NCBI RefSeq assembly: GCF_030687295.1
Contig: NZ_CP117425.1
Coordinates: 3,042,001 to 3,106,000, forward strand
Length of the DNA: 64,000 nt
Source: Pseudomonas beijingensis
GTDB lineage: Bacteria; Pseudomonadota; Gammaproteobacteria; Pseudomonadales; Pseudomonadaceae
Reading direction: 5' to 3'
Numbering within the stretch: position 1 is the first letter of the stretch; each line of letters starts with the position of its first letter. A program made the translations under genes and the position numbers. Shown piece after piece: positions 1 to 64,000 of this stretch. The notes beneath the pieces are model-generated. The model was not told the origin of the DNA, searched no databases, and saw only the letters and a program-made list of their open reading frames with translations.

Positions 1-1400
<1,400 letters not shown>

Positions 1401-1416
1401 GGGTGCTCGGCTTTTT

Positions 1417-1546
1417 GTGGCGAGGGAGCTTGCTCCCGCTGGGTGGCGCAGCCGCCCCAATCGGGGCGACCCAATCCTCCTGGTGGACCGCATTGGCCGG
1501 TTTTGCGACGGCTGCGCCGCCGAGCGGGAGCAAGCTCCCTCGCCAC
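1417..1546. repeat. REP inverted pair, family 2 (gtggcgagggagcttgctcccgc type)
   Basis: Two imperfect palindromes in opposite orientation flank a short centre: GTGGCGAGGGAGCTTGCTCC starts at 1417 and its reverse complement ends at 1546. The same family recurs at 15537-15656, 21469-21600, 40341-40462 and as a single copy at 56219. It fills the gap between ligA and the metallopeptidase gene. No transposase gene is near. Confidence 0.85.
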
Positions 1547-1631
1547 GGTTGATCGGCGCTATGACGCAGCGCTTTGGAACGATCATGAACGTAAGGTGAT
1601 CTAGTCTTGCAGGCTCCAGGGAGAGATCGCC

Positions 1632-2792
1632 ATGTACCGCTTCTTCGAACAACTGAGCTCACGCATCGCCGCGCCGTTCCTGGGCGATCGGTCACGTAAC
1701 AGCAAGGTCTGGCCGTGCCGCTGCGGCCAGTCGTTGTTCTTTCGCAACAGCCAATGCCTGGCCTGCCTGGCGGCCCTGGGGTATCAACCCGAGCAGAGTC
1801 GCCTGTCGTCCTTGCAACCCGGTGAGCAGCCCGACACCTGGACGCTGGATGCCGATCCGCACGCCGGGCTGTTCCGCCGTTGCGCCAACCTCGACACCCC
1901 GGCTGCCTGCAATTGGCTGCTGCCGGACAATGGGCGCGATACCCTGTGCATCGCCTGCAGCCTGAATCGCACCATCCCCGACCTGTCGATTCCGGAAAAC
2001 CCTGAGCGTTGGCGCAAGGTCGAGACCGCCAAGCGTCGGCTGGTCGCGCAACTGATTACCTTCGGCTTGCCGGTCATCCCCAAAACCGTCGACGAAACTA
2101 TCGGCCTGGCTTTCGACTTCATCGGCGTCGACCCCGACGGCAAATCGCCAATGACCGGCCATGCCAGCGGGCTGATCACCCTCGACATCAAAGAGGCGGA
2201 CGACGCCCATCGTGAATACGTGCGCCAGCAGATGCGCGAGCCGTATCGCACCTTGCTCGGGCATTTTCGTCATGAGGTGGGGCATTACTATTGGGACCGG
2301 CTGATTGCCAACAGCCACTGGCTCGAGGCTTTTCGCGAACTGTTCGGTGACGAGCGCGCCAGCTACGCCGAAGCCCTGGAGCGGCACTACCAGCAAGGCG
2401 CGCCGCTGGATTGGCAAACCCGCTACGTCAGCGCCTATGCCACCATGCACCCGTGGGAGGACTGGGCGGAAACCTGGGCCCATTACCTGCACATGATGGA
2501 CGCGGTGGACACCGCCTTGGGCTTCGGCATGAGTGCCCGGGAGATGGATTTCGACTACCAACCGTTCCCGCCCGAAACCTTGTACGACGCCGAGCACACA
2601 GGCGGTGCGGCGTTCCTCTCGTTCGTCAACGCCTGGATCGAGCTGGCCGGCATGCTCAACGAATTGTCCCGCAGCATGGGCCAACCGGATTTCTATCCGT
2701 TCGTCGTACCCGCGGCGGTGATCACCAAGCTGCATTTCATCCATCTGGTGATCCAGGAGGAGGGTGGTCGGGCGGATGAGGTGCTGATGTAA
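1632..2792 (+). CDS. Putative zinc-dependent metallopeptidase with N-terminal zinc ribbon
   Basis: A 386-residue cytoplasmic protein of the zinc-ribbon plus putative zinc-peptidase family found in many proteobacteria; its substrate is unknown to me. The N-terminal 110 residues carry a cysteine-rich zinc-binding part (C29-x-C31, C42-x2-C45, then C84, C93, C106-x2-C109). The metallopeptidase HExxH motif is HEVGH at residues 214-218. A downstream EDWAETWAHYLH segment is a likely source of the third metal ligand. No signal peptide is seen. The start ATG at 1632 follows GGGAGAGATCGCC, a usable ribosome site. It stands alone between REP elements and an AT-rich gap. Confidence 0.85.
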   Translation: MYRFFEQLSSRIAAPFLGDRSRNSKVWPCRCGQSLFFRNSQCLACLAALGYQPEQSRLSSLQPGEQPDTWTLDADPHAGLFRRCANLDTPAACNWLLPDNGRDTLCIACSLNRTIPDLSIPENPERWRKVETAKRRLVAQLITFGLPVIPKTVDETIGLAFDFIGVDPDGKSPMTGHASGLITLDIKEADDAHREYVRQQMREPYRTLLGHFRHEVGHYYWDRLIANSHWLEAFRELFGDERASYAEALERHYQQGAPLDWQTRYVSAYATMHPWEDWAETWAHYLHMMDAVDTALGFGMSAREMDFDYQPFPPETLYDAEHTGGAAFLSFVNAWIELAGMLNELSRSMGQPDFYPFVVPAAVITKLHFIHLVIQEEGGRADEVLM

Positions 2793-2952
2793 CTAGCAGG
2801 TGTTTGTTCGCCAGATTACATCGTCGATTCTCGATAAGGGAGCTGGGCCAAGTTAAAGTAATGCTATTTGTTTTGATAGTAGTTTCATATTCAAGTTTTC
2901 CTTTACCCTAAGGCCGCCATGGATGATGGCTATATTTATTAAGGAAAATACT

Positions 2953-3303
2953 ATGAAACATGATGACGTGGATAAAGCGACAACCATTCCCAATGCGCCT
3001 CGGCGGCTTGCCCAGGCCGGACAAAGCAAATACAGCATTATATTGGCTTGGCAAATCTCGGATAATGCTCGGCCCGATCAGATAGCGGCTCATACGTTTA
3101 AAGTCACTGCGGTGGCAACTGGGCAGCCGCAGTTTGTTCCTGCAACCCAAGTGAAACCGGACGGGCGCGGTTGGTACCGACATGAAATAGGCGTCAGTGG
3201 CGGCGCCCGACCGGTCTATTTCAATGTTCAAGTTCGGGCGCAAGCTTCCAATGGTGAGTTTGGGGCGTTCTGTCCAGCGGTAGTTTGTAATACTTCGTCG
3301 TGA
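2953..3303 (+). CDS. Small hypothetical protein (116 aa), possible beta-sandwich
   Basis: I do not recognise a family. The start ATG at 2953 is chosen because AAGGAA lies six bases upstream; an in-frame upstream start at 2923 has none. The protein has no signal peptide or membrane helix. Alternating hydrophobic stretches (SIILAWQIS, TFKVTAVAT, YFNVQVRAQ) resemble beta strands of a fibronectin-III-like fold, which is only an inference. The 160 bases before it are distinctly AT-rich compared with the surroundings, and REP elements follow, so it looks like a recent, accessory insertion between two conserved loci. Confidence 0.6.
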   Translation: MKHDDVDKATTIPNAPRRLAQAGQSKYSIILAWQISDNARPDQIAAHTFKVTAVATGQPQFVPATQVKPDGRGWYRHEIGVSGGARPVYFNVQVRAQASNGEFGAFCPAVVCNTSS

Positions 3304-3397
3304 CCGATTATTTAATATCAACCATGATTTAAGGTCGTAGTTAGTCATTAGTCGTTGGTTGAAAGGTTCAGTCTGTTACAACTTCACTACAGGTTCC

Positions 3398-3613
3398 CTG
3401 TGGGAGCGAGCCTGCTCGCGATGGCGGTGAATCGATGAATGAGCCTCCGTCATTGCGAACAAGCTCGGCTCTCACATGGGCTCTCTAGTGTTCACAGATC
3501 CAGTGTTCGCTTCAGATCCCCTGTGGGAGCGAGCTTGCTCGCGATAGCGGCTGGTCAGCCGGAACCCATGCCGAATGTGTCGGCGCCATCACAGGCAAGC
3601 TGGGTTCCCACAG
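3398..3613. repeat. Two degenerate REP pairs, family 1 (gtgggagcgagcttgctcgcgat type)
   Basis: Good forward palindromes begin at 3398 (ctgtgggagcgagcctgctc) and 3521 (ctgtgggagcgagcttgctc). Each is followed by a decayed inverted partner (about 3456-3480 and 3587-3613). The stretch 3304-3650 holds no gene that I can support; these repeats are its only recognisable content. Confidence 0.75.
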
Positions 3614-3656
3614 CAAGTGCTTGAACCTCTTCAGTTTTTTTATCCGGCACGAACGG

Positions 3657-3684
3657 TTGTAACTTCTTGCCAGATAGGTACAAT
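3657..3684 (+). promoter_or_regulatory. Likely sigma-70 promoter of the 4.5S RNA gene
   Basis: TTGTAA at 3657-3662, a 16-base spacer, then TACAAT at 3679-3684. Transcription would start near 3691, about 25 bases before the base-paired end of the RNA. That agrees with a short 5' leader that is trimmed away, as known for E. coli ffs. Confidence 0.6.
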
Positions 3685-3715
3685 GGCGCGGCTCGCCGTC
3701 AGGCGGGCGTCGTTA

Positions 3716-3830
3716 TGGTGACCCCATCGGTCCCCCCGCAACGATTACCCGTGAACCTGGTCAGATCCGGAAGGAAGCAGCCACAGCGGGAACATTGTGT
3801 GCCGGGGTGTGGCTGGTGGGGTTGCCTCCA
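3716..3830 (+). ncRNA. ffs: 4.5S RNA, the RNA of the signal recognition particle
   Basis: The RNA joins Ffh to form the signal recognition particle, which targets nascent membrane proteins to FtsY and SecYEG. The diagnostic apical loop GGTCAGATCCGGAAGGAAGC lies at 3759-3778, followed by GCAGCCA and, on the descending arm, GTGTGCCGGGGTGTGGCTGG. The arms close by pairing of TATGG-TGACCCCAT (from 3714) with GTGGGGT-TGCCTCCATA (to about 3832). Length of about 115 nt fits the small bacterial type, without an Alu domain. Exact ends are uncertain by a few bases. Its place between ligA and dnaX matches P. aeruginosa as I recall it. Confidence 0.95.
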
Positions 3831-4001
3831 TAACGCCCAGGCCTTCATTCGCAAGGTTTGCCAATTCAAAATTTCTTGTTGTTTTGCTGATCGGTACCGA
3901 TCGGTGCGTTCTGCTGTCCGGTCTTTGGCCAGACAGGGCAACCGAGTGTCAACGTCAACAAGGAGGCCGGCCCTGTGCATCGACAGGACCGCGGCCTGCC
4001 G

Positions 4002-4508
4002 TCAGTACTGAGCCTTCACGTACTCAGCAATCGGCTCTTGTAAAAGATCCTGCGGATGATCCCCGCCGAAAGTCGCCCATTTGCTTTTACCGGACAAGAT
4101 CGCAGACCCCAGCGGCTGTGCGCCAGTCGGGCCATAAATGGCGAGCTTCACCTCAATCTTGTCGGGGAGGCCCGACCATTCCGTGGCGCGTTCTTCCCAA
4201 TGCAGGATTTCCGGGATGACGTAGTAGCCCGAAGGGTTGCTCTGTCTCAGGCAGCTCAATTCACGACACGAGCCCATGACCGTCACACGGTTGGTGTAAT
4301 AAGAGAAGGCTGTTTTGACAGCGGCAGCTGTCATATCGCCGGAGGCAGGGTAGGGCGTTGTTTCGTAGCGGCCGTCGATCGGTGTGGCGATGGTGACGGG
4401 CATTTGCCGATCAAGTTTTCCCGGGTTGGGAAATACCTCTTGTTGCGCGTATTTGGCGGTACAGCCGGTGGCGAGTATCGAGGCAAGAATGATCGAAAGT
4501 TTATGCAC
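4002..4508 (-). CDS. Putative lipoprotein, DUF4823-like
   Basis: A 168-residue protein probably exported and lipid-anchored. I prefer the GTG start at 4508 because AGGGA lies five bases upstream and the protein then opens with a proper signal peptide (KLSIILASILATGC, cysteine 16). A longer reading frame reaching 4607 would bury this signal. The mature part resembles Pseudomonas lipoproteins annotated as DUF4823; no catalytic motif is visible and the role is unknown. Between the 4.5S RNA and this gene (3831-4001) I see only a short unpaired-tail hairpin and no gene. Confidence 0.7.
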   Translation of the reverse strand: MHKLSIILASILATGCTAKYAQQEVFPNPGKLDRQMPVTIATPIDGRYETTPYPASGDMTAAAVKTAFSYYTNRVTVMGSCRELSCLRQSNPSGYYVIPEILHWEERATEWSGLPDKIEVKLAIYGPTGAQPLGSAILSGKSKWATFGGDHPQDLLQEPIAEYVKAQY

Positions 4509-4655
4509 AGTGTTCCCTGGGATTTTATTGTATCGACGAGTCGTAGGCGTCATGGGGACGCAGGAATCAACGCGTTGATAGTCGAGGTTCGTGGCAAGCG
4601 ATGTCAACGTGACATTGTGTCTTGCGTCACCCTCGGGATTGGGCGATCGAGCAAA

Positions 4656-4696
4656 GAGAAGCCCAGCCTGTCTTGTATCGACAGGCCAGGTTTCTC
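4656..4696 (-). terminator. Long hairpin after the XRE gene, possible terminator
   Basis: Arms 4656-4672 and 4680-4696 pair over 17 bases with two mismatches around a seven-base loop, just after the stop of the minus-strand XRE gene. The following T-run is short (TTTG), so efficiency is doubtful. It may also stop reading from the other side. Confidence 0.5.
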
Positions 4697-4706
4697 TTTC
4701 ACTGCA

Positions 4707-5021
4707 TCAAGGCTTGGACAAGGCCTGGTCGACCGCTGCGATCAGCTTTCCCAGGTCCTTCGGGGTGGCTTTATGTATGACACCAAACAGGTACGCCCGC
4801 TGTTCGTCCTCATCGGCCATGTCGGCAAAAAAGGCCTTCATCTGCACATCCAGCACGTTGGCAAGCAGGAACAAGGCTTCGATGCTGGGGGTGTAGGTGC
4901 CGGTTTCGAAGCGGCTGATGGTTTTAGGGTCAAAACCGGTTTTTTCGCCAAGTTCAGCCTGAGTAAGCCCCGCTACTTTGCGGTAGCGTCTGATGGCTGG
5001 ACCCAAACTTGAAATTTGCAT
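4707..5021 (-). CDS. XRE-family helix-turn-helix transcriptional regulator
   Basis: A 104-residue DNA-binding protein. An HTH_3 domain covers about residues 6-62: AIRRYRKVAGLTQAELGEKTGF, then the recognition helix around PKTISRFETG, and PSIEALFLLANVLDVQ. The C-terminal 40 residues are probably for dimerisation. Such small Cro/CI-like proteins often control neighbours, but no target can be read from the sequence. The gene is transcribed away from the PAS-GGDEF-EAL locus, sharing a 325-base intergenic stretch. Confidence 0.85.
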   Translation of the reverse strand: MQISSLGPAIRRYRKVAGLTQAELGEKTGFDPKTISRFETGTYTPSIEALFLLANVLDVQMKAFFADMADEDEQRAYLFGVIHKATPKDLGKLIAAVDQALSKP

Positions 5022-5098
5022 CGCTTAATTCCCATTTAGAATCAAGAACTTAACGATAGATTTTCGCATTAGGCAACCGCGTGATCCATCACCTTGCT

Positions 5099-5126
5099 TT
5101 GCAAAATGTGATGTGTTTCGTAGAAT
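5099..5126 (+). promoter_or_regulatory. Candidate sigma-70 promoter before the PAS-GGDEF-EAL locus
   Basis: TTGCAA at 5099-5104, 16-base spacer, TAGAAT at 5121-5126. It would leave a leader of about 215 bases before the coding region. The rest of 5022-5346 shows nothing else that I can support. Confidence 0.4.
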
Positions 5127-5346
5127 CGGCCTTTGGCACGGGTATTTGGTGACCTGCTTTTCGAAGCCGAGGTATGTGCAGGGACCGGGCCTTGTGTTCT
5201 TGCCACGATACAAGGCAAGGGCTGAGCCCTCCCTTGGCGCCGCCAGGGCCCGCGCTCCAGTTTCTCTCAGAGTGTTTGAGCCTAGTTGATTTTCGCCTGT
5301 CTTGAAGGCGGTGCAACCGCGCGCGACAAATGAGCCTGACTCATGG

Positions 5347-7108
5347 ATGACTGCTTCGATGGATAAGAAGTACCGCAGGGCCGTTGACGCCGCCGCGATT
5401 TTTTCCGAGACCGATCTGAGCGGGCGCATCACCTACGTCAATGATCAATTTTGCAGCCTTTTTGGTTACCGGCGCGATGAGTTGCTGGGTGCGAACCATC
5501 GCCTGCTCAATTCCGGCCAGCACCCTGGCGAGTTCTTCAGCGCCATGTGGCGCACCATTGCCCTGGGCCAGGTCTGGAAAGGGGAAATCTGCAACCGGGC
5601 CAAGGACGGTACGCTGCACTGGGTCGACACCACCCTGGTGCCGGTGATCGACGACGAGACAGGCCAACATCGAGCGCTACCTGGCGATTCGCTTCGACGT
5701 CAGCGAAAAGCGTCGCTTGCTGCATTCATTACAATGGCGGGTTGGTCACGATGTGCTGACCGGGCTGCCCAATCGTACTTATCTGTCGGATTTGCTGGAC
5801 CAGGCCCTGGAGTTTTCCCGTGCGGAAAACCTGCCCTTGGCGGTGTGCATGCTCGACCTCGATGGCTTCAAGGCAGTCAATGACGGCTATGGTCACGCCA
5901 GCGGTGATCGACTGTTGGTGGAGGTCGCCAGGCGCCTGCGCAGCATCGTGCGTGGCGAGGACGTGGTGGCGCGGCTGGGCGGGGACGAGTTCGTGCTGGT
6001 GCTGCGCCATGTGCGTGGGATGGAAGAGTTGCATGCCGCGTTGAACCGGGTGTTGATCGCCGTCTCCATGCCGTATGCCATTGACGGCAAGGACATCAAG
6101 GTTTTCGCCAGTATTGGCGTCACGCTGTTCCCATGGGACAACGAAGACGCCGAGACCTTGTTGCGTCACGCCGACCAGGCGATGTACGTGGTCAAACAAA
6201 GCGGTCGCAATCGTTTCCACTTGTTCGATGTGTCCCGGGACAAGGAGGTACGGGCTACTTACCAGACTGTCGAACGGGTCCGCCAGGCACTGGCCGATAA
6301 CGAGTTGCGGCTGCATTTCCAGCCCAAGGTCAATATGCGTCATGGCACCGTGGTCGGGCTGGAGGCACTGCTGCGCTGGAAGCATCCGCAACGTGGCCTG
6401 GTGCCGCCTCGGGAGTTCCTGCCTCTGGTGGAGGAGACGGACCTGATCGTCGAGATTGGCGAGTGGGTCATGGAACAGGTCTTGACCCAGTTGCAGCAAT
6501 GGCAGCAAGCGGGGCAGGGCTGGCCAGTGAGCATCAATATCTCGGCGCGGCATTTCCAGCGGGCGGATTTTGTCGAGCGGCTGCGGCAGGTATTGGAGCG
6601 GCATCCGGCTGTGCCGCCACGCCTGTTGGATCTGCAGATTGTCGAATCCGTCGCCGTGGAGAACCTTGCCCACGTCAGCGCCTGTCTCCAGGCCTGCCAG
6701 GCGTTGGGCGTGGGGTTTTCCCTGGGCGGTTTTGGCACCGGCTACTGCTCGCTCAACGACCTCAAGCACCTGCGTACGCAAACCATCAAGATCGACAAGA
6801 CCTTCGTGCGCGACATTCTCGATGACCGTGACGACCTGGCGCTGACCGAGGCGGTGATCGGCTTGGCCCGGGCGTTTGGTCGCGAGGTGGTCGCCGAGGG
6901 GTTGGACAGCCTGGAGCATGGCCAACTGTTGCTGAGCCTGGGCTGCGAGGTGGCACAAGGTTATTTCATCGCCCGGCCCATGCCGCCCGAACAGATACCG
7001 GCCTGGGTGCAGGGATTTATCCCGCCGTCGCAATGGCAGCAACGGCCAGTCGATCAGGGCGAGGGCGTCTCGCTCCTGGCCCGCGATGCTTCACTGCGGC
7101 CGGTGTAA
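5347..7108 (+). pseudogene. PAS-GGDEF-EAL cyclic-di-GMP protein, frameshifted, with degraded EAL site
   Basis: Two adjacent frames together encode one protein of about 585 residues. The first frame (start near 5347) gives a PAS domain (TYVNDQFCSLFGYRRDELLG). It then leaves frame near 5664-5666, and the following frame continues without a gap as IERYLAIRFDVSEKRRLLHS, then GGDEF and EAL domains. Deleting one C at 5664-5665 joins them. The GGDEF motif is intact (codons 5978-5992) with a canonical RxxD inhibitory site five residues before it. The EAL motif itself is present (EALLRW), but the metal-binding DDFGTG loop reads GGFGTG (6725-6730) and the LEITES signature reads LQIVES. A frameshift plus these losses suggests decay. 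A TTG start at 5717 could still express GGDEF-EAL without the PAS domain. Confidence 0.75.
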
Positions 7109-7824
7109 AGCTGGATGATCGCGTCGATTTCCCCGGATGTTTTCATGTTCAGCAAGGTCCTCAGGATGCGTTGTGCTGGAATGTTTGGATCGTCGCGCAC
7201 GTAACAGCTCAACTGCTGTTCCTGAAGCACAGCCACTTCATGAAGTTGTCGATCTTCGGTATGGCGCTGATTGAACCAGTCCAGTGCCCACTGATTACTG
7301 ATCCCATAGCGATAACGCCCGGCCAGCAGTTTCGCCAGCACTTGTTCCTGGCTGCGGGCGTCGTCGCGGTGCAGTTGATTGCGGTCGAACAAGGGTTGCA
7401 AGGTTGGGTAGGTATAGCCGAGCACCGTGCCGATGGGTTGTTCCGGCAACGTGGCCAGTGTTACCGCCACAGGGGTGCTGGCCGTGGCAACGATCAGGTC
7501 ACGCTGGAAAAACAACGGGATGCTCCACAGGTAATCGCCACTGTCCTTCACCCAGTCGGGGCTGACGTAGCAACGCATGTCGATTTCGCCGTGTTTCATG
7601 GCGCCATCGAGCCGGGCGCGGGACAGGACGTGGAATTGCGCCGGCCTGCCTACCTGGGTCGCCAGGCTGGTCATGATGTCGGGAATGATGCCCTGGGTCG
7701 GGCGACCTCGTTCGATCTGCACCAGGGGCATTGCCCAACCGTCGGTAATGGCGAAACGCAAGGGGCCTTCCTCGGCAAAACAACCGGTACCCAACAACAG
7801 CAAAGCCCCCATGGCTGAGCGCAT
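7054..7824 (-). CDS. Periplasmic substrate-binding protein, SBP_bac_3 type
   Basis: A 256-residue exported protein of the amino-acid-type solute-binding family (type 2 periplasmic fold), ligand unknown. The start at 7824 is preceded by AGGAG with normal spacing. A signal peptide follows (MRSAMGALLLLGTGCFAEEG); cleavage after CFA is likely and the GTGC lipobox is poor. Body motifs typical of the family are GIIPDIMTSLATQVG, MKHGEIDMRC, and GTVLGYTYPTLQ. No permease or ATPase gene is next to it, so it could be an orphan receptor for a sensory system, perhaps once tied to the neighbouring cyclic-di-GMP gene. Its 3' end overlaps the tail of that convergent locus by 55 bases. Confidence 0.8.
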   Translation of the reverse strand: MRSAMGALLLLGTGCFAEEGPLRFAITDGWAMPLVQIERGRPTQGIIPDIMTSLATQVGRPAQFHVLSRARLDGAMKHGEIDMRCYVSPDWVKDSGDYLWSIPLFFQRDLIVATASTPVAVTLATLPEQPIGTVLGYTYPTLQPLFDRNQLHRDDARSQEQVLAKLLAGRYRYGISNQWALDWFNQRHTEDRQLHEVAVLQEQQLSCYVRDDPNIPAQRILRTLLNMKTSGEIDAIIQLYTGRSEASRARSETPSP

Positions 7825-7967
7825 AAACTCTCCTGACTGTACAAAACCGTGTCGACAACCGAGTCCCAAGTCCAAGCTTAGTCAGATTAGACGAGCACAC
7901 CGGATGCAATTTCGCCCCTGCTCCGCTAGCATTAGCCGCTTATGTTCCTTAGTTGCGACGGTTTTCG

Positions 7968-10049
7968 ATGAGTTATCAGGTTCTTGCACGTAAATGGCGT
8001 CCGCGCTCGTTCCGCGAAATGGTCGGCCAGACCCATGTGCTCAAGGCTCTGATCAATGCCTTGGACAGCCAGCGGCTGCACCATGCCTACCTGTTCACCG
8101 GTACCCGGGGCGTGGGCAAGACCACCATCGCGCGGATCATTGCCAAGTGCCTGAACTGTGAAACCGGTATCACTTCGACACCTTGTGGCGAGTGTTCGGT
8201 CTGCCGGGAAATCGACGAGGGCCGCTTCGTCGACCTGATCGAGATCGACGCCGCCAGCCGCACCAAGGTCGAAGACACCCGTGAACTGCTCGATAACGTG
8301 CAGTACGCCCCGAGCCGCGGGCGCTTCAAGGTCTACTTGATCGACGAAGTGCACATGCTTTCCAGCCATTCCTTCAATGCGCTGCTCAAGACCCTCGAAG
8401 AACCGCCGCCCTACGTCAAGTTCATCCTGGCGACCACCGACCCCCAGAAACTTCCTGCAACGATTCTGTCGCGGTGCCTGCAGTTCTCCCTCAAGAACAT
8501 GACGCCGGAACGGGTGGTCGAGCACCTGACCCATGTACTGGGCGTCGAGAACGTGCCGTTCGAAGACGATGCCCTGTGGCTGCTGGGCCGCGCCGCCGAT
8601 GGTTCGATGCGCGACGCCATGAGCCTGACCGACCAGGCCATCGCTTTCGGTGAAGGCAAGGTCATGGCCGCCGATGTCCGGGCCATGCTCGGAACCCTCG
8701 ACCACGGCCAGGTCTATGACGTCTTGCATGCGCTGATCGAAGGCGACGCGAAGGCGCTGCTCGAGGCGGTGCGTCACCTGGCCGAGCAGGGGCCGGACTG
8801 GAATGGCGTGCTCTCGGAAATCCTCAACGTGCTGCACCGTGTCGCCATCGCCCAGGCCCTGCCTGAAGGCGTCGACAACGGCCATGGCGACCGTGATCGC
8901 GTACTGGCCTTGGCCCAGGCACTGCCGGCCGAAGACGTACAGTTCTATTACCAGATGGGCCTGATCGGCCGTCGCGACCTGCCCCTGGCGCCGGATCCGC
9001 GAGGCGGCTTCGAAATGGTTCTGCTGCGCATGCTGGCGTTCCGGCCAGCCGACACGGCGGACGCCCCGAGGCAAACGCTAAAGCCAGTGGGGATCAGCCA
9101 GGCCACAGCTGATTCCGCCAAGCCAGTGGCTGCCGCGCCCGTCGTTGCGCCGGCAGTGGCTTCGGTGCCGGCAGCGGTGGCACCTGTACCCCAACCGATT
9201 CCGGCGCCAGTACCTGTGGTCGCGGCGCCTGAGCCGGAACCCGAGCCGGTCGTCGAGGCGTTGCCCGAACCCGTCGCTGAAGAAGTCGTCGACCTGCCTT
9301 GGAATGACCCGGTCGAGCCGGAAGTGGTCCAGCAGCCGGTCGTCGAGCCCGTGCTGGAAACGGTCGCCGAGCAGCCCGAGTTGCCGCCGATGCCGCTGCC
9401 GACGCCCGACAGCGTGGTGCCCGATGCGCCTGAGTGGGTCGCCGCACCCGTGCCCGAGCCGACGGTGGCCGACGTCGATGTCGCCACGCCAGGCATCGAC
9501 CTGGACGACGAGCCGCCGCTGGACGAGGATTACATCGAGCCGGACATGGATTCGGCCTACAGCTACCTGGACGACCTGGCCAGCGAGCACGCCGCTGAGC
9601 CGGCCCCGGAGCCCGAGCCGGAACCGGCGGCGATGCCGGCCACCGGGCTGGCCCTGCAATGGCTGGAACTGTTCCCTAAACTGCCGATCAGCGGCATGAC
9701 TGGCAGCATCGCGGCCAACTGCACGCTGATGGCCGTGGAAGGCGACCACTGGCTGTTGCACCTGGATCCGGCCCACAGCGCACTGTTCAACGCGACCCAG
9801 CAACGTCGCCTCAACGATGCGCTGAACCAGTACCACCAGCGCACCCTGACGCTGACCATCGAGCTGATCAAGCCCGAGCAGGAGACCCCGGCCCAGGCCG
9901 CGTCCCGTCGCCGTGCCGACCGTCAGCGTGAAGCCGAGGAGTCGATCCACAGTGATCCATTCATCCAGCAGATGATGCAACAGTTCGGCGCCGTGGTCCG
10001 TCACGATACTATCGAACCTGTCGAAGCCCCGGTCACCCAGGGCTCATAA
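7968..10049 (+). CDS. dnaX: DNA polymerase III subunits gamma and tau (DnaX)
   Basis: Clamp-loader ATPase and organiser of the replisome. Start MSYQVLARKWRP is the family-standard N-terminus. Walker A is GTRGVGKTT near residue 45, the zinc-binding cysteines follow (CLNC, then CGECSVC), and the DEAH-type Walker B is DEVHMLS. Residues about 365-555 form a long linker rich in Pro, Ala, Glu and Val, with many repeats of the PEP/EPVVE type. The C-terminal domain (from GLALQWLELFPKL) is the tau part that contacts the polymerase. I see no A-AAA-AAG slippery site like that of E. coli, so how or whether gamma is made is not shown. ybaB follows 64 bases later. Confidence 0.97.
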   Translation: MSYQVLARKWRPRSFREMVGQTHVLKALINALDSQRLHHAYLFTGTRGVGKTTIARIIAKCLNCETGITSTPCGECSVCREIDEGRFVDLIEIDAASRTKVEDTRELLDNVQYAPSRGRFKVYLIDEVHMLSSHSFNALLKTLEEPPPYVKFILATTDPQKLPATILSRCLQFSLKNMTPERVVEHLTHVLGVENVPFEDDALWLLGRAADGSMRDAMSLTDQAIAFGEGKVMAADVRAMLGTLDHGQVYDVLHALIEGDAKALLEAVRHLAEQGPDWNGVLSEILNVLHRVAIAQALPEGVDNGHGDRDRVLALAQALPAEDVQFYYQMGLIGRRDLPLAPDPRGGFEMVLLRMLAFRPADTADAPRQTLKPVGISQATADSAKPVAAAPVVAPAVASVPAAVAPVPQPIPAPVPVVAAPEPEPEPVVEALPEPVAEEVVDLPWNDPVEPEVVQQPVVEPVLETVAEQPELPPMPLPTPDSVVPDAPEWVAAPVPEPTVADVDVATPGIDLDDEPPLDEDYIEPDMDSAYSYLDDLASEHAAEPAPEPEPEPAAMPATGLALQWLELFPKLPISGMTGSIAANCTLMAVEGDHWLLHLDPAHSALFNATQQRRLNDALNQYHQRTLTLTIELIKPEQETPAQAASRRRADRQREAEESIHSDPFIQQMMQQFGAVVRHDTIEPVEAPVTQGS

Positions 10050-10113
10050 CTGAAGGCGCCGGGCCGAACGGGTCGGGCGCGTTGTTTATCCAAGTACTTT
10101 CGAGGTGATTCCC

Positions 10114-10452
10114 ATGATGAAAGGTGGCATGGCCGGCCTGATGAAGCAGGCGCAGCAGATGCAGGAAAAAATGGCCAAGATGCAGGAAGAACTGGCCAAC
10201 GCCGAAGTCACCGGCAAATCCGGCGGCGACATGGTGACCGTGGTCATGACCGGTCGCCACGACATCAAGCGCGTCAGCATCGACCCAAGCGTGGTCGAAG
10301 GCCTGAGCGAAGATGATAAGGAAATGCTCGAAGCCCTCTTCGCCGCCGCCGTCAATGACGCGGTGCGCAAGATCGAAGCCAATAGCCAGGACAAGATGTC
10401 CGGCATGACCGCTGGCATGCAACTGCCGCCGGGCATGAAACTGCCGTTCTGA
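10114..10452 (+). CDS. ybaB: YbaB/EbfC family nucleoid-associated protein
   Basis: A 112-residue DNA-binding protein. It begins [20 protein letters not shown], the typical N-terminal helix of the family, and has the central [19 protein letters not shown] strand region. GAGGTGA ends five bases before the ATG at 10114. The order dnaX-ybaB-recR is a widely conserved recombination and replication cluster; here an oxidoreductase gene is inserted between ybaB and recR. A strong terminator follows. Confidence 0.95.
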
Positions 10453-10484
10453 TTCGCCATCCCGGTCGGGATGGGCTACACACA

Positions 10485-10515
10485 ATGCCAGGCATCGCGC
10501 CTGGCATTTTTGTTT
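10485..10515 (+). terminator. Rho-independent terminator after ybaB
   Basis: Perfect nine-pair stem ATGCCAGGC / GCCTGGCAT with a five-base loop, followed by TTTTTGTTT. It ends the dnaX-ybaB unit. Confidence 0.9.
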
Positions 10516-10549
10516 CTGTCATAGGGGTGAGCGGTGACACAAACCTAAC

Positions 10550-10655
10550 CTGTGGGAGCAAGGCTCTGTGGGAGCAAGGCTTGCCCGCGATACAGACGCC
10601 TCGGTTTGTCGGAACTGCGCGCCATCGTTCATCGCGGGCAAGCCTTGCTCCCACA
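10550..10655. repeat. REP inverted pair, family 1 variant (gtgggagcaaggcttgcccgcgat)
   Basis: A truncated copy at 10551-10564 precedes a full palindrome at 10565-10591; its inverted partner lies at 10631-10655. The spacing and outward symmetry are those of a REPIN. The stem bases differ from the common family-1 form by compensating changes. Confidence 0.8.
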
Positions 10656-10743
10656 ATGACCCGCTGAACAAACATCGAACGCCGCGCCCCCGATAATGGT
10701 CTGCTCCCTATACGTGCCACTCAACGATCAAGGAGACGCTTCC

Positions 10744-11778
10744 ATGTCACAAGCATCGACCACCAGCCAGCGCATCGTCCTGGCCTCTCGCCCCCACGGC
10801 GCCCCGACCCCGGACAATTTCCGCCTGGAGCACGTGACCCTGCCGGACCTGGCACAAGGGCAGATCCTGCTCAAGACGCTGTTCCTGTCCCTGGACCCCT
10901 ACATGCGCGGGCGCATGAGTGAAGGCCCTTCCTACGCCGCTCCGGTGGAAATCGATGAAGTGATGACCGGCGGCGCTGTCAGCCGCGTGGAACGTTCGAC
11001 GCACCCGAAATTCCAGGAGGGTGATCTGGTGGTGGGCGCCACGGGTTGGCAGAGCCACAGCATCAGCGACGGGCGCAACGTGATGCCCATCCCCTCGGGG
11101 TTGCCCAGCCCGTCGATGGCTTTGGGTGTACTGGGCATGCCGGGCATGACCGCTTACATGGGACTGATGGACATTGGCCAGCCCAAGGCCGGGGAAACCC
11201 TGGTGGTCGCGGCCGCCTCGGGTGCCGTGGGCTCGGTGGTCGGCCAGGTGGCGAAGATCAAGGGCCTGCGTGTGGTCGGCGTCGCGGGCGGCAGCGAAAA
11301 ATGCAAGTACGTGGTCGACGAGCTGGGTTTTGATGCTTGTGTCGATCACAAGAGCGAAAATTTTGCCGAGGAACTGGCGCGGGCCTGTGACAAGGGCATC
11401 GATATCTATTACGAAAACGTCGGCGGCAAGGTCTTCGATGCCGTCGTGCCGTTGCTCAACGCCAAGGCACGGATCCCGCTCTGTGGCCTGATCGCGTCCT
11501 ACAACGAGCATCAGGCGCCGAGCGGCCCGGATCGCTTGCCGCAACTGCAGCGCACCTTGCTGACCAAGCGCGTGCGGATTCAGGGGTTTATTGTGTTTGA
11601 TGACTACGGTGACCGTCAGCCGGAGTTCACCAGTGCCATGGCCCCTTGGGTGCGCGATGGCAAGGTCAAGTTCCGCGAGGACGTGGTCGATGGCCTGGAA
11701 AATGCGCCACAGGCGTTTATCGGCCTGTTGGAAGGACGCAACTTCGGCAAGTTGGTGGTGCGAGTCGCGCAGGATTGA
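10744..11778 (+). CDS. NADP-dependent oxidoreductase, zinc-independent MDR family
   Basis: A 344-residue medium-chain reductase of the leukotriene B4 dehydrogenase / CurA-like type, which usually reduces the double bond of alpha,beta-unsaturated ketones with NADPH. AAGGAG lies eight bases before the ATG at 10744. The N-terminal GroES-like fold has the signature SLDPYMRGRMSEGPSY. The Rossmann part has AASGAVGSVVGQVAKIKG and GVAGGSEKCKYV, and IDIYYENVGGKVFDAV follows. No zinc-binding cysteines are present, as expected. The true substrate cannot be told from sequence. Confidence 0.88.
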   Translation: MSQASTTSQRIVLASRPHGAPTPDNFRLEHVTLPDLAQGQILLKTLFLSLDPYMRGRMSEGPSYAAPVEIDEVMTGGAVSRVERSTHPKFQEGDLVVGATGWQSHSISDGRNVMPIPSGLPSPSMALGVLGMPGMTAYMGLMDIGQPKAGETLVVAAASGAVGSVVGQVAKIKGLRVVGVAGGSEKCKYVVDELGFDACVDHKSENFAEELARACDKGIDIYYENVGGKVFDAVVPLLNAKARIPLCGLIASYNEHQAPSGPDRLPQLQRTLLTKRVRIQGFIVFDDYGDRQPEFTSAMAPWVRDGKVKFREDVVDGLENAPQAFIGLLEGRNFGKLVVRVAQD

Positions 11779-11844
11779 GTATTTGACGCTAATCGGAGGC
11801 GCGGGTATAAACCGCGTCTCGTTGTTATGTCGGACATTTCCTCC

Positions 11845-12447
11845 ATGAGCTTCAGCCCTTTGATTCGCCAACTGATCGATGCCCTGCGAACGTTGCCGGG
11901 TGTGGGTCAGAAAACTGCCCAGCGCATGGCGTTGCAATTGCTTGAGCGTGATCGCAGCGGCGGTTCGCGCCTGGCCCAGGCCTTGAGCCAGGCCATGGAA
12001 GGCGTGGGGCATTGCCGCTTATGCCGCACCCTCACCGAGGACGACCTCTGCCCGCAATGCGCCGACCCGCGTCGGGACGACACCTTGCTCTGCGTGGTGG
12101 AGGGGCCGATGGATGTGTATGCGGTGGAACAGACTGGTTTTCGTGGCCGTTATTTCGTGCTCAAGGGCCATTTGTCCCCGCTCGACGGCTTGGGGCCTGA
12201 AGCCATCGGCATTCCACAGCTGATCGCGCGGATCGAAGAGGCGGGCACGTTTACGGAAGTCATCCTCGCCACGAATCCGACGGTCGAAGGCGAAGCCACT
12301 GCCCATTACATCGCCCAGTTGTTGAACAACAAAGGCCTGATCGCCTCCCGCATCGCCCACGGCGTGCCGCTGGGTGGGGAGCTTGAACTGGTAGATGGCG
12401 GGACGTTGGCGCATTCGTTTGCGGGGCGCAAGCCGATCGCTTTGTAA
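11845..12447 (+). CDS. recR: Recombination mediator protein RecR
   Basis: RecR works with RecO (and RecF) to load RecA on gapped DNA. The 200-residue length is standard. Helix-hairpin-helix is at residues 10-30 ([17 protein letters not shown]), the four-cysteine zinc finger follows (CRLC, CPQC), and the Toprim domain has [15 protein letters not shown] and [14 protein letters not shown] chose the second methionine (MSFSPLIRQ) because it is the conserved start; the upstream ATG at 11827 would add six unusual residues. Neither start has a strong ribosome site. Confidence 0.96.
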
Positions 12448-12463
12448 CAGCAGCAACACGATC

Positions 12464-12559
12464 CCCTGTGGGAGCGAGCTTGCTCGCGATGGCGGTAGAT
12501 CAGCCGATATCTATGTTTGCTGACACACCGCTATCGCGAGCAAGCTCGCTCCCACAGGG
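12464..12559. repeat. REP inverted pair (REPIN), family 1
   Basis: CCCTGTGGGAGCGAGCTTGC at the left end and the exact inverse (GCAAGCTCGCTCCCACAGGG) at the right end, with about 45 bases between the palindromes. It sits between the convergent recR and apt genes and may serve both as 3' end. Confidence 0.9.
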
Positions 12560-12574
12560 TTACTCACTCGGTAA

Positions 12575-13123
12575 TTATTTTTCGCTGAGCGAAAACTGCG
12601 TCAGGCAGAACGTCGCAATCCCCATGTCTTCCAGACGCTGGGAGCCGAGCAGTTCCGGCAAGTCAATGATCGCTGCGGCCTCGTGGACCTTGGCGCCCAT
12701 GCGGCGGATCAGGTTGGCGGCGGCGATCAGCGTGCCCCCGGTGGCGATCAGGTCATCGAACATCACCACCGAATCCCCCTCGCACAGGCTGTCGGCATGC
12801 ACTTCAAGGAAGGCTTCGCCGTATTCGGTCTGGTAACCCTCGGCCAGCACGTCGGCCGGCAGCTTGCCTTGCTTGCGAAACAGGATCAGCGGCTTGTTCA
12901 ACTGATAGGCCAGGATCGAGCCGATCAGAAAGCCCCGGGCATCCATCGCGCCAATGTGAGTGAACTCGGCCTCGACATAGCGGTGGGCGAAACTGTCCAT
13001 GACCAGGCGCAGGGCGGTCGGGGATTGGAACAGGGGGGTAATGTCGCGAAAGATCACGCCGGGTTTGGGGAAGTCGATCACGGGACGGATCAGGGATTTG
13101 ATGTCGAAGGAGTCAAAGACCAT
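12575..13123 (-). CDS. apt: Adenine phosphoribosyltransferase
   Basis: Salvages adenine with PRPP to AMP in the cytoplasm. The 182-residue product has the family length. The PRPP-binding motif is [14 protein letters not shown], and conserved upstream blocks are [15 protein letters not shown] and [15 protein letters not shown]. The start [11 protein letters not shown] at 13123 matches close relatives; an upstream in-frame extension to 13279 has no family resemblance. It lies next to anr as in P. aeruginosa. Confidence 0.96.
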
Positions 13124-13199
13124 CGTGGAAGTGTCCTGGCAGGGCTGCAAACGGCGCAGTATAGCGCGGCGAGGCCAATCCCTCAGCCGCGCTTGTCCA

Positions 13200-13934
13200 T
13201 CAGCCTTCGATCGAGCCGCCGGCCAGGGCGCAAAGCTGGATCGGGTCGAGGATGTGAATTTCCTTGCCTTCGGCGGCAATCAACTCGTTCTGCTGGAAAC
13301 GGGTGAACACCCGGGACACGGTTTCCACCGCCAGGCCCAGGTAATTGCCGATTTCGTTGCGCGACATGCTCAGGCGGAACTGGTTGGCCGAGAACCCGCG
13401 GGCGCGGAAGCGCGCCGAGAGGTTGACCAGGAACGTGGCGATGCGCTCGTCGGCGGTTTTTTTCGAGAGCAGCAGCATCATCTGCTGATCGTCACGGATT
13501 TCCCGGCTCATGACCCGCATCAACTGGCGACGCAGTTGCGGCAACTGGATGGCCAGCTCGTCCAGGCGATCAAAAGGAATTTCGCACACCGAGGTGGTCT
13601 CCAGCGCCTGGGCCGAGACCGGATGGGTCTCGGTGTCCATGCCCGACAGGCCCACCAGTTCGCTGGGCAGGTGGAAACCGGTGAGCTGTTCTTCGCCGCC
13701 GTCGCTCAGGTTAAAGGTTTTCAAGGCGCCCGAGCGCACCGCATAGACGGAATCGAAGGTGTCACCCTGGCGAAACAGAAATTCACCTTTTTTCAACGGA
13801 CGGCCCCGTTTAACGATTTCGTCCAGCGCCTCCATGTCCTCCAGATTCAATGAAAGTGGCAGGCACAGAGGCGCCAGGCTGCAATCCTTGCAGTGGGCCT
13901 GGTTGTGGGCGCGCAGTTTGACTGGCTCGGACAT
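13200..13934 (-). CDS. anr: Anr, FNR-type oxygen-sensing transcription activator
   Basis: Under low oxygen Anr carries a [4Fe-4S] cluster, dimerises and binds TTGAT-N4-ATCAA sites. The N-terminus shows C15, C18 and C24 ([11 protein letters not shown]); the fourth ligand is in TTSVCEIPF about residue 115. A cyclic-nucleotide-binding-like beta barrel ([21 protein letters not shown]), dimer helix and HTH with the recognition segment [11 protein letters not shown] follow. Length of 244 equals P. aeruginosa Anr. Several of its likely targets are in this window: hemN, ccoN2 and probably ccoG and ccoN1. Confidence 0.97.
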
Positions 13935-14028
13935 TTCTTCAATCCTTGTGGGAAAACACACATAAGACGTAAGGGTACCCCAGTGCAGGCACTCCGACTA
14001 GCGCGCTTTCCTCGTCAAATTGTCGCGC

Positions 14029-15411
14029 TCAGATAACGCGGGAGAAACGCTGCCGATTATGTTGTTCCAAATAGGCGTCGAACACCATACACACCGATCG
14101 CACCAGCAAGCGACCAGCGGGCGATACCTGGATGTGGGTGTCATCCAATTTGATCAGCCCATCCTCGGCCATCGCCCGCAATTGCGGCCAAAGCGGGGCG
14201 AAGTAACCGCGGAAATCGATATTGAAGCGTTGCTCGATCTCGGCGAAGGCCAGATGAAAGTGACAGATCAACTGCTGGATCACCGCGCGTCGCAACCGAT
14301 CGTCGGTATTGCAGATCAGGCCGCGACTGGTCGCCAATTGCCCGTTGGCGAGGGTGTTCTGGTAATGGTTCAGGTCGCTGCTGTTCTGGCAGTACACATC
14401 GCCGATCTGGCTGATGGCCGACACGCCGAGGCCGATCAGGTCGCAATGCCCATGGGTGGTGTAGCCCTGGAAGTTGCGCTGCAACGTGGCCTCTTCCTGG
14501 GCGATGGCCAGCTCGTCGTCGGGCAGGGCGAAGTGGTCCATGCCCACGTAGCGGTAGCCGGCGCAGGTTAGCTGTTCGATGGTGTCTTGTAGCATCGCCA
14601 GTTTTTGCTCCGGGTTCGGCAAGTCCTGGCTGTTGATGCGCCGCTGGGGCATGAAGCGTTCCGGCAGGTGGGCGTAGTTGAACACCGAGAGCCGGTCCGG
14701 TTGCAGGTGGATGACTTCCTCGACGGTGCGGGCGAAGGTGTCCGGGGTCTGCTTGGGCAGTCCATAGATCAGGTCGATGTTGATCGAACGGAATTGCAAG
14801 GTCCGGGCAGCCTCGACCACGGCGCGGGTTTCTTCCAGGCTTTGCGGGCGATTGACGGCACGCTGCACCGCCGGGTCGAGGTCTTGCAGGCCGATGCTGA
14901 CCCGATTGAAGCCCAGTTCACGCAATAGCCCCATGGTCGACCAGTCGGCCTCCCGGGGATCGATCTCGATGCCGTAGTCGCCGGAATCGTCGTCCAGCAG
15001 ATTGAAGTGCTGGCGCAGCGAGGCCATCAGTTGGCGCAGCTCGTCGTGGCTGAGGAACGTCGGGGTGCCGCCGCCAAAGTGCAGCTGCTCCACGCGCTGG
15101 GTGGGGTCCAGGTGACAGCCGATCAGCTGGATCTCCTGTTCCAGGCGTTGCAGATAGGCGTGGGCGCGGCCACGGTCCTTGGTGATGACCTTGTTGCAGG
15201 CGCAGTAGTAGCAGATGTTCGCGCAGAACGGCACGTGCACATACAGCGACAGTGGCCGCCGGGCCTTGCGGCTGTCACGCAGGGCATGGAGCAGGTCGAA
15301 GGTGCCCACCTGGCCGCCGAACTGCGCCGCAGTCGGGTACGAGGTGTAGCGTGGTCCCGCCAGGTCGTAGCGGCGGATCAGGTCTGAGTCCCAACGGATG
15401 GCGTCGAGCAT
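14029..15411 (-). CDS. hemN: Oxygen-independent coproporphyrinogen III oxidase HemN
   Basis: A radical-SAM enzyme that converts coproporphyrinogen III to protoporphyrinogen IX without oxygen, supplying heme for anaerobic and microaerobic growth. The [4Fe-4S]-SAM motif is CANICYYC (CxxxCxxC), with HFGGGTPTFL and SIGLQDLDPAVQRAVNR downstream. The start MLDAIRWDSDLIRRYD at 15411 gives 460 residues, the P. aeruginosa length; an upstream ATG at 15438 adds nine residues. A perfect Anr box lies 62-75 bases before the start, so induction at low oxygen is expected. Confidence 0.97.
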   Translation of the reverse strand: MLDAIRWDSDLIRRYDLAGPRYTSYPTAAQFGGQVGTFDLLHALRDSRKARRPLSLYVHVPFCANICYYCACNKVITKDRGRAHAYLQRLEQEIQLIGCHLDPTQRVEQLHFGGGTPTFLSHDELRQLMASLRQHFNLLDDDSGDYGIEIDPREADWSTMGLLRELGFNRVSIGLQDLDPAVQRAVNRPQSLEETRAVVEAARTLQFRSINIDLIYGLPKQTPDTFARTVEEVIHLQPDRLSVFNYAHLPERFMPQRRINSQDLPNPEQKLAMLQDTIEQLTCAGYRYVGMDHFALPDDELAIAQEEATLQRNFQGYTTHGHCDLIGLGVSAISQIGDVYCQNSSDLNHYQNTLANGQLATSRGLICNTDDRLRRAVIQQLICHFHLAFAEIEQRFNIDFRGYFAPLWPQLRAMAEDGLIKLDDTHIQVSPAGRLLVRSVCMVFDAYLEQHNRQRFSRVI

Positions 15412-15472
15412 GCGGGTGTTCCCCGGGTAGGCTGGCATGGGGCGAGTCTAGGGGGCTGGGCACGAGGCCGTT

Positions 15473-15486
15473 TTGATTTGTGTCAA
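15473..15486 (-). promoter_or_regulatory. Anr box of hemN
   Basis: TTGATTTGTGTCAA: both half-sites fit the FNR/Anr pattern TTGA(T/C)-N4-(A/G)TCAA. Reading toward hemN, TAGACT follows 22 bases after the box, which is the spacing of a class II activated promoter (box at -41.5). Confidence 0.85.
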
Positions 15487-15536
15487 CGGGCATGGGGAGT
15501 TGTCGAGGATGATGTCAGCCCAGACAGCTCAAACCC

Positions 15537-15656
15537 GTGGCGAGGGAGCTTGCTCCCGCTCGGCTGCGCAGCAGTCGCTATATCTGTGGATGCGTTCTGC
15601 CTGAGGATTGTTGAGGCCTGCTTCGCAGGCCAGCGGGAGCAAGCTCCCTCGCCACA
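15537..15656. repeat. REP inverted pair, family 2
   Basis: GTGGCGAGGGAGCTTGCTCC from 15537 and its inverse ending at 15656, with CGGCTGCGCAGCAG and CTGCTTCGCAGGCC secondary arms. It lies just after the SafE-like gene stop and before the hemN promoter. Confidence 0.85.
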
Positions 15657-15663
15657 GGGCTGG

Positions 15664-16347
15664 TCAATGCCCCATGAGCCAATGCTGATGCGGCCCTGGC
15701 AATGTCCAGACGCCAAAGACAATCACCAACAGCCCACCGGCCATGCGCACGCTGCGTTTGCGCAGCAGGGCGGTGATGCGCTCGGCGGCCAGGCCGGTGG
15801 CGAGCAGCACCGGCCAGGTGCCCAGGCCGAAGGCGAGCATCAGTAAGGCACTGTCCAGAGCATTGCCCTGGCTGGCGGACCAGAGCAGGGTGCTGTAGAC
15901 CAACCCGCACGGCAGCCAGCCCCACAGGGCGCCGAGCAGCAAGGCCCGGGGCAGACTCGACACCGGCAGCAAGCGGTTGGCGACGGGCTGGATGTGCCGC
16001 CACAGGCCACGCCCCACGCTTTCGATGCGGGTCAGGCCGCTCCACCAGCCCGCCAGGTACAGGCCCATGGCAATCAACAGCAAGCCGGCCAGCACCCGCA
16101 TGATCATCGCGGCCGGGCTGTTGGACACAGCCCAGCCGGCCAGGCCGATCAGCAACCCGGCGGTGGCATAGCTCAGGATCCGCCCCAGGTTGTACGCCAG
16201 TAGCAACCGAAAGCGGCGGCTGCGCTGTTCCTTGGGAATCGCCAGGGTCAGGGCGCCCATCAGGCCGCCGCACATGCCCAGGCAGTGGCCGCCGCCCAAC
16301 AGGCCAAGGATGACGGCCGAAACCAGCAGTGGCGCCAGGTCAAGCAT
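15664..16347 (-). CDS. SafE/TauE-like membrane protein of the cbb3 assembly locus
   Basis: A 227-residue inner-membrane protein with about six hydrophobic segments, of the sulfite exporter TauE/SafE (DsbD-like) family often found behind ccoS. The first helix contains GGGHCLGMCGG, a cysteine pair typical of this subgroup and suited to metal or thiol chemistry; a copper-related role in oxidase assembly is plausible but unproven. The ATG at 16347 overlaps the end of ccoS by eight bases, so translation is probably coupled. Confidence 0.85.
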   Translation of the reverse strand: MLDLAPLLVSAVILGLLGGGHCLGMCGGLMGALTLAIPKEQRSRRFRLLLAYNLGRILSYATAGLLIGLAGWAVSNSPAAMIMRVLAGLLLIAMGLYLAGWWSGLTRIESVGRGLWRHIQPVANRLLPVSSLPRALLLGALWGWLPCGLVYSTLLWSASQGNALDSALLMLAFGLGTWPVLLATGLAAERITALLRKRSVRMAGGLLVIVFGVWTLPGPHQHWLMGH

Positions 16348-16558
16348 GGGGCGGGGCCTTGTCGTCCGGCTGGCGGGCCTCGCCACTGGCTTCGTCCACC
16401 GCTGCCTTGTGGTTCGGGTCCTGATCGTCGAACAGAATACTGTGGGCCGGACCGTCGAGGTCGTCGTACTGGCCGCTGTCCACGGCCCAGAAGAAAATGT
16501 ACACGGCGATGGCCACGATCAGCAGCGCGGCCGGGATCATCACGTAAAGAGCTGGCAT
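16340..16558 (-). CDS. ccoS: cbb3-type cytochrome oxidase assembly protein CcoS
   Basis: A 72-residue protein with one N-terminal membrane helix (MIPAALLIVAIAVYIFFWAV) followed by SGQYDDLDGPAHSILFDD, the hallmark of CcoS. It is needed for putting heme b and CuB into CcoN in other bacteria. It starts 25 bases after ccoI and overlaps the next gene, so it is part of the ccoGHIS assembly operon. Confidence 0.95.
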   Translation of the reverse strand: MPALYVMIPAALLIVAIAVYIFFWAVDSGQYDDLDGPAHSILFDDQDPNHKAAVDEASGEARQPDDKAPPHA

Positions 16559-16582
16559 GTCGGAACTCCATGCCCGCGCGGC

Positions 16583-19033
16583 TCAGGCCGGCAGCGGGCG
16601 GGTATCGGGCGTGGCGGCGAAAACCTGCGCCTTGGGCTGACGCGTTAGCCTCAGGGCATTCAACACCACGGTCAACGAACTGATGGACATGCCGACCGCG
16701 GCCCACACCGGCGTAATCCAGCCGAGGGCGGCGAACGGCAACATGAGGCCATTGTACAGCCCTGCCCACACCAGGTTCTCGACGATCACCCGGCGAGTGC
16801 GCCGGGCCAGGTTGAAGGCATGGATCAGGGCGTCGAGGCGGTTGGACAGCAGCACGGCGTCGGCGCTGGTCTTGGCCAGGTCGGTGGCCGAGCCCATGGC
16901 GACACTGATGTCGGCCGCCGCCAGCACGGGCACGTCGTTCACGCCATCGCCGAGCATCAGCACCTTGCGGCCCTGTTGGTGCAATTGCTGCAATACCGCC
17001 AGTTTATCGTCCGGGCGCAGGCCGCCGCGGGCTTCATCGATGCCCAGTTCGGCGGCGACGCTGGCGACCATCGGTGAGCTGTCGCCCGACAGCAGCAGCG
17101 TTCGCCAACCCCGTGCCTTGCAGGCCGCCAGCAGGGCCGGAGCATCGGCGCGCAAGCGGTCATCGAGGACGAACCAGGCCAATGGTCCGATCTCGTCGCC
17201 CAGCAACAGCCATTGCCCGGGTTCGTCCGGCATTTGCGGCACGGCGGCGCCACTCAGTTCGCAGACAAAACCGGGCTGGCCGATGCGCAGGCGTTGTTCG
17301 GCCACGAAGCCTTCCAGCCCCAGTCCCGGGGTGCTTTGCACCTGCTCGGCGGCCAGTGGCGCGCGGCCGAAGGCTCGGGCGATGGGGTGTTCCGAGCGGT
17401 TTTCCAGGGCCGCGGCCAGCCCCAGGCATTGATCGCTGTCGAGGGCCGCCAACGGCCGAATGGCGCGCAACGCCAGGCGGCCTTCGGTGAGGGTTCCGGT
17501 CTTGTCGAAAATAACCGTGTCGATCTGGTTCAGGCCTTCCAGCACATGGCCGCGTGTCAGCAGCAGGCCAAGTTTGTGCAAGGTGCCGGTGGCCGCGGTG
17601 AGGGCGGTCGGCGTGGCGAGGGACAATGCGCAGGGGCAGGTGGCGACCAGCATCGCCAGGACGATCCAGAAAGCCCGCGAGGCATCAAGTTGCCACCACA
17701 ACAGGCCGATGGCCGCTGCCGCGACCAGGGAGAACAGCAGGAACCATTGAGCGGCGCGGTCGGCGATTTCCGCCAGTCGCGGTTTCTCGGCCTGGGCCCG
17801 CTCCAGCAGCCGCACGATGGCCGACAACCGGGTGTCTTGCCCGAGGGCCAGCACCTCGACGGTCAAGGCGCCTTCGACATTCAGTGTGCCCGCGGTGACC
17901 GCATCGCCCGCTTGTCGAGGTTGTGGCAGGTACTCGCCGGTCAGCAGCGATTCGTCGATGCTGGACTGCCCCTCGAGGATCTTGCCGTCAGCCGGCAGGA
18001 CCGCCCCGGGATGCACCAACACCCGGTCACCAGTGCGCAATTCGCTGAGCAGGATGCGTTCACTCTGGCCGTCAGCCGCCAGGCGCAGGCACGAGGCCGG
18101 CAGCAGATTGACCAGTTGGGCGGTGGCGGCGGCCGTGCGCTCCCGGGCCCGGCGTTCCAGGTAACGGCCGGCCAGCAGGAACAGGGCGAACATGCCCACG
18201 GCATCGAAGTACAACTCGCCGACGCCGGTGATCGACGTCCAGATTCCGGCAACGTAGGCGCTGCCAATTGCCAGGGACACCGACACGTCCATGGTCAGGT
18301 GGCGGGTGCGCAGGTCGCGCATGGCGCCTTTGAAGAATGGCGCGCAGCTGTAGAACACGATGGGCGTGGTGAGAAACAAGGCGACCCAGCGCAGGATGGT
18401 GTGCATCTCGGGACTGAGGTCGATGTTGAATTCCGGCCAGGTGGCCATCGTTGCCATCATCGCCTGGAACCACAACAGGCCGGCCACGCCCAACTGGCGC
18501 AGGGCCAGGCGGTTTTGTGCGGCGAGTTGCTCGCACGCCTGGTCGGCCTGGTACGGATGGGCGACGTAGCCGATCTGGCGCAACTCGGCGAGCAGCGTGC
18601 TCAGCGGCAACTGGGCGTCGGCCCAACGCACATGCAAGCGATGGTTGGACAGGTTCAACCTCGCCTCAGCCACGGCCGGCAGGCTGCGCAGCTGTTTTTC
18701 GATCAACCAGCCGCAGGCGGCGCAACTGATGCCTTCCATCAACAGGGTGGTTTCGGCCAAGTCGCCCTCATGGCGCACGAACGACTGCTGCACATCAGGG
18801 CGATCGTACAGCGCCAGTTCATCGGTCAACTGGACGGGCAGGGTCTCGGGATTGGCCGACGCTTCACTGCGATGCAGGTAATAACTTTCCAGGCCACCGG
18901 CGACAATGGCTTCGGCCACCGCCTGGCAGCCCGGGCAGCACAGCTCGCGGGTTTCACCGAGGACAACGGCGGTGAAGCGACTGCCAGGGGGGACGGGCAG
19001 GGCGCAGTGGTAGCAAGGCTGTGGAGTGGTCAT
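16583..19033 (-). CDS. ccoI: CcoI (FixI), copper-translocating P1B-type ATPase
   Basis: Moves copper across the inner membrane for the CuB site of cbb3 oxidase. The 816-residue protein begins with an extra cysteine-rich zinc-type segment (C7, C10, C32, C33, C36), then a heavy-metal domain with SCAAC at residues 103-107. Catalytic motifs are TGE at 365-367, the intramembrane CPC at 466-468, the phosphorylated aspartate of DKTGT at 510, HP at 549-550, and GDGVND near 690. About eight membrane segments are visible. It lies between ccoH and ccoS; a REP pair in the ccoH-ccoI gap interrupts the operon spacing. Confidence 0.96.
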   Translation of the reverse strand: MTTPQPCYHCALPVPPGSRFTAVVLGETRELCCPGCQAVAEAIVAGGLESYYLHRSEASANPETLPVQLTDELALYDRPDVQQSFVRHEGDLAETTLLMEGISCAACGWLIEKQLRSLPAVAEARLNLSNHRLHVRWADAQLPLSTLLAELRQIGYVAHPYQADQACEQLAAQNRLALRQLGVAGLLWFQAMMATMATWPEFNIDLSPEMHTILRWVALFLTTPIVFYSCAPFFKGAMRDLRTRHLTMDVSVSLAIGSAYVAGIWTSITGVGELYFDAVGMFALFLLAGRYLERRARERTAAATAQLVNLLPASCLRLAADGQSERILLSELRTGDRVLVHPGAVLPADGKILEGQSSIDESLLTGEYLPQPRQAGDAVTAGTLNVEGALTVEVLALGQDTRLSAIVRLLERAQAEKPRLAEIADRAAQWFLLFSLVAAAAIGLLWWQLDASRAFWIVLAMLVATCPCALSLATPTALTAATGTLHKLGLLLTRGHVLEGLNQIDTVIFDKTGTLTEGRLALRAIRPLAALDSDQCLGLAAALENRSEHPIARAFGRAPLAAEQVQSTPGLGLEGFVAEQRLRIGQPGFVCELSGAAVPQMPDEPGQWLLLGDEIGPLAWFVLDDRLRADAPALLAACKARGWRTLLLSGDSSPMVASVAAELGIDEARGGLRPDDKLAVLQQLHQQGRKVLMLGDGVNDVPVLAAADISVAMGSATDLAKTSADAVLLSNRLDALIHAFNLARRTRRVIVENLVWAGLYNGLMLPFAALGWITPVWAAVGMSISSLTVVLNALRLTRQPKAQVFAATPDTRPLPA

Positions 19034-19076
19034 GAGTATTCACATATCGCAGCTTTCAGGGCGTCTGAAAATCTCT

Positions 19077-19157
19077 TCGCGAGCAAGCTCGCTCCCACAG
19101 GGGATGGGCGGTGTATAGCCATCCGCGATCAACTGTGGGAGCGAGCTTGCTCGCGAT
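19077..19157. repeat. REP pair, family 1, inverse-then-direct order
   Basis: An inverse palindrome (GCGAGCAAGCTCGCTCCCAC) comes first and the direct one (TGTGGGAGCGAGCTTGCTCG) second, about 35 bases apart. It lies within the ccoHI operon, between ccoH and ccoI, so it could trim or stabilise the operon mRNA. Confidence 0.85.
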
Positions 19158-19175
19158 TGCGCGAAGCGCAGTCGT

Positions 19176-19721
19176 CTATTTTTTCAGGTCTTCAGCGCCT
19201 TGCAGCGGTTCATCGCCGAGCAGGATGGCCTGGTCGTGGTTGATCTGTTCTTCTTCGAACAGGCGCCAGGTCTTGTCGTTCTCCACCCCCAGCAATTCGA
19301 CAAAGCGCCGGCCTTCGATCTTGTCCGTCAACTGGCCGACGTAGCGACCCGGTTCGCTGTCGTTGCGGGTGAGGATGATCTTGCGGTCCTTCTCCGGCTG
19401 GGTCGGCGAGATCAGGCTCAGTTCCAGTGTCTGGGGGCGGCTGTTGCCGTTCAGGCGCAGGTTCACTTCGCCGGTCACGTCATCCAGTTGCACGTTGGCA
19501 TGCAGTTGCAGGGTCTGGGCCAGCAGTTCGCGCTCCAGCGAGCGGTTGATGCCTTTGCCGGCTTCGTAATAGTTGTCGTTGACCAGGTTGTCCGGGTTCT
19601 TCACCGCAATGGTCACCATCGTCAGGCTCAGTGTCACCGAACAGCTCAGGATCGCAATGATAATCCACGGCCAGAGGTGCTTGTACCAAGGGCTGGTGGC
19701 GGTTGCTGCAGGCATGTTCAT
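19176..19721 (-). CDS. ccoH: CcoH (FixH) family cbb3 oxidase assembly/stability protein
   Basis: A 181-residue inner-membrane protein. After a short N-terminus, one membrane helix (WPWIIIAILSCSVTLSLTMV) is followed by the FixH signature VNDNYYEAGKGINRSLERE and a periplasmic beta-rich domain. CcoH is known to stay with the assembled oxidase in some species. The start at 19721 (MNMPAA) is five bases after the ccoG stop; a methionine three residues later is also possible. Confidence 0.93.
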   Translation of the reverse strand: MNMPAATATSPWYKHLWPWIIIAILSCSVTLSLTMVTIAVKNPDNLVNDNYYEAGKGINRSLERELLAQTLQLHANVQLDDVTGEVNLRLNGNSRPQTLELSLISPTQPEKDRKIILTRNDSEPGRYVGQLTDKIEGRRFVELLGVENDKTWRLFEEEQINHDQAILLGDEPLQGAEDLKK

Positions 19722-19726
19722 TTCTC

Positions 19727-21142
19727 TCAACGAGTTTGTGGGCCGATGAACCGGCTCTTGGCTTCGACATGTACGCTTTCGTCATCGGCGTCCTTGAGGA
19801 TGAAAGTCACCTCGTTGGTGCTCGATGGCAGTTGTTCCGGTGCGCTGGACAGTTCAACCGGCTGGCTGTAGATCTCGCCGGCCGCGACCTTGATTTCCCG
19901 GCGGCCTTGCAGCTTGAGGTCGGGCAGGCCGACGGCTTCCAGGACATACGTATGGTCGTGTTGGTCTTTGTTCATGATCTTCAGGCTGTAGACGTTCTCG
20001 ATCCGGCCTTCGGCGTTTTCGCGGTACAGCACGCGGTCCTTGCTGACGTCGAAACCCACCAGCGAACGCATGAAGAATGCCGCTGCCAGCAAGCTGATCA
20101 TGACCAGCAGCACCAAGGCGTAACCGATCAGGCGCGGGCGCAGTTTATGGGTTTTCTGCCCCGAGAGGTTATGTTCGGTGGTGTAGCTGATCAGGCCGCG
20201 GGGATAATCCATTTTGTCCATGATGTTGTCGCAGGCATCGATGCAGGCCGCGCAGCCGATGCACTCGATCTGCAAGCCGTCGCGGATGTCGATGCCGGTC
20301 GGGCAGACCTGGACGCACATGGTGCAGTCGATGCAGTCCCCAAGGCCCAGGGCCTTGTAATCCACGCCTTTTTTGCGCGGACCACGGCTTTCGCCACGCC
20401 GCGGGTCGTAGGACACGATCAACGTGTCCTTGTCGAACATCACGCTTTGGAAGCGTGCGTAAGGGCACATGTAGATGCACACCTGCTCGCGCAGCCAGCC
20501 GGCGTTGCCGTAGGTGGCGAGGGTGAAGAAGCCGATCCAGAAATACGACCAGCCATCGGCCTGGCCGGTAAAGAACTCGAACACCAGTTCGCGGATCGGC
20601 GTGAAGTAACCGACAAAGGTCACGCCGGTGACGAAGCCGATCAGCAGCCACAGGCTGTGCTTGGCGAATTTGCGCAGGAATTTGTTGGCGCCCATGGGGG
20701 CCTTGTCGAGCTTGATGCGCTGGTTGCGATCGCCTTCGGTGACTTTTTCGCACCACATGAAGATCCAGGTCCACACGCTTTGTGGGCAGGTGTAGCCACA
20801 CCACACCCGTCCGGCATAGACCGTGATGAAAAACAGACCAAATGCCGCAATGATCAGCATCCCGGACAGCAGGATGAAATCCTGGGGCCAGAAGGTCGCG
20901 CCGAAAATGAAGAACTTGCGTTCCGGCAGGTTCCACCAGACAGCCTGATGGCCGCCCCAGTTCAACCAGACCGTACCGAAATACAGCAGGAACAAGAACC
21001 CTCCGCCAAGCATCCGCAGGTTGCGGAACAGGCCCGTGAAGGCGCGGGTGTAGATTTTTTCCCGAGAGGCATACAGATCGACGCTGTTGTTCGCGTCCTT
21101 GGCAGGCGGGGTAACGTCATGTACCGGAATCTGGTTACTCAT
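19727..21142 (-). CDS. ccoG: CcoG (FixG/RdxA), polyferredoxin of cbb3 oxidase assembly
   Basis: A 471-residue membrane protein that reduces Cu(II) to Cu(I) for oxidase assembly in characterised cases. The start MSNQIPVHDV at 21142 fits the family. About five membrane helices surround CGYTCPQSVWTW and CIYMCPYARFQ; two ferredoxin-type cysteine clusters follow (CIDCTMCVQVCP and CIGCAACIDACD). The C-terminal third is an Ig-like periplasmic domain. It is the first gene of ccoGHIS-safE. A possible Anr box is 170 bases upstream. Confidence 0.96.
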   Translation of the reverse strand: MSNQIPVHDVTPPAKDANNSVDLYASREKIYTRAFTGLFRNLRMLGGGFLFLLYFGTVWLNWGGHQAVWWNLPERKFFIFGATFWPQDFILLSGMLIIAAFGLFFITVYAGRVWCGYTCPQSVWTWIFMWCEKVTEGDRNQRIKLDKAPMGANKFLRKFAKHSLWLLIGFVTGVTFVGYFTPIRELVFEFFTGQADGWSYFWIGFFTLATYGNAGWLREQVCIYMCPYARFQSVMFDKDTLIVSYDPRRGESRGPRKKGVDYKALGLGDCIDCTMCVQVCPTGIDIRDGLQIECIGCAACIDACDNIMDKMDYPRGLISYTTEHNLSGQKTHKLRPRLIGYALVLLVMISLLAAAFFMRSLVGFDVSKDRVLYRENAEGRIENVYSLKIMNKDQHDHTYVLEAVGLPDLKLQGRREIKVAAGEIYSQPVELSSAPEQLPSSTNEVTFILKDADDESVHVEAKSRFIGPQTR

Positions 21143-21310
21143 CAAATTGCATCCCACGGCAGTGGAAAAGTGCCGGGGCCAGTACGTGCCGACCTCGGTC
21201 AGAAAGGGTGTTGCAGTGGCGCAATGATACGCCTGTCGCTCTGGCTCAAGGGTGCGACCTTTGGTCGCGTTGGGCGTCTGGGCCGAATGGTGTAGCGGAT
21301 GTAACAAGTC

Positions 21311-21324
21311 ATGACCCAGATCAA
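21311..21324 (-). promoter_or_regulatory. Possible Anr box before ccoG
   Basis: Read toward ccoG: TTGAT-CTGG-GTCAT, one base off the palindrome. It lies 169 bases before the ccoG start; no convincing -10 at class II spacing is visible. Confidence 0.45.
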
Positions 21325-21468
21325 TTGACTATAGACAGTTCATGGCGTTGACGAAAAAACGAAAGAGGGGTTGTGGACAAATCAGTAGACAGGAGCAACC
21401 CCCAACTTGGTCGCTGAAGGCTCCATCAGGTGCGGGCAAATGCCTCTGTCAGGTGCAGGTCTGTCTTT

Positions 21469-21600
21469 GTGGCGAGGGGATTTATCCCCGCTGGGCTGCG
21501 AAGCAGTCCTAAAACCTGCCAACGCGGTGTGTCAGGCCGATGTAATCAGCTTATTGGGGGCTGCTTCGCAGCCCAGCGGGGATAAATCCCCTCGCCACAG
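21469..21600. repeat. REP inverted pair, family 2 (gtggcgaggggatttatccccgc form)
   Basis: GTGGCGAGGGGATTTATCCC at 21469 and its inverse ending at 21600; inner arms GCTGGGCTGCGAAGCAG and CTGCTTCGCAGCCCAGC. It fills the space between the ccoG promoter region and vapC. The same form recurs at 40341-40462. Confidence 0.88.
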
Positions 21601-21622
21601 GTCCGCACCTGGAGCTTCAGAT

Positions 21623-22045
21623 CTAGTTCTTTTCATCTCCTGACCACGGGTTGAGTACCGACACGCCGCTGCTCTGGAAATCACTTACGTTGCGGGTCAC
21701 CACGGTCAATCCATGGACCAATGCGGTAGCGGCAATCAATGCATCGCTTTCATTGCTGCGGCCAGGCACATGCAGGCGAGCGCAACGCAGCGCGACGGCA
21801 CGGTCCACGGCCAGGATCCTGCCGGCAAAGGCCGGCAGCACATGATTATCCAGCCAGGCCCGCAAGCGGCTGCCTTGCGTCGGGTCCTTGCGTTCGAAGC
21901 GCAGCACGCCGGTTTCCAGTTCCAGTACGGTAATCGCCGAGACGTACAGGCTGGGAGCGGGAACGCTACGCGCCCAGGCCTGGACGTTTTTATCTGCCTG
22001 GGATTTGCGCAGTTCGGAAATGACGTTGGTATCGAGTAGAAACAT
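21623..22045 (-). CDS. vapC: VapC-type PIN-domain toxin
   Basis: A 140-residue PIN-domain ribonuclease, probable toxin that cleaves tRNA or rRNA. Acidic active-site residues are visible in LLDTNVISEL (D5), VLELETGV (about E43), and SNESDALIAATAL (D101 region), with TRNVSDF near the end. Its ATG follows the antitoxin stop directly (TGA-ATG), so the two are co-translated. It lies inside the cbb3 oxidase locus, between the ccoG promoter and ccoP1, where I recall none in P. aeruginosa. Confidence 0.9.
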   Translation of the reverse strand: MFLLDTNVISELRKSQADKNVQAWARSVPAPSLYVSAITVLELETGVLRFERKDPTQGSRLRAWLDNHVLPAFAGRILAVDRAVALRCARLHVPGRSNESDALIAATALVHGLTVVTRNVSDFQSSGVSVLNPWSGDEKN

Positions 22046-22300
22046 TCAGGACAGGTCCACCGAGCGGGGTGTGATGACGGCGCGCTCGGTATCGAAATCG
22101 ATGTCCGGCGCATCGGGCATGACCAACAACTCGACAATGCTGGCGCCAATGCCGGTCAGTTTCTGGTACTCCTCAATGCTTAGCAGCACATGGGCCGGCT
22201 TGCCACGGTCGGTGATGATTACTGGCCCTTCACGGGTGGCTTTTTTGGCACCACTTGTGTCGTGGTTGAATTCGCGGCTGGAGATCGTCGTGATGGACAT
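22046..22300 (-). CDS. Phd/YefM-type antitoxin
   Basis: An 84-residue antitoxin. The N-terminal Phd/YefM fold shows TTISSREFNHDTSGAKKATREG, then PVIITDRGKPAHVLLSIEEYQKL; the acidic C-terminal tail (DAPDIDFDTERAV) should wrap the toxin. Pairs of Phd-like antitoxin with PIN toxin are common. It probably represses its own promoter; no operator is evident by eye in the 100 bases upstream. Confidence 0.9.
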   Translation of the reverse strand: MSITTISSREFNHDTSGAKKATREGPVIITDRGKPAHVLLSIEEYQKLTGIGASIVELLVMPDAPDIDFDTERAVITPRSVDLS

Positions 22301-22398
22301 GGGCGCGCCCTCATTTTGAATTCGAATGTAGGCACGTTACTACTGGTATGGAGGGGCGGCAAGCGCAACCGATTCGTCCAGGCTTTTCGACCGGTAAC

Positions 22399-22434
22399 AA
22401 AAAGGCCCCGCCAATCGGATTGGCGGGGCCTTTC
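22399..22434 (-). terminator. Strong terminator after ccoP1 (works on both strands)
   Basis: A 15-pair perfect stem, AAAGGCCCCGCCAAT / ATTGGCGGGGCCTTT with a three-base loop. On the minus strand TTTTTGTT follows; on the plus strand TTTCG. It ends ccoNOQP-1 transcription before the toxin-antitoxin pair. Confidence 0.92.
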
Positions 22435-22452
22435 GTGTATCAGTTGCTTGTC

Positions 22453-23436
22453 TTACTGGGCGTCAGCGGCCGGAGCCTTTTCGCCGTGAGACAGGCTGTA
22501 GACATAGGCCGCCAGCAGGTGGACCTTATCGTTGCCTTGCAGGTCGGCCTGGGCCGGCATCTGGCCCTGGCGACCGTAGCGGATGGTCTGCTGCAGTTGA
22601 GCGAAGCTCGAACCGTAGATGAAACCGGCCGGGTGCGTCAGGTCAGGTGCGCCCATGGCGGGCGTGCCCTTGCCGGCAGGACCGTGGCAGGCCACGCAGT
22701 TGGCCGCGAACAGTTTCTGGCCGTTGGCCGGGTCGGCCTTGGCGCCTTCCGGCAGCTTGCGACCGTGCAGGCTGGTCACCAGGTAGGCGGCCACGTCGGC
22801 CACGCCTTGTTCGCCCACCACGGCAGCCCAGCCCGGCATCACCGCGTGACGGCCGCCCATGATGGTGGTCTTGATGGTTTCCGGCTCACCGCCCCAGCGC
22901 CAGTCGGCGTCGGTCAGGTTGGGGAAGCCGTAGGCACCCTTGGCGTCGGAACCGTGGCAGACCGAGCAGTTGGAGGCGAACAAGCGGCCACCCATCTTCA
23001 GGGCTTGCGGGTCCTTGGCGACTTCTTCGATCGGCATGGAGGCAAACTTGGCGAAGATCGGACCGAACTTGGCGTCCGAGCGTGCCATTTCCTTTTCCCA
23101 CTCGTGAACGCCTGTCCAGCCGGTCTGGCCGTTGGCGAAGGCGGTCTGCTTTTCGTTGTCCAGGTAGTTATAGCCTGGCAGCAGGCCTTTCCAGTTGCCC
23201 AGGCCAGGGTAGAGCACCAGGTAACCGAGGGCGAACACGATGGTGCCCACGAACAGCATGAACCACCATTTCGGCAGCGGGTTGTCGTACTCCTCGATCC
23301 CGTCGAAGGAGTGGCCAACCGTCTCTTCGGTGGCTTCGCTGCGCTGGCCCTTGCGGGTCGACAGCAGCAGCCAGGTCAGGGCGAAGATCGTACCCAGACT
23401 GAGGACTGTGACGTACAGACTCCAGAACGTAGTCAT
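22453..23436 (-). CDS. ccoP1: cbb3 cytochrome c oxidase subunit III, copy 1 (CcoP1)
   Basis: Di-heme c-type electron-transfer subunit, membrane-anchored, facing the periplasm (327 residues). Two N-terminal helices flank the conserved [12 protein letters not shown] motif. The heme motifs are CSVCH and CVACH with Met ligands downstream. Compared with CcoP2 it carries an extra loop between PGYN and GWTG ([15 protein letters not shown]). Its ATG overlaps the ccoQ1 stop (ATGA), indicating coupling. Last gene of the first oxidase operon. Confidence 0.97.
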
Positions 23437-23618
23437 TCTTTGTTACTCCTAGAAGCTTGCTCGACGTGCTTGATGGCTTCGGGATCATCCGCGAACGGCA
23501 GCAAGGTCGCGTCGTCAAACTCCGACTTGCGCTTGGGGCTGAACACCCACAAGGCCAGGCCGATAAAGGCCACCATCACGACGACGGTGCCCAGGCCACG
23601 AATCATCCCGATATCCAT
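23433..23618 (-). CDS. ccoQ1: cbb3 oxidase subunit CcoQ, copy 1
   Basis: A 61-residue single-helix subunit that helps CcoP join the CcoNO core. Helix: [20 protein letters not shown], then the [18 protein letters not shown] tail. I prefer ATG 23618 because GGTGA stands five bases before it; a GTG at 23627 overlaps the ccoO1 stop (GTGA) and is the alternative. Confidence 0.93.
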
Positions 23619-23623
23619 CCAGA

Positions 23624-24232
23624 TCACCGTTTGCTTTTGATGATGGTGCCCAGGCCTTGCAGATAGGCCACCAGCGCGTCCATTTCAGTCTTGCCCTTGA
23701 CGGCATCCTTGGCACCGGCGATGTCTTCGTCGGTGTAAGGCACGCCCAAGGCGCGCAGGACTTCCATTTTCTTGGCGGTGTCTTTGCCGTCGAGCTTGTT
23801 TTCTACGAGGAACGGGTAGGCCGGCATTTTCGATTCAGGCACGACGTTGCGCGGGTTGTACAAGTGCGCACGCTGCCAGTCGTCGGAGTAACGGCCGCCA
23901 ACGCGGGCCAGGTCCGGACCGGTACGCTTGGAACCCCACAGGAACGGGTGGTCCCAGACGCTTTCACCGGCAACGGAGTAGTGGCCGTAGCGTTCGGTTT
24001 CAGCGCGGAACGGACGGATCATCTGCGAGTGGCAGCCGACACAGCCGTTGGCGATGTAGATGTCGCGGCCTTCCAGTTCCAGGGCGGTACGCGGCTTCAT
24101 GCCTTCGACCGGCTTGTTGGTCACGTCCTGGAAGAACAGTGGAACGATCTGGGTCAGGCCGCCGACGCTCACGGCGATGACCATGAAGAAGGCCAGCAGG
24201 CCGATATTCTTCTCTACTGCTTCGTGCTTCAT
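23624..24232 (-). CDS. ccoO1: cbb3 cytochrome c oxidase subunit II, copy 1 (CcoO1)
   Basis: Membrane-anchored mono-heme cytochrome c that feeds electrons to CcoN (202 residues). N-terminal helix: [21 protein letters not shown]. Heme motif CVGCH near residue 70 in [14 protein letters not shown]; the methionine ligand is probably in [10 protein letters not shown]. The ATG shares one base with the ccoN1 stop (TGATG). Confidence 0.97.
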
Positions 24233-25674
24233 CAGTGAGCTCCAACTACGGCGATCTTGGCGGCGGCTTCAGCTTCAGCCGGGTCAGAGGCACGAACGGT
24301 GCGGTACACGTTGTAGGCCATGAACAGCATGCCGCTGGCGAAGAACGCGCCGCCCAGGGCACGCACGATGAAGCCAGGGTGGCTGGCTTGCAGCGCTTCG
24401 ACGAACGAGTAGGTCAGGGTGCCGTCGTCGTTGATCGCACGCCACATCAAGCCTTGGGTGATGCCGTTGACCCACATCGAGGCGATGTAGAGCACGGTGC
24501 CGATGGTCGCGAGCCAGAAGTGCGCGTTGATCAGGCCGGTGCTGTGCATCTGCGCACGACCGAACAGTTTCGGGATCATGTGGTAGATGGCGCCGATGGA
24601 GATCATTGCCACCCAGCCGAGCGCACCGGCGTGCACGTGGCCGATGGTCCAGTCGGTGTAGTGGCTCAGGGAGTTGACGGTCTTGATGGCCATCATCGGG
24701 CCTTCGAAGGTCGACATGCCGTAGAACGCCAACGACACGACCAGGAACCGCAGGATCGGGTCGGTGCGCAGCTTATGCCAGGCACCCGACAGGGTCATCA
24801 TGCCGTTGATCATGCCGCCCCAGCTTGGCGCCAGCAGGATGATCGACATTGCCATGCCCAGGGACTGTGCCCAATCCGGCAGTGCGGTGTAGTGCAGGTG
24901 GTGCGGACCGGCCCAGATGTACAGGGTGATCAGCGCCCAGAAGTGGACGATGGACAGGCGATAGGAATAGATCGGACGCTCGGCCTGTTTCGGCACGAAG
25001 TAGTACATCATCCCCAAAAAGCCGGTGGTCAGGAAGAAGCCTACGGCGTTGTGGCCGTACCACCACTGGATCATCGCGTCGGTCGCGCCCGAGTAGGCCG
25101 AGTACGACTTGAAGAAGCTGACCGGCAGGGAGGCGTGGTTGACGATGTGCAGCATGGCGGTCACGACGATGAAAGCACCGTAGAACCAGTTACCGACGTA
25201 GATGTGCTTGGTCTTGCGCTTGACGATGGTGCCGAAGAACACCAAACCGTAGGTCACCCAGACGATGGCCAGCAGGATAGCCAGGGGCCATTCCAGTTCC
25301 GCGTATTCCTTGGTGGTAGTGAAACCCATTGGCAAGGTCACGATCGCACCGACGATCACCGCTTGCCAGCCCCAGAAGGTGAAGGCGGCGAGGCTGTCGG
25401 AGATCAGTCGCGTTTGGCAGGTTCGCTGCACGACGTAGTAAGAAGTGGCAAACAACGCACAACCACCGAAGGCGAAGATCACCAGGTTGGTGTGCAGCGG
25501 GCGCAGGCGTCCAAATGTCGTCCATGGCAGATCGAAGTTCAACTCCGGCCAGACCAGTTGCGAGGCGATGAAGACACCGAGCCCCATGCCAAGGATCCCC
25601 CAGACCACCGTCATGATGGCGAACTGGCGGACTACCTTATAGTTATAAGCAGTCGGACTGATTGCTGTGCTCAT
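24232..25674 (-). CDS. ccoN1: cbb3 cytochrome c oxidase catalytic subunit I, copy 1 (CcoN1)
   Basis: Heme-copper subunit that reduces oxygen and pumps protons; about 12 membrane helices in 480 residues. Visible ligands: [12 protein letters not shown] (heme b histidine), GHNAVGF and HHLHYT (CuB histidines), and [10 protein letters not shown] (heme histidines). First gene of ccoNOQP-1. Only a weak Anr-like site and an ordinary promoter lie upstream, in keeping with the constitutive role of oxidase 1 known from P. aeruginosa. It is nearly identical to CcoN2 through most of its length. Confidence 0.98.
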
Positions 25675-25758
25675 TCTAAGGTTCCACGGTTTGGGTGTTT
25701 TATTAGGATAAAAATCGGTCGCAAGTATGGAGAAAGCGGGGGGTCATTGCAACGCGCC

Positions 25759-25772
25759 ATGACCTGGGTCAA
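25759..25772 (-). promoter_or_regulatory. Weak Anr-like box before ccoN1
   Basis: Read toward ccoN1: TTGAC-CCAG-GTCAT, one base off. TTGCAA-N17-CATACT, a plausible sigma-70 promoter, begins six bases after the box, so spacing differs from a class II site. The remaining part of 25675-26155 contains no gene that I can support. Confidence 0.45.
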
Positions 25773-26113
25773 TGCTTTCCAAAGCTGATTCTGCGGCCTT
25801 TCCATGTGCCGAGTAGGGACAAAATTGGCCCTCGGCAAAATGTCGCAACGAAGGAAAGAGGCGAGGGGGTCAGGTCGGTTGTAACGGGGTGTGTTCGAAC
25901 ACGGCGTTCGGGTGATGCCAGGCAACTGTCGCAACAGCCGGTATTCACCTGCCTTTGCGGCCTTTTTGTCGAACGATTGTCGAACGCATCGGGTCGGGTC
26001 GACCTGAAACCGGCAGTCGCCAGCGCACGCAGAGGCAAGCTTAGACCCGATTCAAGGGAACCGAAAGAAAGACGAAGGGAGGGTGCGACAATGCGTCGCG
26101 CAGGGGCAGGGAG

Positions 26114-26139
26114 CCGCCGCATCCAGATGAATGCGGCGG
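26114..26139 (-). terminator. Hairpin after ccoP2, weak terminator candidate
   Basis: Perfect nine-pair stem CCGCCGCAT / ATGCGGCGG with an eight-base loop, located 17 bases after the ccoP2 stop. No U-run follows, so it may mainly protect the 3' end. Confidence 0.5.
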
Positions 26140-26155
26140 TTCGTGTGGTCAGGAT

Positions 26156-27109
26156 TTATTCGCTTTTGTGTTCCGCTTGCAGGCGCTCGGTGCCCGCACC
26201 CTGGGACAGGCTATAGACGTAAGCCGCGAGCAGTTGCACCTTGTCATTGCCCAACAACTCATTCTGCGCCGGCATGTGGCCCTGGCGACCATGGCGAATG
26301 GTCTGCTGCAACTGGGCCAGGCTGGTGCCGTAGATGAAGCCGGCCGGTTGCGTCAGGTTCGGCGCGCCCATGGCTTCGGTTCCCTGGCCGTTGGCGCCGT
26401 GGCAGGCGATGCAGGTGGTGTTGAAGGCCTGCTGGCCGGCTTGCAGGTCGGCACCGCTGTCCGCCGGCAACGGCAGGCCGGCCAGGTCGTGGCGTACATA
26501 CGCGGCCACGTTCTTGACCCCGGCGTCCCCCAGCACTTCACCCCAGGCTGGCATCGCCGCCATGCGGCCGCCCATGATGGTCGCCTTGATGGTGTCGGCG
26601 GCGCCGCCCCAGCGCCAGTTGCTGTCGGCCAGGTTCGGGAAGCCGAAGGCACCCTTGGCGTCCGAGCCATGGCAGACCGAGCAGTTGGAGGCAAACAGGC
26701 GCCCACCCATCTTCAAGGCCTGTGGGTCCTTGGCCACTTCTTCCACGGGCATGGCGGCGAATTTGGCGAAGATCGGCCCGAACCGGGCGTCGGCCTTGGC
26801 CATTTCCTTTTCCCATTCATGGGCGCCGGTCCAGCCGTTTTCGTAGCCGGGCAGGATGCCTTTCCAGTTGCCCAGGCCCGGATAGAGAACCAGGTAGCCA
26901 ACGGAAAACACCAGGGTGCCGGCGAACAACAGGAACCACCACTGCGGCAGCGGATTATCGTATTCCTCGATGCCGTCGAAGCTGTGGCCCATGGTCTGGT
27001 CGACGCTGCCCTTGGTCTCGCCCTTGCGGGTGCCGATCAGCAGCCAGGTCAGGCCGATGAGGCTGCCGATGGTCAGTACGCAGATCCACGTACTCCAGAA
27101 GGTGGTCAT
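26156..27109 (-). CDS. ccoP2: cbb3 cytochrome c oxidase subunit III, copy 2 (CcoP2)
   Basis: Di-heme electron-transfer subunit of the second oxidase (317 residues). Same layout as CcoP1: [12 protein letters not shown], then heme motifs CSVCH and CIACH. It lacks the extra loop after PGY. The tail [14 protein letters not shown] differs fully from CcoP1. The start overlaps the ccoQ2 stop by four bases (ATGA). Confidence 0.97.
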
Positions 27110-27306
27110 GGCCGGGTACTCCTTGTCGCAGGGTCTTGGGGGGTGATGTCGGCGGGCGGTTCGTCGGCGAACGGCAGCAGGCGCGCCTGGGCGAATTCCG
27201 GCCCGCGCTTGCTGCTGAACACCCACAGGGTCAGGCCGATGAAGGCGATGAACACCACGACGGTGCCCAGGCCACGGATCATTCCAGTGCTCATTTCAAA
27301 GAACAT
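27106..27306 (-). CDS. ccoQ2: cbb3 oxidase subunit CcoQ, copy 2
   Basis: A 66-residue single-helix subunit: [22 protein letters not shown] followed by [19 protein letters not shown]. The ATG at 27306 has GAGGTAA eight bases upstream; the inner methionine at 27294 has no ribosome site. It starts six bases after ccoO2. Confidence 0.92.
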
Positions 27307-27311
27307 CAGGC

Positions 27312-27920
27312 TTACCTCTTGCTCTTGATGGCAGTGCCGAGCACTTGCAGGTAGGCCACCAGCGCGTCCATTTCGGTCTTGCCCTTGAGCGCGGCCACGC
27401 TGCCGGCGATGTCGTCGTCGGTGTACGGCACGCCGAGGGTGCGCATGGCGCGCAGCTTGCCCTCGGTGTGACTGCTGTCCACCGCCTGGGCCACCAACCA
27501 CGGGTAGGCCGGCATTTTCGATTCGGGCACAACGTTGCGCGGGTTGTACAAGTGGGCGCGGTGCCAGTCGTCGGAGTAGCGTGCGCCGACCCGTGCCAGG
27601 TCCGGCCCGGTACGCTTGGAGCCCCACAGGAATGGGTGGTCCCAGACGCTTTCGCCAGCGACGGAGTAGTGGCCGTAGCGCTCGGTCTCGGCGCGGAACG
27701 GACGGATCATCTGCGAATGGCAGCCGACGCAGCCTTCACGGATGTAGATGTCGCGGCCCTCCAGTTGCAGGGCGGTGTAGGGCTTCATGCCGTCCACCGG
27801 CTTGTTGGTCACGTCCTGGAAGAACAGCGGCACGATCTGGGTCAGGCCGCCAATGCTCACCGCCAGGACCATCAACAGCATCAGCAGGCCGACGTTTTTT
27901 TCGATTGTTTCGTGTTTCAT
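27312..27920 (-). CDS. ccoO2: cbb3 cytochrome c oxidase subunit II, copy 2 (CcoO2)
   Basis: Mono-heme cytochrome c subunit (202 residues) with N-terminal helix and the CVGCH heme motif in [14 protein letters not shown]. It differs from CcoO1 mainly in the stretch after [10 protein letters not shown] ([21 protein letters not shown]). It follows ccoN2 by ten bases. Confidence 0.97.
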
Positions 27921-27930
27921 GGCGGACTCC

Positions 27931-29355
27931 TCAGGCCATCTGCGCGGCAGCGGCGGCTTCGGCAGGCTGGTAGGCCCGCACGGTGCGCCAGGTGTTGTAG
28001 GCCATCAGCAGCATGCCGAGAAGGAAGATCGACCCGCCCGCCAACCGCACGACGAAGCCTGGGTGGCTGGCCACCAGGGTTTCGACGAAGGAGTAGGTAA
28101 GCGTGCCGTCCTCGTTCACCGCACGCCACATCAGGCCCTGGGCGATACCGTTGACCCACATCGAGGCGATGTACAGCACCGTGCCGATGGTCGCGAGCCA
28201 GAAATGCGCGTTGATCAGGCCGATGCTGTGCATCTGTGGCCGACCGAAGACTTTCGGGATCATGTGGTACAGCGCCCCGATGGAAATCATCGCCACCCAG
28301 CCTAGCGCGCCGGCATGCACGTGGCCGATGGTCCAGTCGGTGTAGTGGGAGAGGGCGTTGACGGTCTTGATCGCCATCATCGGACCTTCGAAGGTCGACA
28401 TGCCGTAGAACGCCAGGGACACCACCAAAAAGCGCAGGATCGGGTCGCTGCGCAATTTATGCCAGGCCCCCGACAGGGTCATCATGCCGTTGATCATGCC
28501 GCCCCAGCTGGGTGCCAGCAGGATCAGCGACATCACCATGCCCAGGGACTGCGCCCAGTCCGGCAGCGCGGTGTAGTGCAGGTGGTGCGGGCCGGCCCAG
28601 ATGTACAGGGTGATCAGTGCCCAGAAGTGGACGATGGACAGGCGATAGGAATACACCGGACGTTCGGCCTGTTTCGGCACGAAGTAGTACATCATCCCCA
28701 GGAAGCCTGCGGTGAGGAAAAAGCCTACGGCGTTGTGCCCGTACCACCATTGCACCATCGCATCCGTGGCCCCGGCGTACACCGAGTAGGATTTGGTGAA
28801 ACTCACCGGCAGTTCCAGGTTGTTGACGATGTGCAGGATCGCCACGGTCAGGATGAACCCGCCGAAGAACCAGTTACCGACGTAGATGTGCTTGGTGTTG
28901 CGCTTGGCCACGGTGCCGAAGAACACGATGGCGTAGGCCACCCAGACGATGGTGATCAGGATGTCGATCGGCCATTCCAGTTCGGCGTATTCCTTGGAAC
29001 TGGTGTAGCCCAGGGGCAGGCTGATGGCCGCCAGCAGGATCACCAGTTGCCAGCCCCAGAAGCAGAACGCGGCGATTTTCGGCGCAAACAGCTGGGTCTG
29101 GCAGGTGCGTTGCACCGAGTAGAACGAACTGGCGAACAGGGCGCAGCCGCCGAAAGCGAAGATCACTGCGTTGGTGTGCAGCGGGCGCAGGCGGCCGAAG
29201 CTGGTCCAGGGCAAATCGAAGTTGAGTTGTGGCCAGACCAATTGGGCGGCGAGAAAAACCCCGAGCCCCATGCCGACGATGCCCCACACCACCGTCATAA
29301 TGGCGAATTGGCGGACCACCTTGTAGTTGTAGGCGGTACTGATAGAAGTGTTCAT
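27931..29355 (-). CDS. ccoN2: cbb3 cytochrome c oxidase catalytic subunit I, copy 2 (CcoN2)
   Basis: Oxygen-reducing subunit of the second oxidase, 474 residues. The CuB and heme histidine motifs ([23 protein letters not shown]) are all kept. The start [14 protein letters not shown] at 29355 is chosen by alignment with CcoN1; the frame runs on upstream but without similarity. A perfect Anr box 122-135 bases upstream predicts strong induction at low oxygen, as for cco-2 of P. aeruginosa. Confidence 0.98.
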
Positions 29356-29476
29356 GGTTCCCCATCCACGGTTCAGCCGAAGTGAGCGCCTGCGCAAGGC
29401 AGTGCGGCGTTCTTCGCCTGGAGTTATAGGCAGACTAAAAGCGAGGCAAGCATGGACAAACAGCACAAGGCCAGTA

Positions 29477-29490
29477 TTGACGGGGATCAA
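29477..29490 (-). promoter_or_regulatory. Anr box of ccoN2
   Basis: TTGATCCCCGTCAA read toward ccoN2, matching both half-sites. CATGCT, a possible -10, lies 22 bases on. The last base of the box is the first base of the presumed ATG of the divergent hydrolase gene. Confidence 0.85.
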
Positions 29491-30146
29491 TGGGCGCGGT
29501 GCGTCGCGCAACACGGCTGGCTGTGGACGTGGCCGCGCAGCCGGGCGCGGGCGCCACGCCTGCGACCCTGATTCTGGCCCATGGTGCCGGTGCGCCGATG
29601 GACAGCGGTTTCATGGAGGAAATAGCCACGCGCCTTGCTGCACGGGGCGTCAACGTATTGCGTTTCGAGTTTCCTTACATGGCCCAGCGGCGTCTGGATG
29701 GGGGGAAACGCCCGCCCAACCCGGCACCTAAGCTGCTGGAATGCTGGCGTGAGGTGTACGCCACGGTGCGGCCTTATGTCGCTGGGCGGCTGGCCATTGG
29801 CGGCAAGTCCATGGGCGGGCGCATGGCGAGTTTGCTGGCCGATGAGTTGGGCGTCGATGCGCTGGTGTGCCTGGGCTATCCCTTCTATGCGGTGGGTAAG
29901 CCGGAGAAGCCCCGGGTCGAGCACTTGGCCGCATTGAAGACCCGAACCTTGATCGTCCAGGGCGAGCGCGATGCGTTGGGCAATCGGGAAGCGGTGCAGG
30001 GCTACAGTTTGTCTCCGAGCATCGAGGTGTTGTGGTTGGTGGCGGGGGATCATGACCTCAAGCCGTTGAAGGCTTCGGGGTTCAGTCATGAGCAGCATCT
30101 GGAGGCGGCGGCGCAGGGGGTGTCCGGGTTCCTGTCTCAAGATTGA
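29490..30146 (+). CDS. Alpha/beta hydrolase, dienelactone-hydrolase-like family
   Basis: A 218-residue cytoplasmic hydrolase. The nucleophile elbow is GGKSMGGR (serine near residue 105), the oxyanion region is [13 protein letters not shown], an acid is likely in [11 protein letters not shown], and the catalytic histidine in VAGDHDLKP. These fit the KAT-type alpha/beta family (COG3571-like) whose substrates are unknown. The ATG at 29490 has GGGGAT close before it but shares its A with the ccoN2 Anr box; a downstream GTG start is possible. Confidence 0.82.
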
Positions 30147-30163
30147 TGGTGCCTGTCATGGCC

Positions 30164-30243
30164 TCATCGCGAGCAAGCTCGCTCCCACACTGGATTTGCG
30201 GCGTTGACCATCCCATGTGGGAGCGAGCTTGCTCGCGATAGCG
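30164..30243. repeat. REP pair, family 1, inverse-then-direct order
   Basis: Inverse palindrome from 30165 (atcgcgagcaagctcgctcc) and direct palindrome ending at 30240. It separates the hydrolase gene from the aer terminator. Confidence 0.88.
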
Positions 30244-30254
30244 GCCTGTCAGGC

Positions 30255-30293
30255 AATAAAAAACCCGGAAGCGTTCGCTGTCCGGGTTTTAGT
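30255..30293 (-). terminator. Terminator after the aerotaxis receptor gene
   Basis: Stem AAAACCCGGACAGC / GCTTCCGGGTTTT (imperfect at the loop) followed on the minus strand by TTTTTTATT. It also has a T-run on the plus strand, so it may serve the convergent hydrolase gene. Confidence 0.85.
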
Positions 30294-30306
30294 TTTCCGA
30301 CTGAAG

Positions 30307-31872
30307 TCAGCGGTTGAACCGCTCCACCAACGAATACTGCGTATTGGCCGTTCGGGTCAGTTCTTCGCTCAGCAACGCCGAGCTGTGAGCTTGCCCCGAG
30401 GTCTGGTCGGCCAGGTCCGAGATGTTGCTGATGTTGCGGCTGATCTCCTCGGCCACTGAGCTTTGTTCCTCGGTGGCGGCGGCGATCTGGGTGGTCATGT
30501 CGGTGATGTGGGCCACCGCTTCGCTGATGCCCACCAGTGCCTGATCCGCCTCCATGACCCGCGCCACGCCTTCTTCGGCCTGGCGATGGCCGGCTTCCAT
30601 GGTTTGCACGGCATTGGTGGCGGTCTGCTGGAGCTTGGCGATCAGGGCGTGGATCTGCCCAGTGGATTCGCTGGTGCGTTGTGCCAGTTGCCGCACTTCG
30701 TCGGCCACCACGGCAAAGCCACGACCCATTTCACCGGCACGGGCGGCTTCGATGGCGGCGTTGAGGGCCAACAGGTTGGTCTGGTCGGCGATGCCTTTGA
30801 TCACGTCGACTACACCACCGATCTCGTCGCTGTCCTGGGCCAGCTGGGTCACGGTTTGACCGGTCTCACCGACCACCACCGACAGTCGCTCGATGGCTTC
30901 GCGGGTTTCCCCGGCGATGTCGCGGCCGCGACTGGTCAGGCGATTGGCTTCCTGGGTGGCATCGGCAGTGCGCTGCACGTGGCTGGCGACTTCCTGGGTG
31001 GTTGCCGCCATCTGGTTGACGGCCGTGGCGACCTGTTCGGTTTCCACCCGTTGCCGCTCCAAGCCGCTGGAGCTGTCATGGGCCAAGGTGTTGGACTGGC
31101 GAGCCTGGTCGTTCAGGTGCTCGGCGGTGTCCTGCAGGCGCGTCAGGCAGGTTTTCAGGCGCGCTTGCTGGCTGAGGATCGACATCTCCAGGCGTGCCTG
31201 GACGCCACGGCTGTCGGTGTACATCCGGGCGATCAGCGGGTCGGAGGTGGTTTGCTCGGCCAGGCGCAGCAGACGCTTGATCCCGCGTTGCTGCCATTGC
31301 AGGCCCATCAGCCCCAAGGGCACGGACAACAGGGCGGCCAGGGCAAAGCCCCAGGATGAATTCAGAAACGCGCCGACGACGAAGCCCAGTTGGCTGACCA
31401 GGATGAACGGTAGCCAGTCCTGCAGGATCGGCACCCATTTGTCACTGCCCGGAACCGCGGACTTGCCCTGGTTGATGCGTTGATACAGGGCTTCGGCACG
31501 GGCGATCTGCTCGGCGGAGGGCTTGACCCGCACCGATTCGTAGCCGACCACCTGATTGCCTTCGAACACGGGTGTGACATAGGCGTTGACCCAGTAATGG
31601 TCACCGCTCTTGCAGCGATTCTTGACGATGCCCATCCATGGCAAGCCTTGTTTCAGCGTGCCCCACATGTGCGCGAACACGGCGGATGGGACATCAGGGT
31701 GGCGCACGAGGTTGTGCGGCGCACGGATCAGTTCTTCCTTCGAATACCCGCTGACCTCAACGAACGCATCGTTGCAGTAGGTGATGACACCCTTGGCGTC
31801 GGTGGTGGAAATCAATCGTTGCTGGGCCGGGAAGGTCCTTTCGCGCTGTGTGACGGGTTGGTTGTTACGCAT
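30307..31872 (-). CDS. aer: Aer-type aerotaxis receptor (PAS plus methyl-accepting domain)
   Basis: A 521-residue chemoreceptor that, by analogy with Aer, senses redox state through FAD bound to its PAS domain and signals through CheA/CheW. The PAS domain is at residues 15-115 ([33 protein letters not shown]). A hydrophobic region near 155-200 anchors it. The signalling tip has the invariant [20 protein letters not shown]. Its place before acnA and next to the cbb3 genes matches P. aeruginosa aer. It follows the CPBP gene by 77 bases and may be co-transcribed with it. Confidence 0.92.
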
Positions 31873-31949
31873 GGTGTGTAGATCCGCAAGGCTTTGAAAG
31901 GTTGTCGGCGTTGTCAGGTTTTAGTTGAAGTTATTTTTGCCTGTCGCTA

Positions 31950-32738
31950 TCACGCCAGCATCGGGTAGGTAAAGAGGGCGAAATGAAGCAGGTTGAGCAG
32001 GAAATGCGTGGCAATCGCCGCGCCCAGGCCGCCAAAACGATACGCCAGGCCGTAACCGGCCCCCGCCAGGCCCGACAGCAACACCCATTGCCAACCGGCA
32101 CCGGCATGCACCAGGCCGAACAGCAGCGAGGCCAGGAGCAGCGCCAGGTTGTCGCCCTGGGCCAAATGTTTGAAGCGCCGGCTCAAGCCCCCTTGAATGT
32201 AGCCACGAAACAGCGCTTCCTCCACGAGCGTTACCAATAAAAGATTATTAAGGATCCACACCCCGGCGTGATCCGGCCACTTCGGCGCCCACTGGATCAT
32301 GCCCAGCAGCACGGCCCCGCCGAGGGCCAGCACGGCGCTCAACGTCAGGCCAAGGGCCGTGGCCTGGACCGACAGGCGCCATGAGCGTCGGCCGACGATC
32401 CAGGGGCAGGCCAGCAACAGCCAGAAGCCGATCAGCGGCTTGTCCTGGTTCAGGTACATGGCAAACGGCACGGCGTCATCGGTCAAGCGTTGCGGCGCGA
32501 TTACCCGTCCGTTGAAAAAACCAGGCATCCAGTGCAGGGCCAGTGCCAGTGCCATGACCAGAAACAGGGCGTGCCCGAGAAACTGGCCAACCGGCGTTTG
32601 TTGCTGGCGAACCGCATACCCGGCGAACAGCAGCAGCGCGACCGAGATGAGCGCGGTCCAGGTCAACTGGCCATAGACCAGCGCCAGGCCGTAGCCTGTG
32701 GAAAGAAGGGCCAGGTGGAGCCAGGGTAAAGCGGGCAT
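31950..32738 (-). CDS. CPBP-family intramembrane metalloprotease
   Basis: A 262-residue integral membrane protein (about eight helices) of the Rce1/CPBP family. The glutamate motif EEALFR occurs in LVEEALFRGYIQGG, the first histidine motif in FGLVHAG, and the second in ATHFLLN, so the predicted active site is complete. AAAGGA lies six bases before the ATG at 32738; an open extension to 32819 lacks support. The substrate is unknown. Confidence 0.88.
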   Translation of the reverse strand: MPALPWLHLALLSTGYGLALVYGQLTWTALISVALLLFAGYAVRQQQTPVGQFLGHALFLVMALALALHWMPGFFNGRVIAPQRLTDDAVPFAMYLNQDKPLIGFWLLLACPWIVGRRSWRLSVQATALGLTLSAVLALGGAVLLGMIQWAPKWPDHAGVWILNNLLLVTLVEEALFRGYIQGGLSRRFKHLAQGDNLALLLASLLFGLVHAGAGWQWVLLSGLAGAGYGLAYRFGGLGAAIATHFLLNLLHFALFTYPMLA

Positions 32739-32931
32739 ACAACATCCTTTTAGCGGGAAAACTCTGGGCGAGGGCGGCCGTCGGGTCTTCGACGCCACCG
32801 TGTCGCGCAAAGAGCACATTTGTGTCCATGCAGATTCATGCGCAGGAGGGGCAAGCAGTTGGCTGACGCGGTTGCGTGAGTGCCGGCGGGATTATAGGCG
32901 GGCTCATACAAAAACGGCGCCTGTTAAATAA

Positions 32932-33022
32932 TGTGGGAGCGAGCTTGCTCGCGATAGGGGCTTGCCAGCCAATATTGATGTTGAGTGATCCACCGCTATC
33001 GCGAGCAAGCTCGCTCCCACAG
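32932..33022. repeat. REP inverted pair (REPIN), family 1
   Basis: TGTGGGAGCGAGCTTGCTCG from 32932 and GCGAGCAAGCTCGCTCCCAC ending at 33021. It fills most of the space between acnA and the CPBP promoter; nothing else is seen in 32739-33062. Confidence 0.9.
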
Positions 33023-33062
33023 GTATTTGCCTAGGCTCGTATTCGCCATCGAGGCGGTCTTT

Positions 33063-35804
33063 TCACGCGGCGATCAATTGTCGCAAGACATAATGAAGAA
33101 TCCCACCGGCCTTGAAATACTCCACTTCATTCAAGGTATCGATCCGGCACAACACTTCGATTCGCTCCTGGCTGCCGTCCTCCCGGGTGATGACCAGGGG
33201 CAGGTTCATGCGCGGCGTCAGTTCGACGTCATTGAGTCCCAGGATGTCCAAGGTTTCCTTGCCTGTGAGGTTCAGGCGCTTGCGATTCTGGTCTAGCTTG
33301 AACTGCAGCGGCAGCACGCCCATGCCCACCAGGTTGGAGCGATGGATGCGCTCGAAGCTTTCGGCGATCACCGCTTTGACCCCCAGCAGGTTGGTGCCCT
33401 TGGCCGCCCAGTCCCGGCTCGACCCGGTGCCATACTCCTGGCCGGCGATCACCACCAGGGGCGTGCCCGTGGCCTGGTACAGCATGGCGGCATCGTATAT
33501 CGGCATGCGTTCGCCGCTGGGGATGTAGATCGTGTTGCCGCCTTCCTCGCCGTCGAGCATTTCGTTGCGAATGCGGATATTGGCGAAGGTGCCGCGCATC
33601 ATCACCTGGTGGTTACCACGTCTGGAGCCATAGGAGTTGAAGTCCCGTGGCTCCACGCCTTGTTCGCGCAGGTAGCGACCGGCCGGGCTGTCGGCCTTGA
33701 TGTTGCCGGCCGGGGAGATGTGGTCGGTGGTCACCGAGTCTCCCAGCAGGGCCAGGACCCGGGCGCCCTCGACGTTCCTGACGGCCGGTGGCGGCCCGCC
33801 GATGTCGTCGAAGAACGGCGGGTGCTGGATGTAGGTCGAGTCATCCTGCCAGACGTAAGTCGCCGCTTGCGGCACTTCGATGGCCTGCCATTGCTCGTCA
33901 CCGGCAAACACGGCGGCGTATTCCTTGTGGAACATGCTGGTGTTGACCTGAGCCACGGCGGCGGCCACTTCCTGGCTGCTGGGCCAGATGTCCCGCAGGT
34001 ACACCGGCTTGCCGTCCCGGTCGTTGCCCAGCGGCTCGCTGCTGATGTCGATGCGCACCGTGCCGGCCAGGGCATAGGCAACCACCAGCGGCGGCGAGGC
34101 CAGCCAGTTGGTCTTCACCAGTGGATGCACCCGGCCTTCGAAGTTGCGGTTGCCCGACAATACCGAGGCCACGGTCAGGTCGGCTTTCTGGATGGCTTTT
34201 TCGATGGGGTCCGGCAACGGCCCGGAGTTGCCGATGCAGGTGGTGCAGCCATAGCCCACCAAGTCGAAACCGAGTTTATCCAGGTACTCGGTCAGGCCGG
34301 CCGCGTTGTAGTAGTCGGTGACCACCTTGGAGCCAGGCGCCAGGGAACTCTTGACCCAAGGCTTGCGGAGCAGGCCTTTTTCCACGGCTTTTTTCGCCAG
34401 CAGCCCGGCGGCCATCATCACGCTGGGGTTGGAGGTGTTGGTGCACGAGGTGATGGCGGCAATCACCACCGCGCCGTTTTTCAGGCGATGGGTGTGGCCT
34501 TCGTATTCGTACTCGGCTTCGCCCACCTGGTCGGCATTGCCCACCGCGACGCCACCGCCGCCTTCACTTTCCAGGCGACCTTCTTCTTTGCTGGTGGGTT
34601 TGACCTGCAACCCCAGGAAGTCGCTGAAAGCCTGGCCGACATTCGGCAGCGAGACCCGGTCCTGAGGGCGCTTGGGCCCGGCAAGGCTGGCCTCGACGCT
34701 GCCCATGTCCAATTCCAGCGTATCGGTGAACACCGGTTCCTGGCCGGGCAGGCGCCACAGGCCCTGGGCCTTGCAATAGGCCTCCACCAGTTTCACGGTT
34801 TCTGCCGGACGCCCGGACAGGCGCAGGTAATCCAAGGTCACGTCGTCCACCGGGAAGAACCCGCAGGTGGCGCCGTATTCCGGGGCCATGTTGGCGATGG
34901 TGGCGCGGTCGGCCAGGGGCAGGTCGGCCAGACCGTCGCCATAGAACTCGACGAATTTGCCCACCACCCCTTTCTTGCGCAGCATCTGCGTGACGGTCAG
35001 CACCAGGTCGGTGGCGGTGATGCCTTCTCGCAGCTTGCCGATGAGTTTGAAACCGATGACCTCGGGAATCAGCATCGACACCGGCTGGCCGAGCATCGCC
35101 GCTTCCGCTTCGATCCCGCCAACACCCCAGCCCAGTACGCCGAGGCCGTTGATCATGGTGGTGTGGGAGTCGGTGCCCACCAGGGTGTCAGGGAAGGCGT
35201 AGGTGCGGCCGTCCTCTTCTTTGGTCCACACGGTGCGGCCCAGGTATTCAAGGTTGACCTGGTGGCAGATGCCGGTGCCCGGCGGCACCACGCTGAAATT
35301 GGCGAAGGCGCTCTGGCCCCAACGCAGGAAGGCATAGCGTTCGCCGTTGCGCTGCATTTCGATGTCCACGTTCTGCTCGAACGCCTGGCTGCTGGCGAAC
35401 TTGTCCACCATCACCGAATGGTCGATTACCAGGTCCACCGGCGACAACGGGTTGATCCGCTGGGGATCGCCGCCGGCCTTTTCCACGGCGGCGCGCATGG
35501 CGGCCAGGTCGACCACGGCGGGGACGCCGGTGAAATCCTGCATCAGCACCCGTGCCGGGCGGTATTGAATCTCGCGGTCGGAGCGGCGCTCCTTGAGCCA
35601 CCCGGCGAGGGCCTTGAGGTCGGCGCCGGTGACGGTTTTTTCATCTTCCCAGCGCAGCAGGTTTTCCAGCAGCACCTTCAAGGACATGGGCAGTTTGTCG
35701 AGGTCACCCAGGCTTCGGGCGGCATCCGGCAGGCTGAAGTAGTGGTAGGTCCTGGCGTCGACTTGCAGTGTTTTAAGGGTTTTCAGGCTATCGAGGGACG
35801 GCAT
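33063..35804 (-). CDS. acnA: Aconitate hydratase A
   Basis: Isomerises citrate to isocitrate in the TCA cycle. The 913-residue protein is of the AcnA/IRP1 type. [4Fe-4S] ligands are in [13 protein letters not shown] and [13 protein letters not shown]. Conserved blocks [22 protein letters not shown] and [14 protein letters not shown] are complete. AAAGGAGTGA precedes the ATG at 35804. It is divergent from rlmM. Confidence 0.98.
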
Positions 35805-35976
35805 TGAAATCACTCCTTTGAGTCCGCACGGCTACGGACTGAGGGGACGGACAGAGCCTTTAACCTAGCCCTGTTTTGAGCGTATGACTAATCACTGGAC
35901 TCTATTGCAAGGTTCGCGGTTCCGAACTCCGCTATCATGCGGCGGTTTTCGTGACAGGCTTTGCTACGGAGTTTCA

Positions 35977-37050
35977 ATGAACACGCTTTTTATGCACTGC
36001 CGGCCGGGCTTCGAAGGCGAGGTCTGTTCCGAGATCGCCGAACACGCCGCACGCCTCAACGTGGCCGGCTACGCCAAGGCCAAACCGGCCAGTGCCTGCG
36101 CCGAATTTGTCTGTACTGAAGAGGATGGCGCCGAGCGGCTGATGCGTGGGCAGCGTTTTGCCGAGCTGATTTTTCCGCGCCAGTGGGCCCGTGGCACGTT
36201 CATCGAGTTACCGGAAACCGACCGTATCAGCGTCATCCTGGCTCACATGACGGCATTCCCAGCTTGCGGCAGCCTGTGGCTGGAAGTGGTCGATACCAAC
36301 GACGGCAAGGAACTGTCGAACTTCTGCAAGAAATTCGAAGGCCCGCTGCGCAAGGCGCTGAGCGGGGCCGGCAAGCTGGTGGACGATCCGCGCAAGCCGC
36401 GTCTGCTGCTGACGTTCAAGAGTGGCCGTGAAGTGTTCCTGGGCCTGGCGGACGCGGATAATTCGGCGATGTGGCCGATGGGCATCCCGCGTCTGAAGTT
36501 TCCCCGGGAAGCACCGAGTCGCTCCACACTCAAGCTCGAAGAAGCCTGGCACCATTTCATTCCCCGGGACCAGTGGGACGAGCGCCTGCACAGCGACATG
36601 ACCGGCGTGGACCTCGGTGCCGCGCCAGGCGGCTGGACCTGGCAACTGGTCAACCGGGGCATGTTGGTGACGGCCATCGACAACGGCCCGATGGCCGAAA
36701 GCCTGATGGACACTGGTCTGGTGCAGCACCTGATGGCGGACGGCTTCACGTTCAAGCCCAAGCAGCCGGTGGACTGGATGGTCTGCGACATCGTCGAAAA
36801 GCCCGCGCGCAACGCCGCGATGCTGGAAGAGTGGATTGGCGAGGGCCATTGCCGCGAAGCCGTGGTCAACCTCAAGCTGCCGATGAAACAGCGTTATGCC
36901 GAGGTCAAACGCCTGCTCGAACGCATCGCCGAGGGGTTCAAGGCCCGGGGCATCAAGGTCGAGATCGGTTGCAAGCAGCTGTACCACGACCGCGAGGAAG
37001 TGACGTGCCACCTGCGGCGGCTCGATACCAAAAAGCCCAAGTCCCGCTAG
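35977..37050 (+). CDS. rlmM: 23S rRNA (cytidine-2498-2'-O)-methyltransferase RlmM
   Basis: Methylates C2498 of 23S rRNA with SAM. The 357-residue product opens with MNTLFMHCRPGFEGEVCSE (THUMP-like N-terminal part) and has the Rossmann SAM motif VDLGAAPGGWTWQLV, then WMVCDIVEKPAR and NLKLPMKQRY (K-D-K-type catalytic set). ACGGAG lies seven bases before the ATG at 35977; an upstream in-frame start at 35884 is not family-like. Confidence 0.96.
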   Translation: MNTLFMHCRPGFEGEVCSEIAEHAARLNVAGYAKAKPASACAEFVCTEEDGAERLMRGQRFAELIFPRQWARGTFIELPETDRISVILAHMTAFPACGSLWLEVVDTNDGKELSNFCKKFEGPLRKALSGAGKLVDDPRKPRLLLTFKSGREVFLGLADADNSAMWPMGIPRLKFPREAPSRSTLKLEEAWHHFIPRDQWDERLHSDMTGVDLGAAPGGWTWQLVNRGMLVTAIDNGPMAESLMDTGLVQHLMADGFTFKPKQPVDWMVCDIVEKPARNAAMLEEWIGEGHCREAVVNLKLPMKQRYAEVKRLLERIAEGFKARGIKVEIGCKQLYHDREEVTCHLRRLDTKKPKSR

Positions 37051-37073
37051 CTCTCTAAGGGCAATGAATTCTC

Positions 37074-37166
37074 CCTGTGGGAGCGAGCTTGCTCGCGATG
37101 AAGGTGGGGCAGCTTGCATCAATGCTGAATGTGCCGACGCCATCGCGAGCAAGCTCGCTCCCACAA
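37074..37166. repeat. REP inverted pair (REPIN), family 1
   Basis: CTGTGGGAGCGAGCTTGCTC from 37074, inverse GAGCAAGCTCGCTCCCACA ending at 37165. Located between rlmM and tusA. Confidence 0.9.
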
Positions 37167-37239
37167 GGGGCGGCGTTAAGCCAGGGGTGACCGAACGCCG
37201 ACATTGCGCGACAATGCCGGCCAGTTTCAGGAGTAGAAC

Positions 37240-37491
37240 ATGAGTGAAATGAACGACACGCCGGTCGACGGCACGCTGGATGCCACGGGCCTCAATTGCC
37301 CGGAACCGGTGATGATGCTGCACCAGCACATCCGTGACCTGGCCCCCGGCGGCCTGCTGAAAGTCATCGCCACCGACCCCTCGACCCGCCGCGATATCCC
37401 CAAGTTTTGCGTGTTCCTGGATCACGAACTGGTGGCCCAGCAGGAAGAGGCGGGCACCTACCTCTACTGGATTCGCAAGAAGCTCGCTTAA
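37240..37491 (+). CDS. tusA: Sulfur-carrier protein TusA
   Basis: An 83-residue persulfide carrier that passes sulfur from IscS toward tRNA 2-thiolation and other paths. The active cysteine is C20 in [13 protein letters not shown], and the family ends FCVFLDHEL...YLYWIRKK. It overlaps the convergent MATE gene by four bases at the stop codons. Confidence 0.95.
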
Positions 37492-38891
37492 TCCATCGAG
37501 CGGCTGAGGCGGATCTGCTTGCGCGCGCTGCGTGTCAGACGGATCGACAACATCAGCGCCGCGCAGCTCAAGCCCACGATCAAGCCTTGCCACAATCCGC
37601 TCGGGCCGCTGGCCGCGCCGAGCCAGTCGGTCAGGCCCAGGGCGTAACCTACCGGCAGGCCGATCCCCCAGTAGGCGAACAGGGTCAGGATCATCGTCAC
37701 CCGGGTGTCCTGGTAGCCGCGCAATGCGCCTGCCGCCGTGACCTGGATCGCATCGGAAAACTGGAACAATGCCGCGTAGACGATCAGCATCGACGCCACT
37801 TCGATCACCACCGGGTCGGCGGTATAGATCGCCGCGATAGGCCCGCGCAGCGCAAACATCAGGCTTGCCGAGAGGCAGGCGTAGGCCAGGGCCGTGCCCA
37901 TGCCCACGCCGGCGGCGAAGCGCGCTTCGCGAGGCTGACGACGGCCCAGGGCCTGGCCGACCCGTACCGTGACGGCCATGCCCAGGGAATAGGGGATCAT
38001 GAACACCAGGGAGCTGAAGTTCAGCGCGATCTGGTGCCCGGCCACCACCGTGGCACCGAGGCTGCCGATCAACAGGGCGATCACCGCGAAAATACTCGAC
38101 TCGGCGAACACCGCGATGCCAATCGGCAAGCCGATGCCCAGCAGGCGCTTGATGACCGCCCATTGCGGCCAGTCGAAACGGCTGAACAACCGACTCGATT
38201 GATAGACCGGTGCCCACAGCGCCCAACCGGCCATGCCCAGGGCCATGACCCACATCACGATCGCCGTGGCCCAGCCGCAACCGACGCCGCCCATGGCGGG
38301 CACGCCCAAGTGTCCGTAGATGAAGATGTAATTGAGCGGAATGTTCAGCGCCAGCCCGCACAACCCCAGCACCATCGCCGGTCGCGTGCGACCCAGGCCG
38401 TCGCTGAAGCAGCGCAGCACGTGATACAGCGCCACGGCCGGCAGGCCTGTGCCGATGCCCCGCAGGTACTCCATGCACGGGCCGATCAATTCGGGATCGA
38501 CTTTCATGATGTGCAGGATCGGCTCGGCGCTGAACAGTGCCAGTGTCGCGATCAACCCCACAACCAGCGCCAGCCACAGCGCCTGGCGCACCAGCGGCCC
38601 GATCTCGTCGAACGTGCCGGCACCGAAGCGCTGGGCAACTTTTGGCGTGGTCGCCAGCAACGTGCCGGTCATCAACAGGAACACCGGTACCCAGATCGAG
38701 TTGCCCAGGGCCACGGCCGCCAAGTCCCGTGGGCCGACCCGACCGGCCATCACCGCGTCGACAAAGCCCATGGCGGTGGTTGCCAGTTGCGCGACCATGA
38801 TCGGTAGGGCCAGGGCCAGCAAGTTTTTGAGTTCCAGACGAACCCGGGCCGGGCGGGAGAGGGCGGTGGAGGTGTCGATGACAGGATTCAC
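37488..38891 (-). CDS. MATE-family multidrug/Na+ efflux transporter (NorM-like)
   Basis: A 467-residue, 12-helix inner-membrane antiporter. MATE hallmarks: [25 protein letters not shown] in helix 1-2 and the repeat [20 protein letters not shown] at the second half. I chose GTG at 38891 (NPVIDTST); no ATG stands nearby upstream and no clear ribosome site is visible, so the start is uncertain. Substrates cannot be told. Confidence 0.9.
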
Positions 38892-39004
38892 AGGGCAAGC
38901 GTCCGAAAAGGTTAAGCGCAAGGCGGCGAATTCTACGCTTTGACGCAGTGGTCAGGAAAAAACCTGTGTTGTGGATTTGTAATCGCTTTCTCAGTTTTCG
39001 AGCA

Positions 39005-39096
39005 CCTGTGGGAGCAAGGCTTGCCCGCGATAAAGCTGATGTGGTCTCCCCGAGGAACCGAGGCGCCTGCATCGCGAGCAAGCTTTGCTCCCACAT
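39005..39096. repeat. REP inverted pair, family 1 variant
   Basis: CTGTGGGAGCAAGGCTTGCC on the left and GCGAGCAAGCTTTGCTCCCA on the right; the two arms come from different stem variants. Between the MATE and pdxB genes. Confidence 0.85.
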
Positions 39097-39185
39097 AAAT
39101 CCCTCGCCACAACATCATTCGCTCCGGGTAATGCACAGGCCCAACGGAACGCCTACACTGCCCCTCCCGCCAAAGGAGCTCTGCC

Positions 39186-40328
39186 ATGCTGATCGTCGCC
39201 GACGAAAACATCCCCTTGCTTGATGCGTTTTTCCAAGGATTTGGCGAAATCCGCCGGGTACCGGGCCGAGGGATTGACCGGACGATGGTCGAGCGCGCCG
39301 ATGTGTTGCTGGTGCGTTCGGTCAGCCAAGTCAATCGGGCCCTGCTGGAAGGCAGCCAGGTGCGCTTCGTCGGCACTTGCACCATCGGTACCGACCACCT
39401 GGACCTGGATTATCTTGCCGAGGCGGGGATCCGCTGGGCCAGCGCCCCCGGCTGTAATGCCCGCGGCGTGGTGGACTATGTGCTGGGCAGCCTGATGACC
39501 CTGGCAGAAATAGAAGGTGCGGCGCTGGCGCAGCGGACCTTCGGCGTGGTTGGCGCGGGCCAGGTGGGCGGGCGGTTGATCGAGGTGCTCAAGGGGCTGG
39601 GCTGGACCGTGAAGGTCTGCGACCCGCCGCGTCAGGCTGCCGAGGGCGGCGACTATGTGAGCCTGGAGCAGATCATCGAGCAGTGCGATGTGATCAGCCT
39701 GCACACCCCGTTGACCCGCGACGGTGAACAACCGACCTGGCACTTGTTCGACGAAGCGCGCCTGAACCAGCTCAAGCCCGGGACTTGGCTGATCAATGCG
39801 GCCCGAGGGCCGGTGATCGATAACGCCGCGCTGCGCGAGGTGTTGCTGGAGCGCGAAGACCTGCAAGCGGTGCTGGATGTCTGGGAGCAGGAGCCTACCG
39901 TGGATGTGGACCTGGCCGATTTGTGCGTGATCGCCACCCCGCACATTGCCGGTTACAGCCTCGATGGCCGCCAGCGTGGCACGGCCCAGATCTACCAGGC
40001 CTTGTGCGCGTTCCTGGAGCGGCCGGTTGAAGTCAGCCTCAGCGACCTGTTGCCTCGGCCCTGGCTGGGTGGCATCACCCTGGACGCCGAAACCGACCCG
40101 GCTTGGGCCTTGGCGGCGCTGTGCCGGAGCGTGTACGACCCCCGTGGCGACGACGCGAATTTGCGTCGTAGCCTGGTGGGCACCGTCGACGAGCAACGCC
40201 GCGCGTTCGATGCCTTGCGCAAGCATTACCCGCCACGGCGGGAAATCGACAGTTTGAAGGTGCGTATCGAAGGGCAGTCGGCGGTCTTGCAACAGATTGT
40301 CACGGCGTTGGGCGCCACCCTCGTCTAG
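39186..40328 (+). CDS. pdxB: Erythronate-4-phosphate dehydrogenase
   Basis: Second step of pyridoxal-5'-phosphate synthesis: NAD-dependent oxidation of 4-phosphoerythronate. The 380-residue product belongs to the D-2-hydroxyacid dehydrogenases: NAD site [11 protein letters not shown] near residue 120, catalytic Arg in [10 protein letters not shown], Glu in VWEQEP and His in TPHIAGYS. The C-terminal dimerisation domain of PdxB (after residue 285) is present. AAAGGAG lies before the ATG. Confidence 0.96.
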
Positions 40329-40340
40329 ACGCCGCCTTTT

Positions 40341-40462
40341 TGTGGCGAGGGGATTTATCCCCGCTGGGGCGCGAAGCGGCCCCGAAATCTGAAGATTGCG
40401 GTGTGTCAGTTTGAACCAATGGGGCTGCTGCGCAGCCCACGGGGATAAATCCCCTCGCCACA
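40341..40462. repeat. REP inverted pair, family 2 (gtggcgaggggatttatccccgc form)
   Basis: TGTGGCGAGGGGATTTATCC from 40341 and its inverse ending at 40462. It follows pdxB directly. Confidence 0.88.
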
Positions 40463-40508
40463 AGTGAGTGCCAAGCCAGAGATCAATGACAGCCTTGTTC
40501 TTTCAGGC

Positions 40509-40536
40509 ATAAAAAACCCGACATCATGGTCGGGTT
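40509..40536 (-). terminator. Terminator after the small conserved gene
   Basis: Stem AACCCGAC / GTCGGGTT with a six-base loop, followed on the minus strand by TTTTATG. It lies 19 bases after the stop of the 59-residue gene. Confidence 0.85.
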
Positions 40537-40554
40537 CAATCGAGACGGGCTGTG

Positions 40555-40734
40555 TCACTGTTGTTCGGCAGGCTTGACCAGTCGTTTTTCCAGCTCGTTG
40601 CAGGCTTTGCGGATCATGTCTTCGGTGATCGGTACTTCGCGCCCTTGTTCATCGATGAACGAGCAGCCCAGAGACTGGTCCGGTTGCGTGCGGATTACTT
40701 GAATCTTGTCGTCGCTGCTGTGTTGCAAGGACAT
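40555..40734 (-). CDS. Small conserved Pseudomonas protein of unknown function (59 aa)
   Basis: Begins MSLQHSSDDKIQVIRTQPDQ and ends NELEKRLVKPAEQQ. I recognise the type from Pseudomonas genomes but know no function. The middle part CSFIDEQGREVPITEDMIRKA suggests a small alpha/beta fold. GGAG stands nine bases before the ATG at 40734; an ATG 15 bases upstream is the alternative. It has its own terminator, so it is a real single-gene unit. The 259-base gap upstream, shared with the ABC exporter, shows no clear motif. Confidence 0.75.
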   Translation of the reverse strand: MSLQHSSDDKIQVIRTQPDQSLGCSFIDEQGREVPITEDMIRKACNELEKRLVKPAEQQ

Positions 40735-40993
40735 GGCCTGTCTCCTCATCAGGTTGTATGTCTACTTTAATGTCGCCAGGTGACCGAGCCATGACACTCC
40801 TTGTAGGTTCATGGCGACACCTCCACTCAATCAGAAACACAGTCGCGTTTCCAGCCAGACTTTAGACCGATAACATCTAGCCGCTAGTCGTAGTGGTCAT
40901 ATTTAACCTGACTCATTGCGATTCAAACTTGGTTGCGCTGCGTTTCGGCGTCGCGAGCTGGCCTTTTTCCTGCTGCATTATCGGACGCCTTTG

Positions 40994-42763
40994 ATGCTTT
41001 CTTCCCGACATCGCCGTGCCATACGCCTGGCCAGCGGCTTCATCGCCCCTTATCGCAAACAGGTCGCCGGCGCTTTGCTGGCCTTGATTGTCACCGCCGG
41101 CATTACCTTGTCCATGGGCCAAGGCATCCGCTTGTTGGTGGACCAGGGCTTCATGACTCGCTCGCCGCACTTGCTCAATCAGTCCATCGGCCTGTTCATG
41201 GTGCTGGTGGTGGGGTTGGCGATCGGTACGTTTGCGCGTTTTTACCTGGTGTCCTGGATCGGCGAGCGGGTGGTAGCGGATATCCGGCGGCAGGTCTTCA
41301 ACCATCTGGTGTATCTGCACCCGGGTTTCTACGAAAACAACCGCAGTTCGGAAATCCAGTCACGGTTGACCACTGACACGACTTTGCTGCAATCGGTGAT
41401 TGGTTCGTCGCTGTCGTTGTTTTTGCGCAACGCCTTGATGGTGGTGGGCGGCATCGTGCTGCTGTTCATCACCAATCCCAAACTGACCAGCATCGTGGTG
41501 ATTGCCCTGCCGCTGGTGTTGGCGCCGATCCTGATCTTTGGTCGTCGAGTGCGCAGCTTGTCGCGCGAGAGCCAGGACCGCGTTGCCGACGTCGGCAGCT
41601 ACGTCTCCGAAACCCTCGGCCAGATCAAGACCGTGCAGGCCTACAACCACCAAGTCCAGGACGAACACCGTTTTTCCGTGACGGTGGAGCAGGCCTTCGA
41701 CACCGCTCGCAAGCGCATCGCCCAGCGGGCCTGGTTGATCACCCTGGTGATCGTGCTGGTGCTGGGGGCGGTGGGGGTGATGCTCTGGGTCGGTGGCATG
41801 GATGTGATCGCCGGGCGGATTTCCGGTGGCGAGCTGGCGGCGTTCGTGTTCTACAGCCTGATCGTCGGCAGTGCCTTCGGCACCCTGAGCGAAGTGATCG
41901 GCGAGTTGCAACGAGCGGCCGGCGCGGCGGAGCGCATTGCCGAGCTGTTGCGTTCGGAAAACATCATCCAGGCGCCGGCTTCCGGTCTCGTGACCTTGCC
42001 GGCCCGGGTCCGCGGAGATTTGCGTCTGGAAGGCGTGCGGTTTTCCTATCCGTCCCGGCCGGACAGTTATGCGGTCGACGGCCTCGACCTGAGTATCAAG
42101 GCCGGTGAGACCTTGGCCCTCGTCGGACCTTCCGGTGCGGGCAAGTCGACGGTCTACGACCTGCTGCTGCGTTTCTATGATCCCGTGCAAGGGCAGATCC
42201 TGATCGACGATGTGCCGTTGACCCGGCTCGATCCGCTGGACCTGCGCCGCCATTTCGCCCTGGTTTCACAAAGCCCGGCGCTGTTTTTCGGCACGGTCGA
42301 AGAGAACATTCGCTATGGCAATCCGCAGGCGACCTCGGAGCAGGTGCGCGAGGCCGCGCAGATCGCCTATGCCCATGACTTCATCGAAAAAATGCCCGAC
42401 GGCTACCAGACTCACTTGGGCGACGGCGGCCTGGGGTTATCCGGCGGCCAGCGCCAACGCCTGGCCATCGCCCGGGCCTTGCTCGTGGATGCCCCGATCC
42501 TGTTGCTCGACGAAGCCACCAGCGCCCTCGATGCGCAAAGCGAACACCTGATCCAGCAAGCCTTGCCGAGCCTGATGAAAAACCGTACGACGTTGGTGAT
42601 CGCCCATCGCCTGGCCACGGTGAAAAACGCCGATCGGATCGCGGTGATGGACCAGGGCAAGGTGGTTGCCGTGGGCACTCACCAGGAGCTTGTCGCCAGC
42701 AATGCCCTGTATGCGCGGTTGGCGGCGTTGCAGTTCAATCAGCAGGCTGAGGATGTTCGATGA
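40994..42763 (+). CDS. MsbA-like ABC exporter (fused permease and ATPase)
   Basis: A 589-residue half-transporter. Six membrane helices fill residues 20-310. The ATPase domain has Walker A GPSGAGKST near 380, signature LSGGQRQRLAIARALL, Walker B ILLLDEATSALD, and an H-loop in VIAHRLATV. It is of the lipid/drug exporter group that acts as a homodimer. The start at 40994 (MLSSRHRRAIRLASG) gives the normal short N-terminus. The cargo is unknown. Confidence 0.9.
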   Translation: MLSSRHRRAIRLASGFIAPYRKQVAGALLALIVTAGITLSMGQGIRLLVDQGFMTRSPHLLNQSIGLFMVLVVGLAIGTFARFYLVSWIGERVVADIRRQVFNHLVYLHPGFYENNRSSEIQSRLTTDTTLLQSVIGSSLSLFLRNALMVVGGIVLLFITNPKLTSIVVIALPLVLAPILIFGRRVRSLSRESQDRVADVGSYVSETLGQIKTVQAYNHQVQDEHRFSVTVEQAFDTARKRIAQRAWLITLVIVLVLGAVGVMLWVGGMDVIAGRISGGELAAFVFYSLIVGSAFGTLSEVIGELQRAAGAAERIAELLRSENIIQAPASGLVTLPARVRGDLRLEGVRFSYPSRPDSYAVDGLDLSIKAGETLALVGPSGAGKSTVYDLLLRFYDPVQGQILIDDVPLTRLDPLDLRRHFALVSQSPALFFGTVEENIRYGNPQATSEQVREAAQIAYAHDFIEKMPDGYQTHLGDGGLGLSGGQRQRLAIARALLVDAPILLLDEATSALDAQSEHLIQQALPSLMKNRTTLVIAHRLATVKNADRIAVMDQGKVVAVGTHQELVASNALYARLAALQFNQQAEDVR

Positions 42764-42821
42764 GTGCTGATGCCAGCATGTTGGGGCATTATGTCGGCCA
42801 GCCTCTGGCATGGATGAGGGT

Positions 42822-43787
42822 ATGAGTCGTTATACGCCACCGTTAACCCTGACAACCCGAATGCTGGGATTGATCGCTGACATCAGCGAGCAGATCGGCC
42901 AGCTTTCGGCTGTAAGTGATAATCAGCAGACCCCGCAACTGCGCCGAGGAAATCGGATTCGCACAATCCATGCTTCCCTGGCGATCGAAAACAATACTCT
43001 GAGTGTCGAGCAGGTAACCGCGGTTCTGGCCGGGCAACGAGTGCTGGGATTACCCCGTGAAATCCAGGAGGTGCGCAATGCCTTTGCCGCCTACGAAGCC
43101 ATGCCTGGCTGGCGGCCTGATAGCCGGATCGATCTGCTCAACGGACATGAACTACTGATGCACGGTTTGATTGACGATGCTGGGCAGTTACGCCGTGCCG
43201 GCGTGGGCATCTATCGAGGTGATCAGCTGGTGCAAATGGCGCCGCCGCCCAGTCGGGTGAGGGATTTGATTGACGATTTGTTGGAGTGGGCCGGAACGTG
43301 CGACTGGCATCCTTTAATCATTAGCTGTGTTTTTCACTACGAGTTCGAGTTCATCCATCCCTTTGCAGACGGTAATGGGCGAATGGGGCGTCTTTGGCAA
43401 ACCTTGATTCTTAGTCGATGGCGACCTGTACTGGCCTACCTGCCAGTCGAGGCCGTCATACGGGATCAGCAGGATGCTTATTACGCTGCGTTATCGGCTG
43501 CCGACCGGCTGGCTGAGGCGACACCTTTTGTTGAGTTCATGTTGCAGTCGCTGAGTGTGGCGCTCGGAGAGGCGATCCGTAACGAGCCGGCTACCGACCA
43601 AGTAACCGACCAAGTAACCGACCAAGTAGCAAGACTGCTTCAGGCGCTACACAACGGCAATTCACTAAAGGTCAACGAGCTGATGGTTCAGCTGGGATTG
43701 GCTCATAGAGCTACCTCCCGGGCTAATTACCTCAAGCCGGCATTGGTGGCCGGATTGATCGAAATGACCAACCCAATCGCCCAATAG
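42822..43787 (+). CDS. Fic-family protein with frameshifted C-terminus
   Basis: Probable AMP-transferase of 321 residues as read. The Fic motif HPFADGNGRMGR is intact, and the N-terminal self-inhibition motif SLAIEN fits (S/T)xxxE(G/N) of class II Fic proteins. A winged-helix tail follows (LKVNELMVQLGLAHRATSRANYL). The frame stops at TAG 43785, but the next frame continues as PVQRYRLTSQGKQAL to a TGA at 43846-43848, the usual family ending. Removing one C from the CCC at 43780-43782 restores it. Three 12-base repeats encode TDQV-TDQV-TDQV before the winged helix. Confidence 0.88.
   Translation: MSRYTPPLTLTTRMLGLIADISEQIGQLSAVSDNQQTPQLRRGNRIRTIHASLAIENNTLSVEQVTAVLAGQRVLGLPREIQEVRNAFAAYEAMPGWRPDSRIDLLNGHELLMHGLIDDAGQLRRAGVGIYRGDQLVQMAPPPSRVRDLIDDLLEWAGTCDWHPLIISCVFHYEFEFIHPFADGNGRMGRLWQTLILSRWRPVLAYLPVEAVIRDQQDAYYAALSAADRLAEATPFVEFMLQSLSVALGEAIRNEPATDQVTDQVTDQVARLLQALHNGNSLKVNELMVQLGLAHRATSRANYLKPALVAGLIEMTNPIAQ
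43593..43628 (+). repeat. Three exact 12-base tandem repeats inside the Fic gene
   Basis: ACCGACCAAGTA occurs three times in a row, each coding TDQV in frame. Copy-number change would keep the frame and alter the linker between the Fic domain and the winged helix. Confidence 0.95.
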
Positions 43788-43905
43788 TCCCGTACAGCGG
43801 TATCGTCTCACCTCGCAGGGTAAGCAAGCACTGGTGCATCCTCGCTGAGACTTTTTGGCACACAAAAAAAGTGGGAGTTATTGCTCCCACATAGGCATTT
43901 TTCAC

Positions 43906-45834
43906 TCACTGATCATCGAAATAGCGCTCATGCCAATCCACCAGCGGTTGCGGCGAGTTGAGTTTCTGGCCGTAGATCACCGAGTATGACAACACGTTCT
44001 GCACGTATTGGCGGGTTTCGTCGAACGGGATGCTCTCGACCCAGACGTCGAAACTCAGGTGGTCGGCGCCGCGCAGCCACTGGCGCACGCGACCGGGGCC
44101 GGCGTTGTAGGCCGCCGAGGCGAGGACGCGGTTGCCGTTGAACTGACTATGAACCTGGCTCAGGTAGGCCGCGCCCAACTGGATGTTCTTGTCCGGGTTC
44201 AACACTTGTTGGGGGGAGGCCAGGGGAATGCTGAACTTGCGCGCGGTTTCCTTGGCGGTGCCAGGCATCAGTTGCATCAGGCCGGCGGCGCCGACGCTGG
44301 AGCGGGCGTCATCCATGAAGGCGCTTTCCTGGCGGGTAATGGCGAACACCCAGCTTGAATGCAGGCCACGGACCTTGGCTTCGCGCACCAGGGTGTCGCG
44401 GTGAGCCATCGGGAAGCGGATGTCCAGGTCGTCCCAGTATTTGGCCTGGCTGATGGTGCGAATGGCCGGGAAATACCATTTCAGGTCGTAGGCCAGTTTG
44501 GCCTGGGCGACCATTTCGTCCCGGTTGAAATGACGGCTGACGTGATACCACTCGCGGCGTCCGTCGACGATGTCCCCTCGGGCATGGAATTCCAGTGCCC
44601 GGCGTATTCCGGGCGTGTTGCGAACCTTGTTGATCAGCGCCTGGCTCATCACCAACGGCTTGTTGACGAGCGAGTACGGCGACTGGGAACGGTCGGCGGC
44701 CAGGAAGCCATAGAAATCCCGCTCACGGGCCAGGTGCTTGTAGAGCGTCAGGGCTTCTGGGTTCTGCGGCTGCGCCAGCTCCAGCGTGCGGGCTTGCCAG
44801 TACCGCCAGCGGTTGGTGCTGGCCAATGACTCGGGCAGGCGGCGGGTCAGTTGGTAGGCATCGTCCCAACGAGCGAGGCGCAGGAGCAGGCGCAAGCGCC
44901 ATTCCGAAACAGTGTCATCGCGCAATTCCGGGTCGTATTTCGTCATCACGTCCAGGGCGCGGCTGTCGAAGCGCTTGGCCAGGGTCAGACCGATCTCTCG
45001 GGCGATCGCGACTTTTTCATCCCGGGAAAAATGCATGGTGCTGGCGTAGCCATCCAGCAATGCCATGGCTTTTTCCGGGTCCTGGCGGGCCAGGCGACGC
45101 AGGCCGAGGCTGACGATATCGGACATCGGTTCATCGGCCGGACTGAAGCGCGAGGGCTGGTTGAGCAATTCGGGCTTTTGCGCCACGTCCACCAGCAACT
45201 GGCCACGGGGAGCGAGGGTGGTCAGGCCGCTGACCAGGCTGTTGGCCAGCGGGTAATTACGCGCCTGGGCGGCCAGTTTGGCGCGCTCCCAACGTTTCTG
45301 CTCGGTCAACTGGCCCTGGGATGCCCACAGGCCGAACAATGCGTCGCACGCCTGGGGCTGGGACTTGCCGGTGAGCCACAGCTTTTCGGTGTTGGCGTAT
45401 CCTTCGGCCTTCAGGCCGTGGCTAAGCTGGTACTGAGCGTTGAGGCAGTCCAGTTCGGTGAAATTGAGCTTGGGGTCGTAATACTTGACGAAGGTCCCCC
45501 AATCGCCGCGCTCGGTCAGCCAACGCAGCCAGCGCAGCTTCATCCAGTTGGCCTGGGGCAGGTCACCGTGCTCGGCGAGGAATTTCTCGATTTCGGCGTT
45601 GCTGGCGCTCTTGAGGCGAGCGGTCAATTCGTCGTAGGCCAGGTACGGCTCCAGCGGGTAATCGCGCAGGGCCTGGCTGTAGCGAAAGTAAGGGCCGGAA
45701 TCACCCTTGGCCAAGGCACGCTTGGCCTCGTTGTAATACTGGCGCTGAGTGGAAATATCCACCGCCTGAGCAGATTGAACGGCAGTGGCACATACAAAAA
45801 GACACGATAAAACACTGAAAAGGCGACTGCGCAT
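43906..45834 (-). CDS. slt: Soluble lytic murein transglycosylase Slt
   Basis: Cleaves peptidoglycan in the periplasm to 1,6-anhydromuropeptides. The 642-residue protein has a signal peptide (residues 1-24, ending ATAVQSAQA), a long superhelical alpha domain, and the C-terminal SLT domain with catalytic glutamate in TRQESAFMDDARSSVGAAGLMQLMPGTA-type context, then AAYNAGPGRV. The start at 45834 is chosen since it begins the signal peptide; an upstream ATG at 45858 would lengthen it. It is divergent from uup. Confidence 0.95.
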   Translation of the reverse strand: MRSRLFSVLSCLFVCATAVQSAQAVDISTQRQYYNEAKRALAKGDSGPYFRYSQALRDYPLEPYLAYDELTARLKSASNAEIEKFLAEHGDLPQANWMKLRWLRWLTERGDWGTFVKYYDPKLNFTELDCLNAQYQLSHGLKAEGYANTEKLWLTGKSQPQACDALFGLWASQGQLTEQKRWERAKLAAQARNYPLANSLVSGLTTLAPRGQLLVDVAQKPELLNQPSRFSPADEPMSDIVSLGLRRLARQDPEKAMALLDGYASTMHFSRDEKVAIAREIGLTLAKRFDSRALDVMTKYDPELRDDTVSEWRLRLLLRLARWDDAYQLTRRLPESLASTNRWRYWQARTLELAQPQNPEALTLYKHLARERDFYGFLAADRSQSPYSLVNKPLVMSQALINKVRNTPGIRRALEFHARGDIVDGRREWYHVSRHFNRDEMVAQAKLAYDLKWYFPAIRTISQAKYWDDLDIRFPMAHRDTLVREAKVRGLHSSWVFAITRQESAFMDDARSSVGAAGLMQLMPGTAKETARKFSIPLASPQQVLNPDKNIQLGAAYLSQVHSQFNGNRVLASAAYNAGPGRVRQWLRGADHLSFDVWVESIPFDETRQYVQNVLSYSVIYGQKLNSPQPLVDWHERYFDDQ

Positions 45835-46047
45835 GAGACATCCGGGCAGAAAAAACATGACAAGCCCAAGGGTTAACCCAGGGTAACTGCCTGTAGCTTA
45901 GCCTTTTGCCAGCAGCCGGCGAAAGCTTTGCAGGGCTGTCGGTGCAAGTTCGCAACATTTGTTGGGCAGAGTGCTTCAGTGGCGAAATTGGCGGACCCTT
46001 GAGGGCTCATCTCAGGTAGAATGCGCGCCCGGTTTTTGGAGAAGCTC

Positions 46048-47967
46048 ATGACCCTGCTCAAATTCAGCGATGTGTCCCTTGCTTTCGGCGCTATGCCGTT
46101 GTTGGACAAGGTGTCCTGGCAGATCGCCCGTGGTGAGCGGGTGTGCATCATCGGCCGCAACGGCACTGGCAAGTCCAGCATGATGAAGCTGGTCAAGGGC
46201 GATCAAAAGCCCGACGACGGCTCGGTCTGGCGTGCGCCAGGCCTGAAAATCGGCGAATTGCCCCAGGAACTGCCGGTGGCCGACGAGCGGACCGTGTTCG
46301 ACGTGGTTGCCGAAGGCCTGGACGGTGTCGGCGCGCTGTTGGCCGAGTATCACCATTTGAGCCAGAACATCGTCACCGATGCCGACCTGGACAAGTTGAT
46401 GCATGTGCAGCACGACCTTGAGGCCCGTGACGGCTGGCGCCTTCAGCAACTGGTCGACAGCACCCTGAGCCGCCTGCAACTGCCGGCCGACAAGACCCTC
46501 GCCGAGTTGTCCGGCGGTTGGCGTCGCCGCGTCCTGCTGGCCCAGGCCCTGGTGTCAGAGCCGGACTTGCTGCTGCTCGACGAGCCAACCAACCACCTGG
46601 ACATCGGCGCCATCGCCTGGCTTGAAGAAGCCCTGAAAGACTTCCAGGGGGCGGTGCTGTTCATCACCCACGACCGTTCCTTCCTGCAAAACCTGGCGAC
46701 GCGCATCCTTGAACTGGACCGCGGCGGCCTGATCGACTGGAACGGCGACTACGCCAGCTTCCTGGTGCACAAGGAAGCGGCGCTGGCGGCGGAAGAAACC
46801 GCCAACGCGTTGTTCGACAAGAAGCTGGCCCAGGAAGAGGTCTGGATTCGCCAGGGTATCAAGGCGCGTCGCACCCGCAATGAAGGCCGTGTGCGCGCGC
46901 TCAAGGCCTTGCGCATGGAGCGCAGCGAACGTCGCGAGCGCACTGGCAAGGCCAACATTCAGTTGGATACCGCTGATAAGTCCGGCAAGCAGGTAATGGT
47001 GCTTGAGAACGTGAGTTTCGCGCACCCGGGCGGTCCGTTCCTGATCAAGGACTTTTCCATGGTGCTGCAGCGCGGCGATCGCATCGGCCTGCTGGGCGCC
47101 AACGGCACCGGCAAGACCACCTTGCTCAAGCTGATGCTCGGCGGCCTGGTACCGACCAATGGCAAGGTGGAGGAGGGCACGAAGATCGATGTCGCCTACT
47201 TCGACCAGTTGCGCCATCAGTTGGACTTGGAAAAGACGGTGATCGACAACGTGGCCGAGGGTCGCGATTTCATCGACATCGATGGTCAGAGCCGCCATGT
47301 GTTGAGCTACCTCGGTGACTTCCTGTTCAGTCCTCAGCGTGCCCGTACGCCGGTCAAGGCGCTGTCGGGTGGTGAGCGCGCCCGTCTGTTGCTGGCCAAG
47401 TTGTTCAGCAAGCCGGCGAACCTGCTGGTGCTCGACGAACCGACCAACGACCTGGACGTGGAAACCCTGGAATTGCTGGAAGAGGTGCTGCTGACCTTCA
47501 ATGGCACCGTGCTGATGGTCAGTCACGACCGGGCATTCCTTGACAACGTGGTCACCAGCACCCTGGTGTTCGAAGGCGAAGGCCTGGTTCGTGAATACGT
47601 TGGTGGTTATCAGGACTGGCTGCGCCAGGGAGGCTCGCCGCGTCTTCTGGGCGTAACCGAGAGCAAGTCCGGCAAGGCTGACCTGAACTCGGCGGTGGTC
47701 AAAGCCGAGCCAGCCCCGGTTGCCGCCGCAGCAGCCCCGGCCCCGGCGAAGAAGAAACTCAGCTACAAGCTGCAGCGCGAGCTGGAAGCGTTGCCGGGTG
47801 ATATCGACGCGAAGGAGCAGCAGATCGCAGCGGTCGAGGCCGAAATGGCCGACACCGGGTTCTACCAGCGACCAGCGGCCGAAACCGCCAAGGTCATCGC
47901 GCACCTGGAGCAGTTGCAGGCCGAGCTGGACGCGCTGGTCGAGCGTTGGGCTGAACTGGACGCTTGA
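46048..47967 (+). CDS. uup: ABC-F family ATPase Uup
   Basis: A soluble protein with two ATPase domains, linked to ribosome function and to suppression of precise transposon excision in E. coli. Walker A motifs are GRNGTGKSS and GANGTGKTT, signatures LSGGWRRR and LSGGERAR, and Walker B LLLDEPTNHLD and LVLDEPTNDLD. The C-terminal 85 residues (KKKLSYKLQRELEALPGDI onward) form the coiled-coil DNA-binding domain of Uup. The start at 46048 (MTLLKFSDVSLAFG) is family-standard. Confidence 0.95.
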   Translation: MTLLKFSDVSLAFGAMPLLDKVSWQIARGERVCIIGRNGTGKSSMMKLVKGDQKPDDGSVWRAPGLKIGELPQELPVADERTVFDVVAEGLDGVGALLAEYHHLSQNIVTDADLDKLMHVQHDLEARDGWRLQQLVDSTLSRLQLPADKTLAELSGGWRRRVLLAQALVSEPDLLLLDEPTNHLDIGAIAWLEEALKDFQGAVLFITHDRSFLQNLATRILELDRGGLIDWNGDYASFLVHKEAALAAEETANALFDKKLAQEEVWIRQGIKARRTRNEGRVRALKALRMERSERRERTGKANIQLDTADKSGKQVMVLENVSFAHPGGPFLIKDFSMVLQRGDRIGLLGANGTGKTTLLKLMLGGLVPTNGKVEEGTKIDVAYFDQLRHQLDLEKTVIDNVAEGRDFIDIDGQSRHVLSYLGDFLFSPQRARTPVKALSGGERARLLLAKLFSKPANLLVLDEPTNDLDVETLELLEEVLLTFNGTVLMVSHDRAFLDNVVTSTLVFEGEGLVREYVGGYQDWLRQGGSPRLLGVTESKSGKADLNSAVVKAEPAPVAAAAAPAPAKKKLSYKLQRELEALPGDIDAKEQQIAAVEAEMADTGFYQRPAAETAKVIAHLEQLQAELDALVERWAELDA

Positions 47968-47980
47968 TCCGCTGTTGAGA

Positions 47981-48018
47981 AAAATCCCGGATTTCAGCAA
48001 TGAACGCCGGGATTTTTA
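47981..48018 (+). terminator. Rho-independent terminator after uup
   Basis: Stem AAAATCCCGG / CCGGGATTTTT around a 16-base loop, with the T-run continuing to 48017. A REP pair follows. Confidence 0.85.
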
Positions 48019-48049
48019 CTTGAAACGCTATTCCCCTGTAGTGGGCAGC

Positions 48050-48155
48050 CTGTGGGAGTAAAGCTTGCTCGCGATGAACGATAACGCGGTCATTCGACAG
48101 ACCGGGAGGCCTTCATCGCGAGCAAGCTTTACTCCCACAGACTCGCTCCCACAGG
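48050..48155. repeat. REP inverted pair, family 1 variant plus half copy
   Basis: CTGTGGGAGTAAAGCTTGCT on the left and AGCAAGCTTTACTCCCACAG on the right; the base change in the stem is matched on both sides. An extra CTCGCTCCCACAGGG half copy ends at 48155. Confidence 0.85.
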
Positions 48156-48164
48156 GGAATGGGG

Positions 48165-48605
48165 TTATGCGCGCTTGACCAGATGCACCGCCAGCACATC
48201 GCAAGGCGCGCCATGCAGCACATCGTTGGCGGTCGAGCCCAGCAGCAGCGCCAGGCCGTGGCGACCATGGCTGCCGACGACAATCAGGTCGCAACCCTGT
48301 TCCTTGGCCAGGTGATGGATCTCCTGGCGCGGCTGGCCGTAGGTCAGGTGGCTGAACTCCTTCTTCAGGGCCGGGTATTTCACGATCAGTCGGTCAAGGC
48401 GTTCCTTGGCCTGGTCGAATTGCTGCTGCTGCAACTGGGAAAGGTCCATCGGCACGTCGCCGCCGAAGGCCATAGCCATCGGTTCGACGATATGCACCAG
48501 CGACAGCTGGGTGTCTCGGCCTTCGCAAAGGGCGAGGGCGCGCTTGACGACCGGATCGCATTCTTCAGTGAGGTCAACGGCGACCAGAACGTGTTTGTAG
48601 TACAT
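48165..48605 (-). CDS. Universal stress protein (UspA family)
   Basis: A 146-residue cytoplasmic protein. The ATP-binding signature G-x2-G-x9-G-S/T is complete in GSHGRHGLALLLGST, and the N-terminus is HVLVAVDLTEECDPVVKRAL. Usp proteins with this motif help survival under energy stress; several in P. aeruginosa depend on Anr. A weak Anr-like site is 61-74 bases upstream. Divergent from the small membrane protein gene. Confidence 0.93.
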   Translation of the reverse strand: MYYKHVLVAVDLTEECDPVVKRALALCEGRDTQLSLVHIVEPMAMAFGGDVPMDLSQLQQQQFDQAKERLDRLIVKYPALKKEFSHLTYGQPRQEIHHLAKEQGCDLIVVGSHGRHGLALLLGSTANDVLHGAPCDVLAVHLVKRA

Positions 48606-48665
48606 GGAAGAGCACTCCAGAGAATTGCGATACGGTAAGTATGGCTGGTTTCAAGCGCATTGACG

Positions 48666-48679
48666 GCGACCTGGGTCAA
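48666..48679 (-). promoter_or_regulatory. Weak Anr-like site between usp and the divergent membrane-protein gene
   Basis: TTGAC-CCAG-GTCGC on the minus strand: one perfect half-site and one with two mismatches. Another TTGAC lies six bases to the left. Support is only moderate. Confidence 0.3.
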
Positions 48680-48708
48680 TGGGCTCATCAGAATCGGGGA
48701 GTACGAAT

Positions 48709-49146
48709 ATGACGGTCTGGATAGTGCTGTCAATCCTGTTGGTGGTGTTAAGTCCATTGGCATGGTTGCGTCCGTCCCGTGTACAGAGTGGTCGCATGGC
48801 CCTGCGCATGGAAGCGCGACGCCTGGGCCTGGCCATGCAACTGGCGCCGCAGGAGTGGCCGCACTGGCTCGGCCAACAGCCGCCAAACCCCTGCGCCCAG
48901 TACTATCGGCCTCGGCGCGGCAGTCAGCCAGCCTGTTGGAGCTACTGGCAAACTGCGCCGGGCGTTTGGGTCAATCAGTGGCGGGAAGTTTGTCTGGATG
49001 AGTCCCTGCTCAATCATTTCGAAAAATTGCCGGCCAACGTCTACAAAGTTGAAGCCGACGGGCAAATGATCGCCTTGTATTGGGGTGAAAAGGGCGAAGC
49101 CACTGTTTTGCAGGACATTGCCAGCACGCTCAAGGCACTCGCCTGA
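48709..49146 (+). CDS. Small membrane-anchored protein of unknown function (145 aa)
   Basis: One N-terminal membrane helix (MTVWIVLSILLVVLSPLAWL) is followed by a soluble domain rich in Trp and Pro (QEWPHWLGQQPPNPCAQYY, WSYWQTAPGVWVNQW). GGGGAG lies six bases before the ATG at 48709. I do not recognise the family; similar genes occur next to usp in other Pseudomonas as far as I recall. Membrane orientation suggests the soluble part may be cytoplasmic because of the RPSR stretch after the helix. Confidence 0.75.
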   Translation: MTVWIVLSILLVVLSPLAWLRPSRVQSGRMALRMEARRLGLAMQLAPQEWPHWLGQQPPNPCAQYYRPRRGSQPACWSYWQTAPGVWVNQWREVCLDESLLNHFEKLPANVYKVEADGQMIALYWGEKGEATVLQDIASTLKALA

Positions 49147-49160
49147 GCGACTTTAGCCAC

Positions 49161-49257
49161 GTAGGAGCTGTCGAGCGAAGCGAGGCTGCGATCTTTCCCC
49201 AGACACTTGAATCTCAAGCGAAAGATCAAAAGATCGCAGCCTTCGGCAGCTCCTACA
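49161..49257. repeat. REP inverted pair, family 3 (gtaggagctgycgaaggctgcgatct type)
   Basis: GTAGGAGCTGTCGAGCGAAG from 49161 and the inverse CTTCGGCAGCTCCTAC ending at 49256, with GCTGCGATCTTT / AAAGATCGCAGC inner parts. It is the only full copy of this family in the window; a bare CGGCTCCTACAGA remnant lies at 49609-49621. Confidence 0.85.
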
Positions 49258-49261
49258 GGCA

Positions 49262-49290
49262 TAAAAAAGCCCGACAGTCTCATCGGGCGG
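49262..49290 (-). terminator. Orphan intrinsic terminator, minus strand
   Basis: Read on the minus strand: GCCCGA - TGAGACTG - TCGGGC followed by TTTTTTAT. Stem positions 49269-49274 and 49283-49288. On the plus strand no T-run follows, so it acts leftward. Confidence 0.75.
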
Positions 49291-49420
49291 GTTGGCCAGG
49301 CAGGCCGGTAATCCATCTCGTGTCAGGGCGTGCGTTCGCAACGCCCTTCGTTCCGCAAATCTCAATCGCACTCCCGACAGCGTAGCCGGCTGGATCCGGT
49401 CTGTCTGGAATTAGGGCGAT
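49262..49420 (-). ncRNA. Candidate small RNA, minus strand, upstream of fadB
   Basis: No minus-strand gene ends here, yet an intrinsic terminator faces left at 49262-49290 and a very stable hairpin, GGGCG-TGCG-tt-CGCA-a-CGCCC, lies at 49326-49346 just before it. Together they look like the 3' half of an independent small RNA. I could not identify its promoter, so the right end is a guess. It could also be the leftover end of a lost gene. Confidence 0.35.
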
Positions 49421-49570
49421 TTTTCTAATGATTGATTCTATGAATGGCTGCTCATGCGGCGCCGTGTTGCGGATCCGTAGGGTACGGAAATGACCGTGAA
49501 GTCGCGTTCACGCCTGTGTTTAGGGCGATTGACAATTGTCGGAAATTCCGTGAAGGTGACGTACCCAAAT

Positions 49571-49584
49571 CAAACGGGCGTATG
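49571..49584 (+). promoter_or_regulatory. PsrA-like operator before fadB
   Basis: CAAAC-GGGC-GTATG matches the PsrA consensus (G/C)AAAC-N4-GTTT(G/C) with one mismatch. A second half-site, GCGTTTG, follows at 49591-49597. In P. aeruginosa PsrA represses fadBA5, so a site here is expected. It lies about 165 bases before the fadB start. The remainder of 49291-49745 has a TTGACA at 49530 without a clear -10. Confidence 0.5.
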
Positions 49585-49745
49585 AATTGAGCGTTTGTAT
49601 TTTCAGACGGCTCCTACAGACCCCGACTATCGCGTTGACGGGTGTGCCTGGCGGATTGGCGTAGCATCGACGATAACGTCAGTGCCACACCTGCGGTCAG
49701 CGTCCAACGTGTACTGTTCAGCTTCCATATCGTGGAGATCAGTTG

Positions 49746-51893
<2,148 letters not shown>

Positions 51894-51908
51894 GCGCCCA
51901 ACGACTAG

Positions 51909-53099
<1,191 letters not shown>

Positions 53100-53117
53100 G
53101 CGTTGCGTTGATGGAAG

Positions 53118-53147
53118 CCGGGGCCAAGTGCCCCGGTTTTTGTTTTT
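53118..53147 (+). terminator. Rho-independent terminator of fadBA
   Basis: Perfect stem CCGGGGC / GCCCCGG with a five-base loop, followed by TTTTTGTTTTTT. It ends the fadBA transcript. Confidence 0.92.
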
Positions 53148-53208
53148 TCGGGTTTAGTAAAAAAAAGATTTTGTTTTTATTTTGAAAAAATTTGAGTGAG
53201 TGCCACGC

Positions 53209-53445
53209 ATGCCGATACAACCTGGGCTCTACCAGCATTACAAAGGTCCGCAGTACCGCGTATTCAGCATCGCGCGGCATTCCGAGACCGAAGAAGAAGT
53301 GGTCTTCTATCAAGCCCTGTATGGCGATTACGGCTTTTGGGTGCGTCCTTTGAGCATGTTCCAGGAGTCCGTCGAGGTTGACGGCGAACAGGTGCCACGC
53401 TTTGCTTTGGTGCAGGCCGAGGAGAGCATTTTTTCCAAGCCTTGA
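53209..53445 (+). CDS. DUF1653-family small protein (78 aa)
   Basis: The short family pattern is clear: GLYQHYKGPQYRVFSIARHSETEEEVVFYQALYG followed by WVRPLSMFQE, with most residues in a small beta barrel. Function is unknown. I prefer the ATG at 53209; a GTG nine bases upstream is possible. An unusually AT-rich stretch (53140-53195) lies before it and probably holds its promoter. Confidence 0.85.
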   Translation: MPIQPGLYQHYKGPQYRVFSIARHSETEEEVVFYQALYGDYGFWVRPLSMFQESVEVDGEQVPRFALVQAEESIFSKP

Positions 53446-53562
53446 GGCCGGCATGCGGGCAACCCTGCGCTTGACCTCACCTTGCAGCCACTATATATAT
53501 AGCGGTGCCGCGTCAGGCGCCAACCGCCTTTCACTTTTTAGAATTCAGGAATTTTCTGATCC

Positions 53563-56176
53563 ATGGGCAAATCGCTGGTCATTGTGGAATCCCCGGCTAA
53601 GGCCAAGACCATCAACAAGTATCTGGGTAACCAATACGTGGTGAAGTCGAGTATCGGCCATATCCGAGACCTGCCCACCAGCGGTTCGGCTAGCGCCAGC
53701 AAGGAGCCTGCCGCCAAGCGCGGCAAGGCTGCTGCCGGTGAAGCGCCGGCGCTGTCGCCGAAAGAAAAGGCGCGCAAGCAGCTGGTCTCACGCATGGGGG
53801 TCGATCCGGAACACGGCTGGAAAGCCAAGTACGAGATCCTCCCGGGCAAGGAAAAGGTCATCGAAGAGCTGCGTCGGCTCGCCAAGGATGCCGACACCAT
53901 CTATCTCGCGACGGACTTGGACCGCGAAGGGGAAGCCATTGCCTGGCACCTGCGCGAAGCCATTGGTGGGGATGACAGCCGTTACAAGCGCGTGGTGTTC
54001 AACGAAATCACCAAGAAGGGCCATCCAGGAGGCCTTCTCCCAGCCGGGCGAGCTGGATATCGATCGGGTCAACGCCCAACAGGCGCGTCGCTTCCTCGAC
54101 CGCGTGGTGGGCTACATGGTCTCGCCGCTGCTGTGGGCCAAGATCGCCCGTGGTCTGTCGGCCGGGCGTGTGCAATCGGTTGCCGTGAAGCTGGTGGTGG
54201 AGCGCGAGCGCGAGATCCGCGCGTTCATCCCTGAAGAGTACTGGGAAGTCCACGCGGACCTCGGCACTGCCAAGGGCGCGACCGTGCGTTTTGACGTGGC
54301 CCGCGAGAAGGGCGAAGCCTTCAAGCCGCTCAACGAAGCCCAGGCCATGGCGGCGCTGGAGAAGCTCAAGGCGTCCAGCTACAGCATCGTCAAGCGCGAA
54401 GACAAACCGACCAGCAGCAAACCGTCGGCACCGTTCATCACCTCCACGCTGCAACAGGCTGCGAGCAATCGTCTGGGCTTTGGCGTGAAGAAAACCATGA
54501 TGATGGCCCAGCGTCTGTACGAAGCCGGCTACATCACCTATATGCGTACCGACTCGACCAACCTTTCGGTCGATGCCGTGGCAATGGCGCGCACTTATAT
54601 AGAAAGCGAGTTCGGCAAGAAATACCTGCCGGACACGCCGAACGTCTACAGCAGCAAGGAAGGCGCACAGGAGGCGCACGAAGCGATTCGTCCGTCCGAT
54701 GCCAACACCGAGCCAAGCAAGCTGTCGGGCATGGAGCGCGATGCCGAGCGTCTCTACGAGCTGATCTGGCGCCAGTTCCTGGCCTGCCAGATGCTGCCGG
54801 CGCAATACCTGTCGACCACCGTCAGCGTTGGTGCCGGCGACTTTGAGTTGCGCGCCAAGGGCCGCATCCTGAAGTTCGACGGCTACACCCGCGTCATGCC
54901 GCAAATCACCAAGCCTGGGGATGACGACGTCTTGCCGGACATGGCCCAGGGCGACGTGATGAAGCTGATCAAGCTCGATCCGACCCAGCATTTCACCAAG
55001 CCGCCGGCACGTTACTCCGAAGCCAGCCTGGTCAAGGAAATGGAAAAGCGCGGCATCGGTCGTCCTTCGACCTACGCAGCCATCATTTCCACCATCCAGG
55101 ACCGCGGCTATGTGGCGCTGCACAATCGTCGTTTCTATTCGGAAAAGATGGGCGATATCGTCACCGAGCGTTTGTCCGAGAGCTTCTCGAACCTGATGGA
55201 CTACGGCTTCACCGCCGGCATGGAAGAGAACCTCGACGATGTGGCCCAGGGCGAGCGGGACTGGAAAAACGTTCTCGACGAGTTCTACGGCGACTTCAAG
55301 AAAAAACTCGAAGTGGCTGAAAGCCCTGACAGCGGCATGCGCGCCAACCAGCCGGTCATGACCGACATTCCGTGCCTGACCTGCGGGCGGCCGATGCAAA
55401 TCCGTACCGCCTCGACCGGCGTCTTCCTCGGTTGCTCGGGCTACAGCCTGCCACCCAAGGAGCGCTGCAAGGCGACGGTCAATCTGGTGCCGGGCGACGA
55501 AATCGCCGCGGACGACGAGGGTGAATCGGAATCCCTGGTGTTGCGTGGCAAGCATCGCTGCCCGATCTGCAGCACGGCGATGGATGCCTACCTGCTGGAC
55601 GAGAAGCGCAAGCTGCACATCTGCGGTAACAACCCGGACTGTGCCGGCTACGAGATTGAAGAGGGCACTTATCGCATCAAGGGCTACGAAGGCCCGAGCC
55701 TGGAATGCGACAAGTGTGGCAGCGAGATGCAGCTCAAGACCGGCCGTTTCGGCAAGTTCTTCGGCTGCACCAACCCGACCTGCAAGAACACCCGCAAACT
55801 GCTCAAGAGCGGTGACGCGGCGCCGCCGAAGATGGACCCGGTGAAGATGCCTGAGCTCAAATGCGAGAAGGTCAACGACACCTACATCCTGCGCGACGGT
55901 GCCTCCGGCCTGTTCCTGGCGGCCAGCCAGTTCCCGAAAAACCGTGAGACCCGTGCGCCATTGGTGATGGAGATCGTGCCGCACAAGGACGAAATCGATC
56001 CGAAGTACCATTTCCTCTGTGAAGCACCGCAGAAGGATCCGGAAGGGCGCCCGGCGGTCATTCGCTACAGCCGCAAGACCAAGGAGCAATACGTGCAGAC
56101 CGAAGTCGACGGCAAGCCGACGGGTTGGAAAGCCTACTACGACGGCGGTAAGTGGACGGTCGAAGACAAGCGCTGA
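53563..56176 (+). CDS. topA: DNA topoisomerase I, with a one-base frameshift near 54018
   Basis: Relaxes negative supercoils. Frame one gives the Toprim part ([33 protein letters not shown]) up to VVFNEITKK; the next frame continues at once as [21 protein letters not shown]. Removing one G from GGG at 54018-54020 restores an 870-residue protein, the normal length. The active tyrosine is in [13 protein letters not shown], and three C-terminal zinc fingers (CLTC, CPIC, CDKC) are complete. TopA is essential or nearly so in most bacteria, so a sequencing error is more likely than loss. The Toprim half alone would lack the active site. Confidence 0.92.
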
Positions 56177-56218
56177 TTGTGGCGTCTGTTTGAAAATACG
56201 GGGCCAAGCGAGCTTCCC

Positions 56219-56258
56219 TGTGGCGAGAGAGCTTGCTCCCGCTGGGCGGCGCAGCCGT
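56219..56258. repeat. Single REP, family 2
   Basis: TGTGGCGAGAGAGCTTGCTC then CCGCTGGGCGGCGCAGCCG; no inverted partner follows before the terminator at 56281. Confidence 0.8.
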
Positions 56259-56280
56259 CCCCAACAGGGCCCGACTGAAC

Positions 56281-56328
56281 AAAAGGCCGCATGACAACCC
56301 ATAGGTTTTCATGTGGCCTTTTGTTTTT
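56281..56328 (+). terminator. Rho-independent terminator after topA
   Basis: Stem AAAAGGCCGCATGA (56281-56294) with TCATGTGGCCTTTT (56309-56322), one G-U pair, followed by TTTTGTTTTT. Confidence 0.9.
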
Positions 56329-56405
56329 GGCTTGCAGTGGCCTCGGTTGATCCACGACACTGTCGCACTTGCGTGAAGCTTTCATTTCGTTGGGGAGATG
56401 CCACC

Positions 56406-56930
56406 ATGGCCCACGAACTCTATACCCGCACCAATCAGAAAATATATTTCGCCGGTCTGTCGCTCGAAGCGCTCACCAGGGCCGAAGACGGGCGTGCGAT
56501 GAATTCCCCGGCGCTGCTCCAGGCAGGACGCGAGTCCGCACTGTTTCACCTGTACGGTGCGTTGTTGGGGTTGTGCCATGAAATCGCCGGTTTTTATCGC
56601 CTGCCACAAGCGAATGCCGCGCGGGCCGAGCTGCTGTTGACCCGCGAAGTGCTGGAAACCATCGCTATTCCAGAGTTGGCCGAAATGGTCGAACTGGCGC
56701 ATAACCCGGAAACCTGGCTGGCGAAGCTCTTGGCGGCTCATGCGGCGCTGTTCGAGCCGCCACGGGCCCCTCGCAAGCCCAAGGGGGACGTGACCCAGCC
56801 GTTAATCGTTGCGGTCAATCTGGATGAGCAAGACCCCGAGCAAGAGTTGAGCCGGGAGGAGCTGGAGAGCTGGCGCCAGAACCTCAAGAGCTTGGCGATA
56901 CGCTTTCGTGAAGGGTTGAACGAGTGCTGA
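56406..56930 (+). CDS. Conserved Pseudomonas protein, DUF6586-like (174 aa)
   Basis: Mostly alpha-helical by its leucine and alanine pattern: AHELYTRTNQKIYFAGLSLE, HLYGALLGLCHEIAGFYRL, ELAEMVELAHNPETWLAKLL, and a charged C-terminal helix. No signal peptide or enzyme motif. I recall it as an uncharacterised neighbour of topA in Pseudomonas. GGGGAGATGCCACC precedes the ATG at 56406. Confidence 0.75.
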   Translation: MAHELYTRTNQKIYFAGLSLEALTRAEDGRAMNSPALLQAGRESALFHLYGALLGLCHEIAGFYRLPQANAARAELLLTREVLETIAIPELAEMVELAHNPETWLAKLLAAHAALFEPPRAPRKPKGDVTQPLIVAVNLDEQDPEQELSREELESWRQNLKSLAIRFREGLNEC

Positions 56931-57036
56931 GTTTCCCCTCGGCCCGTTACGTTCGTTGATAACGCTTGGTCAAGATCCCGAGCGGAGCCTGGCCGATGAC
57001 TATATAATCCTCGCCTTTCGTGGAGAACAGACTTTT

Positions 57037-57270
57037 ATGCCTACGTCCTTTCTAGAAATTGTCGAACTTCCTGATGGCCGCATCGAGCTGCGCAGGGCCG
57101 AGGACGAGGGTTCTCTGGTTACCTTGAACTTCTCCGAAGATGCCAAGGTATTCCTCCAGGGCCAACACGTCGAAGTCGCCAAGGCAATGTTGAGCGTGGG
57201 CGTCCAAATGGCAGGTCGCCTGGTTGAAGGCGAATTCAGCAAGGAAGAGGGGCCGCGGGTTCTTCACTGA
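57037..57270 (+). CDS. Small conserved Pseudomonas protein (77 aa), function unknown
   Basis: Begins MPTSFLEIVELPDGRIELRR and shows a pattern of short beta strands and one helix (EVAKAMLSVGVQMAGRL). TGGAGAA stands 11 bases before the ATG at 57037. TATAAT at 57003-57008 could be its -10; no good -35 is seen. A longer reading frame starting at 56956 lacks support. No family known to me. Confidence 0.7.
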   Translation: MPTSFLEIVELPDGRIELRRAEDEGSLVTLNFSEDAKVFLQGQHVEVAKAMLSVGVQMAGRLVEGEFSKEEGPRVLH

Positions 57271-57340
57271 TCCCGTCTGTCGGCTTTTTGGAAAGTGTGA
57301 CTGTCCGGCTTCTCTATCATGGAGAAGCCCCGCGTTTGTC

Positions 57341-57814
57341 TTAGCCCAATCGAATATTCAGGCTTTGTGCGTCCCCGATGCGGGCGGCGCTGATCAACTG
57401 TTGCCGTGCCGTCGCGGTCAGCGGATTGAGCCAACTGACCACGGTGTGGCTACGGCCCAGGCGCAAGGCTTCGCAGGTCAACTGTTGGGCGCTTTGGGTG
57501 CCCCGCGGTTGCAACAACAGGATGCGTTCACGATTCAGGCCGGCGTCCCGCAGCCAGGCCTGGGTGACACTGGCCGGTGGGGCGATCAGCGTCAACCAGC
57601 GGGCATCCTGGTCCTGGCTGAGTTCTCGCAGAATCGGCGCCAGCAGGTTCAGGCAGTTTCCGGCCGCACCACGTAACGACAGTTCGCTGAAAGCCTCGGG
57701 TTCGACGCCCCAGGGCGACTCGATGACCTCTTTCAGGACTGGAACCAGCGGTTGGGCCATGAATGCCTCGAACAGCGGAAGTTGTGTGTGTTGTGGTGTG
57801 TGTGGGAACTGCAT
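57341..57814 (-). CDS. sulA: SOS-induced cell division inhibitor SulA
   Basis: Binds FtsZ and blocks septum formation after DNA damage. The 157-residue protein has the SulA core LTLIAPPASVTQAWLRDAGLNRERILLLQP and VSWLNPLTATARQQLISAA. A very strong ribosome site, AAAGGAGG, precedes the ATG at 57814. It follows lexA by ten bases, so both are under the lexA promoter, as in P. aeruginosa. Confidence 0.94.
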   Translation of the reverse strand: MQFPHTPQHTQLPLFEAFMAQPLVPVLKEVIESPWGVEPEAFSELSLRGAAGNCLNLLAPILRELSQDQDARWLTLIAPPASVTQAWLRDAGLNRERILLLQPRGTQSAQQLTCEALRLGRSHTVVSWLNPLTATARQQLISAARIGDAQSLNIRLG

Positions 57815-57824
57815 AAAGCCTCCT

Positions 57825-58433
57825 TTAGCGGCGAATGACGCCAACGCTCAAGCCTTCGATGACCAGGTCCTGATCTTTCAGGTTCACTTCGATGGGGGCG
57901 AACTCCGGGTTCTCAGCAATGAGCCAGACCTTGCTGCCGTCGCGCTTGAAACGCTTGACGGTCACCTCGTCGCCGATTCGCGCCACCACGATCTGGCCAT
58001 TGCGGGCTTCGCGGGTGGTGTGGACGGCCAGGAGGTCACCGTCGAAGATACCGATGTCCTTCATGCTCATGCCGTGTACCCGAAGCAGGTAATCGGCCCT
58101 GGGATGAAAGAACGAAGGGTTGATGTTGCAGGATTCCTCGACATGCTGCTGGGCGAGGATCGGTGCGCCAGCGGCGACCCGGCCGATGATCGGCAGGGTG
58201 GTTTCGTCGGCCTTGGCTTCGAAGCCGGGGATACGAATGCCGCGGGATGCGCCCGGGGTCATTTCGATCGCACCCTTGCGCGCCAGCGCCTTGAGGTGTT
58301 CTTCAGCCGCGTTGGGCGACTTGAAACCCAGTTCCTGGGCGATTTCCGCACGGGTCGGCGGGTAGCCGTTGTCTTCGAGGCAGCGTTTGATGAAGGCCAG
58401 AATCTCTGCTTGGCGTGGCGTCAGCTTTAGCAT
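57825..58433 (-). CDS. lexA: LexA, SOS response repressor
   Basis: A 202-residue repressor. The winged helix is at residues 1-65 ([23 protein letters not shown]). The self-cleavage bond is A88-G89 in RVAAGAP; catalytic S123 is in [13 protein letters not shown], and K160 in EVTVKRFK. RecA filaments trigger cleavage. Two LexA boxes and its own promoter are just upstream, so it represses itself and sulA. Confidence 0.97.
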
Positions 58434-58443
58434 ATTGATCGCT

Positions 58444-58478
58444 CTGTCTTTTTATACAGTGACTGGGATTATATACAG
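58444..58478 (-). promoter_or_regulatory. Two LexA boxes in the lexA-sulA promoter
   Basis: CTGTCTTTTTATACAG at 58444-58459 and CTGGGATTATATACAG at 58463-58478, separated by three bases. Both keep the outer CTG and CAG. Their centres are 19 bases apart, almost two helix turns, so two dimers can sit on the same face. Confidence 0.9.
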
Positions 58479-58495
58479 TGGCCGCCGCTTGGCAA
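58468..58495 (-). promoter_or_regulatory. lexA promoter
   Basis: On the minus strand TTGCCA (58495-58490), 16-base spacer, TATAAT (58473-58468). The -10 lies inside the upstream LexA box, so repression by blocking polymerase is clear. Confidence 0.8.
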
Positions 58496-58615
58496 TCCTC
58501 CTTTTTACGCAGGCCGCTGGACGGTCGGTCGGGTTGTTGGATAGGGCAGGGCTACCCCCTGTGAAAAGGTGTGGTTAAATACGTGACCGAGCGTTCGCAA
58601 AACGCCCCGGCAGGC

Positions 58616-58644
58616 TTGACAACCCCTAGGCTGAAACGTATGTT
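58616..58644 (+). promoter_or_regulatory. psrA promoter
   Basis: TTGACA at 58616-58621, a 17-base spacer, TATGTT at 58639-58644. The -10 lies inside the first PsrA box. Confidence 0.75.
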
Positions 58645-58659
58645 TCAAACAAGTGTTTG
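58633..58659 (+). promoter_or_regulatory. Two overlapping PsrA operators
   Basis: GAAAC-GTAT-GTTTC at 58633-58646 and CAAAC-AAGT-GTTTG at 58646-58659. Both match (G/C)AAAC-N4-GTTT(G/C) perfectly and share base 58646. They cover the -10 and the expected start point, so PsrA should repress itself, as known in P. aeruginosa. Confidence 0.92.
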
Positions 58660-58674
58660 TCAGGCGGAGTAACC

Positions 58675-59382
58675 ATGGCCCAGTCGGAAACCGTTGAACG
58701 CATTCTCGATGCTGCCGAGCAGTTGTTCGCGGAAAAAGGTTTCGCCGAAACCTCGTTGCGTCTGATCACCAGCAAGGCCGGGGTGAACCTGGCGGCGGTG
58801 AACTATCACTTCGGCTCGAAAAAAGCCCTGATCCAGGCGGTTTTCTCGCGGTTCCTCGGGCCCTTCTGCCTCAGTCTCGATCGCGAGCTGGAGCGGCGCC
58901 AGGCCAAGCCTGACGTCAAGCCGACCCTGGAAGAGCTGCTGGAAATCCTGGTCGAGCAAGCCCTCGTCGTGCAGCCCCGTAGCGGTAACGACCTGTCCAT
59001 TTTCATGCGCCTGCTGGGCCTGGCCTTCAGCCAGAGCCAGGGTCACCTGCGGCGTTACCTGGAAGACATGTACGGCAAGGTTTTCCGTCGCTACATGCTG
59101 CTGGTCAACGAAGCCGCACCGCGCATCCCACCCATCGAGTTGTTCTGGCGAGTGCACTTCATGCTCGGTGCCGCGGCGTTCAGCATGTCCGGGATCAAGG
59201 CGTTGCGGGCCATCGCTGAAACCGATTTTGGCGTGAACACGTCAATTGAGCAGGTGATGCGCTTGATGGTGCCGTTCCTGGCGGCCGGCATGCGTGCCGA
59301 AAGCGGCGTCACCGATGAGGCCATGGCGGCCGCGCAACTGCGTCCACGCAGCAAATCGACGCCGGCGCTGGCCAAGGCTTGA
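58675..59382 (+). CDS. psrA: PsrA, TetR-family fatty-acid-responsive regulator
   Basis: Long-chain fatty acids release PsrA from DNA; it represses itself and fadBA5 and activates rpoS in Pseudomonas. The 235-residue protein has a TetR helix-turn-helix at residues 5-50 (RILDAAEQLFAEKGFAETSLRLITSKAGVNLAAVNYHFGSK). The ligand domain is close to P. aeruginosa PsrA (FMRLLGLAFSQSQGHLRRYLE, FWRVHFMLGAAAFSMSGIKAL). GCGGAGT precedes the ATG at 58675. Confidence 0.96.
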   Translation: MAQSETVERILDAAEQLFAEKGFAETSLRLITSKAGVNLAAVNYHFGSKKALIQAVFSRFLGPFCLSLDRELERRQAKPDVKPTLEELLEILVEQALVVQPRSGNDLSIFMRLLGLAFSQSQGHLRRYLEDMYGKVFRRYMLLVNEAAPRIPPIELFWRVHFMLGAAAFSMSGIKALRAIAETDFGVNTSIEQVMRLMVPFLAAGMRAESGVTDEAMAAAQLRPRSKSTPALAKA

Positions 59383-59466
59383 GTGCACGGGTGGGCGCGG
59401 CTGCCCACATCCGCTAAGCTAGCCGCCCATGCCGACTCTCGTTTCGAACCCGTTCCATTCTTTAGT

Positions 59467-59513
59467 GCATGACCGCGACCTGCCGGGCTTTGGGCCTGGC
59501 GGTGTGGTCATGC
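59467..59513 (+). other. Long hairpin in the nagZ leader
   Basis: GCATGACC (59467-59474) pairs perfectly with GGTCATGC (59506-59513), and the inner part (gcgacctgccggg / gcctggcggtgtgg) pairs partly. It ends 40 bases before the nagZ ATG. No T-run follows, so it is not a normal terminator; it could be a 5' leader structure or a rho-aided stop for psrA. Confidence 0.45.
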
Positions 59514-59553
59514 CTGTGCCACCGCGCGGGTTCATCGTTATTAAGGAAATGCT

Positions 59554-60564
59554 ATGACTGCTGGCCTGCAAGGCTCGTTGATGGTGGACGTCGCCGGTAC
59601 CTGGCTGACGGCCGAAGATCGCCACCTGTTGCGCCAGCCTGAGGTAGGCGGCCTGATCATCTTTGCCCGCAATATCGAGCATCCGCGGCAAGTGCGAGAG
59701 TTGAGCGCGTCGATTCGCGCCATCCGCCCCGACCTTCTATTGGCCGTGGACCAGGAAGGTGGCCGTGTTCAGCGGCTGCGCCAGGGGTTTGTACGGTTGC
59801 CGGCGATGCGGGCGATCGCCGACAACCCGAATGCCGAATACCTGGCCGAGCAGTGCGGCTGGATCATGGCCACTGAGGTGTTGGCGGTCGGTCTCGACTT
59901 GAGTTTTGCCCCGGTGCTGGACCTCGACTACCAGCGCAGCGCCGTCGTCGGCAGTCGTTCCTTCGAAGGCGACCCCGAGCGCGCGGCGTTGCTGGCCGGT
60001 GCCTTTATCCGCGGCATGAACGCTGCCGGGATGACTGCCACCGGCAAGCACTTCCCGGGGCATGGCTGGGCCGAAGCCGATTCCCATGTGGCGATTCCGA
60101 CCGATGAACGCAGCCTCGAACAGATTCGCGCCAACGACTTGGTGCCGTTCGCCCAACTGAGCAAGCAGCTCGCGGCGGTCATGCCGGCTCATGTCATTTA
60201 TCCCCAGGTTGACGCCAATCCAGCCGGCTTTTCCCGACGCTGGCTGCAGGACATCCTGCGCGGTGAGTTGCAATTCGATGGCGTGATCTTCAGTGATGAT
60301 CTGTCGATGGCCGGCGCCCATGTGGTGGGGGATGCCGCCAGCCGTATCGAGGCCGCTTTGACGGCGGGTTGTGACATGGGCCTGGTGTGCAACGACCGCG
60401 CCGCCGCGGAGTTGGCCTTGAGCGCCGCCCAGCGCCTGAAGGTCAAGCCTTCGGCGCGGATCGCTCGCATGCGCGGCCAGGCCTACGCGTGCACGGAATA
60501 CCGCCAGGACCCTCGCTGGCTGGCGGCGCTCGGCGCGCTGCGGGCTGCCCAACTGATTGATTAG
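59554..60564 (+). CDS. nagZ: Beta-N-acetylhexosaminidase NagZ
   Basis: Cytoplasmic glycoside hydrolase family 3 enzyme that frees GlcNAc from recycled muropeptides; its product influences AmpC induction. The 336-residue protein keeps the acid/base loop KHFPGHGWAEADSH and the nucleophile aspartate in VIFSDDLSMAGA. AAGGAAATGCT stands before the ATG at 59554. Its 3' end abuts the REPIN array. Confidence 0.96.
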   Translation: MTAGLQGSLMVDVAGTWLTAEDRHLLRQPEVGGLIIFARNIEHPRQVRELSASIRAIRPDLLLAVDQEGGRVQRLRQGFVRLPAMRAIADNPNAEYLAEQCGWIMATEVLAVGLDLSFAPVLDLDYQRSAVVGSRSFEGDPERAALLAGAFIRGMNAAGMTATGKHFPGHGWAEADSHVAIPTDERSLEQIRANDLVPFAQLSKQLAAVMPAHVIYPQVDANPAGFSRRWLQDILRGELQFDGVIFSDDLSMAGAHVVGDAASRIEAALTAGCDMGLVCNDRAAAELALSAAQRLKVKPSARIARMRGQAYACTEYRQDPRWLAALGALRAAQLID

Positions 60565-60590
60565 CGCTGAGCAGTGTGGCCGCAACTTCC

Positions 60591-61913
60591 CTGTGGGAGC
60601 CGAGCTTGCTCGCGATGACGGCCGCACAGTCAACATCTGCGCCAGCTGAACCACCGCTATCGCGAGCAAGCTCGGCTCCCACATTGGAAGTGTGGTGGAC
60701 ATCAGGTTATGTGAACGCCGCAACTCCCCTGTGGGAGCGAGCTTACTCGCGATGACGGCCGCACAGTCAACATCTGCGCCAGCTGAACCACCGCTATCGC
60801 GAGCAAGCTCGGCTCCCACATTGGAAGTGTGGTGGACATCAGGTTATGTGAGCGCCGCAACTTCCCTGTGGGAGCGAGCTTGCTCGCGATGACGGCCGCA
60901 CAGCCAACATCTGCGCCAACTGAACCACCGCTATCGCGAGCAAGCTCGCTCCCACAGTGGAAGTGTGGTGGACATCAGGTTATGTGAACGCCGCAACTCC
61001 CCTGTGGGAGCGAGCTTGCTCGCGATGACGGCGGCACAGTCAACATCTGCGCCAGCTGAACCACCGCTATCGCGAGCAAGCTCGCTCCCACAGTGGAACT
61101 GTGGTGGACATCAGGTTATGTGAACGCCGCAACTTCCCTGTGGGAGCCGAGCTTGCTCGCGATGACGGCCGCACAGTCAGCATCTGCGCCAACTGAACCA
61201 CCGCTATCGCGAGCAAGCTCGGCTCCCACAGTGGAAGTGTGGTGGACATCAGGTTATGTGAACGCCGCAACTCCCCTGTGGGAGCGAGCTTGCTCGCGAT
61301 GACGGCGGTACAGTCAATATTTGCAGCAACTGGCCCACCGCTATCGCGAGCAAGCTCGCTCCCACAGTGGAAGTGTGGTGGACATCAGGTTTTGTGAGCG
61401 CCGCAACTCCCCTGTGGGAGCCGAGCTTGCTCGCGATGACGGCGGTACAGTCAATATTTGCAGCAACTGGCCCACCGCTATCGCGAGCAAGCTCGCTCCC
61501 ACAGTGGAAGTGTGGTGGACATCAGGTTATGTGAACGCCGCAACTCCCCTGTGGGAGCCGAGCTTGCTCGCGATGACGGTTACAGTCAATATTTGCAGCA
61601 ACTGGCCCACCGCTATCGCGAGCAAGCTCGCTCCCACAGTGGAAGTGTGGTGGACATCAGGTTATGTGAACGCCGCAACTCCCCTGTGGGAGCGAGCTTG
61701 CTCGCGATGACGGCGGCACAGTCAACATCTGCGCCAGCTGAACCACCGCTATCGCGAGCAAGCTCGGCTCCCACAGTGGAAGTGTGGTGGACATCAGGTT
61801 ATGTGAACGCCGCAACTCCCCTGTGGGAGCCGAGCTTGCTCGCGATGACGGCGGTACAGTCAACATTTGCAGCAACTGAACCACCGCTATCGCGAGCAAG
61901 CTCGGCTCCCACA
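60591..61913. repeat. Tandem array of ten REP inverted pairs (REPIN array), period 135-138 bases
   Basis: Ten units start (at CTGTGGGAGC) at 60591, 60729, 60866, 61002, 61138, 61276, 61412, 61549, 61684 and 61821. Each unit is a direct REP, a centre of about 40 bases, an inverted REP ending CTCCCACA, and, except in the last unit, a connector of about 45 bases (tggaagtgtggtggacatca and on to cgccgcaactccc). Units differ by point changes; arms switch between GAGCGAGCTT and GAGCCGAGCTT. The array fills the whole space between nagZ and the helicase gene, which has no room for another gene. Confidence 0.95.
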
Positions 61914-61927
61914 AGAATTGAGGAGCG

Positions 61928-64000
61928 TCAGCGCTTTTCCAGCTTTTCCGGCAGCGGCGCGAACAGTGCCTCGATATCGTCGTTCTGCAATTTCCAATCT
62001 CCGGCCACGCGTCCGTCCAGCACGCCGGCTGCGAGGTCGGACTTTTCCTTCTGCAGCAGCTGGATCTTCTCTTCCACCGTGCCTCGGGCAATCAGCTTGT
62101 AGACGAACACCGGTTTTTCCTGGCCGATGCGATAGGCGCGGTCGGTGGCCTGGTTTTCGGTGGCCGGGTTCCACCACGGGTCGTAGTGAATCACCGTGTC
62201 GGCCTCGGTGAGGTTCAGGCCTACACCCCCGGCCTTCAGGCTGATCAGAAAGATCTGACGCTTGCCACTCTGGAATTCCTTGACGGGCGTGCGTCGGTCC
62301 CGGGTCTGGCCGGTCAGGATCGCGTACTCGACGCCGCGCTTCTTCAGCTCATCTTCAATCAGCGCCAACATGGAGGTGAACTGGGAAAACAGCAGCACCC
62401 GACGGCCTTCTTCAAACAGCTCGTCGAGCATTTCCATCAGGCTGTCGAGCTTGCCCGACGTGCTGCCTCGGGCGGGCAAGGCGGCGTCGTTGAGCAGACG
62501 TAGATCGCAGCACACCTGGCGCAGCTTGAGCAGCGCCTCGAGAATGATGATCTGGCTGCGGGCCACGCCTTTGCGGGTGATCTCGTCGCGGACCTTCTTG
62601 TCCATCGCCAGGCGCATGGTTTCGTAGACGTCCCGCTGGGCATCGCTGAGCTCGACCCAATGGATGATTTCGGTCTTGGGTGGCAACTCCGTCGCCACTT
62701 GCTCCTTGGTCCGGCGCAGCAGGAAAGGTTTTATCCGACCGTTGAGGTGCTGCAGTCGTACATCGCTGCCACGTTTTTCGATCGGTACGCGGTAATCGCG
62801 ATTGAAGCTCTTGACGTCCCCGAGCCAGCCCGGCAACAGGAAGTGAAACAACGACCACAGCTCGCCCAGGTGATTTTCCAGGGGCGTGCCGGACAGGCAC
62901 AGCCGCTGGCGGGCGTTCAGTTCCCGGGCGGCCTGGGCGGCTTTGCTGGTGGGATTCTTGATGTACTGGGCTTCGTCGAGGATCAGCACGTGCAATGGCT
63001 GTGCGGCCAGGCGCTCGACATCCTTGGGTAGCAGGGCATAGGTGGTGAGGACCAGGTCGTATTCGCCCAGCCGTTCGAAATGCTTTTTGCGCCCGGCGCC
63101 ATACAGGGCCAGTACCTTGAGTTGCGGCGTGAAGTGAGCTGCCTCGTCGAGCCAGTTGGGAATCAGGCTGGTGGGCATCACCACCATGCACGGGCGATCG
63201 AGGCGCCCGGCGTTTTTCTCACTGAGGATGTGCGCCAGGGTCTGTAGGGTTTTGCCCAGGCCCATGTCATCCGCGAGGATGCCGCCGACTTCCAGCTGCC
63301 TGAGCGATTGCATCCAGCTCAAGCCTTCGAGTTGATAAGGCCGCAGCGTCGCGTTCAGGCCTTCCGGCGCGGTGGTGGTGTAATCCTTGATGTCCCGCAG
63401 GCGCTGGGCCAGGCCGCGAATGTGTTCGCCGCCTTCCCAGGTCAGCGGCATGTCCTGCAGCGGGTTCAGGCGCAAGGCGTCCGCGCTGTTGAGGCGCAGT
63501 TTGGTGGTGCCGGGTTCTTGCAGGTAGAACTCGCCCAGGGTCGCCAGCACCGGTTTCAGCCGGCCGTAGGGCAGGGCCACTTGCTGCGGGCCGAACTCCG
63601 AGTTCGGGCGGTTGGGCAGGTTGACCAGAATCAGTTCATCGTCCCGGCGCCTGGCCAGGCGTTCCGGGTTGAACAATTCGATGTGCGAGCGCATCAGGTT
63701 CAACAGGATCGGCAGCAGGCTCAGACGCTCGCCGTTGACGATGATCCCCAGCTCCAGGTCGAACCAGTCCCGTTCCGGCGTTTCCTCCACCGTGGCGTAC
63801 CACTCGTCCACCGCCGTCAGGTCGAAGCCGAAATCCTCGTCGATCTGCAATTCCCAGCCCTGGGTGCGCAGTTTCGGCAGGTCGTTGAGGGTGAACGTCA
63901 GCCAGGCACTGTCGTTGACCATTTCGTACAGTTCACCGGCGCTTTCCGGCAGGGCCTTGCTTTGTCGGGTCGCGACCTTGAAGCCGAGGATTCGTAGTTG
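61928..64000 (-). CDS. SNF2-family DEAD/DEAH-box helicase, C-terminal part (5' end outside window)
   Basis: ATP-driven DNA or nucleoprotein remodeller of the SNF2/RapA group. The reading frame stays open to the window edge, so the N-terminus is missing. At least 690 residues are present. Helicase motif I is in DDMGLGKTLQT, motif II is LDEAQYIKNP (DEAQ), motif III LSGTPLENHLGELWS, and the C-terminal lobe has FSQFTSM, LKAGGVGLNLTEADTVIH, and RAYRIGQEKPVFVYKLIARGT. The upstream part visible here is the lineage-specific region that precedes the SNF2 core. Its stop lies 14 bases from the REPIN array. Confidence 0.93.
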   Translation of the reverse strand, partial: QLRILGFKVATRQSKALPESAGELYEMVNDSAWLTFTLNDLPKLRTQGWELQIDEDFGFDLTAVDEWYATVEETPERDWFDLELGIIVNGERLSLLPILLNLMRSHIELFNPERLARRRDDELILVNLPNRPNSEFGPQQVALPYGRLKPVLATLGEFYLQEPGTTKLRLNSADALRLNPLQDMPLTWEGGEHIRGLAQRLRDIKDYTTTAPEGLNATLRPYQLEGLSWMQSLRQLEVGGILADDMGLGKTLQTLAHILSEKNAGRLDRPCMVVMPTSLIPNWLDEAAHFTPQLKVLALYGAGRKKHFERLGEYDLVLTTYALLPKDVERLAAQPLHVLILDEAQYIKNPTSKAAQAARELNARQRLCLSGTPLENHLGELWSLFHFLLPGWLGDVKSFNRDYRVPIEKRGSDVRLQHLNGRIKPFLLRRTKEQVATELPPKTEIIHWVELSDAQRDVYETMRLAMDKKVRDEITRKGVARSQIIILEALLKLRQVCCDLRLLNDAALPARGSTSGKLDSLMEMLDELFEEGRRVLLFSQFTSMLALIEDELKKRGVEYAILTGQTRDRRTPVKEFQSGKRQIFLISLKAGGVGLNLTEADTVIHYDPWWNPATENQATDRAYRIGQEKPVFVYKLIARGTVEEKIQLLQKEKSDLAAGVLDGRVAGDWKLQNDDIEALFAPLPEKLEKR

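Follow-up and report, generated by a model that had tools for sequence, protein, structure and literature searches.

The array between nagZ and the SNF2-type gene

The window, by which we mean the whole stretch of 64,000 nucleotides analysed here, comes from a Pseudomonas beijingensis genome assembled as one contig of 6,449,812 bases. Two converging genes in it, both reading into the gap between them, are separated by one long tandem array (60579..61913) that TRF reported with a period of 137, 9.8 copies and 94% matches. Upstream of the array and reading towards it is an ORF of 336 aa (59554..60564, + strand) with a Pfam Glyco_hydro_3 match of 272 bits, presumably nagZ, the name used for it in an earlier note on this DNA. 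The gene converging on it (61928..63922, - strand) is a SNF2-type helicase gene with Pfam matches to SNF2-rel_dom (256 bits) and Helicase_C; its ORF stays open up to the window edge, and its 5' end may fall outside the window.

The array comprises ten REPINs and nine connectors, and all ten units carry a direct REP, a centre and an inverted REP in that order. The REPINs, which are inward-facing (HH) REP pairs, occupy 60590..60683, 60728..60820, 60865..60956, 61001..61092, 61137..61230, 61275..61366, 61411..61503, 61548..61638, 61683..61775 and 61820..61913 (units 1 to 10, no strand assigned), with starts spaced 135-138 bases apart. The connectors, each of which is the spacer of an outward-facing (TT) REP pair, lie at 60684..60727, 60821..60864, 60957..61000, 61093..61136, 61231..61274, 61367..61410, 61504..61547, 61639..61682 and 61776..61819 (connectors 1 to 9), and none follows unit 10. 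TRF and the unit table thus bore out the earlier note in its description of ten tandem units between these two genes, evenly spaced and sharing a conserved connector. As cut at the REP starts, the REPIN parts measure 91-94 bases and the connectors 44 bases in 9 of 9 cases (48 when measured between two REP octamers), and the first eight connectors have a mean identity of 0.96. In a test that did not require alternation, the 20 REPs alternated strictly in direction, leaving two types of inter-REP segment. That REP pairs are otherwise single in the window, as also claimed, holds insofar as TRF and a REP unit search found no second REPIN tandem array there, only pairs and singles, but not every such pair is inward-facing: the ones near 19.1 kb and 30.2 kb are outward pairs.

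Several other identities were tried and rejected. A coding repeat was dismissed because the frames that stay open through the array do so mechanically and a good gene lies on either side of it. No Rfam family could be assigned to the array, the sole gathering-score match within the window being the SRP RNA. A CRISPR array would combine short repeats with unrelated spacers of even length, whereas the connectors here are nearly identical. The array is a BIME-like tandem REPIN array; such arrays are already known, and this one, though large, is not singular.

The main REP of the array is GTGGGAGCGAGCTTGCTCGCGAT, which equals class PF8 and shows the GTGG head, the palindrome that follows it and the high copy number of a REP of that class. 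The exact 22-mer GTGGGAGCNAGCTTGCTCGCGA occurs 676 times forward and 668 times in reverse in the genome, and its reversed control does not occur (0). Exact inward pairs number 814 genome-wide (spacer 60-85) and exact outward pairs 366 (spacer 15-45), the latter search having stopped at 45, with longer spacers missing from the count. Neighbouring pairs were sampled in 20 evenly placed 20-kb stretches and the first 60.4 kb of the window, where we counted 68 inward pairs, 64 of them at distances of 69-74, and 35 outward pairs, at distances of 45-49 (20), 28-30 (7) and 34-39 (5). Lone inward pairs made up 40 of the sampled clusters and lone outward pairs 19. The exact PF8 sequence is led by 105 of 210 REP octamers in the sampled stretches and the exact PF9 sequence by 6. 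The array's units have the inverted REPs around a spacer and the capacity to form a hairpin that characterize REPINs (unit 5 being the one folded alone).

Similar arrays in this and other genomes

A five-unit pattern matched at 21 places in the genome, the window's array included; with 21 arrays reaching five units or more, this kind of array is not rare there. Only arrays of that size were fetched for measurement (20 plus the window's own), using a chain finder that demands alternation and whose informative output is chain length and spacing. At 21/21 loci the chain consists of between 7 and 20 REPs, and the outward spacers measure 44-49 bases; the inward pairs are mostly 86-90 long (extremes 76 and 103), and the mean periods range from 131.6 to 137.1. 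The largest caught are the window's array and one at about 5.19 Mb (L143), with 20 REPs each, and at three loci (L138, L144 and L146) the chain holds fewer REPs than the five-unit pattern search implies. Mean identity within an array runs from 0.84 to 0.98 for REPINs and from 0.89 to 1.00 for connectors.

Three direct REPs with a period of 119-149 were found 94 times forward and 101 times in reverse, against 1 and 2 times with a period of 150-180. The array period is thus sharp upward, the control consisting of these longer periods only. Three-unit matches of similar period occur in 40 of 99 Pseudomonas genomes (this one included), with 195 hits in this genome, 221 in G052, 191 in G066, 146 in G010 and 125 in G047, part of the last being arrays of another kind, and in G019 some twelve units follow one another near 3.967 Mb. 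Separately, we observed in G047 direct REP runs with members about 72 bases apart, a different array type, at 1718292-1718944, 2109519-2109959 and 2790757-2791842.

Repeats can be misassembled, and the window's array is known from the assembly alone. Nevertheless, an assembly artefact is scarcely credible as an explanation, given that the genome is a single contig, that the units differ by up to 14 sites, that like arrays stand at 20 other loci and that 39 other genomes contain three-unit matches.

The connector is an outward-pair spacer

The connector was compared with the spacers of outward pairs elsewhere in the genome. From 100 TT pairs listed (of the 366) we kept 87 and dropped 13 from arrays of which another unit was already in the set; a few adjacent TT pairs whose spacers differ were retained among the 87. 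In 59 of these 87 distinct pairs the spacer is 42-45 bp long and shares an imperfectly palindromic consensus, GGGGATcTGtGGTGaaCACAAAtTTTGTGttCACCaCAgATCCCC (n = 59), and 58 of the 87 spacers measure 43-45, where 8.4 would be expected under even lengths. Of the remaining 29 spacers, 9 are exactly 27 long. Taken together, the lengths cluster at 16-18 (7), 27 (9), 32-35 (5) and 43-45 (58), which is roughly a ladder, although the short classes are small and the length search ended at 45.

The consensus was built from both strands and is therefore palindromic by construction; the independent test is the self-complementarity of single spacers, which averaged 10.6 pairs, compared with 7.7 after shuffling (sd 0.19, 200 shuffles) and 8.1 in random genome segments. 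The loci used for training lie below 1.66 Mb, and the window's array is outside that set, while 3 of the 59 training spacers come from arrays that were later scored (L127, L128 and L129). The commonest form of the connector at nagZ scores 17 on the consensus, and none of 20000 random segments and none of 1000 shuffles did as well. Twenty of the 21 arrays fit the consensus at shuffle rates of 3/1000 or better, though the connectors of L131 and L146 were equalled by 111 and 61 of 20000 random segments. The exception is L127, whose connector does not fit (159/1000 shuffles were as good). This locus (G000, the window's genome, 54167-55053) has seven units in the order A B A A B A A, with the off-consensus connector between them. 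The window's array, with a spacer of the family's length (48 bp between octamers) and its consensus, thus contains TT dimers.

To locate the spacer sequence relative to REPs in general, half-spacers were read outward from the REP foot and scored as matches at 13 or more of 22 positions of the half consensus. Lone outward pairs matched at 16 of their 38 inner edges, and clustered ones at 18 of 30 inner edges and 4 of 16 outer cluster ends, whereas lone REPINs matched at 7 of 80 flanks and random segments in 0.3% of cases. From these edge counts it follows that the connector family accompanies outward pairs, including short ones, and is not what ordinarily surrounds a REPIN. In the sampled stretches its long form is mainly a feature of clusters: a distance of 45-49 was seen for 16 of 16 outward pairs within larger clusters but for only 4 of the 19 lone outward pairs, which are mostly shorter (7 at 28-30 and 5 at 34-39).

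These results bear on how the unit came to be what it is. The earlier note took the amplified unit to be a REPIN plus its flank, and the connector is indeed part of the repeated unit; it is not merely captured flank, however, since it belongs to a genome-wide family of outward-pair spacers. A chance duplication of a single REPIN together with adjoining unique DNA would give connectors nearly identical within the array, as seen here, and would be in line with the tandem REPIN clusters of strain SBW25, which include flanking sequence (Bertels and Rainey 2011, PMC3116915), and with the connector of L127, which lacks the consensus. Random flanks should vary in length, though, and the outward spacers keep to their narrow range at 21 of 21 loci; the connectors moreover follow the same consensus as outward pairs elsewhere, and most flanks of lone REPINs do not carry it. 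We regard chance capture as very improbable. The connector is a member of a recurring outward-pair spacer family, and inward (REPIN) and outward pairs alternate in the array as in BIME-2.

A further reading is more speculative, and we think it rather doubtful: the outward pair with its palindromic spacer may be a second mobile or copied unit, a mirror-image REPIN, in which case arrays would grow as an alternating chain of hairpins and the spacers would be found only at the rungs of the length ladder (about 16-18, 27, 32-35 and 43-45), perhaps because one protein complex holds both REPs. Whichever unit is copied, the "flank" of tandem REPIN clusters need not be random and is, in this Pseudomonas, a palindromic spacer of near-fixed length. 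The edges of this spacer also mark lone outward pairs, and the spacer also stands beside the transposase gene described below, so that the finding is relevant to the formation of BIMEs and to the question of the unit that a RAYT recognizes and processes. Tandem REPIN or BIME arrays were already known, and the recurring TT spacer is the fresh detail. A literature search covering mainly open-access texts found nothing on outward-pair spacers beyond the papers cited, and we do not claim that the spacer family is unpublished.

Probable growth of the array in place

The same gap was examined in relatives, of which a nagZ search kept the best 80 of many more; 78 were counted, two (L017 and L057) having no SNF2 match. 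For 20 of these 78, identity of the SNF2-type gene is no more than 68-71% and its distance is greater, so that it is probably not the same neighbour. Exactly one lone outward pair stands in the gap of 31 of the 78 relatives, all of them among the 58 with the closer SNF2 gene, its distance to the end of the SNF2 match being 31-55 bases (42-46 for 19 of the 31). No REP is present in the gap in 18 of the 78; among the 58 relatives with an SNF2 gene of 87% identity or more, the number is 6. Three genomes of the corrugata group form a series, with one outward spacer in P. mediterranea (L020), two in strain ICMP22404 (L004) and three in P. corrugata (L002), all of one sequence lineage and with the inward pairs lying between them. 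P. thivervalensis (L001), the NagZ of which is 97% identical, has three REPINs and two connectors of the window's lineage. The copy number therefore differs between related species, with three REPINs in the draft of P. thivervalensis and ten in the window, where the earlier note had suggested variation between strains; the relatives are draft assemblies, which can collapse repeats, and their array counts could be low. A search of 38 relatives with nagZ-plus-unit DNA returned mostly scattered REPs; it also gave seven loci at the nagZ end, two with one outward pair and five with no exact REP octamer (in short stretches), and an eighth locus (L108) that is a REP match elsewhere.

Arrays thus seem to grow in place, and the corrugata group offers, in the gap that precedes its SNF2 gene, a site at which their growth could be followed species by species. 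In six of 13 printed gaps (L002, L004, L005, L010, L015 and L020) we also observed a phosphorylase-type gene following nagZ, which we take to be mtiP and of which the L002 copy matches PNP_UDP_1. It was not found in the window's genome or in that of P. thivervalensis; the same query matched in its source genome, P. corrugata, and in P. brassicacearum subsp. neoaurantiaca.

In the window's array, the HH pair (REPIN, 87-90 bp) and the TT pair with its 48-bp spacer take turns, all with PF8-class REPs. The explanation that we consider probable as a whole is that of a BIME-like array of alternating HH and TT pairs, grown in place by recombination or slippage and with a likely passive effect. An outward pair between the converging genes may have gained a neighbouring REP, so that a direct REP would have recurred after about 136 bp; the unit could then have been copied in place by recombination between the two direct REPs or by slippage during replication, and exchange within REPs would shuffle the arms. 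This explanation draws on the alternating chains with spacers of 44-49 at 21 of 21 loci, the sharp upward limit of the period, the fit of the connectors to the consensus, the self-complementarity of the TT spacers, the half-spacer matches at the edges of outward pairs, the gaps of the relatives and the mosaic arms described below. Against it stand the misfit of L127 and the weaker fits of L131 and L146, the concentration of long spacers in clusters, the null results of the decay and lag tests and of the comparison with the sister species' units given below, and copy numbers taken from drafts.

The centres of the units are of type A in units 1-5 and 9 and of type B in units 6-8, unit 8 having a small deletion, while unit 10 is a hybrid of the two. 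A single burst of identical copies was rejected, as there are two centre types. The earlier note had described the variants as changing in blocks, and this holds for the centres, where type B forms a run, but the GAGCGAG and GAGCCGAG arm variants do not follow the centres. All four combinations of states occur in 14 of 45 pairs of informative columns, and each of these 14 involves an arm column. The shuffled arms fit exchange inside REPs, recurrent single-base change being the alternative.

Duplication by unequal exchange, as suggested in the same note, is accordingly backed in one respect, namely that the mosaic arms suggest exchange between units, whereas block structure and decay with distance lend it no significant support. 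Similarity did not decay significantly with distance along the window's array (r 0.15; 724 of 5000 permutations were as high). Of 59 lag tests on 16 arrays, one reached P 0.05 (L137, lag 3, 0.045), which is the chance level; arrays with fewer than five inward pairs in the chain were left out. The units of the sister species are not closer to any one unit of the window's array, terminal units included. Given these three results, we hold stepwise unequal exchange to be no more than plausible. A trimer-like order of units seen in L127, L135 and L137 was likewise set aside as no evidence by itself, the lag tests being at chance.

A transposase as a possible engine of amplification

Recombination or slippage between direct REPs is the engine that we prefer, and its chief rival is amplification driven by a RAYT, which would cut at REPs and amplify a module of two REPs, for example by rolling circle. 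RAYT-type amplification of this sort has been proposed for BIMEs (Nunvar 2010, PMC2817692). The genome contains one Y1_Tnp match (888683-888991), in an open frame, and this RAYT-like frame is flanked on both sides by TT pairs with spacers of 44 and 40 bp. A CT, reported as the cut site of other TnpA-REP proteins (PMC8266576), immediately precedes GTGG at 40 of the 68 edges of outward pairs, as this rival would have it, but isolated REPINs show it too, at 60 of their 96 outer ends, and it is therefore not specific to arrays. The likeness of the units of one array, in REPINs and connectors alike, suits a transposase, and the missing distance decay does not speak against one; the two centre types and the hybrid unit, on the other hand, are unlike one burst of identical copies. 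The REPs also differ, in that those beside the RAYT are of PF9 form and those of the array of PF8 form. The sole RAYT-like gene found (G000 888433-889159, L106) has flanking outward REPs of the PF9 form GTGGGAGCGGGCTTGCTCGCGAA, while exact PF8 is far commoner. PF8, to which the array's main REP is identical, and PF9 are both placed under one RAYT orthogroup, IV (Nunvar 2013, PMC3686654). On balance we consider it rather unlikely that a RAYT made the array.

Folding and gene context

Folded as RNA, unit 5 alone, an inward pair, reached -66.2 kcal/mol, and connector 5 with its two REPs, an outward pair, reached -68.0 kcal/mol. A unit can thus be predicted to form a very stable hairpin, in agreement with the series of hairpins that the earlier note had envisaged in the nagZ 3' mRNA. 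Its suggestion of IHF binding found no support, as the array has no site with one mismatch or fewer to the IHF consensus on either strand; by the same search (0-1 mismatch, both strands), no IHF site lies between the REPs as it would in a BIME-1. The sequence flanking the array likewise contains no T run just outside either array end.

Gene directions were taken from a simple codon-usage ORF caller, with 187 gaps as background, of which 43 are converging, 103 in line and 41 diverging. The gaps that hold the 21 arrays are converging in 10 cases, in line in 11 and diverging in none (converging: P 0.011, binomial, and 0.018, Fisher; diverging: P 0.006). The most biased class is that of the lone outward pairs, 12 of 19 of which lie between converging genes (Fisher P 0.0005 against 43/187), while the lone inward pairs showed no significant converging bias (11 of 36, P 0.22). 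These counts fit elements that are tolerated at transcript ends and perhaps useful there.

A gyrase site has been reported for E. coli BIME-2. The array might accordingly be kept by selection, as such a gyrase site or as a two-way terminator or mRNA stabilizer between converging genes, which we hold to be an outside but real possibility. Both pair types fold very stably, lone TT pairs and arrays favour converging genes with no array between diverging ones, and an outward pair occupies this very gap in the 31 relatives noted above. Avoidance of promoters alone could yield the same bias, however, and the copy number is erratic, with the gap devoid of REPs in 18 relatives, 6 of them with the closer SNF2 gene; nor is there an IHF-like site or a T run outside the array ends. 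We doubt that ten as a number of units is itself under selection. Its present effect is likely passive: each of the two converging transcripts would end in strong hairpins, which may hinder read-through and 3' decay.

Comparison with described REP systems

Among the closest described counterparts are those of P. fluorescens SBW25, which has 16 tandem REPIN clusters of nearly identical REPINs with flanking sequence, as in the window's array (PMC3116915). The largest of those clusters, however, has four REPINs and one REP over 700 bp, a separate REP array of the GI-GIII type there has 12 REPs, and the REPs belong to groups GI-GIII, whereas the window's array is PF8. The next-neighbour distances reported for SBW25 peak at 71, 110 and 184, none of them named as a class of outward pairs (PMC3116915). 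Like BIME-2, in which regularly spaced REPs alternate and modules stand head to tail (Nunvar 2010, PMC2817692), the window's array has alternating REPs, head-to-tail modules and two inter-REP segments. In Stenotrophomonas BIMEs the inter-REP segments are without homology and vary substantially in length (PMC2817692); here, in contrast, the two spacers hardly vary in length, and a genome-wide consensus exists for the outward one.

The GTAG-1 families also contain both HH and TT dimers (Di Nocera 2013, PMC3733652). TT spacers with complementary ends were described in P. putida and P. entomophila, and large clusters were explained as dimers in tandem with flanking DNA (PMC3733652). TT spacers are there variable as a rule of thumb, while here the 42-45 bp class makes up 59 of 87 and shares a consensus, and the TT spacer here is itself the "flank" of the tandem unit, unlike in the GTAG-1 description (PMC3733652). 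The REPa elements of the P. fluorescens group resemble those of this genome in that most REPs form opposed pairs 60-70 bp apart, with 500-1500 copies and usually one cognate RAYT per genome (Loper 2012, PMC3390384); outward pairs and long tandem arrays are not mentioned in the part of that account used here.

A separate 89-bp repeat

A separate 89-bp repeat has at least 40 copies in the window's genome and forms five inverted pairs less than 1.5 kb apart (336551-337565, covering L083 and L128; 1595569-1596887; 2309232-2309849; 5464024-5464635; and 5962524-5963685). At L083, a match to the Rfam family TwoAYGGAY (RF01731) overlaps one end of the repeat. At least three of the five inverted pairs enclose a REP array or an outward pair.
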